DNA from: Puccinia triticina
Lineage: Eukaryota; Basidiomycota; Pucciniomycetes; Pucciniales; Pucciniaceae
NCBI RefSeq assembly: GCF_026914185.1
Contig: NC_070559.1
Coordinates: 2,170,001 to 2,234,000 of the forward strand
Direction of reading: 5' to 3'
Length of the DNA stretch: 64,000 nucleotides
Below, piece after piece: positions 1 to 64,000 of this stretch (its first letter is position 1; each line of letters opens with the position of its first letter). A program made the translations under genes and the position numbers. The notes beneath the pieces are model-generated. The model was given only the letters and a program-made list of their open reading frames with translations, ran no database searches and was not told the origin of the DNA.

Positions 1-924
1 TGGCAGGCGGTGAGTAGCCCAAGGTTTTAATCTTGGTCAACAAAGCAAGCTGACCAAGGTGTTTGCATTACAGCTTAAAAAGCTTTATGTTAGCTTCCAA
101 ACGGTCGCCAGAATGTTGGGTGCTGGTTGGGATGAGACTTCAAAAATGGTTAACCTTCCCCCCTTGGTATGGAAAGACCTTGCGGAAAACAAAAGCTTGG
201 CCGGCCGCGATTTGTCACAATGGGAGCATCAATCGTTATCCCTATATCACAAACTGGGCGAGCTCATCGAGGGGAACGTGGCCACCGGAGAACTCATGGA
301 AACCACAGAAGATGGCCCTGCCAAGACCCAAAGAGATGTTGGAAATGTCATTGAAGATGTGGAAGGTGACATTGACGACAAGGATGACGCTAGCGATCAA
401 GATTTGGCTGTCATCCGAGGCCCCGTTCCCACCATAACCCCTACGGCCAAACGCAAACAAGGATCAGGCATGTCGCCTGAAGTGCTTGTTAACAAACTCA
501 AGCTGATGGGTAGTAGCATGGCGAGTGCAATGCAGGCTCCGCTTCCACCTCTAGTTTTCACTAAGTTGGCCCCGCCTCCTTTGGTCCTCATGCAGGCCGT
601 TGAAATTGTCCAGAAACACACGGACCTCAATCCTGAACAAATTTTTGAGGCAATTGAGTTCATCAGGCAGTCAACTAGCAAGGCCAAGGCCCGCCTCCTT
701 TGGTCCTCATGCAGGCCGTTAAAATTGTCCAGAAACACACGGACCTCAATCCTGAACAAATGTTTGAGGCAATTGAGTTCATCAGGCAGTCAACTAGCAA
801 GGCTGAGGTGTTTGTAGTGTTAAAAAAAAGCTCTCCGCCCAACTTGGCTTTGCATGAAATTGAGGTGGTAGCTTATCCGTCCTGCACCCTTATGCTTTCC
901 TTTAGTAACCTTTTGTTCTTTTAA
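1..924 (+). pseudogene. Myb/SANT-like domain protein, 3' part, frameshifted
   Basis: This is the 3' end of a gene that begins left of the window. A probable 64-nt intron lies at 10-73 (GTGAGT donor, CATTACAG acceptor), so coding resumes at 74 rather than at the GTG at 59. The protein shows the tail of a Myb/SANT-like domain (ARMLGAGWDETSKMV, then VWKDL), as in proteins that accompany fungal and plant Harbinger-type transposases, then an acidic linker and a helical C-terminal segment. A 119-bp tandem duplication at 572-804 throws the frame, so the frame opened at 74 ends at 817. The original frame reappears at about 700 and runs to 924. Family membership is by residue pattern only. It could equally be a domesticated or transposon-carried gene. 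Gypsy-1 sequence begins immediately downstream. Confidence 0.5.
572..804 (+). repeat. 119-bp tandem duplication inside coding sequence
   Basis: Copy 1 is 572-690 and copy 2 starts at 691. Both begin CCGCCTCCTTTGGTCCTCAT and differ at about three positions. The period of 119 is not a multiple of three, so the second copy is read in another frame and the upstream frame terminates at 817. Confidence 0.9.
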
Positions 925-1240
925 GATTGGAAGAGTTGAAGAAAAGAAGAAACAATTAAGAGCAACAAAGTTTCACTCTGGATAAGCAAGGTTCAGTGAA
1001 AAGAGTTTACTTACTGTCAATATCCTAGGCGCCTGTGACGGTAGGTATACTGGGAGTGTGGTAATCTCTTTGGTGGTGATCCTGGGTTATCTGGGGTGTG
1101 GTTCTGGTGTGCTCAAGTCTGTAGATTCTCCTATGGCAAATGGGATCCTGAATTCAACAATTTTCACAGTTTGACTATGTAATTACATATGTACATGTGG
1201 TTTGGTGCGCCTGGTAGTGCTTACACGTCACAACTACGCA
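925..1240 (-). repeat. LTR-like 3' end of Gypsy-1 (partial)
   Basis: On the minus strand this stretch holds GCGCCTAGGATATTGACAGT followed by CTTTTCACTGAACCTTG. The same blocks occur on the plus strand at about 31910-31980, so this is a repeated sequence in LTR position downstream of the chromodomain. The paired motif GTGACG/CGTCAC occurs near 1225-1250. Exact ends were not resolved. Confidence 0.4.
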
Positions 1241-1484
1241 TGCGCGTCACAACTCAAGAACTCAGGGAAGGAGTAGAGTTACAAAGAAATGGTAAGTCTT
1301 AACTAGGGTTGGAATTGCATGAGGAAACAGAATATGAAGTCAAAACAAGGATATCTGTCAAGATGGAAAAGATATGAGGCAATTCATATGTAAAAAGGTA
1401 GAAAAGGCAGTCTTTAGGTCAGCTACACTGACTCTAAGGATGACATTCCCTACCACTAAAACAGGTTGGATTTCTGAAGGAAAT

Positions 1485-1635
1485 TAAACAAATAGGGTAG
1501 ACCTCTTCTCACTTCTGAACTTCCTGAGAAGGGTAGCAGATTCATGAATGTCCTTCTCAAGGAGCCATTCATCATGATCAGCACTCATACCTTTGTATCT
1601 AGCTAGGTACATCATGACATCTCTGTTCTCTACTC
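1485..1635 (-). pseudogene. Gypsy-1 chromodomain
   Basis: After a frameshift from the integrase C-terminus, the minus strand reads a chromodomain-like segment (MMYLARYKG, then DEWLLEKDIHE) ending at a TAA at 1485. The aromatic residues and the W in the second strand fit the chromodomain that chromoviral integrases use to bind histone marks and steer insertion into heterochromatin. It is out of frame with the preceding integrase segment, so this copy cannot make the fusion. Confidence 0.6.
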
Positions 1636-2607
1636 TTAATCATTTCTCTCTGAGAATCTTCTGTATGAATTTACTCTGGGGGTTTTTTCCATGGGGGGAA
1701 TGACAACTTTAACCTTCTGTCTTAGGGGGAACTTATCTGGATTGGGGTCCTTCCATGGTTTCACTAGGCTGACAGGAAATGTGGGATGTTTTCTGCTGAA
1801 ATCTTCAGTCAGTATTACCTCTACAGCATTATTTCCATGTAAAGCTTTCACCAGGAATGGTCCAGCAAAGGAGTCTCTCATCTTCTTGGGGCCAGACAAG
1901 TTTTTGAAGTTTGCTGTGGATATCAGGACTTTATCACCAACTTTAAAGGAACGTTCTTTATGAGTCTTGTCCCATCTCTTTTTGTTGTAAGAGGTAGCTT
2001 CTGTTATGCATTTTTAAGCATGTTTCCTTGCTTTCTCAAAGATTTTTCCATAAGCAAGAGCAGTAGGATGAATGTTTACAGAGTCTTGTTTCAAGAAATG
2101 TCAAGGAAGGTTTGGGATCCACCCTTTCTCCAGAATGGAAGGAGGTTTTCCAGTGGTTGAATGTATACTGGTGCAGTAGGCTAGCTCAAGGATTGGTAGA
2201 AGTGAGACCCAGTCATGAGTGTATCCATCATTGTCTTTGAATTTAAGTCCATAGGCACAAAATCTCCTGATCATATCTTCAAGTGTTTGGATCATCCTTT
2301 CAGCTAGACCATCAGTCTGGGGGTGGTAAGTAGTAGAAAAGGAGAGTTTTTTTCCTAGAATACTATGCAAGCCAGTCCAGAATTCAGATGTGAATTTGGG
2401 ATCTCTTTCAGAGATAATGATTCTTGGGATGCCAGTTCTAGGCATTACTCTGTTCCAAAACAGTATGGCAGTGTCCATTGCAGAGTCATCCTTGAAGCAA
2501 AACACAAATATTGGGGTCCTGGAGTATCTGTCTACTATTACCAGGCAAGCATTGAAACTAGCAGCTCCTCCAGGAGATAAGGAACTTACCCAATCCATAT
2601 TGATCAT
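1636..2607 (-). pseudogene. Gypsy-1 integrase core and C-terminal GPF domain
   Basis: The segment 2101-2607 carries the DDE integrase core: the first Asp in MINMDWV, then SERDPKF, and the Glu in HPQTDGLAERMIQ. The segment 1636-1899 carries the GPY/F-type C-terminal domain (FAGPFLVKAL, then FPVSLVKPW). Between them (1900-2100) the minus strand has at least two stop codons, and the integrase N-terminus lies in another frame upstream of 2607. The enzyme would insert element cDNA into chromatin, but this copy is inactive. Confidence 0.85.
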
Positions 2608-3480
2608 TAGAAGGTTCTTGTATTTTCATGAGTAGTCCAAATCCCTTTCCTGTATCTTTGTTGGCTTTCTGGCCTCTGTCACAAGAAGAGCAATATTCAC
2701 CAGTATCTTGTTTCCAATTAGCCCACCAGGCAGCATCAGCCACTTTCTCTAAGGTCCTGTCTTCAAAAAGATGACCAGAGTAGACACTGTCATGGCATTC
2801 ATGCAAGATGGTGTTAATGCTGTCCCTGTCAGCTAGAACCAGCACAGAATTGTATTTTTCTCTCAAGTAGATGAGGCCATCAAATAGAGAGAATATTTCT
2901 TCATCATATACCTTTCTCCAAGGTTCCTGCAGAGAGTTTTTCAGTTGGGAATCTTTGGCATCTTTCAGCAAAAGCTCAGACAAGATAACAGTGTTCTTAT
3001 CTTGTTGGTAACCTTCTCTCACTGAGTCAAAGAACTCATTCTTGAAAGTAGAGAAATGTATACCCATGATGGGGAATCTATCATCATCTTTGTCTTCTGG
3101 GTCATAAGCAGGGTTAGTTGGATCATTTGGCAAAGCCCATCTGCTAAGTCCATCAGCATTCTTGTGAATATTCCCATCTCTGTGGATTATGGTCATATTG
3201 CCTCTGTATTCTTGAATAGCAATCTGCCACCTGAGCATGTGTCTGTTGGGAGTCTTCATGTTCAGCAGTGATTTCAAAGCTTTGCAATCTGTTACAACAT
3301 GAAATACACTTCCATCCAAGTAGTAATGGAGTTTTTCCAGGGCCCAAACCTTACATAAGCATTCAAGTTGACTAGCACCATACCTTGTTTGACTGTCCTT
3401 CAGTTGTCTGGATATGAAAAAAATGAGCCTCTCTTTTCTTACCCCATCAATGACTTGGAATTGATGTAAAGCAGCACCCA
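2558..3480 (-). pseudogene. Gypsy-1 RNase H (rest) and integrase zinc finger
   Basis: This continues the RNase H domain after the solo-LTR insertion. It holds the Glu of [10 protein letters not shown], the Asp of [12 protein letters not shown], and [15 protein letters not shown]. An HHCC zinc-binding domain follows ([11 protein letters not shown], then CSSCDRG), the N-terminus of the integrase. The true upstream limit is 3480. The open frame that continues to 3754 is read from the inserted LTR and is not element coding sequence. The frame is lost near 2600, just before the integrase core. Confidence 0.85.
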
Positions 3481-4559
3481 TGTCAGCCGGGCTACTATAA
3501 TAAGTTAGAGCCCGGCTAACTATTGTAGCATTACAAAAATTGTATGTAATAATAGCGGCGCAGAGCGCCGCGTACGAAATAGACTTCTTTCTTGTAAAAA
3601 GACCTAGCTGCGGCGCGGAGCGCCGCGCACATAGTAATAAAGATTCCTTAGACAAGTAAGGAAAATAAAGCTCCGGCCAAAGAATTGGCAGGAGAAAGAA
3701 TATTAGTTCAAACCCGTTCTCAAGCCAAGAGAACGGGTCGTCAGACACTCTCAAAAGACTACTAAACAGAGAGTAGTCTCTATGAGAAATAGAAGCACTT
3801 CAGTCGGGGAGGAGAGAAACAGAATTATACTACTCCTCCTCCCCCGGCCAAGGATGGAACATGAACCACGCTATTCCTCGAGCCGAGGAATAGCAAATAG
3901 ATCACAGGACAAATAACCATGAATGGGACCGAAGGGACTAGTAGAATCCCCCTTCACTCCCGTCATCCTAGTCAGAAGCACGGCTTCCTCCGGCCGAGAA
4001 ACGGAGGAAGTATTTGCAATAAGAGCTACAACCCTATTGGTTGTAGCTTGAATATATAATCGAGGGCCTTCGGGCGAAGCAAGGCCCCTCAGATACCTAT
4101 TATAACCAGTTCGACGCCTCGCCAGTCTCGCCACTCGTCTCATCGACCAGTTTGCCAGCCTGACATTGCCTTGACTTTGGTTTTTTCGGATCGTTCGTGT
4201 TTTTTTGTCGCAGACTTCTTTTTACAAGTAAATCTGCATTTTTTTTCTTTCTACCGGGATTTCTATCCCCTTATATCTCCTGGGAGCGAGTCATCGCGCA
4301 ATCACGCCCTTTTTAAGGGCCCCAGATGTCACAGGTCACAAAAACCCCTGCGCAGGCCCTGTAAGAACTGCGGAGGGCACTAAACCACCCCAGGCGCCCC
4401 TGGCCCCTCTGTTAACCCCTTTTTTGGGTTCATTAGAAATAAGCTTTTTTAGCTATTTTGCACTTGTACCGTGCTTTTGCTGCGCGCGCTACCGCTCTGT
4501 GCTCTGTCGCCGGCGTAGCTAGAAGAGTAATATTACTCTTGGCATCACCGCGCCTGACA
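3481..4559 (+). mobile_element. Solo LTR inserted in Gypsy-1 RNase H
   Basis: The unit begins TGTCAGCCGGGC and ends CGCGCCTGACA. It is flanked by ACCCA on the left and ACCTA on the right, a 5-bp target duplication with one mismatch. A second copy sits at 38172-39281. A TATA-like AATATATAAT at 4051-4060 and a CCTATTGG box at 4033 suggest promoter function in the plus direction. Two GC-rich dyads (3555-3572 and 3610-3626) lie near the left end. No coding capacity is seen. Removing it with one duplication copy restores Gypsy-1 coding. Confidence 0.85.
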
Positions 4560-5600
4560 ACCTAGACCAGTCATGCTAGCATCTACATATAGTGTGAATG
4601 GATGGGCCCAGTCAAAGAACGGTAACAAGGGAGCTGTAGTCAGTTTCTCTTTTAACAAGTTGTAGGCCAATATCCTATGATGAGTCATCTCATATATGAC
4701 ATCAATCCTGGTGAGCTCAGTAATTGGTTTTGCTATCTCTGCAAATTTCTCAATCTGTTGTCTGTAGTAACCAGCAAAACCAAGAAGGTATTGAATTTAT
4801 TTACCTACTACTAGGCACAGGCTTTTGGAGGACAGCAGCTACTTTGTTCTGATCTATTCCTATAGCAATTCCAGAGACAAGATGTCCTAGAGCTTTGATT
4901 TTGTCAAATTCAAAGTTACACTTCTTCAGGGAGATTTTCATGTTCATGTTGATGACAACTTTAAGTATCCTGTCTATCCTAGTGAGGTGTTCTTCCCAAG
5001 TATTGGACATAATGATGTTATCATCAATGTAGATAATGACCCACTTCTCATCAATCTCTTTTCTGAACTCAATGTCAATCATCCTCTGGAAATGAGAGGG
5101 GGCATTCTTGATTCCAAAGGGCATCCTCAGATATTCATAGATTCCCTTGTGCACAATAATCCTGAGCAGGTGTCTGGAATCTTCTGCAATGGCATTCTGG
5201 TGAAAACCTTTGAGTACATCCATGCTGGTCAGAAATTTAGACTTGGCCAGGTTGTTCAGAGTCTCACTGATTTTAGGAATGGTATATCTGTCTGAAGCAG
5301 TGTAGGAGTTTAGAGCTCTGAAATCTCCTACCATTCTGGATTTCCCATTAGGCCAGGCAATGATAACAGGAGTGGTGATTTCAACTACTTCATTATGGCC
5401 AAATTTCCTTAGAACATTCAGGTTTACTAGCTCTTCAATATGATGCTTAAGAGATTCTCTGCTTTTTGGGCTGGCAGGATATAAAGGAGGTCTTCTGAGA
5501 AGAGGAGGATAAGGCCTTTCATTTTTCAACTTGAGGTGAACTCCATGGCATTTGATGGCACCAAGGGCTGGTTGATGTTAGAGAAGGCAAGTTTGTTATT
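4560..5600 (-). pseudogene. Gypsy-1 reverse transcriptase and start of RNase H
   Basis: The minus-strand frame 4801-5529 carries RT motifs in order: VGDFRALNSYT, the palm segment LRMPFGIKNAPSHFQRM and the catalytic box IIYIDDNIIM. From 4800 to 4560 the frame changes, and RT connection and RNase H sequence follow, ending in LYVDASMTGLG with the first RNase H aspartate, exactly where the solo LTR is inserted. Upstream (5530-5627) a frameshift separates RT from the protease linker. RT would copy the element RNA in cytoplasmic particles, but the broken frames rule that out here. Confidence 0.88.
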
Positions 5601-5627
5601 ATAGAGGACTTCAAAGAGTTTCTCTTT

Positions 5628-5964
5628 CTACTCAATGATTAGCTTATCACTGAACTTGGCTTCACAGAGTTCTTCTATTATAAATTGCTGCAGTTGGGGA
5701 TAGGACTTCTTTACAACAGAAATTTCATTGGAAGGACTCATTTTCTCCAAATGATGGGATTTAAAATTGAATTTCTTCCTCTTGTTCTCATTTCCTATGG
5801 TCTGCAAGAATCTCTCCTCACTATTTGTGATGTCAAAACCATACAGAGACATGTAATCATTTCCAAGTATAAGGTAATTGATTCTTGCATTTCTCATAAC
5901 TACAAATTCTGCTGGAATTCTAATGGAACCTTTAGTGTGAGGAAAAATCAAAGCGATTTCTATT
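5628..5964 (-). pseudogene. Gypsy-1 protease C-terminal half and linker
   Basis: This minus-strand frame (IEIALIFPHTKGS, then YLILGNDYMSLYGFDI) is the second half of a retroviral-type aspartic protease with its ILG flap-region motif, followed by a linker to RT. The catalytic half (LDSGASCS) lies on the far side of the MITE at 5965-6097. A TAG at 5628-5630 ends the frame before RT. Confidence 0.7.
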
Positions 5965-6097
5965 AGCACTGTTCACGTAAGTAATCTATGACCATGTGAG
6001 AGATATACATCAGCATACTTTCCCAGCCAAATTGGCTGGCACAATGGGATAAACTTTATTTCAATCTTGCTGATGTTTAGCTTATGTGAACAGTGCT
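5965..6097. mobile_element. 133-bp MITE in the Gypsy-1 protease
   Basis: The ends are near-perfect inverted repeats: AGCACTGTTCACGTAAG on the left, and on the right the reverse complement of AGCACTGTTCACATAAG, with one mismatch. The flanks are ATT on both sides, a 3-bp duplication; a TA duplication with the ends starting GCAC is an equally good reading. The interior has a small hairpin (CAGCCAAATTGGCTG) and no coding capacity. The family could be PIF/Harbinger-like (3-bp duplication) or Tc1/mariner-like (TA). Confidence 0.75.
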
Positions 6098-7161
6098 ATT
6101 ATGCCCATTGGCTGTAATTGATCACTACAGCTGTGGAATTTAGCATGGTTGATTGGCATGAGTTTGTTTTCCCATTCTGGTATTATAGAATCTAGTAGTC
6201 TGTTGCTGATGATTGAACAAGAAGCTCCACTATCAAGAAGACATGGGTGTTCTCTGGATTTAATGAGGACAGTAGTGAGATTATCTTTCCCATTCAGATG
6301 AGCTTTTCCTCTATTAGGTTTACATTTCATCAGTCTAGCATCCTCTACATGTGAAGACCGGCAGGATTTGTCCCAGTTCTGAAGTTGATGAGTCTCAGCT
6401 TGGATTTCAGCAATGGAGAAGTCTTGGTTTATCTCACACTCTACAGCATGTGCTCTAAAATCAAAGTCAATTAGGGGATCATAATTGGCACCATTGCCAT
6501 TGTCCATAGCAAGGATCATGTGGTTGGTTCTACGATTCTCTTCTTCTTCATCTAGCTCTGATTCAGAATTTTGTGGCTCACCTTGATCTGCTCCATTGTC
6601 ACTCTTGGGATCATCATCATCATCCATTCCTACATTGTTGATCCTTTTCTTCTTCTTAGGGCATTCCCTGGAGAAGTGGCCAGTTTGTTTGCAGAAATGA
6701 AATACATGTTTTTTCTTTTCAGGGGCAGAGACAGGATTCCTTTTAGAAGAGGACCCAGTTGGCTTATCAGCTTTCTCAGGGGCAGGATTATTCCTCCATT
6801 GGGATATGTTTGGAGCATTATAATTGTTAGTCACAGGCTTGCTTCTTTTCATAACTCTGTCTATGACTTCTTCAGCAATTACGACCATGTCCTCAAAACT
6901 CATTTCAGTAGCATCTCTCTTGTATCTGCTTTTGACAGCATGTTCAAGATTTGGAGGGCATTGCTTCAGGATCTTTTCACAGATGAGATATTTACTGAGC
7001 TCAGGTTGATATGCTATCAGTCTCTCTCTCTGAGTTCCAAACCACTTATGAATTTTTCTTCCATCATAAGCAAAGTGATCACTTTCAAACTCCTGTTGCA
7101 TTTTCCATCTCCAATTGTCAGTACCAAACTTAGTTCTGATGGCATTCTTCCACCAAGACAT
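6098..7161 (-). pseudogene. Gypsy-1 gag C-terminal part and protease active site
   Basis: The frame encodes a basic gag region, a zinc-knuckle-like segment (FHFCKQTGHFSRECP), an acidic linker, and LLDSGASCSII, the protease active site. The knuckle normally reads C-x2-C-x4-H-x4-C. Here its first cysteine is replaced by phenylalanine (TTT where TGT is expected), so metal binding is probably lost. The frame is cut at 6098 by the MITE. Gag would package element RNA. Confidence 0.8.
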
Positions 7162-8036
7162 TTGTTCCCAAACTTATCTCTGATTCTAAGGTACCAACTG
7201 TTATTATTTTTAGCTGATTTGGAGAAGTTGGCTTTAGCAGATTGGTGGGAGTCAAGTTGAGGAGTATTGTCCATGGCAGGAGGTGGTCTGTGAGAAGCAA
7301 AATGAGCAGGATTTCTCAGATTGTCTTGGTGGTGTTGGCCTTCACTCTGGGCATTAAGCACTGGATTATTATAGTTGAGATGAGGAGGACAATCTCTATC
7401 AGCAGGTCCAATCAATTTCTCCAACTTGGTGTTGGTGTTATTTACTACAGAAGAAATATCACAGAATCTTCTTTTGGTCTGCTCAAATCTATTTTGTCCA
7501 TTAGTTTGAAGGTCACTCAGTTGATTTTCTAAAGAGGAAAGTTTGTGATACATTTTATCTTCCATCTCATCCAAATTTTTACCAATAGTGTCCATATTGG
7601 AATGGCATTGGGATTCATTGACCAGAATGAGGTCTTGCACTCCTTCTAGTTTCTCTTGAACACCTTATAGCTTCTCTTCAAAGAGTCTTCTCAATTGTTC
7701 AAACTCACTGGAACTCACAGGAGGTCTCTATTTGGCACAGTCTCTCATTTGATTCAGAAATTTGTCAAGTAAATGGGGCATAAATTCCTCTCTGAAGATA
7801 TCAATGATGGAAACATTAAGGACTTGTCTGAAATTTTGGACACAAGATTCTAAAAGAGTTCAAGGGATCGTCTCTACAGTACCAGAAATTTCAGAAAGAA
7901 ACTTTGAGAACAATGAATGTAATTTTTCTTCTAACAAAATAGGACCATTGTTAGACAAATCATTATTAAGATGACTAAGAAAAATTTCTCTGCTGGATTG
8001 GCTAGAAAGATTATCAATGTCTAAACTTAAACCCAT
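7017..8036 (-). pseudogene. Gypsy-1 gag N-terminal part
   Basis: A methionine at 8036 (MGLSLDIDNLSS) opens a minus-strand frame that is broken by at least three stops between 7660 and 7900. It resumes as a coiled-coil-rich segment at 7017-7640 (KNLDEMEDKMYHKLSSLENQ). A frameshift near 7160 separates it from the zinc-knuckle part. The heptad-like pattern fits the assembly region of Ty3/Gypsy gag. Whether 8036 is the true start or gag continues into the region to the right is unclear. Confidence 0.6.
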
Positions 8037-9215
8037 GGGAGAGGCTGAACTTGTTGGTGAAAACCTCTGCCTCTCCCTCTCCCTCTGCCGCGGCCTCTTC
8101 CGTTGGACCTGGTCAACCTCATCAAGAGTTTCCCAACGTTGATGATCCTGTGGGTATTTGCCATGGGTGGGTTCCAGTTCCTCCCAGATCTTCTTGAGCC
8201 GTGAAAATGGGATTGGTGCTGGTAATTACCGCGCTGACCTCCCCACTGGTGATAGTGGGGTTGAGGATGATGGTAATGCGCGTTGGGGCGCTGGTAGGGA
8301 TGGTGTCGCGGTGCTTGGATCCCATATAGCTGTGTAGAAACTGGAGGGCGTCTCTCTACTTGCTGCTGTTGCGGATGGAATGGCAGTGGCGGCATTTGAG
8401 CTGTTTGGCCGTAGGGAGGAGGAATCTGCGCCTGTGGATTGTAGTGGGGGGTAGGACCCTGGTAATCTGGTCCTTGCACTAAGTGTCGCGAAGCTGGAGG
8501 CCCTGGCGTAGGAGTTTCCATTAGGGGCTGGTGGCCTGGGTGTGGGGCTAGAGCTAGGTTTGTAGGAGCCTGCGTGTCCATCTTCGGCGCCGTCTGGCGC
8601 ACTTGTTCTTGGGGCTGATGGTACAGAGTCCTCTCCAGCTGATTAAGGTCCTCTCAAGGGATCAAGTCTTGACTGAGATGGATGGAATCGGCATTCCCTA
8701 CTATGTCTTCCATCATTTCTTGGGTCAATGTGGCTTGGGCGAGAAGACGTCTCATGGCTTGAGTATTCTGCGCCTCCCGAGCTCGGACGTACATGTTGAA
8801 TTGTTTGTTGAGCATATTGATTAAGCTCACTATCTCCTGCTCCTCCGGGATAACCTCCATCGGGCCAGAGATGTCTTGAGGAGGCGGGTTTGGAGCTGAC
8901 GGAAGGAGGGCTAGATCCTGGGGCGCCTCCGGCTGCATGCCCTCGGGATTGGTAGGCTGGGGGGATGGATGAGTTCTGACTGAACTCATTTGTTCCCTCT
9001 CTACGGGCTGCGGTACGGGAGTTGATCTGCTGAAGGCCAAAGCTATGGAAGTCTCCCTTGGATTGTACAACGCCGGCGGGATTCCCGTGTCCGGGGGTAA
9101 CATTTCTCCCTCTGGCAGTGTTAGAAAGTCCTCTCCCAGCGGCAGCAAAGCCGCTCCTTGGCTGCGGGACTAAGTTGGTATTGGAGGAGCTGCTCGGCAG
9201 AGAGGTCCCTTCCAT
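8027..9215 (-). pseudogene. Pro/Gln-rich protein with RG-repeat tail, gag-like
   Basis: On the minus strand, 9148-8657 and 8651-8027 are the same reading frame separated by a single in-frame TGA at 8654-8656, giving about 370 codons. The product is rich in Pro, Gln and His, has a helical stretch (NMLNKQFNMYVRAREAQN), and ends in a run of RG repeats followed by a stop at 8027. A second open frame (8643-9215) overlaps it. The RG tail would suit RNA binding, and the position just before Gypsy-1 gag suggests it is either the gag N-terminus or part of an older element. I do not recognise it further. Confidence 0.4.
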
Positions 9216-9250
9216 TTCTAAGGTGGGGGGGCATTTTGTTTATGATTCAT

Positions 9251-9396
9251 TTCTAGTTTTCTTTTGTTTTCTTTTGTTTTCTTTTGTTTTCTTTTGTTTT
9301 CTTTTGTTTTCTTTTGTTTTCTTTTGTTTTCTTTTGTTTTCTTTTGTTTTCTCTTGTTTTATTTTGTTTTCTTTTGTTTTCTTTTGTTTTTATTTA
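9251..9396. repeat. Microsatellite, 10-bp unit TTTTCTTTTG
   Basis: About 14 near-perfect tandem copies of TTTTCTTTTG, one strand pure pyrimidine plus G. The repetitive FVFFCFLLFS reading across it is an artefact of the repeat. Confidence 0.95.
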
Positions 9397-9399
9397 TTT

Positions 9400-11214
9400 T
9401 ATTTTTCTGATATAAAGAAATCTATCAAAACCACAGTTTTGTGAAAAAAAATCAAGGGTTCCCCCTACAATTGGGAAAAAATTTACAAAAAAATAACAGG
9501 GTTTTCCCAACAAGACAACAAAGTACAAAAAAATTGAACGGGTTTCCCCGCTAAATAAATACAGGAATTACAAGCAGTGAGACAGGCTAAATCCAAAATA
9601 AAATCTCAACCAGCAACCCAGCCCAACACCAGCCATAGATGCTGCACCCAGGCCCACATTGCTGCCCAACTCACCGGGAGGGACAAACAACATGTAGGGG
9701 AAGGCCCCCTGCAGCGCCAGTGGCAGAACACATAACGGGGGGACAGCTCTTTAACCCCCCAGGCTGTGCAAATTCATATGCAGCAGCGGGGGAGTGTGAG
9801 ATGCACCGTCAGCTGGAATTACAGCAAAAAAAAATGCACCTGGGGGACAAACAGTTGGCCAGAGCTCAGCTTTATATATCCAAGTCCATTTGCTGGAATC
9901 TGGATTTCAGTCCAACCCAGTACGGTCACAACAGCAACACCCCAGCAACAGCACCACTGCCACGGACAAAAAAGCAGCTGCCACATAAAGCCAACAACAA
10001 TGTCTGTTCTATATACACCACTGCCCTGGTGATATGTATGTATAAATGCAGGGTTCTCTGCTTCTTTGTAAGTTCTTATTTCTACCCAACCCACCCAGTC
10101 AAATCAAAAAGCCTCCGCTAACCATGTCAACGCACCCTACCTAAGCCATGTACATTTGCTTCCACAGTTGATTTTTCCTCCGCTTGCTCCTGCACAATGA
10201 GTCCTCAGCTGGCATCCAGACCACCGCCGCCGCGGCAGTTAACTCAACTTGAAGCCTCAACCTGCCCATCCCCTCCAGTTCTGCCCTTTCCCAGCTCCAT
10301 CTTCCATTATTGTTTAATTGTCAGTTTCTTGGCATGTTGAGTCGTCAGGGGTTTTAACATCAATGGGAATTTAGCCCAAGATGCGTAAGGGCAAGTCTAG
10401 CCAATTTTTTGACAAGATTGCCAAAAATAAAATTGCTGATACTCTTTCAACACACGCTGGCCAATACACAACTTCAGATGGCTCAATTTCATTGACGCTT
10501 TACACAATTCTCCCCATTACGTACAGCATGCCCTATCTGATCATATACCCTCGGACATTGCTTGGAAATTATGGGTGAAGTATGAGGTAAAAAAGCTGTG
10601 AGTTGCGGATACAATTTTTGAAGTTCTAGATCATCCAGACTTCAACTTATGCATCATACAACTTCATAGGACTGTGTTCTTCATTCTGATATCTCCTTTA
10701 ACTGTTGGGGCCTTGTGGATCTGGGCTCCCACTGATTTTAATTTATATTGAACAGAAGCACCATTCCCAGCCCAAATCACCTTCAGGTCTTGCCCCCAAC
10801 AATCTACCGGCCTATAATAATCCCGCGGCAATCAAATTCCGCTTGAACCAGGTGTTCTGGTTTGAGAACTGAAGCTGGGATGACATCTGGAAAGACAATA
10901 TGCGCGAGTGGCTCGCCTGGTCCCTTTTTTGCATGACCCTGGGAGAGGACCAGTTTGAAGATACCCATATGGAGCTCAAGCCGTTGACGCGCTTGTAAGG
11001 TTTCTGTCAATACGGAGAGCTCCTGAGCTATATTTCCAAAGAACCATGGCGCGCAACAAGCCCATCGTAATCTTCTTCCAGCCATCCATATTGTCAGTCT
11101 ACTTTACCACAGCCCTCTTTCAGCCAGTCCAAGCTAACCAACCCCTGTCCTCCTTTTAGAAAAGAAGTCTTTTCTTCTCAGAACCTGAAACCCCTGAGCA
11201 AAGAGGCCCTGGCT
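9400..11214. other. Non-coding stretch left of Copia-1
   Basis: I find no convincing gene here. The part at 9430-9830 resembles 17100-17440 on the other side of Copia-1 (shared ATCAAGGGTTCCCCCTA and similar GC-rich blocks), suggesting two diverged copies of one repeat. A small minus-strand open frame at 10804-11085 (93 codons, beginning MAGRRLRWACCAPWFF) has no recognisable domain and is listed only as a possibility. Confidence 0.4.
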
Positions 11215-11839
11215 GTTAAAATACTGCGTCTTCCAATCATGAATACGCAGTAAATCCTTCCAATTCTCACACGCATCGTGAATATCCCCAATCATAACCT
11301 AACCCAATCTTTCCCCCGCCAACAAAACAACCGCTTTGACCAAAGGCCTTGCTAGTCTGTTCCTCACGTGCAAAAATCATTAAGAAGTGAGGAAGAGACT
11401 AGTAAGCAAAATTTCCACCCCCCCCCCCATCCCTCAAGTCATCAAAATTGTCAAACAACCACTAACCTCAATTTTTTGCCCTTCATTCAATTTTTTTCCG
11501 TTTTATTCCTTTTCATCACATACATAGAAAATAAATCTCTTGCACACGTCCCTCGCCATTCCCAATAAATCAAAATCACACTGCGCTCATCGCAGGTATG
11601 CCAATAACCATTTTTCTTACTTGTTATCTTTATTCTTATTCTCAACGTTATCAATCTGATCATTTTGTTACTACCTCATCTCTTCTTGTTTAATTGTTAT
11701 ACCTTTTTTGCTGCAGGTGTGTTATCGTTCAAATACCGTCGTGTCGTTGCTTCAGCTTGTTTACAGGATTTCCATCTCTTCTATAAGGTGTCATCTCTGT
11801 TCTCCACAATCCCTGATTGAATCATATCAAAAATTTACA
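11215..11839 (+). repeat. Copia-1 5' LTR
   Basis: 625 bp, starting TGTTAAAATACTGCG and ending TTTACA. It is shorter than the 3' LTR because it lacks two tandem expansions present there. A poly-C run occurs at about 11417-11430. Confidence 0.95.
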
Positions 11840-11854
11840 TGGTAGCGAGAGTCC
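11840..11854 (+). promoter_or_regulatory. Copia-1 primer-binding site
   Basis: TGGTAGCGAGAGTCC directly follows the 5' LTR. It starts with the TGG expected for pairing with a tRNA 3' CCA end. The donor tRNA was not identified. Confidence 0.6.
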
Positions 11855-11857
11855 TAA

Positions 11858-13699
11858 ATGGCCGACCAAACTAATCAGAACCAACCTCAAGGCCAATCAC
11901 AATCACAAGGTCAAGGAGAAAGAGAAACAACAGAACAAGCACGCGAACAACTTCGGATCCGAAACGCACAAAAGCTAGCGACCAAGAATGCGCTCAACAG
12001 AGGAGGACTTGTCCTTGGAGCTGATCAAGCCCACGCATTTGCAATGTCATCCACTCTGAATAAAGTCAAAGGAATCAATGAACTGACCGACAGTAACTAC
12101 ACAACTTGGGCCTGTCAGTTGGGAGGAGCTCTAAACTCGATATTCTTAGCCAATTACATTCTGGACACTAGTTTCTTGGATTTAGGAGTTGAACCAGCCA
12201 TCAATGAAATCAATCAATGTTGCATAATAGAATTCATATTTTCTCGTATGGATGAAACTAATGCAGCAAGGTTCCGGACAGCTTTAAAAGACGTTGAAAT
12301 ACCACTCATCAGAGAAATGATTGATCCAACAGACGAAAAACTTGAAGAAGATCCCGATGTGCAGCCACGCCCGGGAAGGATGGTTCCAGCCATGAAGCGA
12401 GGACCAGCACATCTATGGACTGTTGTCCAAGAATATCACCGAGCAGATAATGAAGCAACATTATACCTAGTCCAAAACAAGATTGAAAATTTTAAACAAG
12501 ATTTCAAAACTTCGATCTTGACACACATCGACAGCTTTCTAAAACTGAAGAACGAGTTTTTCAACAGAGGAGGAACTTTAGATGAATCAATTATGGGACA
12601 ACGACTTCTATACTCGATGCACTCATCACATTCTACTGAAGTAAGACACATTCTCCAAAACGTTAAGCCAATAACCACTCAAAACGTCATACGATCATTG
12701 AAGCAATATGAAGACAAAAATGATGAATTCAAATTTTCTGGAACCGGGAAACTAAGCAACGGAATCAACAGCCTGAAGATTGCCGGCAATACATCAAGAT
12801 CAAGTCAATCAGACCGAATCAAATGCACAATCAACAAATGTCAAGCCCCACACCCCGCCTCTAAATGTTTTAAACGGCCAGAAAACACCAAAGCTGAACG
12901 TGAATGGTTTGAAAGTCAAGGACTAAATGCGCCAAAGGACCGCGCAAATGTTGCCAAGCCAAAATATGAAGCAACACCAGAACGCACCTTACAATCCAAA
13001 TCTTCCAAACCAGTCCAAATAGCTAGTCACACCGGTACCCCAACTGTGGCGAAGAAGAAAAAGAACTACGTCTTTATGGCGTACGGGAACGAAGTCAATA
13101 CTGTTCATCCAAAGTTCAAAGCCATATGGGATACTGGGGCATCCAGTCATATGTTCAATGACTATCTATTCTTTCATAACATCAAGAACAACTCTAAGAT
13201 CAACAATACGATTTTGACCGCCGGATCTCAAGAACTAAAGGTTGAAGCTCACGGTGATGTTGTTATTGAAGGAATTAAAATTGAAAAATTCACTCTCAGC
13301 GATTCCCTTTATGTTCCATCCCTGAGAAACAACCTCATTGCGGCCGGTGCTCTCAAGCAGAAAGGAGCAATTGAAGTTCAAGACCCAAGCGACTTGTCTA
13401 AATTCATCGTGGCGTTTGAAGACAAAACATTCTTGCGCGGTCAATACGTTAACAACCTCATGGTGGTTAGAATTGAACCGGTCAGCAATATTCATGATTC
13501 CTCAAATGAAAAAAAAAACTCAGCTGAAAACTTTGCATCCAACATAGATCACAACTGCCTAGGTCATCTTAACCCGACGTACCTAAGAAAGACGATCAAT
13601 ACCGGGGATCAGACGGATGACACTTGCAAAACTTGCAGGCTAAGTAAATCCACAAAGTTAGCCCTACTCCCGCCATCCACTAGACAACATACATATTGA
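11858..13699 (+). pseudogene. Copia-1 gag-protease and integrase zinc finger
   Basis: ATG at 11858 opens a 613-codon frame. The N-terminus has the Copia gag motif LTDSNYTTWACQL. A cysteine-containing segment follows, then the aspartic protease signature IWDTGASSHMF near residue 430. The integrase HHCC zinc finger comes last (HNCLGHL, then CKTCRLSK). The frame ends at 13699 through a single-base shift: the next frame continues directly into the integrase core. The 18-bp spacing from LTR end to ATG is normal for compact Copia elements. Confidence 0.9.
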
Positions 13700-14909
13700 T
13701 CTTAGTGGCATCATTCGAATTCCTTGTATTTTCGACTATTCATATCTCATGTTGATTGTTGACGAATATACTAGAATGAATTTTATTATTTTCTTGAAAT
13801 CAAAAACTAAGGAAGAAGTCTTTGCTGCAATACAATCTTTCATAACCCGTGCCAAGAGACATTGCGACAGAAAAGTGAAAATGATAACTACAGATGGAGG
13901 CGGCGAGTTCCTCAACTCATTAATGATCCCTTTTTGTGAATCAATCGGCATCGTGAAGAATAATACTGCACTGTACACACCACAAAAAAATGGACTCGTA
14001 GAACGTTTCATGAGAACAATCTCAACTAAAGCCAGATCAATTTTAATTCACAGCGGCATATCCAGTCAATTTTGGAGCCTGGCGTGTGAGGCTGCTGTAT
14101 TCATCCAAAATCAAATATTCAATAAATCCTGTAACGGCTTCCCTGAGTTGGCGTATGAACTGTGGTACAGTCATAAACCTAATCTTCAATACATCAAAAA
14201 TTTTGGATGTCTCGCGTTCATCCACAATCGGAAATCTGAAATGGATCACAAATTCAGTCCAACTTCCAGGAAAGGATTCCTCGTTGGCTTCAACAAATTC
14301 AACAGAAATTACATGATCTTTGATTACAAAAGTCATCAAATAATCAACACCCATGATGTGACTTTTGACAAGACCAAATTCCCTGAAAGAGGTGGGAATG
14401 AGCCAGAAGACTTCATTATAATCAAAGAAGAGGAAGAATATATGGCAAAAACACCAATGGAAACTACCCCCAAGTCAAGGCTCACAGAAGAAGAAGATGC
14501 ATCTGATTCAGAAGCGAAACCCACTACCATCAATCCAGTCATACCCACTAGCATCAGGGTAATCCCGCCAAAACCTCCAATTGATCATCCTGATAACCCT
14601 AATTACGTTCGTCGATTGTCAAGAATAAGTCAACTACCAAACAGAGCATACTTGACGTTGAACTCAATGCAATGTAACCGTACAGGCATTTCTGATCCCA
14701 AGTTCGAGCCAAAGCAATTCAAGGACATTTTCAACTCCGACTTCAAACGTCAATGGTTGGAAGCATGCAAAAAGGAAATTAAAGGAATGCACAATAAAAG
14801 GGTATACAGCCTCAAAACACGTCCTAAAAATTGGAAGTTTATCAAAGGGCATTGGGTTTTCAAGGTCAAAATGCTCCCAGACGGTAATATTTCAACATAC
14901 AAAGCCTGA
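13700..14909 (+). pseudogene. Copia-1 integrase core and start of RT
   Basis: After the frameshift the frame gives HIDLSGI (first catalytic Asp), TTDGGGEFLN (second Asp) and PQKNGLVERFMRT (catalytic Glu), then a long linker and the opening of RT (GHWVFKVKMLPDGNISTYKA). It stops at TGA 14908-14910 where the family has an arginine (YKAR). The change is explained by CGA to TGA, a C-to-T transition at a CpG. Confidence 0.9.
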
Positions 14910-15560
14910 TTTGTTGCTAAATTTTATACTCAGGAGGAAAGGGTCAATTACAAACAAACCTTTTCACCCACAGGAAAGCCATCTTCACTTTGTCTAATTG
15001 TTGCTCTAGCCACCAAGAACAACTGGGCAATTGAACAGATGGACGTGGTTGCAGCTTTCCTTAACAGCAATCTCAATGAAGAAATATACATGAAGCAACC
15101 CAAAGGTTTCGAGGAAGGTGGAAAGGACATGATATGGCGTCTACATAAATCAATCTATGGACTAAAACAATCTGCAAGACTGTGGCATATCAAAGTCAAA
15201 AAACACCTGAAGACTATTGGTTTTGTGAAGACTGAGGCCGACTCCTGCGTATTCTATTGGCTCAGACACGGCAAGCAAAGTATCTTATACCTACACGTAG
15301 ATGGTATGATTATCACCGGCGATGAAATATCCGTGCTAAAGGAGGAAATCAAGACTAAATGGGCTATGGAAGACCTAGGAATAGCAAAATTCGCTGTTGG
15401 TATTGAGATCAGCCGTGATGAAGAAGGAAATTACTCACTCCACCAAAAAAGCATGATTCTGAACGTACTAGAGAGATTCAACATGTCAAACTGTTGCCCT
15501 GCAAACACTCCTTTCAGATATAACGTCAAACTTGTCAAATCAACTGATGAAGAATTGTGA
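14910..15560 (+). pseudogene. Copia-1 reverse transcriptase
   Basis: Residues MDVVAAFLNSNLNEEIYMKQ and SIYGLKQSARLWH are standard Copia RT motifs. The catalytic box, normally YVDD, reads HVDG in LYLHVDGMIITG, so the second metal-binding aspartate is gone and the polymerase should be dead. A TGA at 15558 interrupts the frame before the thumb region. Confidence 0.9.
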
Positions 15561-16295
15561 TCTTTCACGGATAAGAATCAACAATACAGGAAAGCCGTTG
15601 GTTCTCTCATGTATATTGCTATTTGCACTCGTCCCGACATAAGTTTTTCTGTTGGTTTACTCTCACGTTTCCTTGATAAACCAAATCAGAAACACTGGGA
15701 CGCATTTATCCATGTACTTGGATACCTCAAATCAACCGCTGATTTCCAAATAACATACCAATCTCAACGTGGTGAAGAATTGTCTGCCAACCCAGCATGG
15801 AATTTTCCTGAAGTCTCTAGCAATGCGGATTAGGCAGGCAATAAATCAACTCTTCAATCAACAACCGGCTACGTCTTCAAATTCATGAACGGTGCCATCA
15901 GCTGGCGCAGCAGACTACAACCAACTGTAGCCCTATCATCCACAGAAGCCAAATACCGTGTGATTACTGAAGCTGGACAAGAAGCACTATGGATAATAAA
16001 ACTGATGAAAGAGCTCAAAGTACCTGTCCCAATTCCTCTAGAACTCATTTGTGACAACCTCAGCGCCATCCATTTAGCTCAAAACCCGGTACACCATGGT
16101 CAAATTAAACACGTTGCAATTGAACGTCATTGGATCAGTGAACATGTTCACGAAGGCACTTTCAAGATGAAACACGTATATACTTCAAGCATGATTGCCA
16201 ATATTCTCACAAAGAACCTAGGAAAAGTTCCCTTTGCAAAATTCCAACACATGATCGGATTGAAAGATGGCGTTCAAATTGAGGGGGACTGTTAA
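15561..16295 (+). pseudogene. Copia-1 RT end and RNase H
   Basis: The segment reads SLMYIAICTRPDISFSVGLL and, after a TAG at 15831-15833 (SNAD-stop-AG, where the family has tryptophan), the RNase H domain: [16 protein letters not shown] and [12 protein letters not shown]. The frame ends at a TAA at 16293, just inside the 3' LTR. The second Glu of the usual STEAEY is Lys here. Confidence 0.85.
16278..16289 (+). promoter_or_regulatory. Copia-1 polypurine tract
   Basis: A purine-rich TTGAGGGGGAC immediately precedes the 3' LTR, the position used to prime plus-strand DNA. Confidence 0.7.
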
Positions 16296-17045
16296 AATAC
16301 TGCGTCTTCCAATTATGAATATGCAGTAAATCCTTCCAATTCTCACGCGCATCATGAATATCCCCAATCATAACCTAACCCAATCTTTCCCCCGCCAACA
16401 AAACAACCGCTTCGACCAAAGGCCTTGCTAGTCTGTTCCTCACGTGCAAAAATCATTAAGAAATGAGGAAGAGACTAGTAAGCAAAATTTCCACCCCCCC
16501 CCCCATCCCTCAAGTCATCAAAATTGTCAAACAACCACTAACCTCAATTTTTTTTCCTTCATTCAATTTTTTTTCCTTCATTCAATTTTTTTTCCTTCAT
16601 TCAATTTTTTTTCCTTCATTCAATTTTTTTTTCCGTTTTATTCCTTTTCATCACATACATAGAAAATAAATCTCTTGCGCACGTCCCTCACCATTCCCAA
16701 TAAATCAAAATCACACTGCACTCATCGCAGGTATGCCAATTACCATTTTTCTTACTTTTTATCTTTATTCTTATTCTCAACGTTATCAATCTGATCATTT
16801 TGTTACTACCTCATCTCTTCTTGTTTAATTGTCATATCTCTTTTGCTGCAGGTGTGTTATTGTTCAAATACTGTTGTGTTGTTGCTTCAGCTTGTTTACA
16901 GGATTTTCATCTCTTCTAATCGGTGTGTTATCGTTCAAATACCGTAGTGTCATTGCTTCAGCTTGTTTACAGGATTTCCATCTCTTCTATAAGGTGTCAT
17001 CTCTGTTCTCCAAAATCCCTGATCAAATCATATCAAAAATTTACA
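16290..17045 (+). repeat. Copia-1 3' LTR with tandem expansions
   Basis: 756 bp. Relative to the 5' LTR it carries four copies of a 19-bp unit (CCTTCATTCAA plus T-run, about 16556-16631) and a 71-bp duplication (16851-16921 and 16922-16990). In the first 71-bp copy essentially every CpG of the other copy is TpG. Confidence 0.95.
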
Positions 17046-17050
17046 CTGGC

Positions 17051-18640
17051 CACCAATGTGATCCAACTGATTTATCCAAGTTTATTAAAGACACAGTTTT
17101 TCCAAAATCACAAAAAAAAAAGATCAAGGGTTCCCCCTATAAATACAAAAACCAGAAGAAAAAAAATCAAGGGTTTCCCCCTTACAAAAAAGCAATTAAC
17201 AGACCAAAAATTTTCCCTACATAAGAATACAACAATAAAAAAAAATCTCAACCCAGCCTTCCAACATCAGCAATTCTGTGCCCACAGGCTCGCCCCCCAG
17301 CCTGCGTCAAGTGCACAGGTCAAAAGGAATGGACGTGAAGGCCCCCAGCCCGCAGCAAAGGGCACGGACCAGTGGGGGGCCCACTCTTTGCCCCTTGGAC
17401 TGTGCATGTGCAACAGCGGAGGGGTTGAGAGCGATGGATAGCTGGAAGTGCAGCGTCTCCAATCACCCTGGGGAATCAATAACCTTGAATGCTGCCTCTC
17501 TTTTAAGCTTTTGGTCCTTCTCAGCGTTGCTAGAATCACCACAGCCATTCCCTCGACTTGCTCTGAATCAATTTCACTGTTACCCTTGCCACGACATTGT
17601 ACACATCCACCGTTGCTATCTGCAACACACCGCCACACCACCCTATCATTGCCTTCCACAAACATCCCACCGTGGTGCAACGTTACTCACACTCGTACGT
17701 CACATCAGCCGTTGCTTTGCCTCCCATTTGTAACACTCCTACGTTTTTGCAGCCAATACTGCCTTTACTAGCCTTCTCCAACCTTTGCAGTAGCTCTCAA
17801 ACAACTTGGATTCTTCATTGGCCTGTCACAAGTTTTCTCAAACCCATGATCTGCCAGCGTCTCAAAGATGTTTTTCCTCAGTATTGTGATCCCGTTCTAC
17901 ATAAGAAATTGGATGGGACATTATGCTGGAGTTAACATCTTCTAGAGCTGGTGTTTCAAGGTTTCATGGCTACCTAAGCATTCTAACATGCTCACTTCTT
18001 TTTCATCTAGCTGAGTTTTTGGGTTTGTCACCACTAACAACTTCTCTCTGAGTTTTTGCTCTAGAACGTGCAAGCCCCCAGATAGCTCGCTTAATTTATT
18101 GACACATTCTTGGGATGTCCACTCTGGCTGTCGCTTCTCACCTGGTACTTGCTGCGGGATGCAGCGTTGCAGCTCCCCGCAGCAAGTGCGGGAGGAGAGG
18201 AAGTAAAGGGGAATCCCTTTACTGCCCTTGACCAGGGAAGAGAAATTAGGAAGCTTTTTTTGTTTCTTTTCCTGCAAACACCAGAAAGTGAGGGGTTCAG
18301 GTGCCAGCCCACAAACTCAGGATTTTTGGGAGAGCCTGAGCCGCACGTGAACCCCCAACACTCTCAGCAAAAACCAGAGGCAAAACCGCAGAAACAATAC
18401 AAAAGCATTCCTACTCTAAAAACCCTTCCTCTCTAGTCTCCTCACTCCAAAACAGTGCATACCAGGTGGGTGCACCGAGCCAACGCGCACATAGAAGGTC
18501 CTGATGCCCGAAGGCCTAGGGGAGGTTTGTCAGCTGGAACCATGCGAGAGAACAGAGTGAATTGTAGCTCTTCTTCCACTAGTTTGAATTACAATGGCCT
18601 AAATGGCTAGCCCTGTTGGGAGTGCGTTCCTTGGCGCGAC
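17051..18640. other. Non-coding GC-variable stretch right of Copia-1
   Basis: No supported gene. Two strong hairpins occur at 18150-18184 (arms TGCTGCGGGA and TCCCCGCAGCA) and 18202-18223 (arms AGTAAAGGG and CCCTTTACT). The left part resembles 9430-9830. The whole could be an old LTR of a minus-strand element, but its ends were not found. Confidence 0.35.
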
Positions 18641-20290
18641 CCGTTGGGAACATTTGTGGATAAGATAAATTACCACTGTGGTAACCCTGTTCCCACTCAT
18701 ATCACCATTCTCATATCATACATATCCCTCACATGTCCATCATTATTATTCCAGATTCAGATTCTACACCTCATTTTACCCCTAGTCACTCACTCATACC
18801 ACCCTGAAATTCCCTTTGGATCAGAAGTTATTAGCATATACAGTTTCATTGGTATTTCTCTGCTTCTTACATTTCATCTACATTACATATTCCAGTCATC
18901 ATCACCATAGCTACATATATTACACATTACATATCTCACTCACTATACATAGACATCTCATAGTGCTCATCATTACTTCACTTCATCATTACATTTCATC
19001 ATTGCTCATCTTCAGACCTTGTTACATTGTGCTCATCATGATTTCCCCTTGTTGTATTTCCTCACATATATACTCCCCTCTAGATGTTGTATCCCCGGAG
19101 AGACATGCACATGCACTTTCTACCCCATACACCCTGTATGACCTTTTCACCACACCATTAGATAAAATTGCCATTCACACATCTTATACACTTTCACACA
19201 TACCAGAAATATATCCCCCTGCATATATCATTCACATTTGCACACCACCTTTCATCTTTTTCCCCACTACTCCTGTCAGCCTGTATGTAACTAACCGTGT
19301 CTGAGAGGGTTGTTAATATCAAGATGATGGTGTAAGATGCCAAGGATGGGCCAATGGGTTCGTGGTAAGACCTGTAAAAGGTTTCACTCTATCAGTAATC
19401 TTGACTGAGAGGCTTGCTCAATTAAGGCGCATCCAGATCAACACAGGGTGTTAATAGGCATCCAAGGAATAACTCAACTTGGGTTCGTGGTTTTACCTAC
19501 AGAAAGGTAAGGGTAATCAAGAGTTGAGAGTATTCCTGAATTGAAAGATGGGTGAGAATGAAGGCACTGTTTAACTATGTATGTGTTAAACCTTGCTATA
19601 ATAATATTCTGAGGGATAAGCAGTCCTGGGGGGCGTGTTTATATATAGAAGGGAATGAGCAGGAGGGAACATGAGGCGCTTGGAGGCGCTTCAGGACCAG
19701 GGGGGAACTGGAAGCGCTCAAGGGAAGCAGATCCTCATGAGGATCAACATTGGAAATGATCAGGGCAGTGTAATGATCAGTACTGATCCTGGATCAGTAG
19801 CTGTGTACACTAGCTGATCATAACCAATCATTGATTCCATTCAGTGCTCTTTGAATTGGATTACATCATGTATTGTTTATGTATTTATATCATAACCAAT
19901 ATGTTATGTAAATAGGTACTGAGGCGTAACAGGGGATAAATGAGTGATACCTGTCTTGGTGTATTTCACGTGTACAGTAATATTACAATGTATTGTAATC
20001 TTACTGTTGCACGTAACTTAACTCTCATAACAGCAGTACATTATGGTAACTGTATTTAACTATGGTTATCTGTAATGTAATGTATAACAGGAGTACATTC
20101 TTAAGCTTGTATCTAATGATATACATATGTAATAAAGGCGTAAAACGGAATGTACTATATGTAATGTGAACAATTGCAGGTACTTGGTACGTGTAAGGTA
20201 CTGTGACATGTACTCTGTGGCTGACAACTCCTCCTCTCCTCATACCCTACAGGTACAAGTAGTCAGCTCATAGTATTATTCAGTCTAAGA
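18641..20290. other. AT-rich non-coding stretch, probable LTR sequence
   Basis: 18660-19300 is C/A/T-rich low-complexity sequence. 19340-19530 has an imperfect direct repeat containing GGGTTCGTGG. 19968-20014 is a 47-bp imperfect palindrome (ACGTGTACAGTAATATTACA opposite TGTAATCTTACTGTTGCACGT minus its last base). No reading frame of substance was seen. It lies at the 3' side of DIRS-1 where that element should carry its recombinase gene, which is absent. Confidence 0.35.
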
Positions 20291-20505
20291 TCATAGTAGA
20301 AAAGCCACACCTTTCTTCTTTTTCTTAGTGTTACACTCATACCCAGTAGTATTAGTCAGGAAGGCAGCTCTTATATCAGCATCCTTGGCATAGCTTACAT
20401 TAGTACTAGTGTAGTTATACATTTCCCTTCCCAGCTCTATTCTCCCATTTGAGTAGTTCCACACCGCCAAAAACAAACCACACTGTGCGCTACAGCCAGA
20501 CGCCA

Positions 20506-22158
20506 TCAGGCGTGGAACAGAAGTGGGGATAGATCGTCTGGGATGCAGAACCAGACCCTATCCGAAACATGGTGCCCGTTTTGACTGCTGTGAGACAGAC
20601 TGTCCGCGCCGTTCTCCTTGGAGACGACCCGTTTCGGTGTCACGTATAGCTGCACCTCCACGAGGAGGGCTTGGATGATCTTCCACTCCTCGTTCACATG
20701 GGTGTCCCGTGACTTGCGAGCCACTAAGACGCTCTCTGTGGTAGTATTGTCGGTCCAAATGACAAAATTCAAACCTCGGACGACCCAGCTGAATTCATGA
20801 AGCATTAGGATGCCGATGCGGATGGCAACGGTTTCTGCCCAGGCGATTGTCCTGTGAGGTTTGGGCCCCTCCCAGCCCTCCTTGAAACGCCGTTGGCACC
20901 AACGGCTACTGACGATAACTCCTATGCTGAAACTCGTGGAGGCGTTGCCCACCCAGCTGATCTCGACTTCTTCGGGAACTGGGACAAGTCTTGTGTGGGT
21001 GAAGTTTGTTAGTGTCTTCAGCCAGAAACGCAGGTCTGTATTCACGTCCAGGGGTAGGGTCCTTGTGGCCCAGAATCGTTTCCACTGATTCATCCAACGG
21101 TACAAACCTCTCAGGTTACACCGGAGCTGTGGGAGGACAAAAGAGACAAGATTCAAACGACCGGACAGCACCTCAACCTCGTTGAACCGGAAACTGGCCT
21201 TCGGGATGAGGAACACCCCTATTTGCGAGATGCGCTCCGCGAGCTTGGCCTCTGGCAGGCGAACCGTGCTATTGGCGCCATTACAAATAAAACCAATGTA
21301 CTTCTGCTCCGCCGCGAAGTCAGAGCATTTGTCTTTGTTCGTCGCAACCCCGAGCGCTAAGGATCGGGAAACCACGTCTGAGATGGTGCACGGGGAATCC
21401 GGATGCTTGACAAAGAGGTTGTCGTCCACCCAGCGGAAGATCTTGACCACCTCAAATTCTGATTCCATGAGCCTCTTCCAGGTGTCAGCGGGTTTGCCAA
21501 AAGACCCGCATCCGGCGACCCCACCAAATGTGATCCGGGTGTCCAGGTACAAGTCTCTTTTTAGATCCTTTACCATCAGGAACGGCCACTGAGCTGGGTC
21601 CGTCGGGATTTGCCAATAGGCCTTTTCCCAGTCAAAAATGGCTAGGTTAAATGGGCCTGAGTTTTTCTTAAAGAAGGCCGCGACCGCCTTGAAGTCGTCC
21701 CAAGTCGTTTTAAACATTTCTTTGTTGACAAAGGAGTTGACGGACGGTGTGTCAGTGTTGTGCCGCGGAAATGATAAATCATTTATTGGTCTCATCTTCC
21801 CGTCCGCGTTGACGAAGGAACCGAGGGGGCTTGACCTGAAGAAAGGAAAAAATTTTGACACCTCGTTGTGTGAAAAAGGGCCAAACATCCGATTCGCCGC
21901 CACCTCTTTGGCAATTGACTTCTGGATTTTTCCTTCTGCATCCTTAGCCAAACTGTGGTTGTCTGGGGTGAACCAGTGCAAATCCCCAATCTTGTGAGAC
22001 GGTATGCCCTGGTTGAAACCACACTCAAAACCTGTCAATATTTCCTCTAGTTCTGGCAACAGACCGGCTTTACCCAAAGCTTTCCTCCATTCTGGCACGT
22101 CCATCTTGCAGGAGACTGTCAAAGGCCAATGCACCCTAATCATTGGCAACACAAGCAA
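20506..22158 (-). CDS. DIRS-1 reverse transcriptase-RNase H
   Basis: A 550-codon minus-strand frame, open throughout; the first ATG is MIRVHWPLTV, a few codons inside. RT landmarks are GKMRPINDLSFPR, IFDWEKAYWQIP and the catalytic box FRWVDDNLFVK. An RNase H domain follows (TIAWAETVAIRIG, then VIWTDNTTTESV). The style matches DIRS-type retroelements, which integrate with a tyrosine recombinase. In the first RNase H position it has WVGNAST where DIRS-2 has WVGDAST, so the catalytic Asp is Asn and RNase H is probably impaired. No recombinase gene follows on the left. Upstream lies its gag. Confidence 0.8.
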   Translation of the reverse strand: MLVLPMIRVHWPLTVSCKMDVPEWRKALGKAGLLPELEEILTGFECGFNQGIPSHKIGDLHWFTPDNHSLAKDAEGKIQKSIAKEVAANRMFGPFSHNEVSKFFPFFRSSPLGSFVNADGKMRPINDLSFPRHNTDTPSVNSFVNKEMFKTTWDDFKAVAAFFKKNSGPFNLAIFDWEKAYWQIPTDPAQWPFLMVKDLKRDLYLDTRITFGGVAGCGSFGKPADTWKRLMESEFEVVKIFRWVDDNLFVKHPDSPCTISDVVSRSLALGVATNKDKCSDFAAEQKYIGFICNGANSTVRLPEAKLAERISQIGVFLIPKASFRFNEVEVLSGRLNLVSFVLPQLRCNLRGLYRWMNQWKRFWATRTLPLDVNTDLRFWLKTLTNFTHTRLVPVPEEVEISWVGNASTSFSIGVIVSSRWCQRRFKEGWEGPKPHRTIAWAETVAIRIGILMLHEFSWVVRGLNFVIWTDNTTTESVLVARKSRDTHVNEEWKIIQALLVEVQLYVTPKRVVSKENGADSLSHSSQNGHHVSDRVWFCIPDDLSPLLFHA

Positions 22159-22293
22159 CGAGCAAAGAGAGAAACAAAGTTAATTGCAACAGTTAGATAT
22201 GTGTAATCTTGCACAACAATTCCGTTCAGCGTTGGCTGGGCACCAACACAAAAAATATGAAGAAGAAAAACTGGACAAAAAAAGGGGGATTCT

Positions 22294-23819
22294 TTAAACA
22301 GGGATGTGACCCTGTGGCCCTAAAAACTTTGTGGTGTTACATCGAGACAAAAGAAAAACAAGGTGAAATGAGGAAATCTCAAAAGACCACCTACTTGGTC
22401 GGATTTCCTGAGCCGCCCTGTGGGTTGTAATTGGGCGCGTTCGCCCCTTGTCAACCGTAACCAGTTGATTTGGCATGACGTTTGTCGACATATCCCTCCA
22501 CAAAGTTGGAACCTTGGTAGCATCGTAAACGTCTCTCCGGATCCCCACCTTCTGACGCCGCGAAGCCGCTTGGATTATAGTTCGGCGCGAGTCTGTTATA
22601 ATCTGAGAGAAATCCTTGTTGCCGCCCTTGAGGCCCAGGTCTCTTGAAGCCCTGGTATTGGACTGCTTCTGAAGCGTATCCAGAGGTGTGCTGGTAATTT
22701 TGAGGCGCTCCGCATACCGGAGTGTGTGGGGCTTTGAAATTGCTAAACACAACTGGTCGACCTTGATTTCGCGCCAAACTCGCGAAGACTCCTATCTCTG
22801 GATCCGCATGAGCATATTCTTGACCCGGAGCGTGATGGTTCTCTTTCCAACCCGCTTCTCCAAAAGTTTGCACAGTAACGTAGAGTTCTTCTATGAGCGT
22901 TTGTTGTTGGATTGATATGTCCTGAATCGCGGAACCTTCTTCTGATGCAATGTGGTGAGCGAACGCGGTCATTCTAATGGCCATGTCGTAACGGAGAGCC
23001 GTCATAAACCTGTAACCGCCCGCCGATATCGCGTCGCAGTTTTCTTTGTGTACCAACAATCTCGCGGCAAAGAACTCCATGCCGTATACGTCTCTCAGCG
23101 TCAAATAGAAGTTGTGATGATTGTTGGTCCAATTTGAATGGGTCTGGGTCCATTCGGACGGATACGCTAAGCCCTTGTAGGCTTTCTCCAATTCGACCGC
23201 TCTAGAATTTTTCATATTTATGTTGGCGTGAATGGCCTCTTCTTCCATTCTGATAACCAATCATTCATCAGACTTGGAAAACTACTACCAATTCCTTGAA
23301 GGACAAAAAATAAAAAACCTCACCATTGTTAAATATATTAAGAGGCAAGGGTGCCCTTAAAGCCTTAATGTTTTCATCAAAAAATGGAGTAAACCCCACA
23401 TCGTGATGGCTAGACACCGCACCTATCGCGTGGACTAGACCCAATTCTTTTTCTGCCTTAACCAATTTTGCGAACATTCTAGGTTCAACTGTCAAGAGCA
23501 CCGGAGTTGCTGAAACTGTCCTTGTGATAGATGGTTTACTTTTGGCTGAATCAGTCAACCCAGATGCGTTCATCAAATATTTGACCAAGATATTGTTGCC
23601 GGCCTGTTGAGCTTCTTTTATCTTTTCCCAGATATGGGCTCTCTCTTGATTGATGTCTTCTGATACTACAACTGCCGGAGGGTGTACATTGGTACTGTTC
23701 AAAATTGCCTCCACGGTAGATTTGGGCAACTTCGGGAGCGATATAATGGCATCTAAATCCAAAACATCCATTGGCCCTGCTGGTGCCAGGAACCGTAACA
23801 AACCAGAATTGCAAAGCAA
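22294..23819 (-). pseudogene. DIRS-1 gag
   Basis: Two minus-strand frames, 23819-23268 and 23260-22451, lie directly upstream of the RT gene in the order gag-RT. The second has a helical capsid-like region (YKGLAYPSEWTQTHSNW) and a Gly/Gln/Asn-rich tail. The junction at 23260-23335 contains GTGAGG and TTATCAG, which look like splice sites, but joining them does not keep the frame, so I treat the break as a frameshift. Another overlapping frame (22752-22294) may be the original C-terminus. Assignment rests on position and composition rather than on a recognised motif. Confidence 0.5.
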
Positions 23820-24172
23820 ATCTCTATGTGTTTTTTGAATAATTTGAATGAGGAACCGGCCTCACTTTTAGTTGGTCTATCACTGCCGTCTGGAGTTAAA
23901 AACTCATTGTCCAAATTGGCCTCTGCCTCACGTGTAAGGGTTCAATCCCTTCACTAGAGCCAACGACAAAGGAGCAGGGACACGGAGCGCGGAGAGAGAC
24001 TTCTAGGACCAAACTCGTGGTTTTGATTGCAACTGATCCAGAGAGAAGTCAGTTCTCTCTGTGAGGGACAAAGAGAGAACAAGAAGAGAGAATGACAAGT
24101 TGAGGGAGTGAGCTTACCTGATCCAGAGAGAAGTCAGTTCTCTACTGAATCAGGGAAGGGGAAGAGCTCAGA
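23820..24172. other. Junction region with duplicated 25-bp hairpin motif
   Basis: CTGATCCAGAGAGAAGTCAG followed by TTCTCT occurs at about 24033 and again at about 24120. Each copy folds on itself (AGAGA...TCTCT). It probably belongs to the 3' end of Gypsy-3. No gene. Confidence 0.4.
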
Positions 24173-26028
24173 CTAAGTACAAGATTGTGACAGGCCTTGG
24201 TAACCTCTTGTGAACTCCAAGGGAGGAGGGGGGTTTACAGTCTCCCCTCCTATAAAAGAGAAGAAAGAGTAAGGGAGAAAGGAATAAGGCAAGGGAATGG
24301 GGGCATAGGGGACAAAAGAGTTAGGTGGGGCACTCCAGAAGTTGGTGGTAGGGGGGGGTGGGAGGAACTGAGGCGGGATTGGCAAGCCGGGAGGCAACGG
24401 ACAAGGGGGGAGACGAGACTTGGGGCCCCTGTGTAGGACTTCAGAAGCTGGCAATGAGGTCAGCCACTTCATCTGGGTCAAAGGACGGTTCCTCGAACTC
24501 ACTACAGAAGTGCGGGGACGCGAGGGTAAGGGCGGGGGTGATGAGAGGAGAGCTGGCGGCGGGGGGACATACTTTACAGCCTCAATTGAGAGTCGGTAGG
24601 CGTCCAGGTCTTCATAGTCCTCCACTGATGAAACATGGAGGTGTGGGGGATAGATGTTGTCCGCGGGGCCGTCCAGCGCGTCCTCCGCAATAGCTTTGTC
24701 TACTAAGCTCATCGCGGCGGCGTTTGCTGTGTCGTATTCTTGGACCGCCGCTACAGTGGCTGCTTGGGTTGGTGGTCGGCCCGCCGGCGGGTTGACAGGC
24801 TTGCCGGGGGCTGGTTGGGCGGGTCCGCGCGCCTTGGGAGCAATGTAATTAGCCGGTCTTGGGCGTGTGATGAAATTGTCCGGGGCATCAACATAGCGTT
24901 TTTTGACTGGCCCCGGGCAGGATCCCGGAATGTTGCCGCAAGCCTTCTTGCAGAAGTGGCATCGTCCTTGCGAGTCAAGGTACGAGTGAATTTGCCAAAT
25001 GAAGTCCTCGCGCGCTGATTGCACATTGGTTGACGGTACCTGCCGGCCAGGATTGGGTTGGAGTGTGGATTGGCTCAGGGCTAGTGCCGGTGCATTTACT
25101 GCCTGCTCGAACGCCCCGTAGACGAACGGAGTGGCATCCAGAAGTTGGCGTTTGGCCACTCGGTGTTGCAATGCCTTGGGGAGTCCATAGACGACGAACT
25201 GAGCTGATCAGCATCCAATAGAGCGGTGACTTCCATGGCGTCGAAGTTGAACAAGCTCTGGAGCGTACGAGCCCTGGTACTGTAGGTCTGGAACAACTCG
25301 GCCGGCCCCATGTCAATTTGCCTGATTTGTTTCTTCAGCTCCGCTCGCCAGTTGAGCGGCAGCGCAAAATCAAACATTCAAGCTTTGAATTCAGACCAAG
25401 AGTTGGTCAGATAACGGGAGGCTTTGTTCCTGTAGAACGATTTCAAGTTTGTTTTGGCAATGAGGTTGCCAACAATTCAAACCTTGTCCAAGGAAACGGT
25501 GACGGCTTTGGTCTTGAAAAATATCTCAACCCCGTGGATCCAGGTGAGGAACAACTCGGCAACAAGAAACGGACCAGCAAACAAGGGCCCATCTGAAGTT
25601 CAGAATCGTTGTAGATCTACACCCTCAGTCGCTGGTCGGCCCGGGTGGTTGGAGGGCTTGGCTTTTGCATGCATACCAACGATGATCTCCTCGAGTCGGT
25701 CGGTTTTTGCATGCATGCCAACTATGATCTTCTTGAGTTGGTTGGTGCGGGCCGCGTTGGCCTTGATAGCGGCTTGGAACGCTTGTAGATCAGCTCGTCG
25801 GTCAGCAGCGGCTTGGCGGCGATCCTCGTTAGCCTGCTCAACTGAGGCGTGCTGAAGCTTCAGTACCCGCTTGAACCAATCTTTTGCGGTGGTCAGATCA
25901 GCGGCCTCGGTTGTTCGGGTCGACTTGGTGGAATGTTCTGGGCCCCCAGCGGTAGGGGTTGTATCCGACATCTCTATTGGTTGTTGGGGGTTGGGGCGGC
26001 TGGGAGATGTGGTGAAGAGCTGGGCCAA
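24173..26028 (-). pseudogene. Gypsy-3 gag, without pol
   Basis: The N-terminal frame 26028-25600 encodes a coiled-coil region with a 14-residue repeat (IIVGMHAK twice). After frameshifts, 25377-25096 gives the capsid-type segment PLNWRAELKKQI and MGPAELFQTYSTRARTLQSLF. The frame 25171-24173 gives LPKALQHRV-like sequence, a cysteine knuckle (GRCHFCKKACGNIPGSCP) and a long proline-rich tail. This is the layout of Ty3/Gypsy gag in rust fungi. No protease, RT or integrase follows: DIRS-1 gag begins 350 bp to the left. Either the element is truncated or it is a gag-only (TR-GAG type) retroelement. Confidence 0.7.
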
Positions 26029-26719
26029 CCGTCTGCGCTTGGCGTTACCGGATCAGAGGATAGCTTCAGGATCCAAGAGAGGAACACTACCAAGATTGAT
26101 GAATTTGTGATGTCGTATATTGATCGATATAGCGTATATTGATCAATTTATATTGATCAATTTTTTTTTATTATTCTTCTTGATACCTTTGTCTGTTTTC
26201 CATGTCTCCTTAATACCATTCTATAATCTCTCTCCTTCCCCTTGTGTTAGCTTCAAGCCACAGGAATCTTTTTTTTTGCCTGATAACATTCATAAATTTC
26301 TACATACACCATTCAATTCTTCCTGAAAAAAAGACATTGCAAGTTTTAGGATTAATCCAGGATGGCTGAGGGATCTCAATTTTTTTTTCTTCTTTTTTTT
26401 TTACTTCAACAATTGATCTGTTATCAGAAGACTGCAAATTGACTTTTTTTTCAAAAAAGGAAAAACATTGACCCCTGACCTCTCTCATGATACCATCCTG
26501 CACACATTTTTAATTTGGTTGGTTGAACTTGCTCAAGATATTGCATATCATACTTGAAGTGCTACATGCATAGGAGGCCTTTTTGAAATTAGTTTACCAT
26601 GGTTTAGCATATTTTTGTCAGGTTCTTTTTATTATCTACTTTTGTTATCAACCACAGATTAATGAGGAATATTTCCACATAAAATTTTGTTGGACAATTT
26701 TTCTGAATATAGAACCCAG
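26029..26719. other. AT-rich stretch right of Gypsy-3 gag
   Basis: No gene. On the minus strand CTTGGTAGTGTTCCTC at about 26080-26096 could be the Gypsy-3 primer-binding site, with LTR remnants to its right. The direct repeat TATATTGATCAA occurs near 26135-26160. Confidence 0.3.
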
Positions 26720-28077
26720 AAATAATGTTTTTGGGGTCACATCCATTATGCAGCAGCTGCAATCTGATCAGTTGCCAAATCTCACTACTTTGTTAGTTTC
26801 TTGGTATGTCTGCAACTATATCTCAACACAGCCTGGGAATTTTTCCATGAAATTGGTACCAAAATTTTTAAAAGCCCCCATAGATTCATTGTGTACCTTG
26901 AATGACCACAAAATCCCCAAATGTAGCTGCTACAATCTGATCAGTGGCCAAATATCACTAATTTGGTAGTTTCTTGGTGTTTCTGCCACTATATCTCAAC
27001 ACAGACCAGGAGTTCTTCCATGATATTGGTTTCAAAATGATCAAGAGTCCCCAAGGATTCATTGTGTACCTTAAATGACCACAAAACTCCCTAATGTAGC
27101 CCCTACGACCTGATCAGTTGCCAAATATCACTAATTTGGTAGTTTCTTGGTGTTTCTGCCACTAGATCTCAACACAGCCTGGAGGTTCTTCCATGATATT
27201 TGTATCAAAATGTTCAGTAGCCCCCAAGGATCCATTGTGTACCTTAAATGACCACAAAACCCCCAAATGTGGCAGCTACAATCTCATCAGTTGCCAAATC
27301 TCACTAATTTGGTAGGTTCTTGGTGTTTCTGCCACTATATCTCAACACAACCTGCGAGTTCTTCCATGATATTGGTTTCAAAATGATCAATAGTCCCCAA
27401 GGATTCATTGTGTACCTTAAATTACCATGAAACTCCCTAATGTAGCCCTACGACCTGATCAGTTGCCAAATATCACTAATTTGGTAGTTTCTTGGTGTTT
27501 CTGCCACTATATCTCAAAGCAGCCTGGGAGTTCTTCCATGATATTGGTACCAAAATAATCACATGCCCTCAAACATTCATTGAGTACCTTTGATGACCAC
27601 AAAACCCCCAATTGTAGCAGGCAGAATGTGATCAGTTGCCAAATATCACTAATTTGGTAGTTTCTTGGTGTTTCTGCCACTATATCTCAGCGCAGCGTGG
27701 CAGTTCTTCCATGATATTGGTACCACAATGATCACATGACCCTGAGGATTCATTGTGTACCTTGAATGAACACAAAACCCCCAAATGTAGCAGCCACAAT
27801 GTGATCAGTTGCCAAATATTACTAATTTGGTAGTTTCTTGGTGTTTCTGCCACTATATCTCAGCACAGCGTGGGAGTTCTTCCATGATATTTGTACCAAA
27901 GTGATCAAATTCCGCTGAAGATTAATTGTGTACCTTGAATGACCACAATACCCCCAAATGTAGCAGCTAGGATGTGATCAGTTGCAAAATATCACTAATT
28001 TGGTAGTTTCTGGTGTTTCTGCCACTATATCTCAGCGCAACGTGGGATTTCTTCCATAATATTGGTATCAAAATGAT
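26720..28077 (+). repeat. 173-bp satellite, forward array (8 units)
   Basis: The marker TCTCA after CACTATA recurs at 26821, 26994, 27167, 27340, 27512, 27685, 27858 and 28030, so the unit is 172-173 bp. Conserved blocks are CACTAATTTGGTAGTTTCTT and TTCTTCCATGATATTGGTAC. The first unit is the most diverged. No coding capacity. Confidence 0.97.
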
Positions 28078-30735
28078 CTGAGATATAGTGGCAGAAACAC
28101 CAAGAAACTACCAAATTAGTGATATTTGGCAACTGATCACATTGTGGCTACTACATTTGGGGGTTTTGTGGTCATCCAAGGTACTCAATGAATGTTTGGG
28201 GGAATGTGATCATTTTGGTACCAATATCATGGAAGAACTCTCATGCTGCGCAGAGATATAGTGGCAGAAACACCAAGAAACTACCAAATTAGAACATTTG
28301 CCAACTGATCACATTGTGGCTGCTACATTTGGGGGTTTTGTGGTCATCCAAGGTACCAAATGAATCTTCAGGGCCATTTGATCATTTTGGTACCAATATC
28401 AAGGAAGAATTCCCATGCTGCGCTGAGATATAGTGGCAGAAACACCAAGAAACTACCAAATTAGTGATATTTGGCAACTGATCACATTGTGGCTGCTACA
28501 TTTGGGGGTTTTGTGGTCATCCAAGGTACCAAATGAATTTTTGAGGGCATCGGATCATTTTGGTACCAATATCATGGAAGAACTCCCATGCTGCGCTGAG
28601 ATATAGTGGCAGAAACACCAAGAAACTACCAAATTAGAACATTTGCCAACTGATCACATTGTGGCTGCTACATTTGGGGGTTTTGTGGTCATCCAAGGGA
28701 CGAAATGAATCTTCAGGGCCATTTGATCATTTTGGTACCAATATCATGGAAGAATTTCCATGCTGCGCTGAGATATAGTGGCAGAAACACCAAGAAACTA
28801 CCAAATTAGTGATATTTGGCAACTGATCACATTGTGGCTGCTACATTTGGGGGTTTTGTGGTCATCCAAGGTACCAAATAAATGTTTGAGGGCATCTGAT
28901 CATTTCGGTACCAATATCTTGGAAGAAGTCCCATGCTGCGCTGAGATATAGTGGCAGAAACACCAAGAAACTACCAAATTAGAACATTTGCCAACTGATC
29001 ACATTGTGGGTGCTACATTTGGGGGTTTTGTGGTCATCCAAGGTACTCAATGAATCTTTGAGGGCATGTGATTATTTTGGTACCAATATCATGGAAGAAC
29101 TCCCAGGCTGCTTTGAGATATAGTGGCAGAAACACCAAGAAACTACCAAATTAGTGATATTTGGCAACTGATCACTTTGTAGCTGCTACATTTGGGGTTT
29201 TTGTGGTCATTAAAGGTACACAATGAATATTTGAGGGCATGTGATCATTTTGGTACCAATATCGTGGAAGAACTCCCACGCTGGGCTGAGATATAGTGGC
29301 AGAAACACCAAGAAACTACCAAATTAGTGATATTTTGCAACTGATCACAGTGTGGCTGCTACATTTGGGGGTATTGTGGTCATTCAAGGTACACAATGAA
29401 TCTTCAGGAGCATGCAATCATTCCTTACCAATATCATGGAAGAAGTCCCATGCTGCGCTGAGATATAGTGGCAGGAACACCAAATGAGTGATATTTGGCA
29501 ACTGCCCACATCTTGGCTGCTGCACTTGGGGGTCTTGTGGTCATTCAAGGTACTCAATCAGTCTTTGAGGGCATTTGATCATCTTGGTACCAATATCTTG
29601 GAATAACTGCCATGTTGCGCTGAGATATAGTGGCAGAAACACCAAGAAACTACCAAATTAGTGATATTTGGCAACTGATCACATTGTAGCTGCTACATTC
29701 AGGGTTTTTGTGGTCATTCAAGGTACACCATGAATCTTTGAGGGTATTTGATCATTATGGTACCAATATCATGGAAGAACTTCCATGCTGCGCTGAGATA
29801 TAGTGGCAGAAACACCACAAAACTACCAAATTAGTGATATTTTGCAACTGATCACATTGTGGCTGCTACATTTGAGGGTTTTGTGGTCATCCAAGGTACT
29901 CAATGAATTTTTGAGGGTGTTTGATCATTTTGTTACCAATATAATGGAATAACTCCCATGCTGCGCTGAGATATAGTGGCAGAAACACCGAGAAACTACC
30001 AAATTAGTGATATTTGGCAACTGATCACATTGTGCCTGCTAAATTTGGGGGTTTTGTGGTCATTCAAGGTACCCAATGAATCTTCAGGGGCATTTGATCA
30101 TTTTGGTACCAATATCATGGCAGAACTCCCATGCTGCACTGAGATATAGTGGCAGAAACACCAAGAAACTACCAAATTAGTGATATTTGGCAACTGATCA
30201 CATTCTGCCTGCTACAATTGGGGGTTTTGTGCTCATTGGAGGTACTCAATCAATCTTTGAGGGCATTTGATCATCTTGGTACCAATAACATGGAAGAACT
30301 CCCATGCTGCGCTGAGATATAGTGGCAGAAACACCAAGAAACTACCAAATTAGTGAGATTTGGCAACTGGTCAGATTGTAGCTGCTACATTTGGAGATTT
30401 TGTGGTCATTTAAGGTTCACAATGAATCCTTGGTAGCTATTGATCATTATGATACCAATATCATGGATGAACTCCCAGGCTGTGTTGAGATATAGTGGCA
30501 TAAACACCAAGGAACTACCAAATTAGTGATATTTGGCAACTGATCAGATTGTAGGGGCTACATTAGGGGGTTTCGTGGTCATTTAAGGTACACAATGAAT
30601 CCTTGGGGGCTATTTATCTTTTGGATCGCAATATCGTGGAAGAATTCCCAGGCTGTGTTGAGATATAGTGGCAGGAACACCAAAAAACTACCAAATTAGT
30701 GACATTTGCCAACTGATCAGATTGTAGCTGCTAAA
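28078..30735 (-). repeat. 173-bp satellite, reverse array (16 units)
   Basis: The reverse complement of the same unit. GAGATATAG recurs at 28080, 28253, 28425, 28598, 28770, 28943, 29115, 29288, 29460, 29622, 29795, 29968, 30141, 30314, 30487 and 30660, spaced 172-173 bp except one 162-bp unit. Units from 28080 to 29115 alternate between a TTAGTGATATTTGGC and a TTAGAACATTTGCC variant, giving a dimeric higher-order repeat of about 345 bp. Confidence 0.97.
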
Positions 30736-31216
30736 AGTCTCTCCTAGGTTGTTGTTGATAGGATGAGCAGTATCTTGGGAGTGTTCAGACATGTTGAAGG
30801 CTAACTATAGAGGAATGAAGTAGTCCAGCTGGATGGTTGGGATAAATGCGAGTCTTTCCAGAAGGGTGAAGTTGAGGACTTTTTTTTTGTGAAGGAATAA
30901 AAGGGGTTGAAGGAGTGAATGGTTAAGGGTGATATTTAAACAAAAATTGCTTCAAGCATACCTCTATTTGAAGAACAAATTGAACCGGTGCAAAACGGTC
31001 ACACTAATTTATTGCAGAGATTTTTGGGAACAATAGTTTCAATTCAAATTACAATTCACCACAGTCTGCAACAAGCGGCGGCGCAGCCGCCTTGAAAATC
31101 TAGTAAATATAAAATACAGAAAATTATATTAGAAATGAAATTAGCTTTACACCGTGAAAAAAGAGCACGGGTGAGAAGTTGCCATTGTATTATTTATGTT
31201 ACTTTTCACACATAGC
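30736..31216. other. Non-coding stretch right of satellite
   Basis: AT-rich with no gene. A GC dyad GGCGGCGCAGCCGCC lies at about 31076-31090 and resembles the dyads in the two solo LTRs. Confidence 0.5.
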
Positions 31217-32020
31217 TTTTACACGTGACAATTGGTTATAAAATGTCATGTGCCAAAGCAAAGGGAAGTTAAGTAACATAGTACAAATAAATTTCCCACA
31301 GCCAAGGAGGCTTACACGCCAAAATTTGGCCAATTCCCATAACCAAAAAGGGACTGTCTTGTGTGCTCATGGTCCCTCCCAATATTTAAAGGAGCCTTCA
31401 GGGCCTCTGGAATCAATCCCCCAGACTATTCAACCACACATACCCTGTAAGTTACTCGTGAGTATTCTCCTCCTACTTCTAGAGCAGTGTATCCCTTATA
31501 AAACCCCACCTAGCACGTCAAACCTACTAGAAATTACCCTTAAAATATAGAAAATTCCTTTATAGAGCAATTTTCAGCGTAACTTCTTTACAAATAATTG
31601 CAGTAAGACTCCAGCCTCTGTCAAGCAGCCAATCAGCTTAAGCTCTTAAGAGTTATTTTTACGCTTGAAACTCCCTGTTATTAATAATTATATATTATTA
31701 ATATTAAAGTCTTTATCCTCTTAAATAAGAGAGAAATCCCTTTTAGTGGCTAATTACCATGTAACAAGTTTGGTATTATATCACCAGTGTTTTACTTCAA
31801 CACAGTTATAGTGCAAGGGCCTACAAACCCTAATTACATATAAAAATTATGGTTTTTCAACCCTTAGCTTCATAAACAGAGCTGTCATACGGCCTGGCAC
31901 CGTAGGAGTTTCACAGCGCCTAGGATATTGACAGTAAGTATTACTCTTTCACTGAACCTTGTTTATCTCAGAGGTACAACTCTCTGTCTGCTTGATTGCT
32001 CTTATTTTTGCTGGCCTTTG
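31217..32020 (+). repeat. LTR-like fragment related to Gypsy-1 3' end
   Basis: About 100 bp near 31910-32010 (CGCCTAGGATATTGACAGTA, then CTTTCACTGAACCTTGTTTA) matches the minus strand at 925-1040. A TATA-like TATTTAAAGG lies at 31382. Boundaries are estimated; no target duplication was found. A 28-nt AT palindrome region lies at 31680-31710. Confidence 0.4.
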
Positions 32021-32454
32021 CCCTATCTTTGATCACAGGTCTGCACCTGTCTTAACTTCATCAACCAAAGAATTCTGCTGCATTTCATCCTTCTTTTTTT
32101 GTGGTTTTTGTAAGAAACAAACCACATAGGTTTCCCTTTAAAGAACCTTGACTATCCAGAAGGAAGCTGAAAAATTGTGGCTGGATTAAACTTGTCTAAT
32201 CCAGGAGCCCTCCACGTTTCTTTGGTGAGAGGAGGCTGTAGCACTCTCTGGCACAGCTTGGCAGCACTCCCTTAAGGAGGTAGCATTGCCAGTGGAAGTT
32301 AGTACCCACCAGAATAACCTTGAACATCTGCTTATCTTGAATCTGCTCAGTTTCTCTCTCTCTTTCTCTCTCTCTCTTATATTTGTATTTTCTTTATCCA
32401 AAGAAATCCAAATATTGCCCCCCATTTTCTTGTGTCCTTATGTAACTATAGAGA
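32021..32454. other. Non-coding stretch with TC microsatellite
   Basis: A (TC)n-rich tract at about 32348-32380. Nothing else recognised. Confidence 0.6.
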
Positions 32455-32820
32455 CTCAGGCTCAAATCCTGGCACAGCTGATACTCAGCTTTGTACCAGT
32501 CCTTGCTCAGCCTTTTCCTAGTTCTGTCCCAGCTGATTCTCAGCTTGCTGAGTATAAGCTGAGCCAGGCCAGGGAAAAAGATGGGAATCAGCTTGGACAG
32601 GACCAGAGCTGAAAATCAGCTGGGCTAGGGCCAAATCTGAGCATCAGCTGAGCCACGTCCAAGGCTGAGAATCAGCTGTGCCAGGGTCAAAGATGATCAT
32701 CAGGTGGCCGGTGCCAAAGCTGAGCATCAGCTGTGCCAAGGCAAAAACTTAGCATCAGCTGAGCCAGGGTAAAAGCTGAGCATCAGCTGGGCGAGGACCA
32801 AAGCTGAGAATCATGTGGTT
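32455..32820. repeat. 31-bp minisatellite that inverts at about 32545
   Basis: To the right of about 32545, the unit GCTGAGCATCAGCTG plus GCCAGGGCCAAA repeats about nine times. To the left (32455-32540) the same unit is present as its reverse complement (GGCACAGCTGATACTCAGC, then CCCAGCTGATTCTCAGC). The switch point is itself palindromic. Confidence 0.8.
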
Positions 32821-33600
32821 TTGTTACATTGAGTGCTTTGATCCTGAAACCTGTCATGTGAGCCCTAGATGTGCTGTTGGAGAGGATCAGCATTGGAGTA
32901 GTTTTGGAGCTGAAAACAAAGCTGCATCATTTCACTTGCCATCAAGCGACTAATTTTTTTTCCTGGTGTTGGGTGTGTTTGTTTTGAGGTGGTTGTTTCT
33001 TTTATTTCTGTTTCTTATGGTGTTCTGTTTTTGTTTTCTCCTTTCACTGCTGCACATTTTGCATGGTTTCAGTGGGGGGGGGGGGGGGTTGGTTTCATTT
33101 TCTTTTGTTTGTGTTTTGTGTTGTGGTTGTGGTTTTGTCTTTGTGCGTGTGCGGGGTGTGATGACTGGTCTGCAGCGCGCTGCGCCTCCCTGAGTCTGAG
33201 TCTGGCCCCAAACTCAGATGAAGGGAGGTATGGAACCTATCTGATCCCATTAGGAAATCCATCTGGAGTTTGTTGATCCTCATCCTGCGCCCTCCAAAGC
33301 GCCATCCTGAATGTTATTGACCTTTCCTGGCGTTGAGCCTGATCTCTCCCTGATCCCTGTGTTTTCCAGATTTCTTCTCAAACAACTCAACCGCCGACGC
33401 GCGCTCAATGCTTTTGTAAAATAACCCCCCAAACCTCATTTCATAACCAATCCTCATTGCTCATCCTAACCATCACCCCGGAGGGCATACAGATTCTCTT
33501 TTCCACATTCCACTCCACCAACTGCCTACCACCTGGCACAGTAGGATTTCCACCATGTCTAGTTACCTAGAGGCTGACAATCTGGACCCTCCATCAGAAT
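32821..33600. other. Low-complexity non-coding stretch
   Basis: T/G-rich sequence with a G15 run at 33074-33088. Open frames here are composition artefacts. No gene supported. Confidence 0.6.
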
Positions 33601-33610
33601 ATAAACTCTC

Positions 33611-34173
33611 ATGGGAAGTGTGATGAGATTTGGCCTGTATTATGGTATAGAGTTTCAAATACCTGTGGGCTCATTGTTGGAAAAGCAAAAGGCCATGTAC
33701 AGCTGCACACAATCTGCTTGCCGCTTTGAAATGAGGTCTCATCCCACTGCAATCTGGAAGGTTCTTGCTAACATGATTATGACTGCGCATTGGGCCTTGA
33801 CCTATGTATAATATCCCTTGCAATGTTTGGAGTTGTATGCAATTCATTTTGAGAAGCAGAGGATATTATGAGGTTGCTCAACATTGACAAAAAATATTAT
33901 GAAATTGAGGGCTAGCAGATCAAATTGATGTTTTGCATCATCCTGGTCCACAGTCCTACGGCAGGGCCTATGTTGCTATTCAAAAAATACTGGACCGCTC
34001 TGGGTGATGATCTAAGTTATGTTATATGCACCAATGATAAGCTCCAGGCCTTTATTCTTTATTGTGCTGAGCATATGCTTGCATCAATGGGTTCAGATCT
34101 TGGGGACGTAGCACTTAACTGGGGTTGCAGCTGCATGGCTCAGTGGCGGTCAAGCAGTGCACTTGAGTTTTAA
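33611..34173 (+). other. Unrecognised short open frames
   Basis: Two plus-strand frames (33611-33811 and 33925-34173) have balanced amino-acid composition (for example LSYVICTNDKLQAFILYCAE). A neighbouring frame continues as SYGRAYVAIQKILDRSG. They may be pieces of a decayed transposon gene. No domain recognised. Confidence 0.2.
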
Positions 34174-34961
34174 GATTCCTTTCAAATTTAGCAAAAAAAC
34201 TACATGTGACTTCACTGGGAATGAAACAATTGGGAAGAGGTTATTTTCTGGGTCAAAGTCATGGCTCTGCATTGGCAGGCAATCAAAACTGTACACTATT
34301 TTTTTGGCTATAAATGGCGGCTAAAAAATTCAGAAAGCTAAAAGCTTGCACCAAAAAGCACAAGCGTAGCCTAAAAGTGCTATAAAATAGCACAGCAAAT
34401 ACGGGCCAAAAAGAGCCACGCTATACGCTATGCAATGCCCCATGTTATGTTTTATGCTGCCATATCTGCAGCGCAGCACTTTCAACATTGGTAGAAATGT
34501 ATAAGACTCATAATTTTGAGCAATTCCTAGCACTCCTGGCACCATTGAAGTTCACACTGCTTAAAAGCAGGCACATAAATTGAGTTAAGAAAGGTTTAAG
34601 CAATCAATCCAAGCTTTCTGAGTGAGAAAATGTAGACATGAGATCATATATACATGCTTTTAATATATATCAAGAAAAAATAAAAATGATATATCTGTGC
34701 TTAAGCCTGTACTATGGAAACTAGGACAGTTCAAATCTGAGTCTAAAGTGACTCTGCTGAGATGCATCAGCAAACTGATGTATTTTTTTTGTAAAGTTTG
34801 TAATTTTATTTGGCCAGCAAGTCACCAGAAGAAACAGCTCCATCCAGTCCTGAAGTGTTACACTAAAACTTAGTAAAATCAGCACAGTTTTCAAAACCTC
34901 AGAGGTGAACTGTGCTACTGAGCAATATTTGAGTTTTATGGGATGGTTAAGAGAGGGGGTT
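34174..34961. other. Non-coding stretch
   Basis: AT-rich intergenic sequence downstream of the phosphatase-like gene. I see nothing distinctive. Confidence 0.5.
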
Positions 34962-36177
34962 TTATAAGAAACTCTTGAGAAGATTGTGAACATCCTGGAC
35001 AGTTTTCAATCTGTACTGTGCAGAGGTGTGGGTGTGTGGGTTGTCTTTGAGAATCTTATCCTTGACAATCACAGTGTGGAAGAATCCAAGCCCAGCATCA
35101 TTTGCCCAAACCATTGCTCGAAACATGCCCTCATCAGTTTCCTGATCACCTATTGCAATTCCATCTGTGTATGTATTGGCTTGCAGCAAGTGGGCTACAA
35201 GAGTTCCTTTATTGGCTTCTTTGTGTTTGACTTCCCCATAGGCTCCAGGAGGCTCTAGTCTGAGCATGTAGTCAGGGTATCTTGTTAGGATTTCTCTTAC
35301 TTCAGAAACCACAATGTTTTCAAAGGTACTCTCTGTGATCAACATGAATAATTCAGTAGATACTCCATTGAATTTTTTTTATTTGCACTGGTGACTCACT
35401 GTGTTCATCCTTGTACATATATGCTGCAAGGTTTTCTGCAGGGAACACTTTCATCCCATATTGGTCTGAAATGGTGAGGAATGCACAAAGATTTACCATT
35501 TGTGTCAGTTCAAAGTATTGCCACCAATATAGAGCCTAAGACTGGAGCAACCTTTATATTTCGGAACTAGACCTAGCATTTCTTTTCGAAGGTCTGGTAC
35601 TGAAGGGTGCAGAGCTCTCAACTCAATTTTTCCCTGACCAGGTGGTGAGATGCGCAGTACTGTTCCATGCTCTGCCGCTATGTTCAGGTGAGGAATATCC
35701 ATGTATGGCTCTAGGCCCTTCAGACCTCTTGCAGTGTTTACCCAAACTTCGTTGTTTTGGTTTGCAGCCAAAGCTGTGAGTAGTAGACGGGCTTTGTCAA
35801 AATCTTCTTTGCCCTTGATTAGTACCCCCTTTTGACATGGTAAGGTGGTGAAATTGATGGATTGTACTGTGATCAGTGACTCTGCACCGTGTAAATCCAC
35901 TCAAGGGGAAGTATGATTAACTCACATCATTGTCAAGAACAATAAATGTTTTGCCTTGGCCTTGCGGTTTGAAATCACCTGGTCTTATGAAGGTAACTTT
36001 GGACACAGTGTGTGCATTTGGCTTTGAAAAGAACGAGGTCATACCAACGTATGGGTTGAAGCCATTGGCACCAAGAAAGTGCGGGTTACGAAGGACCAGG
36101 CCGTTAGTGGCAAATGTGGTGGGTGAGAGGTTTACAAGAGTTAAGACTGCCAGGATGAGGCAATACATTGTAGACAT
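34962..36177 (-). pseudogene. Trehalose-6-phosphate phosphatase-like protein, secreted type
   Basis: The start is ATG 36177, about 67 bp below a TATA box. Residues 1-23 form a signal peptide (YCLILAVLTLVNL core). HAD-phosphatase landmarks follow: FIVLDND (D-x-D motif), LLLTALAANQNNEVWV, LNIAAEHGTVLR (family signature), EANKGTLVAHLL (lysine motif) and IGDQETDEGMFRAM (acidic motif). Exon 1 is 36177-35926. A canonical intron (GTGAGT to GATCACAG) spans 35925-35867 and a second spans 35399-35333 (GTGAGT to CACAG, frame kept). A run of A4G5 near 35826-35834 breaks the frame by one base and another shift lies near 35515, so this is either a pseudogene or carries homopolymer sequencing errors. Fungal homologues are normally cytosolic, so the signal peptide is unusual. 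Confidence 0.65.
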
Positions 36178-36243
36178 TGGATTTATCTGATGCAGGTGGC
36201 TGATCATCGATGAAGGACGCACTCCAGGGGTTGGCATCTCAAC

Positions 36244-36251
36244 TATTTATA
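36244..36251 (-). promoter_or_regulatory. TATA box of phosphatase-like gene
   Basis: The minus strand reads CTATAAATAG, 67 bp upstream of ATG 36177. The alternative ATG at 36237 lies too close to it to be the start. Confidence 0.6.
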
Positions 36252-37844
36252 GCGGTGACCTGGTCCTCTAGGTCCTCGGATTGATTTCAGTCAACATTTG
36301 GCAGGACCCGAGGTCGAATCAAACTACACGAAGGTGATTTCTTGTTCCGATATGCCAAGCTCCGAGCTGACCCGCGAGCGGGGAAGATGTTGTATAAATG
36401 CACCGCGGGACTGCCCCGCGTGAATTGAGACCTTCATGACAGGACCCGACAGTCTCCGTGACAGGTTGTGACATGGTACGATGGGTCGCCCCGCCTCTGC
36501 AAAGCACAAAGCCTGGCGTTTCTCCTTGGTAGGCCGTCCAGCCGCCATCGGTGCGTATGTATAGATGCCGTCCAAAGAATACGCCCACATGACCGCCGCG
36601 CCCGTGGGTCGTCGCCAATGCGCATGTGATTTAAGGAGATGCCTGCGCGGGTGGGGACAACAAAAACGCCAATCTCGGGCCTCAAACTCCGAACCTATAA
36701 TATTCCAGCTCAAGGTGCGCAAGCAATCGGCTACCAAGCATATTAGAAGTGAGTTGTTATGTAAACCGAGGAACTCTTTGTTACACCTAGAAAATAATCA
36801 GAATTTTCTCAACCATTTCAGAAACAGATTATCGCAGCAGTCAAAGATTAAAAACGCAAAAAACAAACACACGCAGCAATTGAGTTGTTTCTTCGAGCGC
36901 TCAGATAGCAAGATGTTGGAAAGCACCAAAAATAATATCTTCACTGCTTGGAGACGGATGCGACACCTGGGCGGTACTCGTTGATGCCGAACGCGCGCAG
37001 CCGTGTGTCGATCGTGGGCCATTGAGGTCGCAGAAGTGCATAATCTTGCGCGGATCTCTCGCTCAATCAAGAGGCTCTAGATTGATGCAGTAGGTTCAGG
37101 GAATGTTGGCAGGACCTTCAAGGAAGTCATCCCCATTGCCCAGTTGTTAAGAGTACACTACCTCATGAACATGTTCATCTATTTACAAGTCTCAATTTAG
37201 GTTTACAAACTCTTGCAGTAAATCACTCACTGTAGATCAGATAGAGCATCCCTCCTAATACCTCTCATCCTTTTTTCTTTCAAAAAAAATAGTTCTGGTT
37301 CATTGTGATTGACAAGGTGAAGAAGGAGGTACTAAGAATCACACAAATACTTGGTTGAGATGAGAATTGTGAGAATTGGAAGACTTGTGGTTTGAATTAA
37401 ATCATTAGTCAACTCATGATGATCTTCATGAGAAAGAAGGAAACAGGAGATTATAATTTTGTCAAACGCTTAAGTACCTTAAGTGCAGTGGTAGAGCAAG
37501 GAGACAGTTTTTTCAGTGATACAACTAGTGTATGACAACAAAACTAATAGGAAAAGAAAAAGGCCCAAGAAGAACAAGAGTGCAGAACAAGTTCATTGCA
37601 AGCTGTTGATGATAACAGAGAAGAGCAGAGATAGAGTGATGAAGGGGTGTGGTGAGTTGGTCTAGGGCCTGTTTGGCCGTGGGGCGGAATCTTAATCTGA
37701 ACTCACGGTCCCCCAAAAAATTAAGATTCTGCCAAGATTCAGAATCTTGCAACATGAGATTTTTGTGAGATTCCCAAAAAGCGTTTGGCTGCCCAATCTG
37801 GCAAAAATCTCCAATCAGAGATCTCACCAGCCACCAAAGGCAGA
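36252..37844. other. Intergenic stretch upstream of phosphatase-like gene
   Basis: 36310-36740 is GC-rich with several overlapping open frames on the minus strand, none with a recognisable domain. 37090-37660 is featureless. Sequence beginning GGGCCTGTTTGGCC at about 37665 resembles MITE ends known from other eukaryotes, but I could not find a partner end. Confidence 0.4.
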
Positions 37845-37921
37845 TTACACTGAGATACAGCTATTTTGCTGTATCTCAACACCAAATCACAATCTCATAG
37901 CTCCCTTGGAGCTTTGAGATT
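37845..37921. repeat. Two adjacent perfect hairpins
   Basis: TGAGATACAGC (37851-37861) pairs with GCTGTATCTCA (37868-37878) across a 6-nt loop. AATCTCATAGCTCC and GGAGCTTTGAGATT (37891-37921) form a second hairpin. They directly precede the palindromic minisatellite. Confidence 0.75.
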
Positions 37922-37944
37922 TACCAAAAACCCTCTTCATGGGT

Positions 37945-38171
37945 CTGTACCAGTCATCAACAACCCTCTCAATGACCAGTCTGACTGGTAATCAAGAGGA
38001 ATCAAAACTCTTGATGACCAATCTGACTGGTCATTGAGAGGGATCAAACCTCTTGATGAAACCTCTCAATGACCAGTTTGACCGGTCATTGAGAGAATCA
38101 ACCCTCTTAATGACAAGTCAGGTCAGTCATCAAGAGAATCAACCCTCTCAATGACCAGTCAGGTTGGTCAT
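37945..38171. repeat. Palindromic minisatellite, left block
   Basis: Tandem units in which each unit is itself a hairpin: CTCAATGACCAG, a short loop, then CTGGTCATTGAG, joined by AGGAATCAAA-type spacers. It continues after the solo LTR at 39282-39395. Confidence 0.85.
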
Positions 38172-39281
38172 TGTCAGCCAGGCTACTACAATAAGTTAGA
38201 GCCCGGCTAACTATTTTATTTAGTAACATTAAAAAATATAAATACCCTTTTTGTATCATCAGTAGCGGCACAGAGCACCGCGCATTTTATGATTGAATAT
38301 TGAGTGCGGCGCAGAGCACCGCTCAAAAAGAATATTCATTATGTATCCCCTCGGCTGCAGGATAGAGTTGAGGAGATATTGAAAGAACTCCTGCCGAAAG
38401 AAACAGCCGGAGAAAGAACGTATCTATGTTCAAAAACCTGTTCTCAGGCCAAGAGAACGGGTTTGCAATTCTGGAAACTAAACAAACAACAATTGAAAGA
38501 TCAATTGGAAACGGCCGGAGGAGAGTAGCAAAGAAGTAAACTACTGCTTCTCCCGCGGCCAAAGATGAACTACCTGAAAACAACACATAGAGTAGAAATC
38601 TTTTTTTTATTGACCAAGGAAGAGCAATACTTGTTGTTGAGTAAAATGGACAGGAGTGATGCAAGTAATAGAACACTCAACCACTCATGTCCTAACTAGT
38701 CTTTCCCGCGGCTGAGAAGCCGTGAGGAATTTGCAAAACAAGAAGTCAACCCCACCGGTCGCGGCAAGATATATAAAGGGAGGCTTTCAAGCGAGTAAAA
38801 GCCTCCCCAGATTCATACCAACCACCTCGTCGCCATACCAGCCCCGCCCTAGTCTACCCGACCAGCTCGCCTGCCTGTTATTGCTCCAAATTTGGTTCTT
38901 TGAGTCGTTTGTTGTCCTTTTTGCGGACCCTCTTCACGAGTAAGTCCGCTGTTTCCTTTTTCTACCGGGATTATATCCCAAATCCACCTCCTGGGAACGT
39001 TTTCAACGTTCTAAATACCCCCTTAACTGGGCCATAGACGTCTCAGGCTTTAAAACACCTCTGCGCACGCGTGCGCAGACCCTGTAAGACTTTCAGAGGG
39101 CAATTAAACACCCCAGGCGCTCCTGGCCCCTCCGTTAAACCCCTTTTTGGGTTTATTAAAATAACTTTAAAGTTATTTTTCACCTTTTACCGTGCTTTTG
39201 CTGGGATCACCACCGCACCGCTGCGCAGTCACCGGTGTAGCTAGAAGAGTACGTATACTCTTGGCATCACCGCGCCTGACA
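38172..39281 (+). mobile_element. Solo LTR, second copy of the 3481-4559 family
   Basis: 1110 bp, TGTCAGCCAGGC to CGCGCCTGACA, with a perfect 5-bp target duplication GTCAT (38167-38171 and 39282-39286). TATATAAA at 38770-38777 is a good TATA box. It lies inside the palindromic minisatellite. GC dyads occur at 38265-38282 and 38306-38322. Confidence 0.92.
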
Positions 39282-39395
39282 GTCATCAAGAGGAATCAAA
39301 CCTCTCAATGACCAGTCAGAGTTCATCAAGAGTAATCAAAACTCTTGATGACCAATCAAACCGTTCATCAAGAGGAATCAACCTACTCAATGAAA
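39282..39395. repeat. Palindromic minisatellite, right block
   Basis: Continuation of the 37945-38171 array (CCTCTCAATGACCAGTCAG, then CTCTTGATGACCAATC) beyond the inserted LTR. Confidence 0.8.
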
Positions 39396-39810
39396 AGTCC
39401 TACTGGTGTGGTGTGCTGTGCCTGTTGCAATGCCAAAAGCACATATGCAAAGGTATTGTGATAGTACAGTTACATACTGTGAGAATGCACGCCTAGTTCT
39501 CTGAATTCTTTCACATACATGTGAAACCCATTATACAAAAAGGAGCCAGTCTTACACAATAGTCACAACATTTACATACATTGTGGTGAGATAAATCAAC
39601 CATCAACAGCATTAAAATAGTATAGTTTTAAATATTATAGTACATTACAAATTACATATTAAATATCTTTAGTACAAATCCTTTACATTAAATCTTTTCT
39701 CTCAGATTTCACATTTTATTTTCACCCAGAGAACCTGTGAAAGTCCACTAAGCAGGAATCAATCATGCCACAAATTAGCACAGTTAATCATTAGTTTCAC
39801 ACGCAGATTC
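39396..39810. other. AT-rich stretch upstream of KDZ gene
   Basis: No gene. It may hold the promoter and left end of the KDZ transposon, but no terminal repeat was identified. Confidence 0.4.
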
Positions 39811-42800
39811 ATGCTCATACTAGGCGCACAGCCTCCAGAAGCTGCATGGGAATTGTCCACCAATGTGCACCAACATTACGCAATCAACAAGCCCCAGCCA
39901 ACCTACAGCCACCCAACCACAATAATGAACCATTGGCAATGCGGCCTGACTTGCTTCTTTAACCTCCCCGGCCAGCCCAAGATACCCAGCCCCCTCCACA
40001 TGATCCAGTACCCAAAGAGCATCACTATGGCCATTTTCATGATGACAAGGAACGCAACACTGACCCCTCGCTTCTTTCCCCTGAGATGGTCACACAGTAC
40101 GCTATCAGAAGGGACACGCTCTCATGGAAATCAATCAAAAACGCAATGACTGCTTCATATTTTACCTGCCAAAATCAAACCCAAAACTGGACGAGCTCAT
40201 CCAAGTACCTTGATCCCCTGGAAGATTGCGTGCGCACCATTTGCCGTCATTGGGCTGTAGATTTGATAAATACTCATGGCAAGTTAATCATACCTAACCA
40301 CTTTACCAACCACACATGTACTAACTGAACCCTCCTCTCTACAGATCGATTTGCCCAGCAGCACATTGAGTTTTGCTCATGCATCCCTGACGCCATACGA
40401 CTGATGTACCATGGGTACATTGCCGCATCACCCACAGCTCCTTAAACAGCATTCGCCATACCCCTGGTCCAGCTTTACCAATCTCTGTGGCACGAGTCAG
40501 CTGTGCCATACACATCATTCATCAAAGGCCTTGTTTGTCATCAGGATACCCGCTCTGCCAAACCACTTTTAGCTCAGGGTTGTTCCAGGAATCTATGTGA
40601 CATTCGCCTTCCATTTTTGCAAGCAATGGACATCTACGGTCACATCCAAATCCTTTGCAAAGAGCTGCTGAATGCCACACTAGGGCTGGAAAATAAAGAC
40701 TTATGGGCTTCCCAGTGCCCCTCTTGCTTTGGACCCGAAAAATCTGATGAAGTGAGTAGCTTGGATGGAACAGATGCCATTATAGCTATGGATGGAAACT
40801 TCCAACATAGGCATCACCACTTCGCAAGTACTGATGTTCTTTCTGAGAGCGACTATCCATCAATTTTTATCACACCTTCACAAATCAATACACATGAGAA
40901 TCAAATACAATCTACCAATGAAGAAGCAGCGGGAGTTTGAGTGAGTTTCCATTCAAGTTCCATCTAATCTTTGCTGGTTGCATTTTTTCTGAATTTTGGG
41001 CACATATGTGTATCTGGTAGTCAACTTGCTCGGATTCTCACAAGGCTGCAAATGATGTTTGGAACTCAGCCTCTTGGGACAAATTTGATGATACCGGGTT
41101 ATTTGGGTGCTGTTGTCGCCATGACATACCCTTGAAACTGAACAACATTGAGGGAACCGGTGAAAAGTATGTACTTCCACAATAATCTCCCCGGGGCATT
41201 ATGACTGTGACCTTTAGTTACCTGAATGTCTTAAACAGGCTTTACTATCCTATAAGAATACTTGATGATATCCTGAATGACTTTCCAAACAAGAAATTTG
41301 GACTCCTTTACAACATTGGGTGCCATTTAGATGTGCATGTCAAAAAGGTAAGTGCCAAAACAACTTTACTTGACTTCCGCCGATGGATGAGCACTTCTTG
41401 ATCCAACATCATATTCATTGTTATCAAACCAATTCACGCAAGACCTACTTGGCAATCACATTGATTGTGTTGCATTTGGAACTTCTGTTTTCCATGCATA
41501 CGTTCATATCTGGGCATGTCAAATAAAGTATAATCCATGCTACAACACCGACTGGGGCCTAGCTGATGGTGAGGGGATGGAACGGCTGTGGTCACAATTG
41601 TCGGACCTTGTTGGCCCACTCCGAAGCGCAACACGTATTCATCCACTGCATGCAATTGCTTGCCAATGCGACTACTATACTTCAAATCTGAAGCAAGGAG
41701 CTGGTGAGAAACATATTTGGATCAATTTTTGTACTGCGCTGCTCTTGTCACAGAAATTGATTTGTGCTTTCCAAAACTAAGTTGATTAGATGCATCGGCA
41801 TCTTCAGCAGGCTATAGATAGCATGGAAGAATGACAAGTCAAACTGCAAGAGATCTATGGTTGGTTCAACCACTTCTCCGATGAGTGCTATACATCACAG
41901 TTCTTTGAAGCACAATGGATTGCGGAGAGGTCATACTATGGCAATAGAGATCATGTGAAGGAAGAACAGAAGATTGAGCTGGGAAAACTACTTGCATTAG
42001 AACAGCATTTGATTGAAGAATGGTAAATATTGTAGCCTTTGCCTCTCCTAGCCCTATGTGCGCAGCTGTGCAATTGCAATTAACTTCTCAAGTTTGTGCT
42101 TTTATTTAGGGAGGAAACAAGATCTCCAGAGGAGTCTCTTGCACGTGTACGATCAATGTGGGAAATTCAACTCAAAATATAACAGCAGCATCAGTGCATT
42201 GGTGCCAACGAACTACTGGCTGGGCTCACACCTGAATCTGAATCACTCTTCCTTAAAGTTTGGTGGGCCAAAACCAATCTCAGACAGAAGTTCCTTGCTC
42301 TACTTGAGGAGAAGAGGCCCCTCGATGCCGTCCAAAAAGGTGTAGCCTCCAAATTGGGTTGGTGGTGTCCAGAAAAACTGTTGTTTGTTGCATTTAACAT
42401 ACATCACACTGAAATATTTATCTATTACAAACTATGTAGGGACCAACGGGAAAGAACAACTCATAATTGCCACACGCAAGCGGACTGCCGCCTTGCAAGC
42501 TGTCCTCAACACTTATAACCGCCACCTTGATGCATTTCACCTCGCTTTTCCGCAACTAACCACGCTAAAGAAAATCGAGTATGATGAGCTAATGAGCTTG
42601 GATGCAGACAGCTCATTTTGGAGCGACGGTGTGTTCACAAACAAAGAGGAGCCATGGGCTGTTGACGCTGACACTCAGGACGGTATGCAACTACTTGCAG
42701 GTCTGACAAGATGTGAAGAAGAAGTGCGGCGAATCGGCCAGGAGATCCGCAGGGCTGCTTGTTGGGCAATCACCAAACACAACCAAATAACTCCTTTGAT

Positions 42801-43341
42801 GTTTGGGCTCACCTCCGAAATGGACTGGGCAAATGCAAGGCTTCAACCTGTCATGAATCATTCAATCTTACAGACATTGTCAAGTGATGATGATCAATTA
42901 GATGCAATCAAAGCCATCCTCCACAACCACTTTATCAAGCTATCATCCCTACAGTTGCACTGGAACACCAAGTTGGTTTCCCTTGTATCTGCTTCAGGGC
43001 CTTATGAAAATGATAACGAACTAATAAATGATTGGAACAATAAACTTGTGCGCCTAACAATTCTAAAAGCAAGTGGACACTTATCAATGGTTGCTGGTGA
43101 TTTCAACAATGCCATCAGCAACACCTTGGACAATGTCGATGAAGCAGCTCTCCAAAACTTCCTTACCCAAGATTTCAACGGTGGTGCTGCTCCTACTAAT
43201 TCTCAGGATGGACAACATGACAAGGATGAAAACAATGAACTTCTAGCCCCAAATGCGGATCAATTTGAGCTTTCTCTAGAGCAAGAGGCTCTGACAAATG
43301 CCCTGGCAAACGGTGCGTGTTTTCCATGCTTTAGGAGCTAA
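39811..43341 (+). pseudogene. KDZ-family transposase gene (Kyakuja-Dileera-Zisupton)
   Basis: Split across about seven exons. In order: the CxC-type start FCSCIPDAIRLMYHGYIA, CPSCFG, DAIIAMDGNFQHRHHHFAS, SWDKFDDTGLFGCCCRHDIP, FGLLYNIGCH, VFHAYVHIWACQIKYNP, LADGEGMERLWSQLSDL and a long coiled-coil C-terminus to 43341. These are KDZ transposase landmarks. Introns supported by frame: 40279-40344 (GC-AG type, TACTAAC branch point), 41167-41238, 42023-42109 and 42358-42439. A further likely intron is 41348-41442. In-frame stops (near 40444, 41832 and 42180) show decay. The product would move its own element in the nucleus. Its ends were not found, although related palindromic arrays lie on both sides. 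Confidence 0.8.
40279..40344 (+). other. GC-AG intron of the KDZ gene
   Basis: Donor G|GCAAGT, branch point TACTAAC about 24 nt before the acceptor, acceptor TCTCTACAG. Joining gives THD-RFAQQHIEFC in frame. Use of the nearby GT (40283) does not. Confidence 0.6.
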
Positions 43342-43629
43342 GAAGAACAATAGTTAAACTATGCTAATCTACCTATCTTGCTATGCTTTAACCCACAGAG
43401 ATCTGAAATAGGTTTGCAACATGAATAGTTACTATATCCTGTATTGCATCAGTTTGAACAGTTACGTTACAGGTTTTTCTAGCATGCGCATACACCAGGG
43501 GGGAATGTGTGGCACTCTCTAGAGAGTGCCAAGCCGTATGTTTCTGTGGGAAAGCTGATTGATTTCAACTGTGTGAGCATGTGTGATGCAGGCTTCAAAT
43601 ATGTTGAACTTATGTTCAATTAAGGCTGA

Positions 43630-44550
43630 TCATAGATCCACTCCATGGTGTACACACTGGCAATTCAGTGGAGGGTACCTCCACTTGATGCTTGGTAAAC
43701 TCTTGAATTCTACACTTACTGGTGTGTATCAGCCATCAAGGTGAGACACCCTCCGCTCAATGATTGGGGTGTACAGCCATTGAGTGGAGATACCCTCCAA
43801 TTTATGACTGTTGGACAACCATTGAGTGGAGGGTGTATCCACTCAATTAACATATGCACATTACCAGCTACATATCAAGTGAAGACATACTGCACTTGAT
43901 AACTGGTGGTGAATGCCATTGAGTGGAGGGATTCTCCACTCAATGACTGGTGTGTACTGGACATTGAGTGGAGGGGTTCTCCACTAGGTGATTGGTGTCT
44001 ACCAGCCATTGAGCGGAGACACCCTCCAATTGATGACAGGTCACTGGGGTGGGAATAACCCGCCTCAATGACCAGCCCTACATGGGAGTCATTGCGTCTT
44101 ACCTTTCCATGTTTGACGGAGAGGTATGTGCTGTACATTGCGCTGGGAGAGTCCCGGCTCAATGAGCAGTACATACCGTCCATCCAGCTGCGCTTTTCCG
44201 AGCTAGGTGGCTAGTATATATGCCTACCATGCTTGGAAAGGTTGGCTTGATGACCAGAATGTGCTGGTCATTGGGCTAAGGCTTCCCTGGCTTGATGACC
44301 AGGTGCTGGCCATTGTCTTTGAGTTCGGAGACGCCGCAGATTGATTACTGGGGCATTATAGCCATCAAGCGCGGCCTCTCCCCACTCGATGACCAGTTTG
44401 TGCTGGCCATCAAGTTTGAGGAGGCCTAGATCAATGACCAGAACATACTGGTCATTGATCTTGGGTTTTCCGAGCTCTGTAGGCAGCACATACTGGTCAT
44501 GGAGGCTGGGAAAGCCAGGCTCAATGACCAGTATGTGTTTTACTGTTGAG
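43630..44550. repeat. Double-hairpin minisatellite
   Basis: Diverged tandem units of about 50-65 bp. Each contains a CTCAATGACCAG...CTGGTCATTGAG hairpin and, in the left part, a GTGGAGGG...CTCCAC hairpin. The first hairpin matches the core of the 37945-39395 array. Confidence 0.85.
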
Positions 44551-45936
44551 GGTGGGGGCTTTCCCAGCTCGATGATAGCAAGCAGGGCTCGGTGAGTCTG
44601 GGTACATTGGCACCTTGCAAATGTCCTCCCTGATGTTTGGCCAAACATGACGGTGGACATTGCAGAAACAAATCAACACTCCCCGGGGGCACACGGGGAT
44701 GCAGGGCTGATCTCTGTTGTCCCTCCGCAGCTGCTGTTGACTTATGCCCACCTTGAAACTCCCTAATTTTTTTTTGGTGCTTTTAACCACATATACATGG
44801 GTGCAAATGCTCCTCCTCCAATGTGAATTATGTTGATTGATCTGGTTAAAGCAGGTACTACTACAAAGTGCATCAGTGTTATCTAAGAACTTGGCAACTA
44901 CGTACCATGTCATAATAGCAATCAACACCATGTTATTGCACAATGCCCATCAACATGATGGTACCTGTGATGAAAGCATGCTACCTGTAGGAACAAATTG
45001 GCGGAAAATTTCAGGGAAAAGATGTGAAGATACTCAATCTACAAGACAAAAGGTTTTACCAATGCTGGGATATGCATGGGCATTTCAGAATTCACTGTTC
45101 ACCTTGGATTTCTCAGACCAGTTTCTGAATTTTTTTGCCTGCTGGTTCCAGGATCCCTGAAATATTGATGAACCTGTTTATATCCGCCAATCTACCCACC
45201 TTCTCTTGATAAACTTGATTAATTTCACAACTAGCCACATTTTGTAGTCAGGTGGCGGTAAAACTATGAAAATTTTGCAATGTGTATTCTCATATGCCAG
45301 GTGTAGTACAAAAATAACAGCTGATGACACTTCAAACTTTACCTTTCATGAGTATTCCATCCTTTGTTAAACATGGTAGGGAAAACAGCCCCTGTTATTG
45401 TTCACATTTCATGGCATTGAAATGTGGAAAGTTATAAGTTACACAGCTTTTCCCAGCTTTGGCACTGTTTGAGACTCAAAGAATAGACATTTGGTTTTAA
45501 CATCACTTACCTCCCAATTTGTTACAGGAATAGGCATGAAAGAAACATGCCGGAAGGATTCATCTACCACTTGGTTGAGAATTTGGAGTTGCTAAATTTT
45601 ATATCTTTTTTTCCACAATCTCATTTTACATGTGTTTTGAATGAAAGAAATCAGCTCTCCAAAATATTCCTTGTCACTTAGTCAAGGATATTTTTAGCAT
45701 AAGTATAGTCAAATGCTTGGCACCACATCTTGTGCATTGAAGTTAACATCCAGAATGTGATCCAGATTGAACAGAAAAACAATTTCACAAGAGAGATTTT
45801 CATGTGTTGGCGTTGAGGGAGATCAGTTGGAAACAACTTCACCAAGAGTTACACTTGGATTGAGAAGAAAGTTGAGCAAAGGGTTACAGTTGAAATTGAA
45901 CTCACATCAGACCATTTGAAGGATAAAATTACGGTC
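44551..45936. other. Non-coding interior of the TIR unit
   Basis: AT-rich and without a supported gene. A minus-strand frame at 44521-44943 includes a cysteine-containing run (QQLRRDNRDQPCIPVCPRG) that I do not recognise. Confidence 0.4.
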
Positions 45937-45978
45937 TGGCACTCTCTAGAGAGTGCCACACATTCCCCCCTGGTGATA

Positions 45979-46808
45979 GTTACCACACAATGTAACATGA
46001 TTTTTATTTACAATGAGTACGTGTGTTGAGTGAGTTAAGAAAGGATGAGTGTGTATGAGGAGACAGAAAGCGATGATGTCAGTTGTAGAGAGAGGTAAAT
46101 TAATCCCTGCACTGGCAGAGCTCCTTATGGTTGACCTTGTCAGTAAAAGCCTTGGCAACAGCGGGATCGCTACACCGCAACAGCGAGGCGGACAAGTTAT
46201 GCTGGTTTATTCACCAATGCTGGGTGAGACCCAGGCAGCAAACAAGAAGGAAAATCGAGCAATCGCGGCCTTCCAGCAGGCTGTGGCCTATTGCAACGCC
46301 AACGGCCAGTCAGTCGACATTGCTGTATCAGGCGATCCGCTGGGTCAGCCAAGGCAAGGAGAGGCGGGCCTTGATAATTATGGAGCGGTGGCTGATGGAC
46401 ACTGTATCTGGCATCGCTGGCAAGGTCGGAGCAGCCAGAGAGGAAGGGATGAGGAACAGACAATCAGAACTGAGAGCTTAGATCAATTCACAAAGAGTCA
46501 AAGCAACATAGCCGTGGGGAGAACCAATAGACCACCTTGAAGAGTCAATCAAATGACCCGAGAAATCATGCATTGCCTCGGGCAAGTGATATTCCAGCTT
46601 ATTCATTCCTTTCTTTTCTAGCAGTTCCGATAGCTCGCAGGTGCGCTTCCGAACTGATCCTGCTGGCGCGGGGATTGAGGATAGCTCGTAGATACGTTCC
46701 CGAGTGGAATTGCATTGGTGACCAACGTAAGAAGGGTGATTTTGCCGAGCAAGGTGATAAGACAAATTCACGCGCGCATATTGTCCTGTACGAGTCCAAT
46801 GGGTGGTG
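45979..46808. other. Unrecognised open frames left of Copia-2
   Basis: A GC-richer stretch with overlapping plus-strand frames (46049-46540, 46131-46481 and 46537-46813). The second has a protein-like run (AIRWVSQGKERRALIIMERW). The third would continue in frame into 52227-52744 if Copia-2 and one GCCTA were removed. No function assigned. Confidence 0.3.
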
Positions 46809-46813
46809 GCCTA

Positions 46814-47610
46814 TAAAAGAATTCAGATGACTGAGATAATATTTCTTGTTAGGAAAAGGTCTATCTGACAATCTCAGAGACATAGAAGAAAAAGGAAACA
46901 AGAAGTATATACCTGAGAGCGGAACTGTAGCCGGCTCTGGTATAAAGAAAACAAGTAGAAACTTTTGACTGTTATGCAGCTTTGACCACGAAATCGTGGT
47001 ATGAACGGTCCTGCTTGAGGACAGCAGCTGAGACGGAAGTCAGCGCTTGGACTTCCCGGTGGGAAGCTAAATAACGGAGACAATTCTTTTACGTTAGCTC
47101 GTTTAGGCTTGCGACCTTATAGTCCGCCGATACGAGTGCGCAGTGTGCCGTGATTGTTCGGGTCTGCTGTATTAACAGCACCTCACATCAGCTCTTGGCT
47201 ACACTGGTTTATTGAACACTACATCGATGGACTTACCGCTTGTAGAGCTGGTGATCCTATCGATGAGGCTAGGGACGCTGAGGTCTGATTCGGCTTCGGG
47301 TGCGTGCTTGCTGAGACAGAAACAATTCCATTGTTTATCAGCGGCAGACCTCTCGGCTAAGGGCAATCCCAATGAGCATCACTCACCTGTTTGGTCGTGT
47401 GCTTCTGTTGGGATGCTTAGGCTCTTCGTTGGTTGTTGACGTGGCTATAGAATATGAACAGAGTTTCAGCTTTAGCTTACTCCTTCCGTCTAGGAGTCAC
47501 ATGCATATGCATGGACCTAAGGGATGCGCGGACTTACCGTTCCCCCTTGCGGGGTTAGGGTTTCGTTCCTTGCGCTTCCTTTGACCCGGGACAAGCCCTA
47601 GGTCTTGACA
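46814..47610 (-). repeat. Copia-2 3' LTR
   Basis: 797 bp; its inner end (minus-strand TGTCAAGACCTAGGGC) lies at 47610. About 98.6% identical to the other LTR by my count. Confidence 0.95.
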
Positions 47611-47624
47611 TCCCGCCATGCTTC

Positions 47625-48306
47625 GATCCGGGAGGGTCGAAGCAGCCTGAGAAGAGGGCTTGATGCCGATTGTTTCCAGCGCTCGCCAAATGATTAAACG
47701 ACCGACTGGTTTAGTCAGAAAATCTGCGGCATTTGACTCGGAGCGGATGTAGCTGAGTTGAATTAATCTTCGGACTACCAGCTCGCGGACAAAATGCAAC
47801 CGGATTGACATGTGCTTTGTACGAAAGCTATTCTGCGAGGTTTCCGACTTTGCAAGGTCAATGGCTCCCCTGTTGTCGACTAGGACTTGAATGTTCATTA
47901 AGTTGTCCCGTATCTTGACTTCAGATATGAGGTTGGATAGCCAGGCGAGCTCCCGGCCCAAGTCCGACAAGGCCTTGTATTCGGCTTCCGTCGTTGACAA
48001 GGACACAGTCGCTTGCTTAGACGATTTCCAGGCAAGCAAGTGCGCTCCCGCCATGATGGCGAACCCAGTGGAGGATCGTCGTGTGTCGGGGCAGTTCCCC
48101 CAGTCCGCGTCGACGTAGGCTTTGATGGAATTGTCCGAGTTCTTGCGGTATGCGAGTCCGAGAGACTTGGTGCCGGCCAGGTAGCGATAGACTTGAATAG
48201 CAGCATGATAGTGGGGCATACCAGGATTTTCCAGGTACTGGGATAAGGAACTGACAGCGTAGGCTATGTCAGGGCGCGTCAGCACGCTCAAGTAGTTCAG
48301 GGAGCC
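47625..48306 (-). pseudogene. Copia-2 end of RT and RNase H
   Basis: Reads SLNYLSVLTRPDIAYAVSSL, then the RNase H domain with AYVDADWGNCPDTRRSSTGF, VSLSTTEAEYKAL and VDNRGAIDLAK, so all RNase H acidic residues are present. The frame runs on into the LTR. It is separated from the RT N-terminal part by the deletion near 48310-48400. Confidence 0.9.
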
Positions 48307-48960
48307 GATTAGCGCTCAAAAGTTAACGCCAGTTCTCTTGAAGTCTGCGATCTCCTGCTTTGAGGCTTTCTTGTTCGGACGTCGAGTTGATGAATTTCAA
48401 GACCGTTGTCGGCCGCAAAGGAAATGAGCATTCTGAGGGAGCAGGGTCGACCATTTGGTGCATACCGAGCCTCATAGTTCAGGCCATAGGTCTGCCTGAA
48501 CCCCTGCGCGCATATGCGCGCTTTAAATTCAAGGACCTGGTTATCGGGACCGAGCTTTTTCCGGAAGGCCCAGGTTGCGGGTATCGGAGAGTCGTCTGAA
48601 GTCCGCATTCTTTAAATCCATACGTAGTGCTGGATCATGTTGGCCACTTCTTTCAGCTCGGCTTCTTTCCAGTCGAGCGACTCCGTTGAGCTCATTGCCT
48701 GTTTGTGGTTTTTCGGCTCAACCATCACCGTGGCATGATACATCTGACGCCTGGAGTACGACCTAATGTTGGCCGGATCTATATTGCTGTTGATTAGCAA
48801 TGGATGACGGGGACCAATTACTTTCAGGCGAAGACGTTGTCTCGGTTCACTTGGGTGATCTTGACGGCTGCTTTCCTCCTGATCAATTGCGGCCTCACTG
48901 CGGCAATCCTCCTGGTCCTCACTGTCATCATCGTCCAGTTGAGGTCCTGGAGGAAGATGA
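48307..48960 (-). pseudogene. Copia-2 RT N-terminal part with internal deletion
   Basis: The segment has IPATWAFRKKLGPDNQVLEF, KARICAQGFRQTYGLNY and GLEIHQLDV. Straight after LDV it jumps to KASKQEIADF, which belongs close to SLNYLSVLTRPD at the C-terminal end of RT. The YVDD region and roughly 150-200 residues are absent. A frame change near 48610 separates this part from the integrase linker. Confidence 0.85.
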
Positions 48961-49757
48961 TGGAGGATTCAAGCGAGATCAGTTTCTTCTTCCCTTGCTT
49001 CCTCATCAGCTTGTTGCTGGTTTTCGAGCTCTTCATCCTCACAGAAAGGGAGTGGATTGGCTTCGGTGAATGATGGCAGCTTGTTAATCCCATAGACGTC
49101 GAAGCTTCTATTCAAGGCCGGACAGCTGGGAAACGTCCGCTCGTCGAAATATACTTGTTTTGAAGTCACAAACGACTTATCCTCCGGTTGAAAGATCCGA
49201 TAAGCTGTGAAATCATTGTTGTAGCCGAGCATGATTCCGTCCCACGAAACTGAACCAAACTTGGAGCCCCGGTTTTGTTTTGGTTTTACGATCCACGCCC
49301 GGCAGCCGAAAGGCCGAAAGAAGGACATATTCGGCTTGATTTTAAACATCAGCTCCATCGGAGACGCCCGGGATTTACTGAGAGAGGGCAGGCAATTGGT
49401 TGTCGCGGTTGCTGACTTCACCGCTTCTCCCCACCACTCCGGGGCCATGTTGGCCTGCATTAGCATTGTCCGGGTCATTTCAATCACTGTTCGATTGGCG
49501 CGTTCGGCGAAACCGTTGTGTTGAGGTGTGTAGGGCGGCGAGACATTGTGCTGCACACCAGCGTCTTTGAGAATTTCGCTCAGGGCCTTGCTGACAAACT
49601 CGCCGCCGCCATCTGTTATCAGTTTCTTGATGCGGTTGCCAGTTTGGTTTTCAAAGAAGGCCTTGTACTGCAGTATGGCAGCAGAAGCGTCGCTTTTCTG
49701 CTTGAGTATCTCCGTGTGGATGTAGCCGGAGTACTGATCGACAAGCGTGAGAAAGTA
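48961..49757 (-). pseudogene. Copia-2 integrase core
   Basis: Reads YFLTLVDQYSGY, ITDGGGEFVSKAL (catalytic Asp) and PYTPQHNGFAERANRTV (catalytic Glu), then an acidic tail. It is separated from the gag-protease frame by a TGA at 49758-49760 in the position of the arginine of GARYFLT, explained by CGA to TGA. Confidence 0.9.
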
Positions 49758-51362
49758 TCAAGCGCCGTTATTGGTTTCCGGTGTAATGGGCCCGACTAAA
49801 TCCCCGTGCACAACTTCAAGCTGGCTGGTGGTAGCCTTGAAGTGACTGTTGAACGGAAGACGCGGGATTTTGCCTTTCATGCAGGCTTCACACGCTCGCG
49901 TCGCCTCGTCCGGTAGTTGCTTTTCAATCATGACTTCAATCCGCTTGCGGCTGGCGTGGCCAAGTCTGCAGTGCCAGAGATCAAAGTTGCTTGGTTTGGC
50001 GGTCGGGGCCGCCTCAGTGAGATTAGCCATTGCCGCTCCTTCAGTTTTTTGAAGACCGACAATTTCAAAGATGGAGTTCGTCGTGTCGATGCTTATGGTG
50101 GTACGATCGTTGATCTTGACTTCGAAACCACTCGGGGCAGGTGAGATCACTGCCTTGTTCTCCATGAGTTGCGCGAACGAGATCAGGCTGCGAGAGAGGT
50201 TAGGAACATATAAAGCGTTCGTCAAGACGACCTTGGATCCATTTTCAAGAGTGAGGGTGGCGTTTCCTCTTGCGACCGCAAACAGTTCGTTCCGATCCCA
50301 TTTGTTTCCAGTCGCTATACTGACTCTGACAGGTGTGGTCGTGCTAAATAGTTCTAAGGAGTTTAGCATGTGGTGACTAGCACCTGAGTCTAGCACCATG
50401 CTAAGGTGATTGTCCTTAGCGTCGGGTCCCGTTAAATAGCCGAAGGTTGGTCGGACTATGTTGGCTGACTCAGTAGGTTCAGATGCCGTAGTAGTGACCA
50501 GACCGGTTGGGGGGTTTTGTCGAGTCTTCTTGTACAACCCTGGATGTAAAGTCCAACAGTTTTCCTCAGTATGCGTGGTGGCAAGAGGATTATGTTGTTT
50601 GTTTGAACACGGGTGTGGATTGATGCGCCTCTTCTTTTGATTTCCGTTTCGACCGGATGAGGATTGAGCCTGAGTGTTCAAGGCAGTAGATGATCCAGTG
50701 GTCACTTCATCGTCTTGATTCATTGTTGCGGATACGGCGTCATGATGGGTGATGTCTCGGAGTTTAGCGATTATTTGCTTTGGATGCGAGAGCATGTCTG
50801 CGTTGCTGATTAGGGTCTCCATTAAAGAGGGTCGCTTGCGAGAGATTCTCGCGATAATGGTGCAACTAAGGATGGTACCAGGGACCTCCAAGCCCATAGC
50901 GGCGAATTCAGCTAGCATGGATTCTAGTTGAGTGATGTAGCGGTTGATATCGTCCTTATATTGAATATCTTCCCACTTCCTCCACGCGTGGTAGATGGCT
51001 AGAACTGACGCCAATGCATATTCGCCTTTCAACTCCTTCCATAGGGTGAAGGCATCGTTGATGTTATCGTCGGTGATGATGTGGTTGTAGATGTCATCTT
51101 CAATGTGACCGCTGATGACTGCTGCAGCTCGCACATACTCCAGTTTTGCTTCGTCCGTGGCATTTTGGGGTAGAGGCTGCTCGATACATTTGAGGAGGCT
51201 CTTAACTACCAGGTACGTCTTCACTTTTCTCTGCCATATGGGAAAGTTCTTCCCATCGAACGTTGGACATTTGAACAAGTCACGATCGTCACTTGAGGTG
51301 GTGGTGGCGGAGCTTGTGGCGTTCGAAGTGGAGGCGGCAGGAGTTTGGCGAGTACCGGCCAT
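49758..51362 (-). pseudogene. Copia-2 gag-protease and integrase zinc finger
   Basis: ATG 51362 opens a 534-codon frame: gag motif FDGKNFPIWQRKVKTYL, protease signature MVLDSGASHHML, integrase zinc finger WHCRLGHASRKR and CEACMKGKIPRL, then LEVVHGDLVGPI with the first integrase Asp. It ends at the TGA noted for the integrase. The frame is otherwise intact, consistent with the young LTRs. Confidence 0.92.
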
Positions 51363-51424
51363 GTCGTTCCGCTCTCAGTTCTGTTGGTGAGGTCGGGAGG
51401 TTCCGAGATTCAAGACTGTAAATC

Positions 51425-52221
51425 TAAAAGAATTCAGATGACTGAGATAATATTTCTTGTTAGGAAAAGGTCTATCTGACAATCTCAGAGACATAGAAGA
51501 AAAAGGAAACAAGAAGTATGTACCTGAGAGCGGAACTGTAGCCGGCTCTGGTATAAAGAAAACAAGTAGAAACTTTTGACTGTTATGCAGCTTTGACCAC
51601 GAAATCGTGGTATGAACGGTCCTGCTTGAGGACAGCAGCTAAGACGGAAGTCAGCGCTTGGACTTCCCGGTGGGAAGCTAAATAACGGAGACAATTCTTT
51701 TACGTTAGCTCGTTTAGGCTTGCGACCTTATAGTCCGCCGATACGAGTGCGCAGTGTGCCGTGACTGTTCGGGTCTGCTGTATTAACAGCACCTCACATC
51801 AGCTCTTGGCTACACTGGTTTACTGAACACTACATCGATGGACTTACCGCTCGTAGAGCTGGTGATCCTATCGATGAGGCTAGGGACGCTGAGGTCTGAT
51901 TCGGCTTTGGGTGCGTGCTCGCTGAGACAGAAACAATTCCATTGTTTATCAGCGGTAGACCTCTCGGCTAAGGGCAATCCCAATGAGCATCACTCACCTG
52001 TTTGGTCGTGTGCTTCTGTTGGGATGCTTAGGCTCTTCGTCGGTTGTTGACGTGGCTATAGAATATGAACAGAGTTTCAGCTTTAGCTTACTCCTTCCGT
52101 CTGGGAGTCACATGCATATGCATGGACCTAAGGGATGCCCGGACTTACCGTTCCCCCTTGCGGGGTTAGGGTTTCGTTCCTTGCGCTTCCTTTGACCCGG
52201 GACAAGCCCTAGGTCTTGACA
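51425..52221 (-). repeat. Copia-2 5' LTR
   Basis: 797 bp, right-hand copy. The minus strand then continues GATTTACAGTCTTGAATC before gag. That stretch should be the primer-binding site but does not begin with TGG. Confidence 0.95.
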
Positions 52222-52226
52222 GCCTA

Positions 52227-52984
52227 CAAGACAGTGTATGGCTTGTGAGAATGCTGCCATGGCACTGGTCAAGTTGTTAGTATCGGGCCTTCGAGTAGTG
52301 TGTAGAAGTGGAGATAACATACAAGAGCATAAGAGCAGATGGGACCAAACTGTCGGCGCCACTCAGCACGAAAAACTTAGGACTCCAAGTTCACCGTGCG
52401 AAATCCTTGAAGAGAGTGAAGCGACCGAAGAAGACTCCTGTTTGAGCTCTTCTTTGGCTGATCGAGTTCGCCATCAGCTTCATCCGAGTCGATCACTGTT
52501 GACAAAGCCAAAGCCCTCGTGGTTCTCCTGTTGGCACCGTTTGACCAGGAGTCGATCCGAGCCAAGTCATATCTGCACTGATCTCCTCATCTGGGTCACC
52601 ATTTTGCGATGGTCTAGCCCCGGTGAGACGGTGGTCATCGAGAGTAACTGTGTTCGGAAACCTCGACTTCTTTTGGGGTTGAGCTTGAGTTTGAGGTGTA
52701 CAGCTGGTCCAATCGGGCGGGTCGGAGTATTGCAGCTAACTTAACACAAGTCCTTGAAGGTACCCGAAGCAAAGAATGCCGCAAGAGTACCGGGGTCCAT
52801 GAGCATAGGCGAAACCGAAACTGTTCTACAACAGACCAGGAAGGCAGCTGTAGAAGAAAAGATCCGAGCGGCGTGTTTTAGACTAGGAGCGAACGTGTGA
52901 TATATAGAGGCGCGTCATCTCGGACAGACCTCCATCCTCACTTCCCACTCCGACAGTTTCTCGTGTTTCTGCGCTCCAGATTCG
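52227..52984. other. Unrecognised stretch between Copia-2 and DIRS-2
   Basis: Open plus-strand frame 52238-52744 of unclear meaning. No motif recognised. Confidence 0.3.
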
Positions 52985-53979
52985 ATATTTCTCTGACTCA
53001 CAGGAAATATTGGAAGGACGTGATGGAAGACAATTTTGATCTAATTAAGGTGTTTCGATGGGTTGATGATAACCTTTTTGTGAAAGGAGAACATTCCACG
53101 ACTGACATGGACGATATTGTGGCTTATTCAACACGATTGGGGGTCCAAACCAACAAGGAGAAATGTTCCGCCTTCTCCGAAGAACAGAAATTTATCGGAT
53201 TTATTTGGAATGGAAAGTACAAAACAGTTCGACTACCTGACGCGAAGCTTTTGAAAAGGGTCAATCAAGTTATGATTTTTCTAATCGAAGTACGGATTTT
53301 CTCTTACAACGAAGTGGAAATACTAGCGGGACGTTTAAATCACGTGGCCTACATATTACCTCAGCTGAAAGCCTATTTGAACAGCACATACAAATGGTTG
53401 GCGAACTGGCATTTTCATTACCCAAAAAGACCGGCCCCAGTGGAGGTACTTGAAGATCTGGAAATCTGGTATAATACACTTAAGTCTTTCGAACATACTA
53501 GGTTAATCCCGACAAGAGAACCGGTCAACATTGATTGGGTCGGAGATGCTAGCACTAGCTTTGGTATTGGTATCAAGATTGGTCGGTTGTTGAAATTGTT
53601 ACGTACCGGTTCCGAAGATAGAAAATACAATATCGCCTGGCTAGAGACGGTTGCTATCAGGTTGGGCATACTAATGCTGATTCATGAAAAACGTATTCAA
53701 CAAGGGTCAAATCTGATAGTCTGGACAGACAACAACACAACCCTCGCCGTCATTGAAAACAAGAAATCCGGGGATGTGGCGGTGAATAACGAGTGGAAGG
53801 TGATACAAGATCTGTTGTTGTTACACCAGATTGATCTAACAGCGAGAAGAGTAAAATCTGGCGATAACATGGCGGACGCCTTGTCACGAGGGATCAGGGG
53901 TCCACACAAAGAGAAAGATAGGGTCCTTTTTGCTATTCCCGATGATTTGGCAACTTTCTTCTACCACCCTTCCTCATAA
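52985..53979 (+). pseudogene. DIRS-2 RT-RNase H, 5'-truncated
   Basis: The coding part homologous to DIRS-1 starts at YWKDVMEDNFDLIK, just before the catalytic box FRWVDDNLFVK. The RT fingers and first palm motifs are missing. RNase H is complete with DWVGDAST, NIAWLETVAIRLG and IVWTDNNTTLAV. The segment upstream of about 52985 in this frame does not resemble RT. A TTCTCTGACTCACAG just before the homology start could be a splice acceptor, but it may simply mark the truncation. The recombinase gene follows 200 bp downstream, the DIRS order. Confidence 0.8.
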
Positions 53980-54180
53980 ATACTTGCCCGTTCCTGCCTT
54001 CAATGTTTTCATTGTTTATATTTCACACCTCATCCTAGAATTTCCTTTGTGGCGCTGCCCCCCTTTTTTAGTCTTTTTCTACTACACACCACCAAGAAAC
54101 ACGTCTTCCGCTTACGCTCAACCCTTTCCAAACACGCAAATTGCGGGTCAACCCTTGTGTTTATTCCGAACACTGCTCCA

Positions 54181-55267
54181 ATGGAGGACCCAAGGTGGAA
54201 ATCTAAACTAAGCTGCTTTCTGATGGACGGGTCAGTCCCGAAGGAAGTAAGGCCGATAAACAAACACATTTTATCAGCCAGGGCGATGTCTACCTTGATT
54301 AGCTACAACTGCGCCGTGAAAAAATTCCTGGTGTTCAAGAAACAGACCTCCAACAAAGAAACAGACCTCCAACAAAGATTTTGTCCTCCCAATCTCCGGT
54401 GACGACATTGAAGAATTCTGTTTTTGGGCCGGCCGCAACCTACACACAAACTGCCGCCATAAGATTAGCTCAAATTCGGTAAAAAAGTATTTGTTTGGCA
54501 TTAAAGCCTGGCACGGTTTCCACAAGAAACCATTTCCTTGGGTCACCGGGAGGAGGATAAAATTGATCCTTTTAGCGTCCAGGAAGATCGATGCGACCTT
54601 GCCGCCGAAAGGACCGAAACCCGCGATAATGTTGAAGCATTTAGTCTGGATCGTGAACAAACTCTCCGTTGGTTCCGAAGAGGATAAGGCCATCTCGGAC
54701 CTGGCGATAGTAGCCTTTTGGGGGATGGCACGGTTGGGGGAACTCACATACGGGATCCATACCGGTTACCTCGATATCCAACATTCCATCTTAACGAGCG
54801 ACGTTCGACAGGTGCAAACAGACGTCGGCCGCAACATGTACTTGACAGTTAGGAACGCTAAAACGGCTAAACCTGGCGTACCACAGAAACTGGTTTTACA
54901 CAGTTTGAAGAACATGCTATTTCCGGTTGAAGCGATTGAACGCCGACTCCTGGAGGCGTTGGGCGCTACCACTTCTTTATTTGGATACTATCTTGACGGG
55001 GTGAGATACCATTTACAACGTGCAAGGTTGATCAGTCGGATTCAACACATACTCAAAGAAGGCCACTTCGAGGGTCTGATGGGCCATTCTTTCAGGGTGG
55101 GTGGAGCGTCATTGCGACACGCGTTAGGCGTTTCGACGGAGGACATTTGCAACCTAGGCCGCTGGAAGTCTTCTTGCTATTGTTTATACATTAGGAAGTA
55201 CACTGAAGTCGAAGTTGAGGACACCAAGTCCTTAGTTAGACACCTAGGAGAGATGTGGAAAGCTTGA
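54181..55267 (+). pseudogene. DIRS-2 tyrosine recombinase
   Basis: The N-terminal part (MEDPRWKSKLS, then SYNCAVKKFLVF) and the C-terminal part (54402-55267) are one protein split by a 19-bp tandem duplication at 54340-54377. Catalytic landmarks are the first Arg in GMARLGELTY, HSFRVGGASLRHALG (H-x-x-R), GRWKSS and the nucleophile Tyr in CLYIRKY. The enzyme would integrate circular element DNA in place of an integrase. Without the duplication the frame is open throughout. Confidence 0.85.
54340..54377 (+). repeat. 19-bp tandem duplication breaking the recombinase
   Basis: AAACAGACCTCCAACAAAG occurs twice head to tail (54340-54358 and 54359-54377). The extra 19 bp shifts the frame by one. Confidence 0.95.
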
Positions 55268-56112
55268 TCTAGTAACTATGTGACTCTATTTTAAAGAGGA
55301 TTTTTCCTTTGGATTATTTCTTTGTTTCAAATGGTTTTTCGAGTGTTGGGTATTTGCGCCGAGGGCTCAGGCTCGAAATTTAAAATTCTTTCACACTGAG
55401 TATCAGGTGTTCGCCGCGCATACCCTCCTTGATTAGAGAAACAAATAATGGTTCATAAAAAGAACAATCTGCACTTGTTACGCTTCTAGCCTAAATTGAG
55501 TGGAACTCAATTTTCTCCCTAGACTCGGGTGGACTGAGAGACTTCCTTTCCGAATTCTCCTATACACCCTAGAGGGGGATAAAACTAATTCAAAACCAAT
55601 TTTAATTCAGTTTTGTCCACCCTTGACACGAGTACTAGAAGTTAGTACCGATATGCAGAATGGACCCCTGGTGGGAGCGCTGTGGCTGGCGGCGAAGCCG
55701 CCCCTCCCGCAGGGAGGGACTTGTGCATTATCCCAAATCTTACGCGGGAGCAGAAAGTTCATTTGGCTGAGAGGTTTTTAAAAATTTTATAGCTCCTCCC
55801 CCAGCCTCTCCACCAATATGCCCTATCTGTACCCTATGCTACTTTTCTTTCTCTACATTTTGGTCGACTCAGATTTTTTCTATCTCAATCTGTTGACCTT
55901 TTCAAAAGATCAAAAATGCACAAGTCTTCCAAATGAGGCTCCACTTGTTTGGGACTCCAGGAGTTGTTTTTCTGGCTACAAGATAGATGAGTGGCTCAAA
56001 TTCCTTGCAAGAACAGAACCTGCAGCTCTGTGTATTCAGTTTTTCTATATTGGTTGGGATTTTTAGTGTAGCAGATCCTTTCTGCTCCTGCTTAAATCAA
56101 GACATAACTCAT
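55268..56112. other. Non-coding stretch right of DIRS-2
   Basis: No gene. A GC dyad (GGCGGCGAAGCCGCC) lies at about 55689-55703. It probably includes the DIRS-2 terminal sequences, which I could not delimit. Confidence 0.4.
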
Positions 56113-56173
56113 AAGCCTCTCCTGCGGAGAGCCCTCCGGGCGGGGTCCCCCGGACCCTCCGCCCAAGAGGCTT
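56113..56173. repeat. 61-nt GC-rich hairpin
   Basis: AAGCCTCT (56113-56120) pairs with AGAGGCTT (56166-56173), and GGGCGG (56138-56143) with CCGCCC (56159-56164) inside it. Confidence 0.7.
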
Positions 56174-56789
56174 TGTTAAGCTAGGTATTGCAGGGGATCA
56201 AGGAATCCATTCTGACCTAGACGCCGCGGGGATGTCTTTGGGTCTCCTTTTTCCGGCTGCGGGAGATAGTGCTGTGCATCACCCTTCATGCGAGAGTTCC
56301 AGCAGCTCTGGCTTCTTACCGCTCTGGACCCGCATCGCGCCGGCCTAACAGATATCTTAGCTCTGCTAACTCATCTTAACTGCTCACTTTTTGGGAGTCC
56401 CGAAAGCCAGGGAGTGGATTCCCAAGACTCTTGAGTGTGGGTCGGGGGGAGGTTATGTCCCCGATCCTCTGTACTAATCTCAAGTAATTCTCCTCTTGTC
56501 ATGAGTCCTCCCGGAAGGAAGACTCGACATGGAGAAGCCTCCGAGGGAGGAGAGAGCAGAGGATCAGATCCTCCCGGAACAGAAAGACACCCGAGGGTGT
56601 GAGGGCAAAGGCGCCAGACCCCTTTCTCCAGACTCGGAGAGTTTGGAGCCCGGCAACTGTGCCCTATCTGCAATTCCGACTGAGTTTGACGATTAGCGTC
56701 CTCAGATGAGGTTCTCGTAGTGAGGTGGGATATTCATTTCAATAGGTGTGACATAGTAGGATCGTCGATTACTGGGTCCAGCATTTGTA
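56174..56789. other. GC-rich non-coding stretch
   Basis: No supported gene. Several inverted GGAGG/CCTCC blocks at 56500-56600. Confidence 0.4.
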
Positions 56790-57830
56790 AAGTTCCCGGA
56801 GAATCGTAACTTTGTCTTCCTCTTCTTCCTTGGAATAAGGGCAGATGTAGAGTTTGAAGCAGTCTGAGGTCCATCGACCGGATTGGCAGATAACGGACTA
56901 CCCATGGAGTGTAGAAAGGAAGTCCCTCCGACCCTGAACGAGTGTCCTGAGATCCCGGAGCAGCCGTTGTTGTTCCAAAACTGGGATAGGGCTCGACAGG
57001 CCATTGGTTTGGTTATGTGGATCCTAGTTTCTCCTTCCCAGTAACCGAAGAGTGAGGCGTCTCTCCTTTGGGCATTTGTGATTCTCCTCTCGAGGGCGAG
57101 TATGGGGCAGAGCATGGTCTTCATGTTCGCAAGGTTGATCGTTTGGACTTCCCCTGGACTAGCAGTTTTAGCTCCTCTGACTTGGAGGATGGCTCTTTTT
57201 GAGGTTCCTGTTTCCCAAAACTCTACATCTCCGACTAAGACTGACGCCGATTGGCAGAGTGGTCCTACCCTGTCGTTGTAAGTTAGTTCACCTAAGCGTG
57301 CTACTCCCCAGAAAGCCACTAAACATAAGTCTAGGAGGGCCTTTTGGAATTCCGTGCCGTTAATCCACGCATTAGTGATCATCACCAATTGTCTGATCAT
57401 CACTGCCTTCTTCTTGGGTTTGGATTTGGATTCTGCATCTATGTAGGCTGACGACCTGAGGAAGGTAGCAACTTTGCACTTGGAGGCGTAGGGATATTTT
57501 GCGTTGTGCATCATGTGCCAAATTTGCAGGCCTGAAATGTATTTGGCTAGGGTTACCGAAGAGACTTTTGTGAGGGCCGGGGGACTCAAAAGTTTGCCCT
57601 GCCCAGCAACAGAACGCGTATATGTCTTGCTCGGATAGGGGAAGTGAAAAGGGAGTGCGCTCGTTGCTCTCTGCAAATTTGACATACTTCTTCACGGCTG
57701 AGTTGTAGCATTTGAGGGTATTCCATTTATAGCCCAGTAGAAAGTGTTTGTCTTGGGTAGATAACTTTTGAGAGAATGAGCCTCTCTTGGCTAGGGCAGT
57801 TAAACTAGATAAGGTGTCTGCTGTTGCCAT
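56790..57830 (-). pseudogene. Second tyrosine recombinase (DIRS- or Crypton-like)
   Basis: ATG 57830 opens MATADTLSSL and the DNA-binding N-terminal domain (NTLKCYNSAVKKYVKFAE). A frameshift at about 57600 leads into the catalytic domain: Arg in GVARLGELTY, HSFRVGGTSFLHSMG (H-x-x-R). After a second frameshift near 56910, GRWTSDCFKLYICPY carries the nucleophile Tyr. It is related to but clearly different from the DIRS-2 recombinase. No RT lies beside it, so it is either the remains of another DIRS element or a recombinase-only Crypton-type transposon. Confidence 0.75.
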
Positions 57831-58129
57831 CTGGGTAAGAGGCTATTGCAAGGAGGTGGGGAGGCGCAAAAAGGAGAAGAGAGAGGATGGAGTCTTTTTA
57901 TTAACCCCTGTAAAGGGGGAAGTTGCATTGGGATACAAAGTAGTTGCTCAATTAGTCTACTTGAAACACAAACAACTCTTGGGAAAATGTTTATCAAACC
58001 TGGAAAAGTCTGTTTTCCAGGTCCCAGGTGTGAGGACTCGGGTACTACTCAGTTCGCTATGTAAGGCTATGAAACTATCCAAGAGGATAGTTCGCCGATG
58101 CTTGAGTAATAAATAAGATTATAGTTCTA
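57831..58129. other. Upstream region of the second recombinase
   Basis: Non-coding. Contains CCCCTGTAAAGGGG, a short hairpin. Nothing else seen. Confidence 0.4.
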
Positions 58130-58449
58130 TGCGATTGCAATAGAAGTAAGATTCACAATGGTAATGTAGTCTTTCCGAGAGGTTGGAGATTTCTCGGATA
58201 CACGAAGAAGATAGTAATGGATGAAATGAAAAAGAATATATCGATGGGGAAAAGAAGAGAAAGGGAAAAGAGGACAACATGAAAACCAAAGAAAGATAAA
58301 AACAAGAATCCAAATCGAACCAACAAGGATCGTGAAAGAGATACGTCATGATCATTCGGATAAGCTCAATTAATCCACCATTAGGATTAGTAACCCAAAG
58401 CGCATGACAAGAGATTTGCCAACCGGCAAATTTGCCGGATGAATAAGCA
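58130..58449 (-). repeat. Gypsy-2 3' LTR (approximate)
   Basis: On the minus strand the purine tract CTGGGTGGGGAA is followed by TGCTTATTCATCCGG, the expected polypurine tract and LTR start. The LTR would extend left to about 58130. The far end and target duplication are not resolved, and the matching 5' LTR is outside the window. Confidence 0.45.
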
Positions 58450-58496
58450 TTCCCCACCCAGTAACGAAAAACAAGACGTTACAAAATAAGCCTGAC

Positions 58497-58800
58497 CTAT
58501 TTCCCTGAAACCTCAACGTCAGTGCCCGATTTCGCATTTCTTACCTTCCGCTTCTTCTGCATTTCCGCTGTCCTACAAAAAGCCTGCAAAGAAGAATCAG
58601 GAGATACCGGGATATGATTCTCTGAAACCCATGTATCTTCCCCCGGAGTAGAACCTTTCCATGAAATGAGATAATCAAATTTGCCTTTCTTCGCGCTACA
58701 AACATCTAAAACAGACCTGAATTTTGACCAATCCACCAACTGGCTGTCAGTATAATAGCGCTCCTTTATACCCAAATCAGCAGAACGCCCCTCCACAGAG
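58497..58800 (-). pseudogene. Gypsy-2 chromodomain, cut off from integrase
   Basis: Reads SVLDVCSAKKGKFDYLISW followed by KGSTPGEDTWVSENHIP, a good chromodomain (aromatic Tyr and two Trp of the methyl-lysine cage region). It then ends in a basic tail at 58497. It should be the C-terminus of the integrase encoded from 59460 rightwards. The TRIM-like unit at 58808-59444 now separates them. Confidence 0.75.
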
Positions 58801-58914
58801 TTAGGGCTGTTAAGTTGTCTGTTAGTCTGCTACCATGATGTATCACCACAGTATGGAGGGCTGTCAGATCGACCCATGAGCACTACCAACCAACCACCCA
58901 GCTGGCAGCCACAA

Positions 58915-59000
58915 GCGTCTGTAGCCTAGTTGGTAAAGGCAGCACTCTAGTATGTGTCTCAGCATAGCTGAGGTCGTGAGTTCGACTCTCACCAGACACA
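58915..59000 (+). tRNA. tRNA-like sequence in left LTR
   Basis: Acceptor GCGTCTG/CAGACAC (one mismatch), T8, A9, D-arm GCCTAGTTGGTAAAGGC, variable arm CTCAGC-ATA-GCTGAG, T-arm GTGAG-TTCGACT-CTCAC joined directly to the acceptor. A box TAGCCTAGTTGG, B box GAGTTCGACTC. The anticodon arm is imperfect, so it may not be a working tRNA. Confidence 0.45.
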
Positions 59001-59022
59001 TCTTCATTTTACAGTCTCTACA

Positions 59023-59036
59023 GGTTATGAGCCCAG
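59023..59036 (+). promoter_or_regulatory. Primer-binding site complementary to initiator tRNA anticodon arm
   Basis: GGTTATGAGCCCAG is the complement of CTGGGCTCATAACC, the anticodon stem-loop of eukaryotic initiator tRNA-Met (CAT). Drosophila copia primes the same way with a half-tRNA. Confidence 0.65.
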
Positions 59037-59336
59037 AGCTACCTGAGCGCTACTCGCTTACAATAGAGACTTGATGAATTTGTGAATGCTTACTTGTAAG
59101 ACCACGCAAACCCCTATAAGCCTACATCTAGATCACGGGTTCAATCCCTACGCTGATCATCTTTCCTGGGTCTCATTCCCACTCTCTCTTGGGGTCAATC
59201 CCCACTTCCCATCATGTAGCAAGGGGGGGTGTTGAGTTGTCTGTTAGTCTGCTACCATGATGTATCACCACAGTATGGAGGGCTGTCGGATCAACCCATG
59301 AGCACTACCAACCAACCACCCAGCTGGCAGCCACAA

Positions 59337-59422
59337 GTGTCTGTAGCCTAGTTGGTAAAGGCAGCACTCTAGTATGTGTCTCAGCATAGCTGAGGTCGTG
59401 AGTTCGACTCTCACCAGACACA
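59337..59422 (+). tRNA. tRNA-like sequence in right LTR
   Basis: Same as the left copy but with a perfect 7-bp acceptor stem (GTGTCTG/CAGACAC). Invariant positions T8, A14, G18, G19, T54, T55, C56 and A58 are all present. The long variable arm is class II (Leu/Ser-like). The anticodon loop fits poorly: CTAGTA would give AGT with T33 and A37, but one loop base is missing. Isotype not assigned. Confidence 0.5.
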
Positions 59423-59425
59423 TCT

Positions 59426-62400
59426 TCATTTTACAGTCTCTACAGAGGTTATGAGCCCAGTATATTGGGTCAACAAAGACACATTGAAGACCAGATGAAG
59501 CTTTGGATAATCCTTAGAAAGATCCAACATTACCACATTACGGCCCACCATTTTAACCACCTTAAAAGGACCGATAAACCTATAATCAAGCTTTGCATTA
59601 ATGCGCCGCGACTGAATAAATTTGCGCAGAAGCAAAACCTCGTCCCCTTCTTGATAAACCGGAGTTTCTTTCTTACCCTTATTGTAATACTCAGCCTGTT
59701 TGACCCTCGCTTGATGCAAACACTCCATTGCCGTTTCTTGCGTTACCTGCAAGTCTACCAAAAATTTGTCCAAATTTTTCCTTCCTGTATTCTCAGTTAG
59801 TACATTAAACCTTGGATGGAAACCATAAGTAAAGAAAAATGGGGAAATTTTTGTGCTCGCCGAGTCCAAATTATTTATAGAGAACTCCGCCATCTCTAAG
59901 CATCTGTGCCAGTCGTCCTGATAATATGAACAAAAGTGTCGCAGATAGTCTTCTACTACCTGGTTCATTCGCTCGGTTTGCCCATCTGTTTGTGGATGAT
60001 AAGCCGTCGACAAGGCCAGAAGTATACTCAAAGACTTTAACAAAGCCTTCCAAAAACCGCTTACGAACGTAGAACCCCGGTCCAAAACAATTTTATCGGG
60101 AAGACCGTGTAAACGAAAAATATTTTTCCTAAACAAATCAGCTAAAACCGCCGATGACGACGCCTCCTTACAAGGAATGAAGTGCGTCAGCTTGCTCAGA
60201 AGGTCAATCACAACTAAAATAGAGTCGAACCCCCCCAAAGTTGGTAACTTAACAATCATATCCATCCCAATCACGCTCCAAGGCTTTGGATTAGCAATTA
60301 TGGAAACCAACTTTCCGTCTGCCGCTTGCCGCCAAGCCTTCACCCGCTGACAAGAATCGCAGCTGTTGACGTACTTGATAACAGAATCCTTCAACCCTGG
60401 CCAAGAAAAGGTTCGCGTCAACGTTGACAACGTCCTAGCGATGCCCGGGTGGCCTACAGTAGGTGAATCATGATAAAGAGAAATCAATCGCGTTCTCAAC
60501 GCCGCCGGAACTAAAATTCTATCCCGATGCCAATAAACATTGTTAGCAAAGCGCAAAAATCTCCCCGTCTTCTCAGCCTCTGTGTAGTTTTTACCAAAGT
60601 AATCCAACAAATCCTTTGAAGGCCGCTGGAAAAACAAATCGTGAGAGGTAAAAGGGGATAAGTCATCCGTAGACGACTCCTCGCAAGCCACCATCCGTCC
60701 GGAAATTAGATTAGCGTCAGTACTCCTGATTCTCTCTTCAAAGTAATCTTCTCGACGGGTCGGCCCGTCCGCCGGGTTCTTATATCCTAAAATATGATAA
60801 ATGAGCATATTAAAATTGTCTAGAAACAAAGCCCACCTCGCCTGTTTAGGCGATAAGTACTTAGCTGTCTTGAAGTAAAGCAAGTTCGAATGATCTGAAA
60901 ACATTTTTACTGGATTCTCCGTACCCATCAACCACGCCCGCCACTCTTGGCAAGCAGAAACAATCGCCAGGAGCTCCAAGTCAAACACCTTCCATGATCG
61001 CTCTCTCTCTGTCAGCTTCCTTGAAAAGTAACTGACAGGAAGAACATCCCCTGCCTCGTTCGGCTGACTTAAAACTGCCGCTATAGCATAGCCTGAGCTG
61101 TCGACATGTACAATTCTATCCTGTGCGAAGTTAAAATGCAAAAGAAGTGGTTCATTAACAAACAAACGCTTCAAAGACTCGAATGCATGAACTGCATCCT
61201 CCGAATTCAACATAGTCGAATCACTATACTTCTCCTGTGTCAAAGTTGTTAAAGGCCCCGCCACCGTAGAAAACCGCGGTATGAAGCGCCGATAAAAATT
61301 TGTAAAGCCTAAAAACTTACGCAACCCTCTCACCGTAGCCGGAAAAGGCCACTGCTCAATTGTCAACAGCTTATTCCTATTCATTCTTAAACCCTTATCC
61401 GTAATGTCAAACCCCAAAAATGTCACCTTAGAGCAAAAGAATTCACACTTCGCCAACAAAGCTTTAAGAGAAAATTCCCGCAGCTTTCGCAAAATGCTAT
61501 CTAAATCCTTCAAATGCTCGTCCCTAGTTTTGGAAAAAATTAAAATATCGTCAATATAGACGAAACAACATACATCCAAAAACTCTCGCAACACGTGTTG
61601 AATGAAGTGTTGAAAAGTGGCAGGAGCATTAGCCAACCCAAACGGCATAACTTGATATTTGTACAAACCCCAGGGTGTTTGGAAAGCGGTTTTCCATTCG
61701 TCACCTTCCGCGACACGAAGTAGATTGAAAGCTGCCTTCAAGTCTATTTTAGACAAAAACTTACAGCCCTGCAGATTATTAAGAAGGTGAGCGATAACCG
61801 GTAAAGGATAAGAATCCCTTACCGTCATGTTATTCAACAACCTATAATCAACGCAAGGTCGGTTAGCCTTTCCCGGAACCTTCACATAAAATATGGGAGC
61901 AGCAGCCGGGGAAGAAGAGACCCTAATGAAACCCTTAGCTAAGTTATCATCCACGTATGTCTTGAGCTCATCCCGCTCCGGCTTACTCAGATTATACATT
62001 TTCCCAAAAGGCGGCTCGGCTCCATCCTTCAGATTAATCTTGCAATCAAATTGACCCCTGTGCGGTGGCAAGTTTGCCAAAGACTCAGTTACAAAGACGT
62101 CAGAAAATTTCTCCGTAAGACTTCGCAATTCTCCGCAAGACAAATCATTAATTTCCTGTATACACTCATACATTACGATATCACCACTAGATCCTCCTAC
62201 AAAAGAACCAGAGTCTCTTAACCATGAGTTTTCTAAGATAACATTTGCCAAAGCTAACTTGGTTAAATACAGTACAACATGAGAGGAAAGAAAGGAAACG
62301 GAAACCGTGGGGATAATAACATATCCTTTTGCATAGGAACTGATTTCTCCCGAGGACGCCAGAGAACCGTTGAAAGACTTGCAACGCAAGCCCACCGCCA

Positions 62401-63343
62401 TCGGGAATATTTCCATTTTAACCTTATTAGCGTAATCAGAATCAATGAACAAAGCCGAAGCACCAGAATCAACCAACACATTTACATCAGCCTTGTTACT
62501 ATTATTTATCAGCAAACTACCACGAAAAAACGGACGATTATCCGGTCGAGGAGTTTTCACAACTAAATATGATTGCTTACAGTCTGAGGCATTCATCTTT
62601 TCCGCCAAACAAGCGTTAAAGAAAACCTCCCCAGCCGACATATCCTCCATATTAACCATTTCTGCCGACAACACCGGATCAGCGTCATCACCGCGAGCGC
62701 TTGCCGCTCTTTTCTTGAAGGGTAAACCGTCAACTTCTGCCAAAGATTGCCGTTTCTTGCCTTTGTCTTCTTGGTGGACTGGCGAAGTCGTACCACTCCG
62801 ACTCGCATGTGCTCGAACAGCCGACGAATTTGAAGGACGTCTGACCCCTTCCGGAGACGATTTAAGGTCTCCTCGCTTCTTCGCCTTGCTCCTTCGCGTT
62901 GACCCCCCCCATTCCTTCCATAACGACAACATATCAGACAGATTCATCTTCATTTCGGCGCCAAGAGTACACCCCTGCTTGAGGTAATGAGAATTGTCGT
63001 AAGTACCCCCACACCGAATACAAATATTACGATCCACGCAAGCTTGACGGAAGTCCTTGTAGTTGAAATCTGCCTCTTTTAACAAAGCCGAAACCTCATC
63101 GACATCCATAGGATCTCCATCTGGCAGCTTAACACGCTGAGGATACAAAGTTGTCAGTTGAGGATTGACCCGAGCCCGATTTTCTCCCGGAGGATGATTT
63201 CGATGATCCTGACCAGCGTGAGAAGGACCCTGTTTTTGATTGGAACGTGGGTCGAGGATCTTACTGACACCGGAGACATTCTTAGCCACGACCTCAGCGA
63301 TAGCTTGACGAGAATCCAAATCAACTGTTTCATCCCATCGTCC
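59426..63343 (-). CDS. Gypsy-2 pol polyprotein (protease, RT, RNase H, integrase)
   Basis: About 1300 codons without a stop. In order from the right: zinc knuckle (CIRCGGTYDNSHYLKQGC), protease NVLVDSGASALFID, RT with NRPCVDYRLLNNMTVRDSYP and CFVYIDDILIFS, RNase H (RIVHVDSSGYAIAAVL, then KMFSDHSNLLYF), integrase zinc finger (HPGIARTL, CDSCQRVK), integrase core (VIGMDMIVKLP, LDRGSTFVSGFW, YHPQTDGQTERMNQ) and GPF domain (FIGPFKVVKMVG). All catalytic residues are present. It is in frame with gag through one TGA at 63344-63346. Its last residues (after QYTG) are read from the inserted TRIM, so the chromodomain is lost. Confidence 0.93.
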   Translation of the reverse strand, partial: GRWDETVDLDSRQAIAEVVAKNVSGVSKILDPRSNQKQGPSHAGQDHRNHPPGENRARVNPQLTTLYPQRVKLPDGDPMDVDEVSALLKEADFNYKDFRQACVDRNICIRCGGTYDNSHYLKQGCTLGAEMKMNLSDMLSLWKEWGGSTRRSKAKKRGDLKSSPEGVRRPSNSSAVRAHASRSGTTSPVHQEDKGKKRQSLAEVDGLPFKKRAASARGDDADPVLSAEMVNMEDMSAGEVFFNACLAEKMNASDCKQSYLVVKTPRPDNRPFFRGSLLINNSNKADVNVLVDSGASALFIDSDYANKVKMEIFPMAVGLRCKSFNGSLASSGEISSYAKGYVIIPTVSVSFLSSHVVLYLTKLALANVILENSWLRDSGSFVGGSSGDIVMYECIQEINDLSCGELRSLTEKFSDVFVTESLANLPPHRGQFDCKINLKDGAEPPFGKMYNLSKPERDELKTYVDDNLAKGFIRVSSSPAAAPIFYVKVPGKANRPCVDYRLLNNMTVRDSYPLPVIAHLLNNLQGCKFLSKIDLKAAFNLLRVAEGDEWKTAFQTPWGLYKYQVMPFGLANAPATFQHFIQHVLREFLDVCCFVYIDDILIFSKTRDEHLKDLDSILRKLREFSLKALLAKCEFFCSKVTFLGFDITDKGLRMNRNKLLTIEQWPFPATVRGLRKFLGFTNFYRRFIPRFSTVAGPLTTLTQEKYSDSTMLNSEDAVHAFESLKRLFVNEPLLLHFNFAQDRIVHVDSSGYAIAAVLSQPNEAGDVLPVSYFSRKLTERERSWKVFDLELLAIVSACQEWRAWLMGTENPVKMFSDHSNLLYFKTAKYLSPKQARWALFLDNFNMLIYHILGYKNPADGPTRREDYFEERIRSTDANLISGRMVACEESSTDDLSPFTSHDLFFQRPSKDLLDYFGKNYTEAEKTGRFLRFANNVYWHRDRILVPAALRTRLISLYHDSPTVGHPGIARTLSTLTRTFSWPGLKDSVIKYVNSCDSCQRVKAWRQAADGKLVSIIANPKPWSVIGMDMIVKLPTLGGFDSILVVIDLLSKLTHFIPCKEASSSAVLADLFRKNIFRLHGLPDKIVLDRGSTFVSGFWKALLKSLSILLALSTAYHPQTDGQTERMNQVVEDYLRHFCSYYQDDWHRCLEMAEFSINNLDSASTKISPFFFTYGFHPRFNVLTENTGRKNLDKFLVDLQVTQETAMECLHQARVKQAEYYNKGKKETPVYQEGDEVLLLRKFIQSRRINAKLDYRFIGPFKVVKMVGRNVVMLDLSKDYPKLHLVFNVSLLTQYTGLITSVETVK

Positions 63344-64000
63344 TCAAAAAAGCGCCAACTTGATTATGTCCGGATCAATTGCTTTATCATATGCTACACA
63401 TTTCGAACGGTCGGTTAATTGTAAGGGTCGCAGCAAGGATTTGAAGATAATATTGAATTCCTCAATAGACTTGTTTCCCTGGCGAGCCGCATGAAAAGCC
63501 GCTTCCGCATGTTCCAACTCGTGATGATCCTTGAACGTGTGCTCGATGGCACCAATAAAAGCCTCACAATCCCGCAACTCATTAAGAACGTAATCCATTT
63601 TCGCAGAGGCCGGCAAAGTCGGTAAATTGAGAGCCAATGCATTCTCAGAAAGCAATCCTCGCCACCAAACATACGACGAAACACTTTCGTCCATGCGACC
63701 TGTGTCTGACCAAAAATAAACGGAGATCCAAAGAATCTTCTGCTTCTCCGAATTGAATTGATCACCAATTCGCTCAAATGTGTTTCTCATAGAGAAACAA
63801 AAGTTGTTAGTTTCTCGAGGCATCCCGGTAAAATAAACGCCCGCCTCGTGAGGAGGCTCGATAAAAATTCGAGGACGCTCAACAGTCATTGGTCTTGATT
63901 CCAACCGACCCACTCGACCGTCGAATCCTTCCTCAAATCCCTCAAACGTTCCACGAAGATGCGCCATTGATTCATTTTGCGAAGACTGATAACCACGTAA
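63344..64000 (-). CDS. Gypsy-2 gag, continues beyond window
   Basis: A minus-strand frame from the window edge through MAHLRGTFEGFEEGF (ATG at 63967, though the frame is open further upstream). It includes a capsid-like helical segment (AAFHAARQGNKSIEEFNIIF, then LQLTDRSKCVAYDKAI) and stops at TGA 63344-63346. The pol frame follows in the same phase, so a single TGA separates gag from pol. CGA to TGA decay would explain it. A regulated read-through stop is possible but less likely. Confidence 0.85.
   Translation of the reverse strand, partial: LRGYQSSQNESMAHLRGTFEGFEEGFDGRVGRLESRPMTVERPRIFIEPPHEAGVYFTGMPRETNNFCFSMRNTFERIGDQFNSEKQKILWISVYFWSDTGRMDESVSSYVWWRGLLSENALALNLPTLPASAKMDYVLNELRDCEAFIGAIEHTFKDHHELEHAEAAFHAARQGNKSIEEFNIIFKSLLRPLQLTDRSKCVAYDKAIDPDIIKLALF

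What the first reader, a model, noticed from the sequence alone, without database searches (positions are those of the whole stretch)
58808..59444. TRIM-like retroelement whose LTRs contain a tRNA-like pol III unit
Seen: two 215-bp direct repeats around 207 bp, TG...CA ends, a primer-binding site complementary to the initiator-tRNA anticodon arm, a polypurine tract before the right repeat, and in each repeat an 86-nt cloverleaf-like sequence with A and B boxes. In the right repeat the acceptor stem and nearly all invariant tertiary bases are intact. Known: plant Cassandra TRIMs carry 5S rRNA sequence in the LTR. Inference: this is an analogous system with a tRNA, which could supply a pol III promoter, tRNA-processing signals or structure to the LTR. 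The two tRNA-like copies being better conserved than needed for a passive passenger is suggestive but not proof.
Basis: partly seen in the sequence, partly recalled or inferred. Interest (0 to 1): 0.86.

Follow-up and report, generated by a model that had tools for sequence, protein, structure and literature searches.

The report
Mini-retrotransposon with tRNA-like ends
The window holds one abnormal copy of a short retrotransposon without proteins, in what looks like a rust fungus, whose repeated ends contain a tRNA-like sequence; this kind was described in 2024 as Helenus, and what is new here are natural hybrids with the larger retrotransposon that probably moves it.

Summary
[quoted passage not shown] Of 43 complete copies read, 40 have exact 5-bp target duplications. 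The kind is published: Helenus (Kojima 2024, PMC10886601). This is most likely its family LTR-1_PTrit; sequences could not be compared.

The 'intact acceptor stem' is a minority state (5 of 77 LTRs; 72 have C·A there), and the tRNA-like part is not better conserved after insertion. The window copy has no target duplication, lost 3 bp of its gypsy target and ends in an extra GA plus PBS, so it probably entered without normal integrase action.

New: two elements with a Copia-type LTR at the left, the whole TRIM interior and a TRIM LTR at the right, each flanked by matching 5-bp duplications. Best explained by strand transfer between a co-packaged Copia and the TRIM through the shared initiator-tRNA PBS. 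A side lead: DNA transposons sit exactly in box A of such tRNA-like segments (66 genome matches, 2 for the control).

The parts
58808..59022 (+). left LTR, 215 nt
59230..59444 (+). right LTR, 215 nt, 4 differences from the left
58915..59000 (+). tRNA-like segment of left LTR (box A 58922-58933, box B-like 58978-58988)
59337..59422 (+). tRNA-like segment of right LTR (box A 59344-59355, box B-like 59400-59410)
59007..59010 (+). TTTT in left LTR, possible pol III terminator (inference); the same at 59429-59432 in the right LTR
   Evidence: not unusual by shuffling
59023..59036 (+). primer-binding site for the spliced initiator-tRNA anticodon arm
59023..59229 (+). interior, 207 nt, no long reading frame listed inside it
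59218..59229 (+). polypurine tract AGCAAGGGGGGG, the same 12-mer as in a Copia element of this genome
59445..59460 (+). extra GA + 14-nt PBS sequence after the right LTR, absent from gypsy copies at this place
59446..63319 (-). gypsy-type polyprotein frame in which the element sits (its first 15 bases here are the extra PBS stretch)

Best explanation
It is a Helenus element: a terminal-repeat retrotransposon in miniature (TRIM) with a tRNA-derived segment in its LTR, moved in trans by a Copia retrotransposon of the same genome. Shown by sequence: paired LTRs, PBS for the spliced initiator tRNA, polypurine tract shared with a Copia, 5-bp target duplications, and two hybrids with Copia-type LTRs. 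Inferred: pol III starts at the tRNA-like boxes of the left LTR, reads past the TTTT there and stops at the TTTT of the right LTR; Copia particles package the RNA, prime it with half of the initiator tRNA and integrate the cDNA. The window copy is an abnormal insertion of such a cDNA, without duplication and with a piece of primer-derived sequence kept at its right end (inference).
For: LTR pair and tRNA hits. Exact 5-bp duplications in 40 of 43 complete copies, 0.15% in random pairing. PBS 14 of 14 to the spliced arm of L100. Copia reverse transcriptase (RVT_2, 8.2e-42) in one open frame of 452 aa that ends before the same 12-nt polypurine tract and an LTR beginning TGTTGAG. Hybrids L090 and L091: Copia-type LTR, whole TRIM interior, TRIM LTR, outer duplications CAATT and GGAAT. 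Kojima 2024 describes the same anatomy.
Against: No RNA data. The single TTTT per unit is what shuffled sequence gives, and a strict box B is in only 41 of 77 LTRs. No constraint on the tRNA-like part after insertion. No autonomous Copia with the whole TRIM leader was found in this genome; the Copia LTRs of the hybrids are only 72-74% alike to those attached to Copia genes. The window copy itself has no duplication.
Confidence: 0.88

Rival explanations
1. A tRNA-derived SINE that occurs in tandem, not an LTR element.
For: tRNA-like head with box A and box B; a second family with another tRNA-like segment exists in the genome.
Against: Complete copies have two LTRs around an interior with PBS and polypurine tract and 5-bp duplications outside both LTRs, 40 of 43.
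Confidence: 0.02
2. The tRNA-like segment is a passenger and pol II transcribes the element from elsewhere in the LTR.
For: No slower change of the tRNA-like part after insertion; C.A mismatch in the acceptor stem of 72 of 77 LTRs and an 8-nt anticodon loop; TTTT in the left LTR would stop part of pol III transcripts.
Against: Box A in 75 of 77 and relaxed box B in 70 of 77 LTRs; a second family in the genome keeps the same layout with another tRNA-like segment; Kojima reports box A and box B conservation across Helenus families. Young copies give the test little power.
Confidence: 0.25
3. The hybrids L090 and L091 are not strand-transfer products but a TRIM that entered a Copia LTR region, or a post-insertion exchange.
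For: L032 shows a Copia LTR directly abutting a complete TRIM without duplication, so adjacency can arise otherwise. A Copia with a TRIM-like leader, as published for P. graminis, would let a crossover lie anywhere in the leader; L084 has 77 nt of such a leader behind a Copia-type LTR.
Against: In L090 and L091 the matching 5 bp lie outside both ends of the whole hybrid, no left TRIM LTR remains, and the homology to the TRIM begins at the PBS in both.
Confidence: 0.2

Closest known systems
Helenus, family LTR-1_PTrit of Puccinia triticina (Kojima 2024, PMC10886601)
   Same: tRNA-like LTR whose tRNA is predicted as Thr-AGT (AGT lies in the anticodon loop here), interior of about 210 nt, PBS for the anticodon arm of the initiator tRNA, 5-bp duplications, interior shared with a Copia, several hundred LTRs.
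   Different: Sequences could not be compared. The paper, in the parts read, reports no hybrids, no abnormal ends and no transposons in box A. It reports 144 interiors; here one search had 145 first-look candidates, of which 40 were scored.
Helenus-4_PTrit (tRNA-Ala-TGC)
   Same: The second family found here has a tRNA-Ala-TGC-like segment in its LTR.
   Different: It is not the element of the window; identity not tested.
Cassandra TRIM of plants
   Same: Small RNA gene in the LTR of a TRIM (as cited).
   Different: 5S rRNA instead of tRNA; its pol III transcription is shown, that of Helenus is not.
Copia elements primed by an internal piece of initiator tRNA (Ty5, Drosophila Copia; as cited)
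   Same: PBS complementary to the anticodon arm.
   Different: They code for their own proteins; this element does not.

Membership tests
Helenus (TRIM with tRNA-like LTR) | two LTRs, total under 1000 bp, no proteins for movement | tested here: met
   637 nt, interior 207 nt without a listed frame of 200 aa or more
Helenus (TRIM with tRNA-like LTR) | tRNA-derived sequence in the LTR | tested here: met
   Rfam RF00005 42.9 and 48.0 bits
Helenus (TRIM with tRNA-like LTR) | PBS and polypurine tract at the ends of the interior; in most fungal families the PBS fits a tRNA anticodon loop | tested here: met
   feature as given
Helenus (TRIM with tRNA-like LTR) | 5-bp target duplications (fungal families) | tested here: met
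   40 of 43 complete copies; not met by the window copy itself
Helenus family LTR-1_PTrit | sequence identity with the published family in P. triticina | not testable with these tools
   sequences are in supplements and Repbase, not held; host genome unnamed
TRIMp3 (pol III transcribed TRIM) | transcription by pol III from the LTR | not testable with these tools
   box A in 75 of 77, relaxed box B in 70 of 77 LTRs; no RNA data
tRNA-derived SINE | tRNA head followed by a variable tail, no paired LTRs | tested here: not met
   paired LTRs and 5-bp duplications

The most novel reading that the evidence does not exclude
L090 and L091 are fossils of Copia plus-strand strong-stop DNA that jumped, through the shared 14-nt initiator-tRNA PBS, onto the minus strand of a co-packaged Helenus cDNA. 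They would be direct evidence of what mobilises Helenus, and would show that the integrase accepts one Copia end and one Helenus end. In addition the tRNA-like LTRs serve as landing pads for DNA transposons specific for box A.
Probability: 0.62. Interest if true: 0.58.

Novelty: already known. Interest (0 to 1): 0.4.

Why it matters
The element kind is published, so the finding itself is no discovery. It does bear on a point left open in that paper: which autonomous element moves Helenus in the same genome. Two independent hybrids tie it physically to a Copia clan, and they suggest that a shared primer tRNA, without similar LTRs, is enough for exchange inside one particle. If DNA transposons really aim at box A, hundreds of tRNA-like LTRs would be safe sites for them.

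Tried and rejected
Autonomous Copia with the whole TRIM leader: patterns negated beside the 3' end of the leader returned a TRIM variant (L039) and a truncated TRIM (L083). The pattern negated beside the PBS listed 8 sites, of which 4 were read: L085 and L087 are TRIMs, L086 is a Copia-type LTR with another leader, L084 a Copia-type LTR with 77 nt of TRIM leader. Of the 32 sites six were read: L080-L082 with other leaders, L086, and the two hybrids L090 and L091. L096 and L097 gave no Copia 5' end. L102 gave part of a Copia LTR, an imperfect PBS, another leader and a Copia-type gag.

One integration for the compound L032/L098: not shown, the outer flanks do not match. A single TTTT per unit as evidence of pol III: rejected, 80% of dinucleotide shuffles of the 422-nt unit have at most one. 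Selection on the tRNA-like part: not supported. A gypsy target that naturally holds the PBS 14-mer: rejected, L093-L095 lack it. For one search complete copies with LTRs in both orientations (L022, L040), copies with a truncated part, and repeated places (L001 = L020) were not counted.

Literature: searches (28 papers, 25 listed; 4; 1) for the element; (1 listed each) for hybrids, neither a TRIM/Copia hybrid by title and abstract start; others (1; 6) for DNA transposons in tRNA genes, where two listed papers describe Dada. Only open-licence PubMed Central papers were searched. Of PMC10886601 I read parts 1-4 of 6, the section of legends and tables, and passages; of PMC8358450, PMC10627818, PMC8869645 and PMC3706591 passages only; the other papers only as listings.

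Full report
What is there. Two direct repeats of 215 nt, 58808-59022 and 59230-59444, differ at 4 sites. They begin with TGTT and end with CTCTACA. The interior of 207 nt begins with GGTTATGAGCCCAG and ends with AGCAAGGGGGGG. Each repeat holds an 86-nt segment that both ARAGORN and the Rfam tRNA model accept. The element lies in a gypsy-type polyprotein that reads the other way.

Copies in the genome. The window's assembly has 122.8 Mb in 18 contigs. BLAST of the 637 nt gave 42 matches, with 40 of 566 candidates scored. The LTR-end+PBS 21-mer has 422 matches at up to 3 mismatches, control 2. I had 79 loci by then: 57 match this family (one place twice, L001 and L020), and 22 (23 sites) carry a second family with the same 21-mer. 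In the two loci of it tested, L012 and L034, ARAGORN reads tRNA-Ala TGC in three of four LTRs; its LTR is 130 nt and the element 355 nt. The loci are the best BLAST hits and the first places in contig order, so not a random sample. Of 43 unique complete copies of the first family, 40 have an exact 5-bp duplication, 0.15% in random pairing; the misses are L001 (the window), L032 and L047, the last by one base. In the second family it is 18 of 21 measured units, with 2 sites not measurable; two of the three misses are the halves of a tandem array, L043, whose outer flanks match. L058 and L066 are tandem arrays of the first family.

Primer. L100 holds an initiator-tRNA-like gene: arm CTGGGCTCATAA, an 8-nt intron, then CCCAG; Rfam accepts it, ARAGORN does not call it. 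The PBS complements the spliced arm, 14 of 14, and not the gene. Kojima reports the same for most fungal Helenus families.

The tRNA-like segment. In the 77 of 80 LTRs that are 215 nt long, all arms are nearly always paired except the second acceptor pair: C.A in 72, T-A in 5. The right repeat of the window is one of the five; the change is C to T at a CpG, so I read its perfect stem as a late change. The anticodon arm has 4 pairs and an 8-nt loop, followed by a 6-pair extra arm. Box A is present in 75 of 77, a strict box B in 41, a relaxed one in 70. Over 40 LTR pairs (mean divergence 1.57%) the tRNA-like part has 66 differences in 86 nt and the rest 69 in 129 nt, so there is no sign of constraint after insertion. 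Variants shared in both LTRs of two or more elements are 3 in the tRNA-like part and 6 in the rest, too few to test older selection.

The window copy is abnormal. Two gypsy copies, L093 and L094, show the empty site ...GAGTTAGGGC TTA TATAT.... In the window TTA is missing, there is no duplication, and the right LTR is followed by GA and the 14-nt PBS sequence. My reading (inference) is a cDNA whose right end kept sequence from the primer and that was joined to a break by end joining. A tandem copy cut short is the alternative; neither accounts for the GA.

Who moves it. L098 and L032 are neighbouring pieces of one open frame of 452 aa. Its first part is a Copia-type reverse transcriptase (RVT_2); the second I read as RNase H from recalled motifs, and Pfam gave no match for it. 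It is followed by the same polypurine 12-mer and an LTR that begins TGTTGAG and ends CTCATCA. L101 shows the same tract and LTR (98.9% alike over 349 nt) behind a frame 96% alike, and L102, about 4 kb upstream, shows part of such an LTR, an imperfect PBS and a Copia-type gag. At least 150 related frames exist (150 of 1834 candidates scored). In L090 and L091 an LTR 72-74% alike to these stands at the left, then the complete TRIM interior (98% and 92%), then a complete TRIM LTR (98% and 93%). The outer flanks match: CAATT in L090, GGAAT in L091. The two Copia-type LTRs are 69% alike over 190 nt, so I count two events. Normal reverse transcription of one RNA gives two equal LTRs (established knowledge). 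Transfer of Copia plus-strand strong-stop DNA to the TRIM minus strand at the shared PBS would give exactly this structure (inference). A crossover elsewhere in a shared leader is not excluded: Kojima reports a P. graminis Copia with 198 nt of such a leader, and L084 has a Copia-type LTR followed by 77 nt of it at 95%.

How it probably works. Pol III binds box A and box B in the left LTR, starts near LTR position 100-108, passes TTTT at 200-203 and stops at the TTTT of the right LTR; R would be about 100 nt and U5 12 nt. This is inference. TTTTAC is in the tail of 75 of 77 LTRs and at the matching place in the second family, but one TTTT per unit is what shuffling gives. Copia proteins then package, prime, copy and integrate it.

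Known or new. Helenus covers the anatomy, and LTR-1_PTrit fits in anticodon, interior length, primer, duplication length and Copia-like interior. I could not compare sequences or name the host. 18 chromosomes fit Puccinia; P. triticina Pt64 has 18 but about 147 Mb per haplotype, more than here. The hybrids are not in the parts of that paper that I read, and searches listed no paper on such hybrids.

Box A transposons. In L057, L067 and L075 a foreign sequence with ends like CACTAC[AG]GGC or CACCGCCAGC begins right after LTR position 121, within box A; in L057 both ends are present and CTA is duplicated. L070 and L046 show the same in the second family. The pattern TRGCYYA + CACYRCNRGC has 66 genome matches against 2 for the reversed control. 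Six further sites read for about 60 nt upstream all have the junction, but whether each lies in a tRNA-like sequence was not settled. In the fetched loci, which were picked for Helenus, 7 of 9 such ends adjoin box A or D-loop sequence by my reading, 2 do not.

Noticed in passing
L057, L067, L075 (LTR position 121); L070 and L046 (second family); L030 begins at LTR position 121; 66 genome sites: DNA transposons with CACTA-like ends sit exactly in box A (TAGCYYA) of tRNA-like sequences, with 3-bp duplication in L057: 66 matches against 2 for the control. Possibly tRNA-targeting transposons other than Dada; the share of all copies that lie in box A is not known.
   Followed up: partly
L012 and 21 further loci: A second, 355-nt Helenus-like family with 130-nt LTRs and a tRNA-Ala-TGC-like segment shares the last 20 nt of the LTR (80%) and the PBS with the family of the window.
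   Followed up: yes
L040 948-1993: An inverted LTR joined to interior position 15 (just behind the PBS), then LTR-interior-LTR, flanked as a whole by AATAG on both sides: an abnormal reverse-transcription product that was integrated.
   Followed up: partly
L022 1093-2062 and L098 1938-2214: Head-to-head TRIM parts without matching flanks; in L098 an inverted TRIM end is fused to a Copia reverse transcriptase gene piece.
   Followed up: partly
L029 and L049: In both, the right LTR stops after the same 12 nt (TGTTGAGTTGTC); cause unknown.
   Followed up: no
window 59137-59148 and 59191-59203: Two T-arm-like motifs in the interior (GGGTTCAATCCC, GGGGTCAATCCCC), perhaps relics of another tRNA-like sequence; Rfam gave no hit there at its cut-off.
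   Followed up: no
window 52897-55267, 56702-57685, 20506-25171: Frames that recall reverse transcriptase and tyrosine-recombinase parts of DIRS/Ngaro-type elements; recalled resemblance only, no family search made.
   Followed up: no
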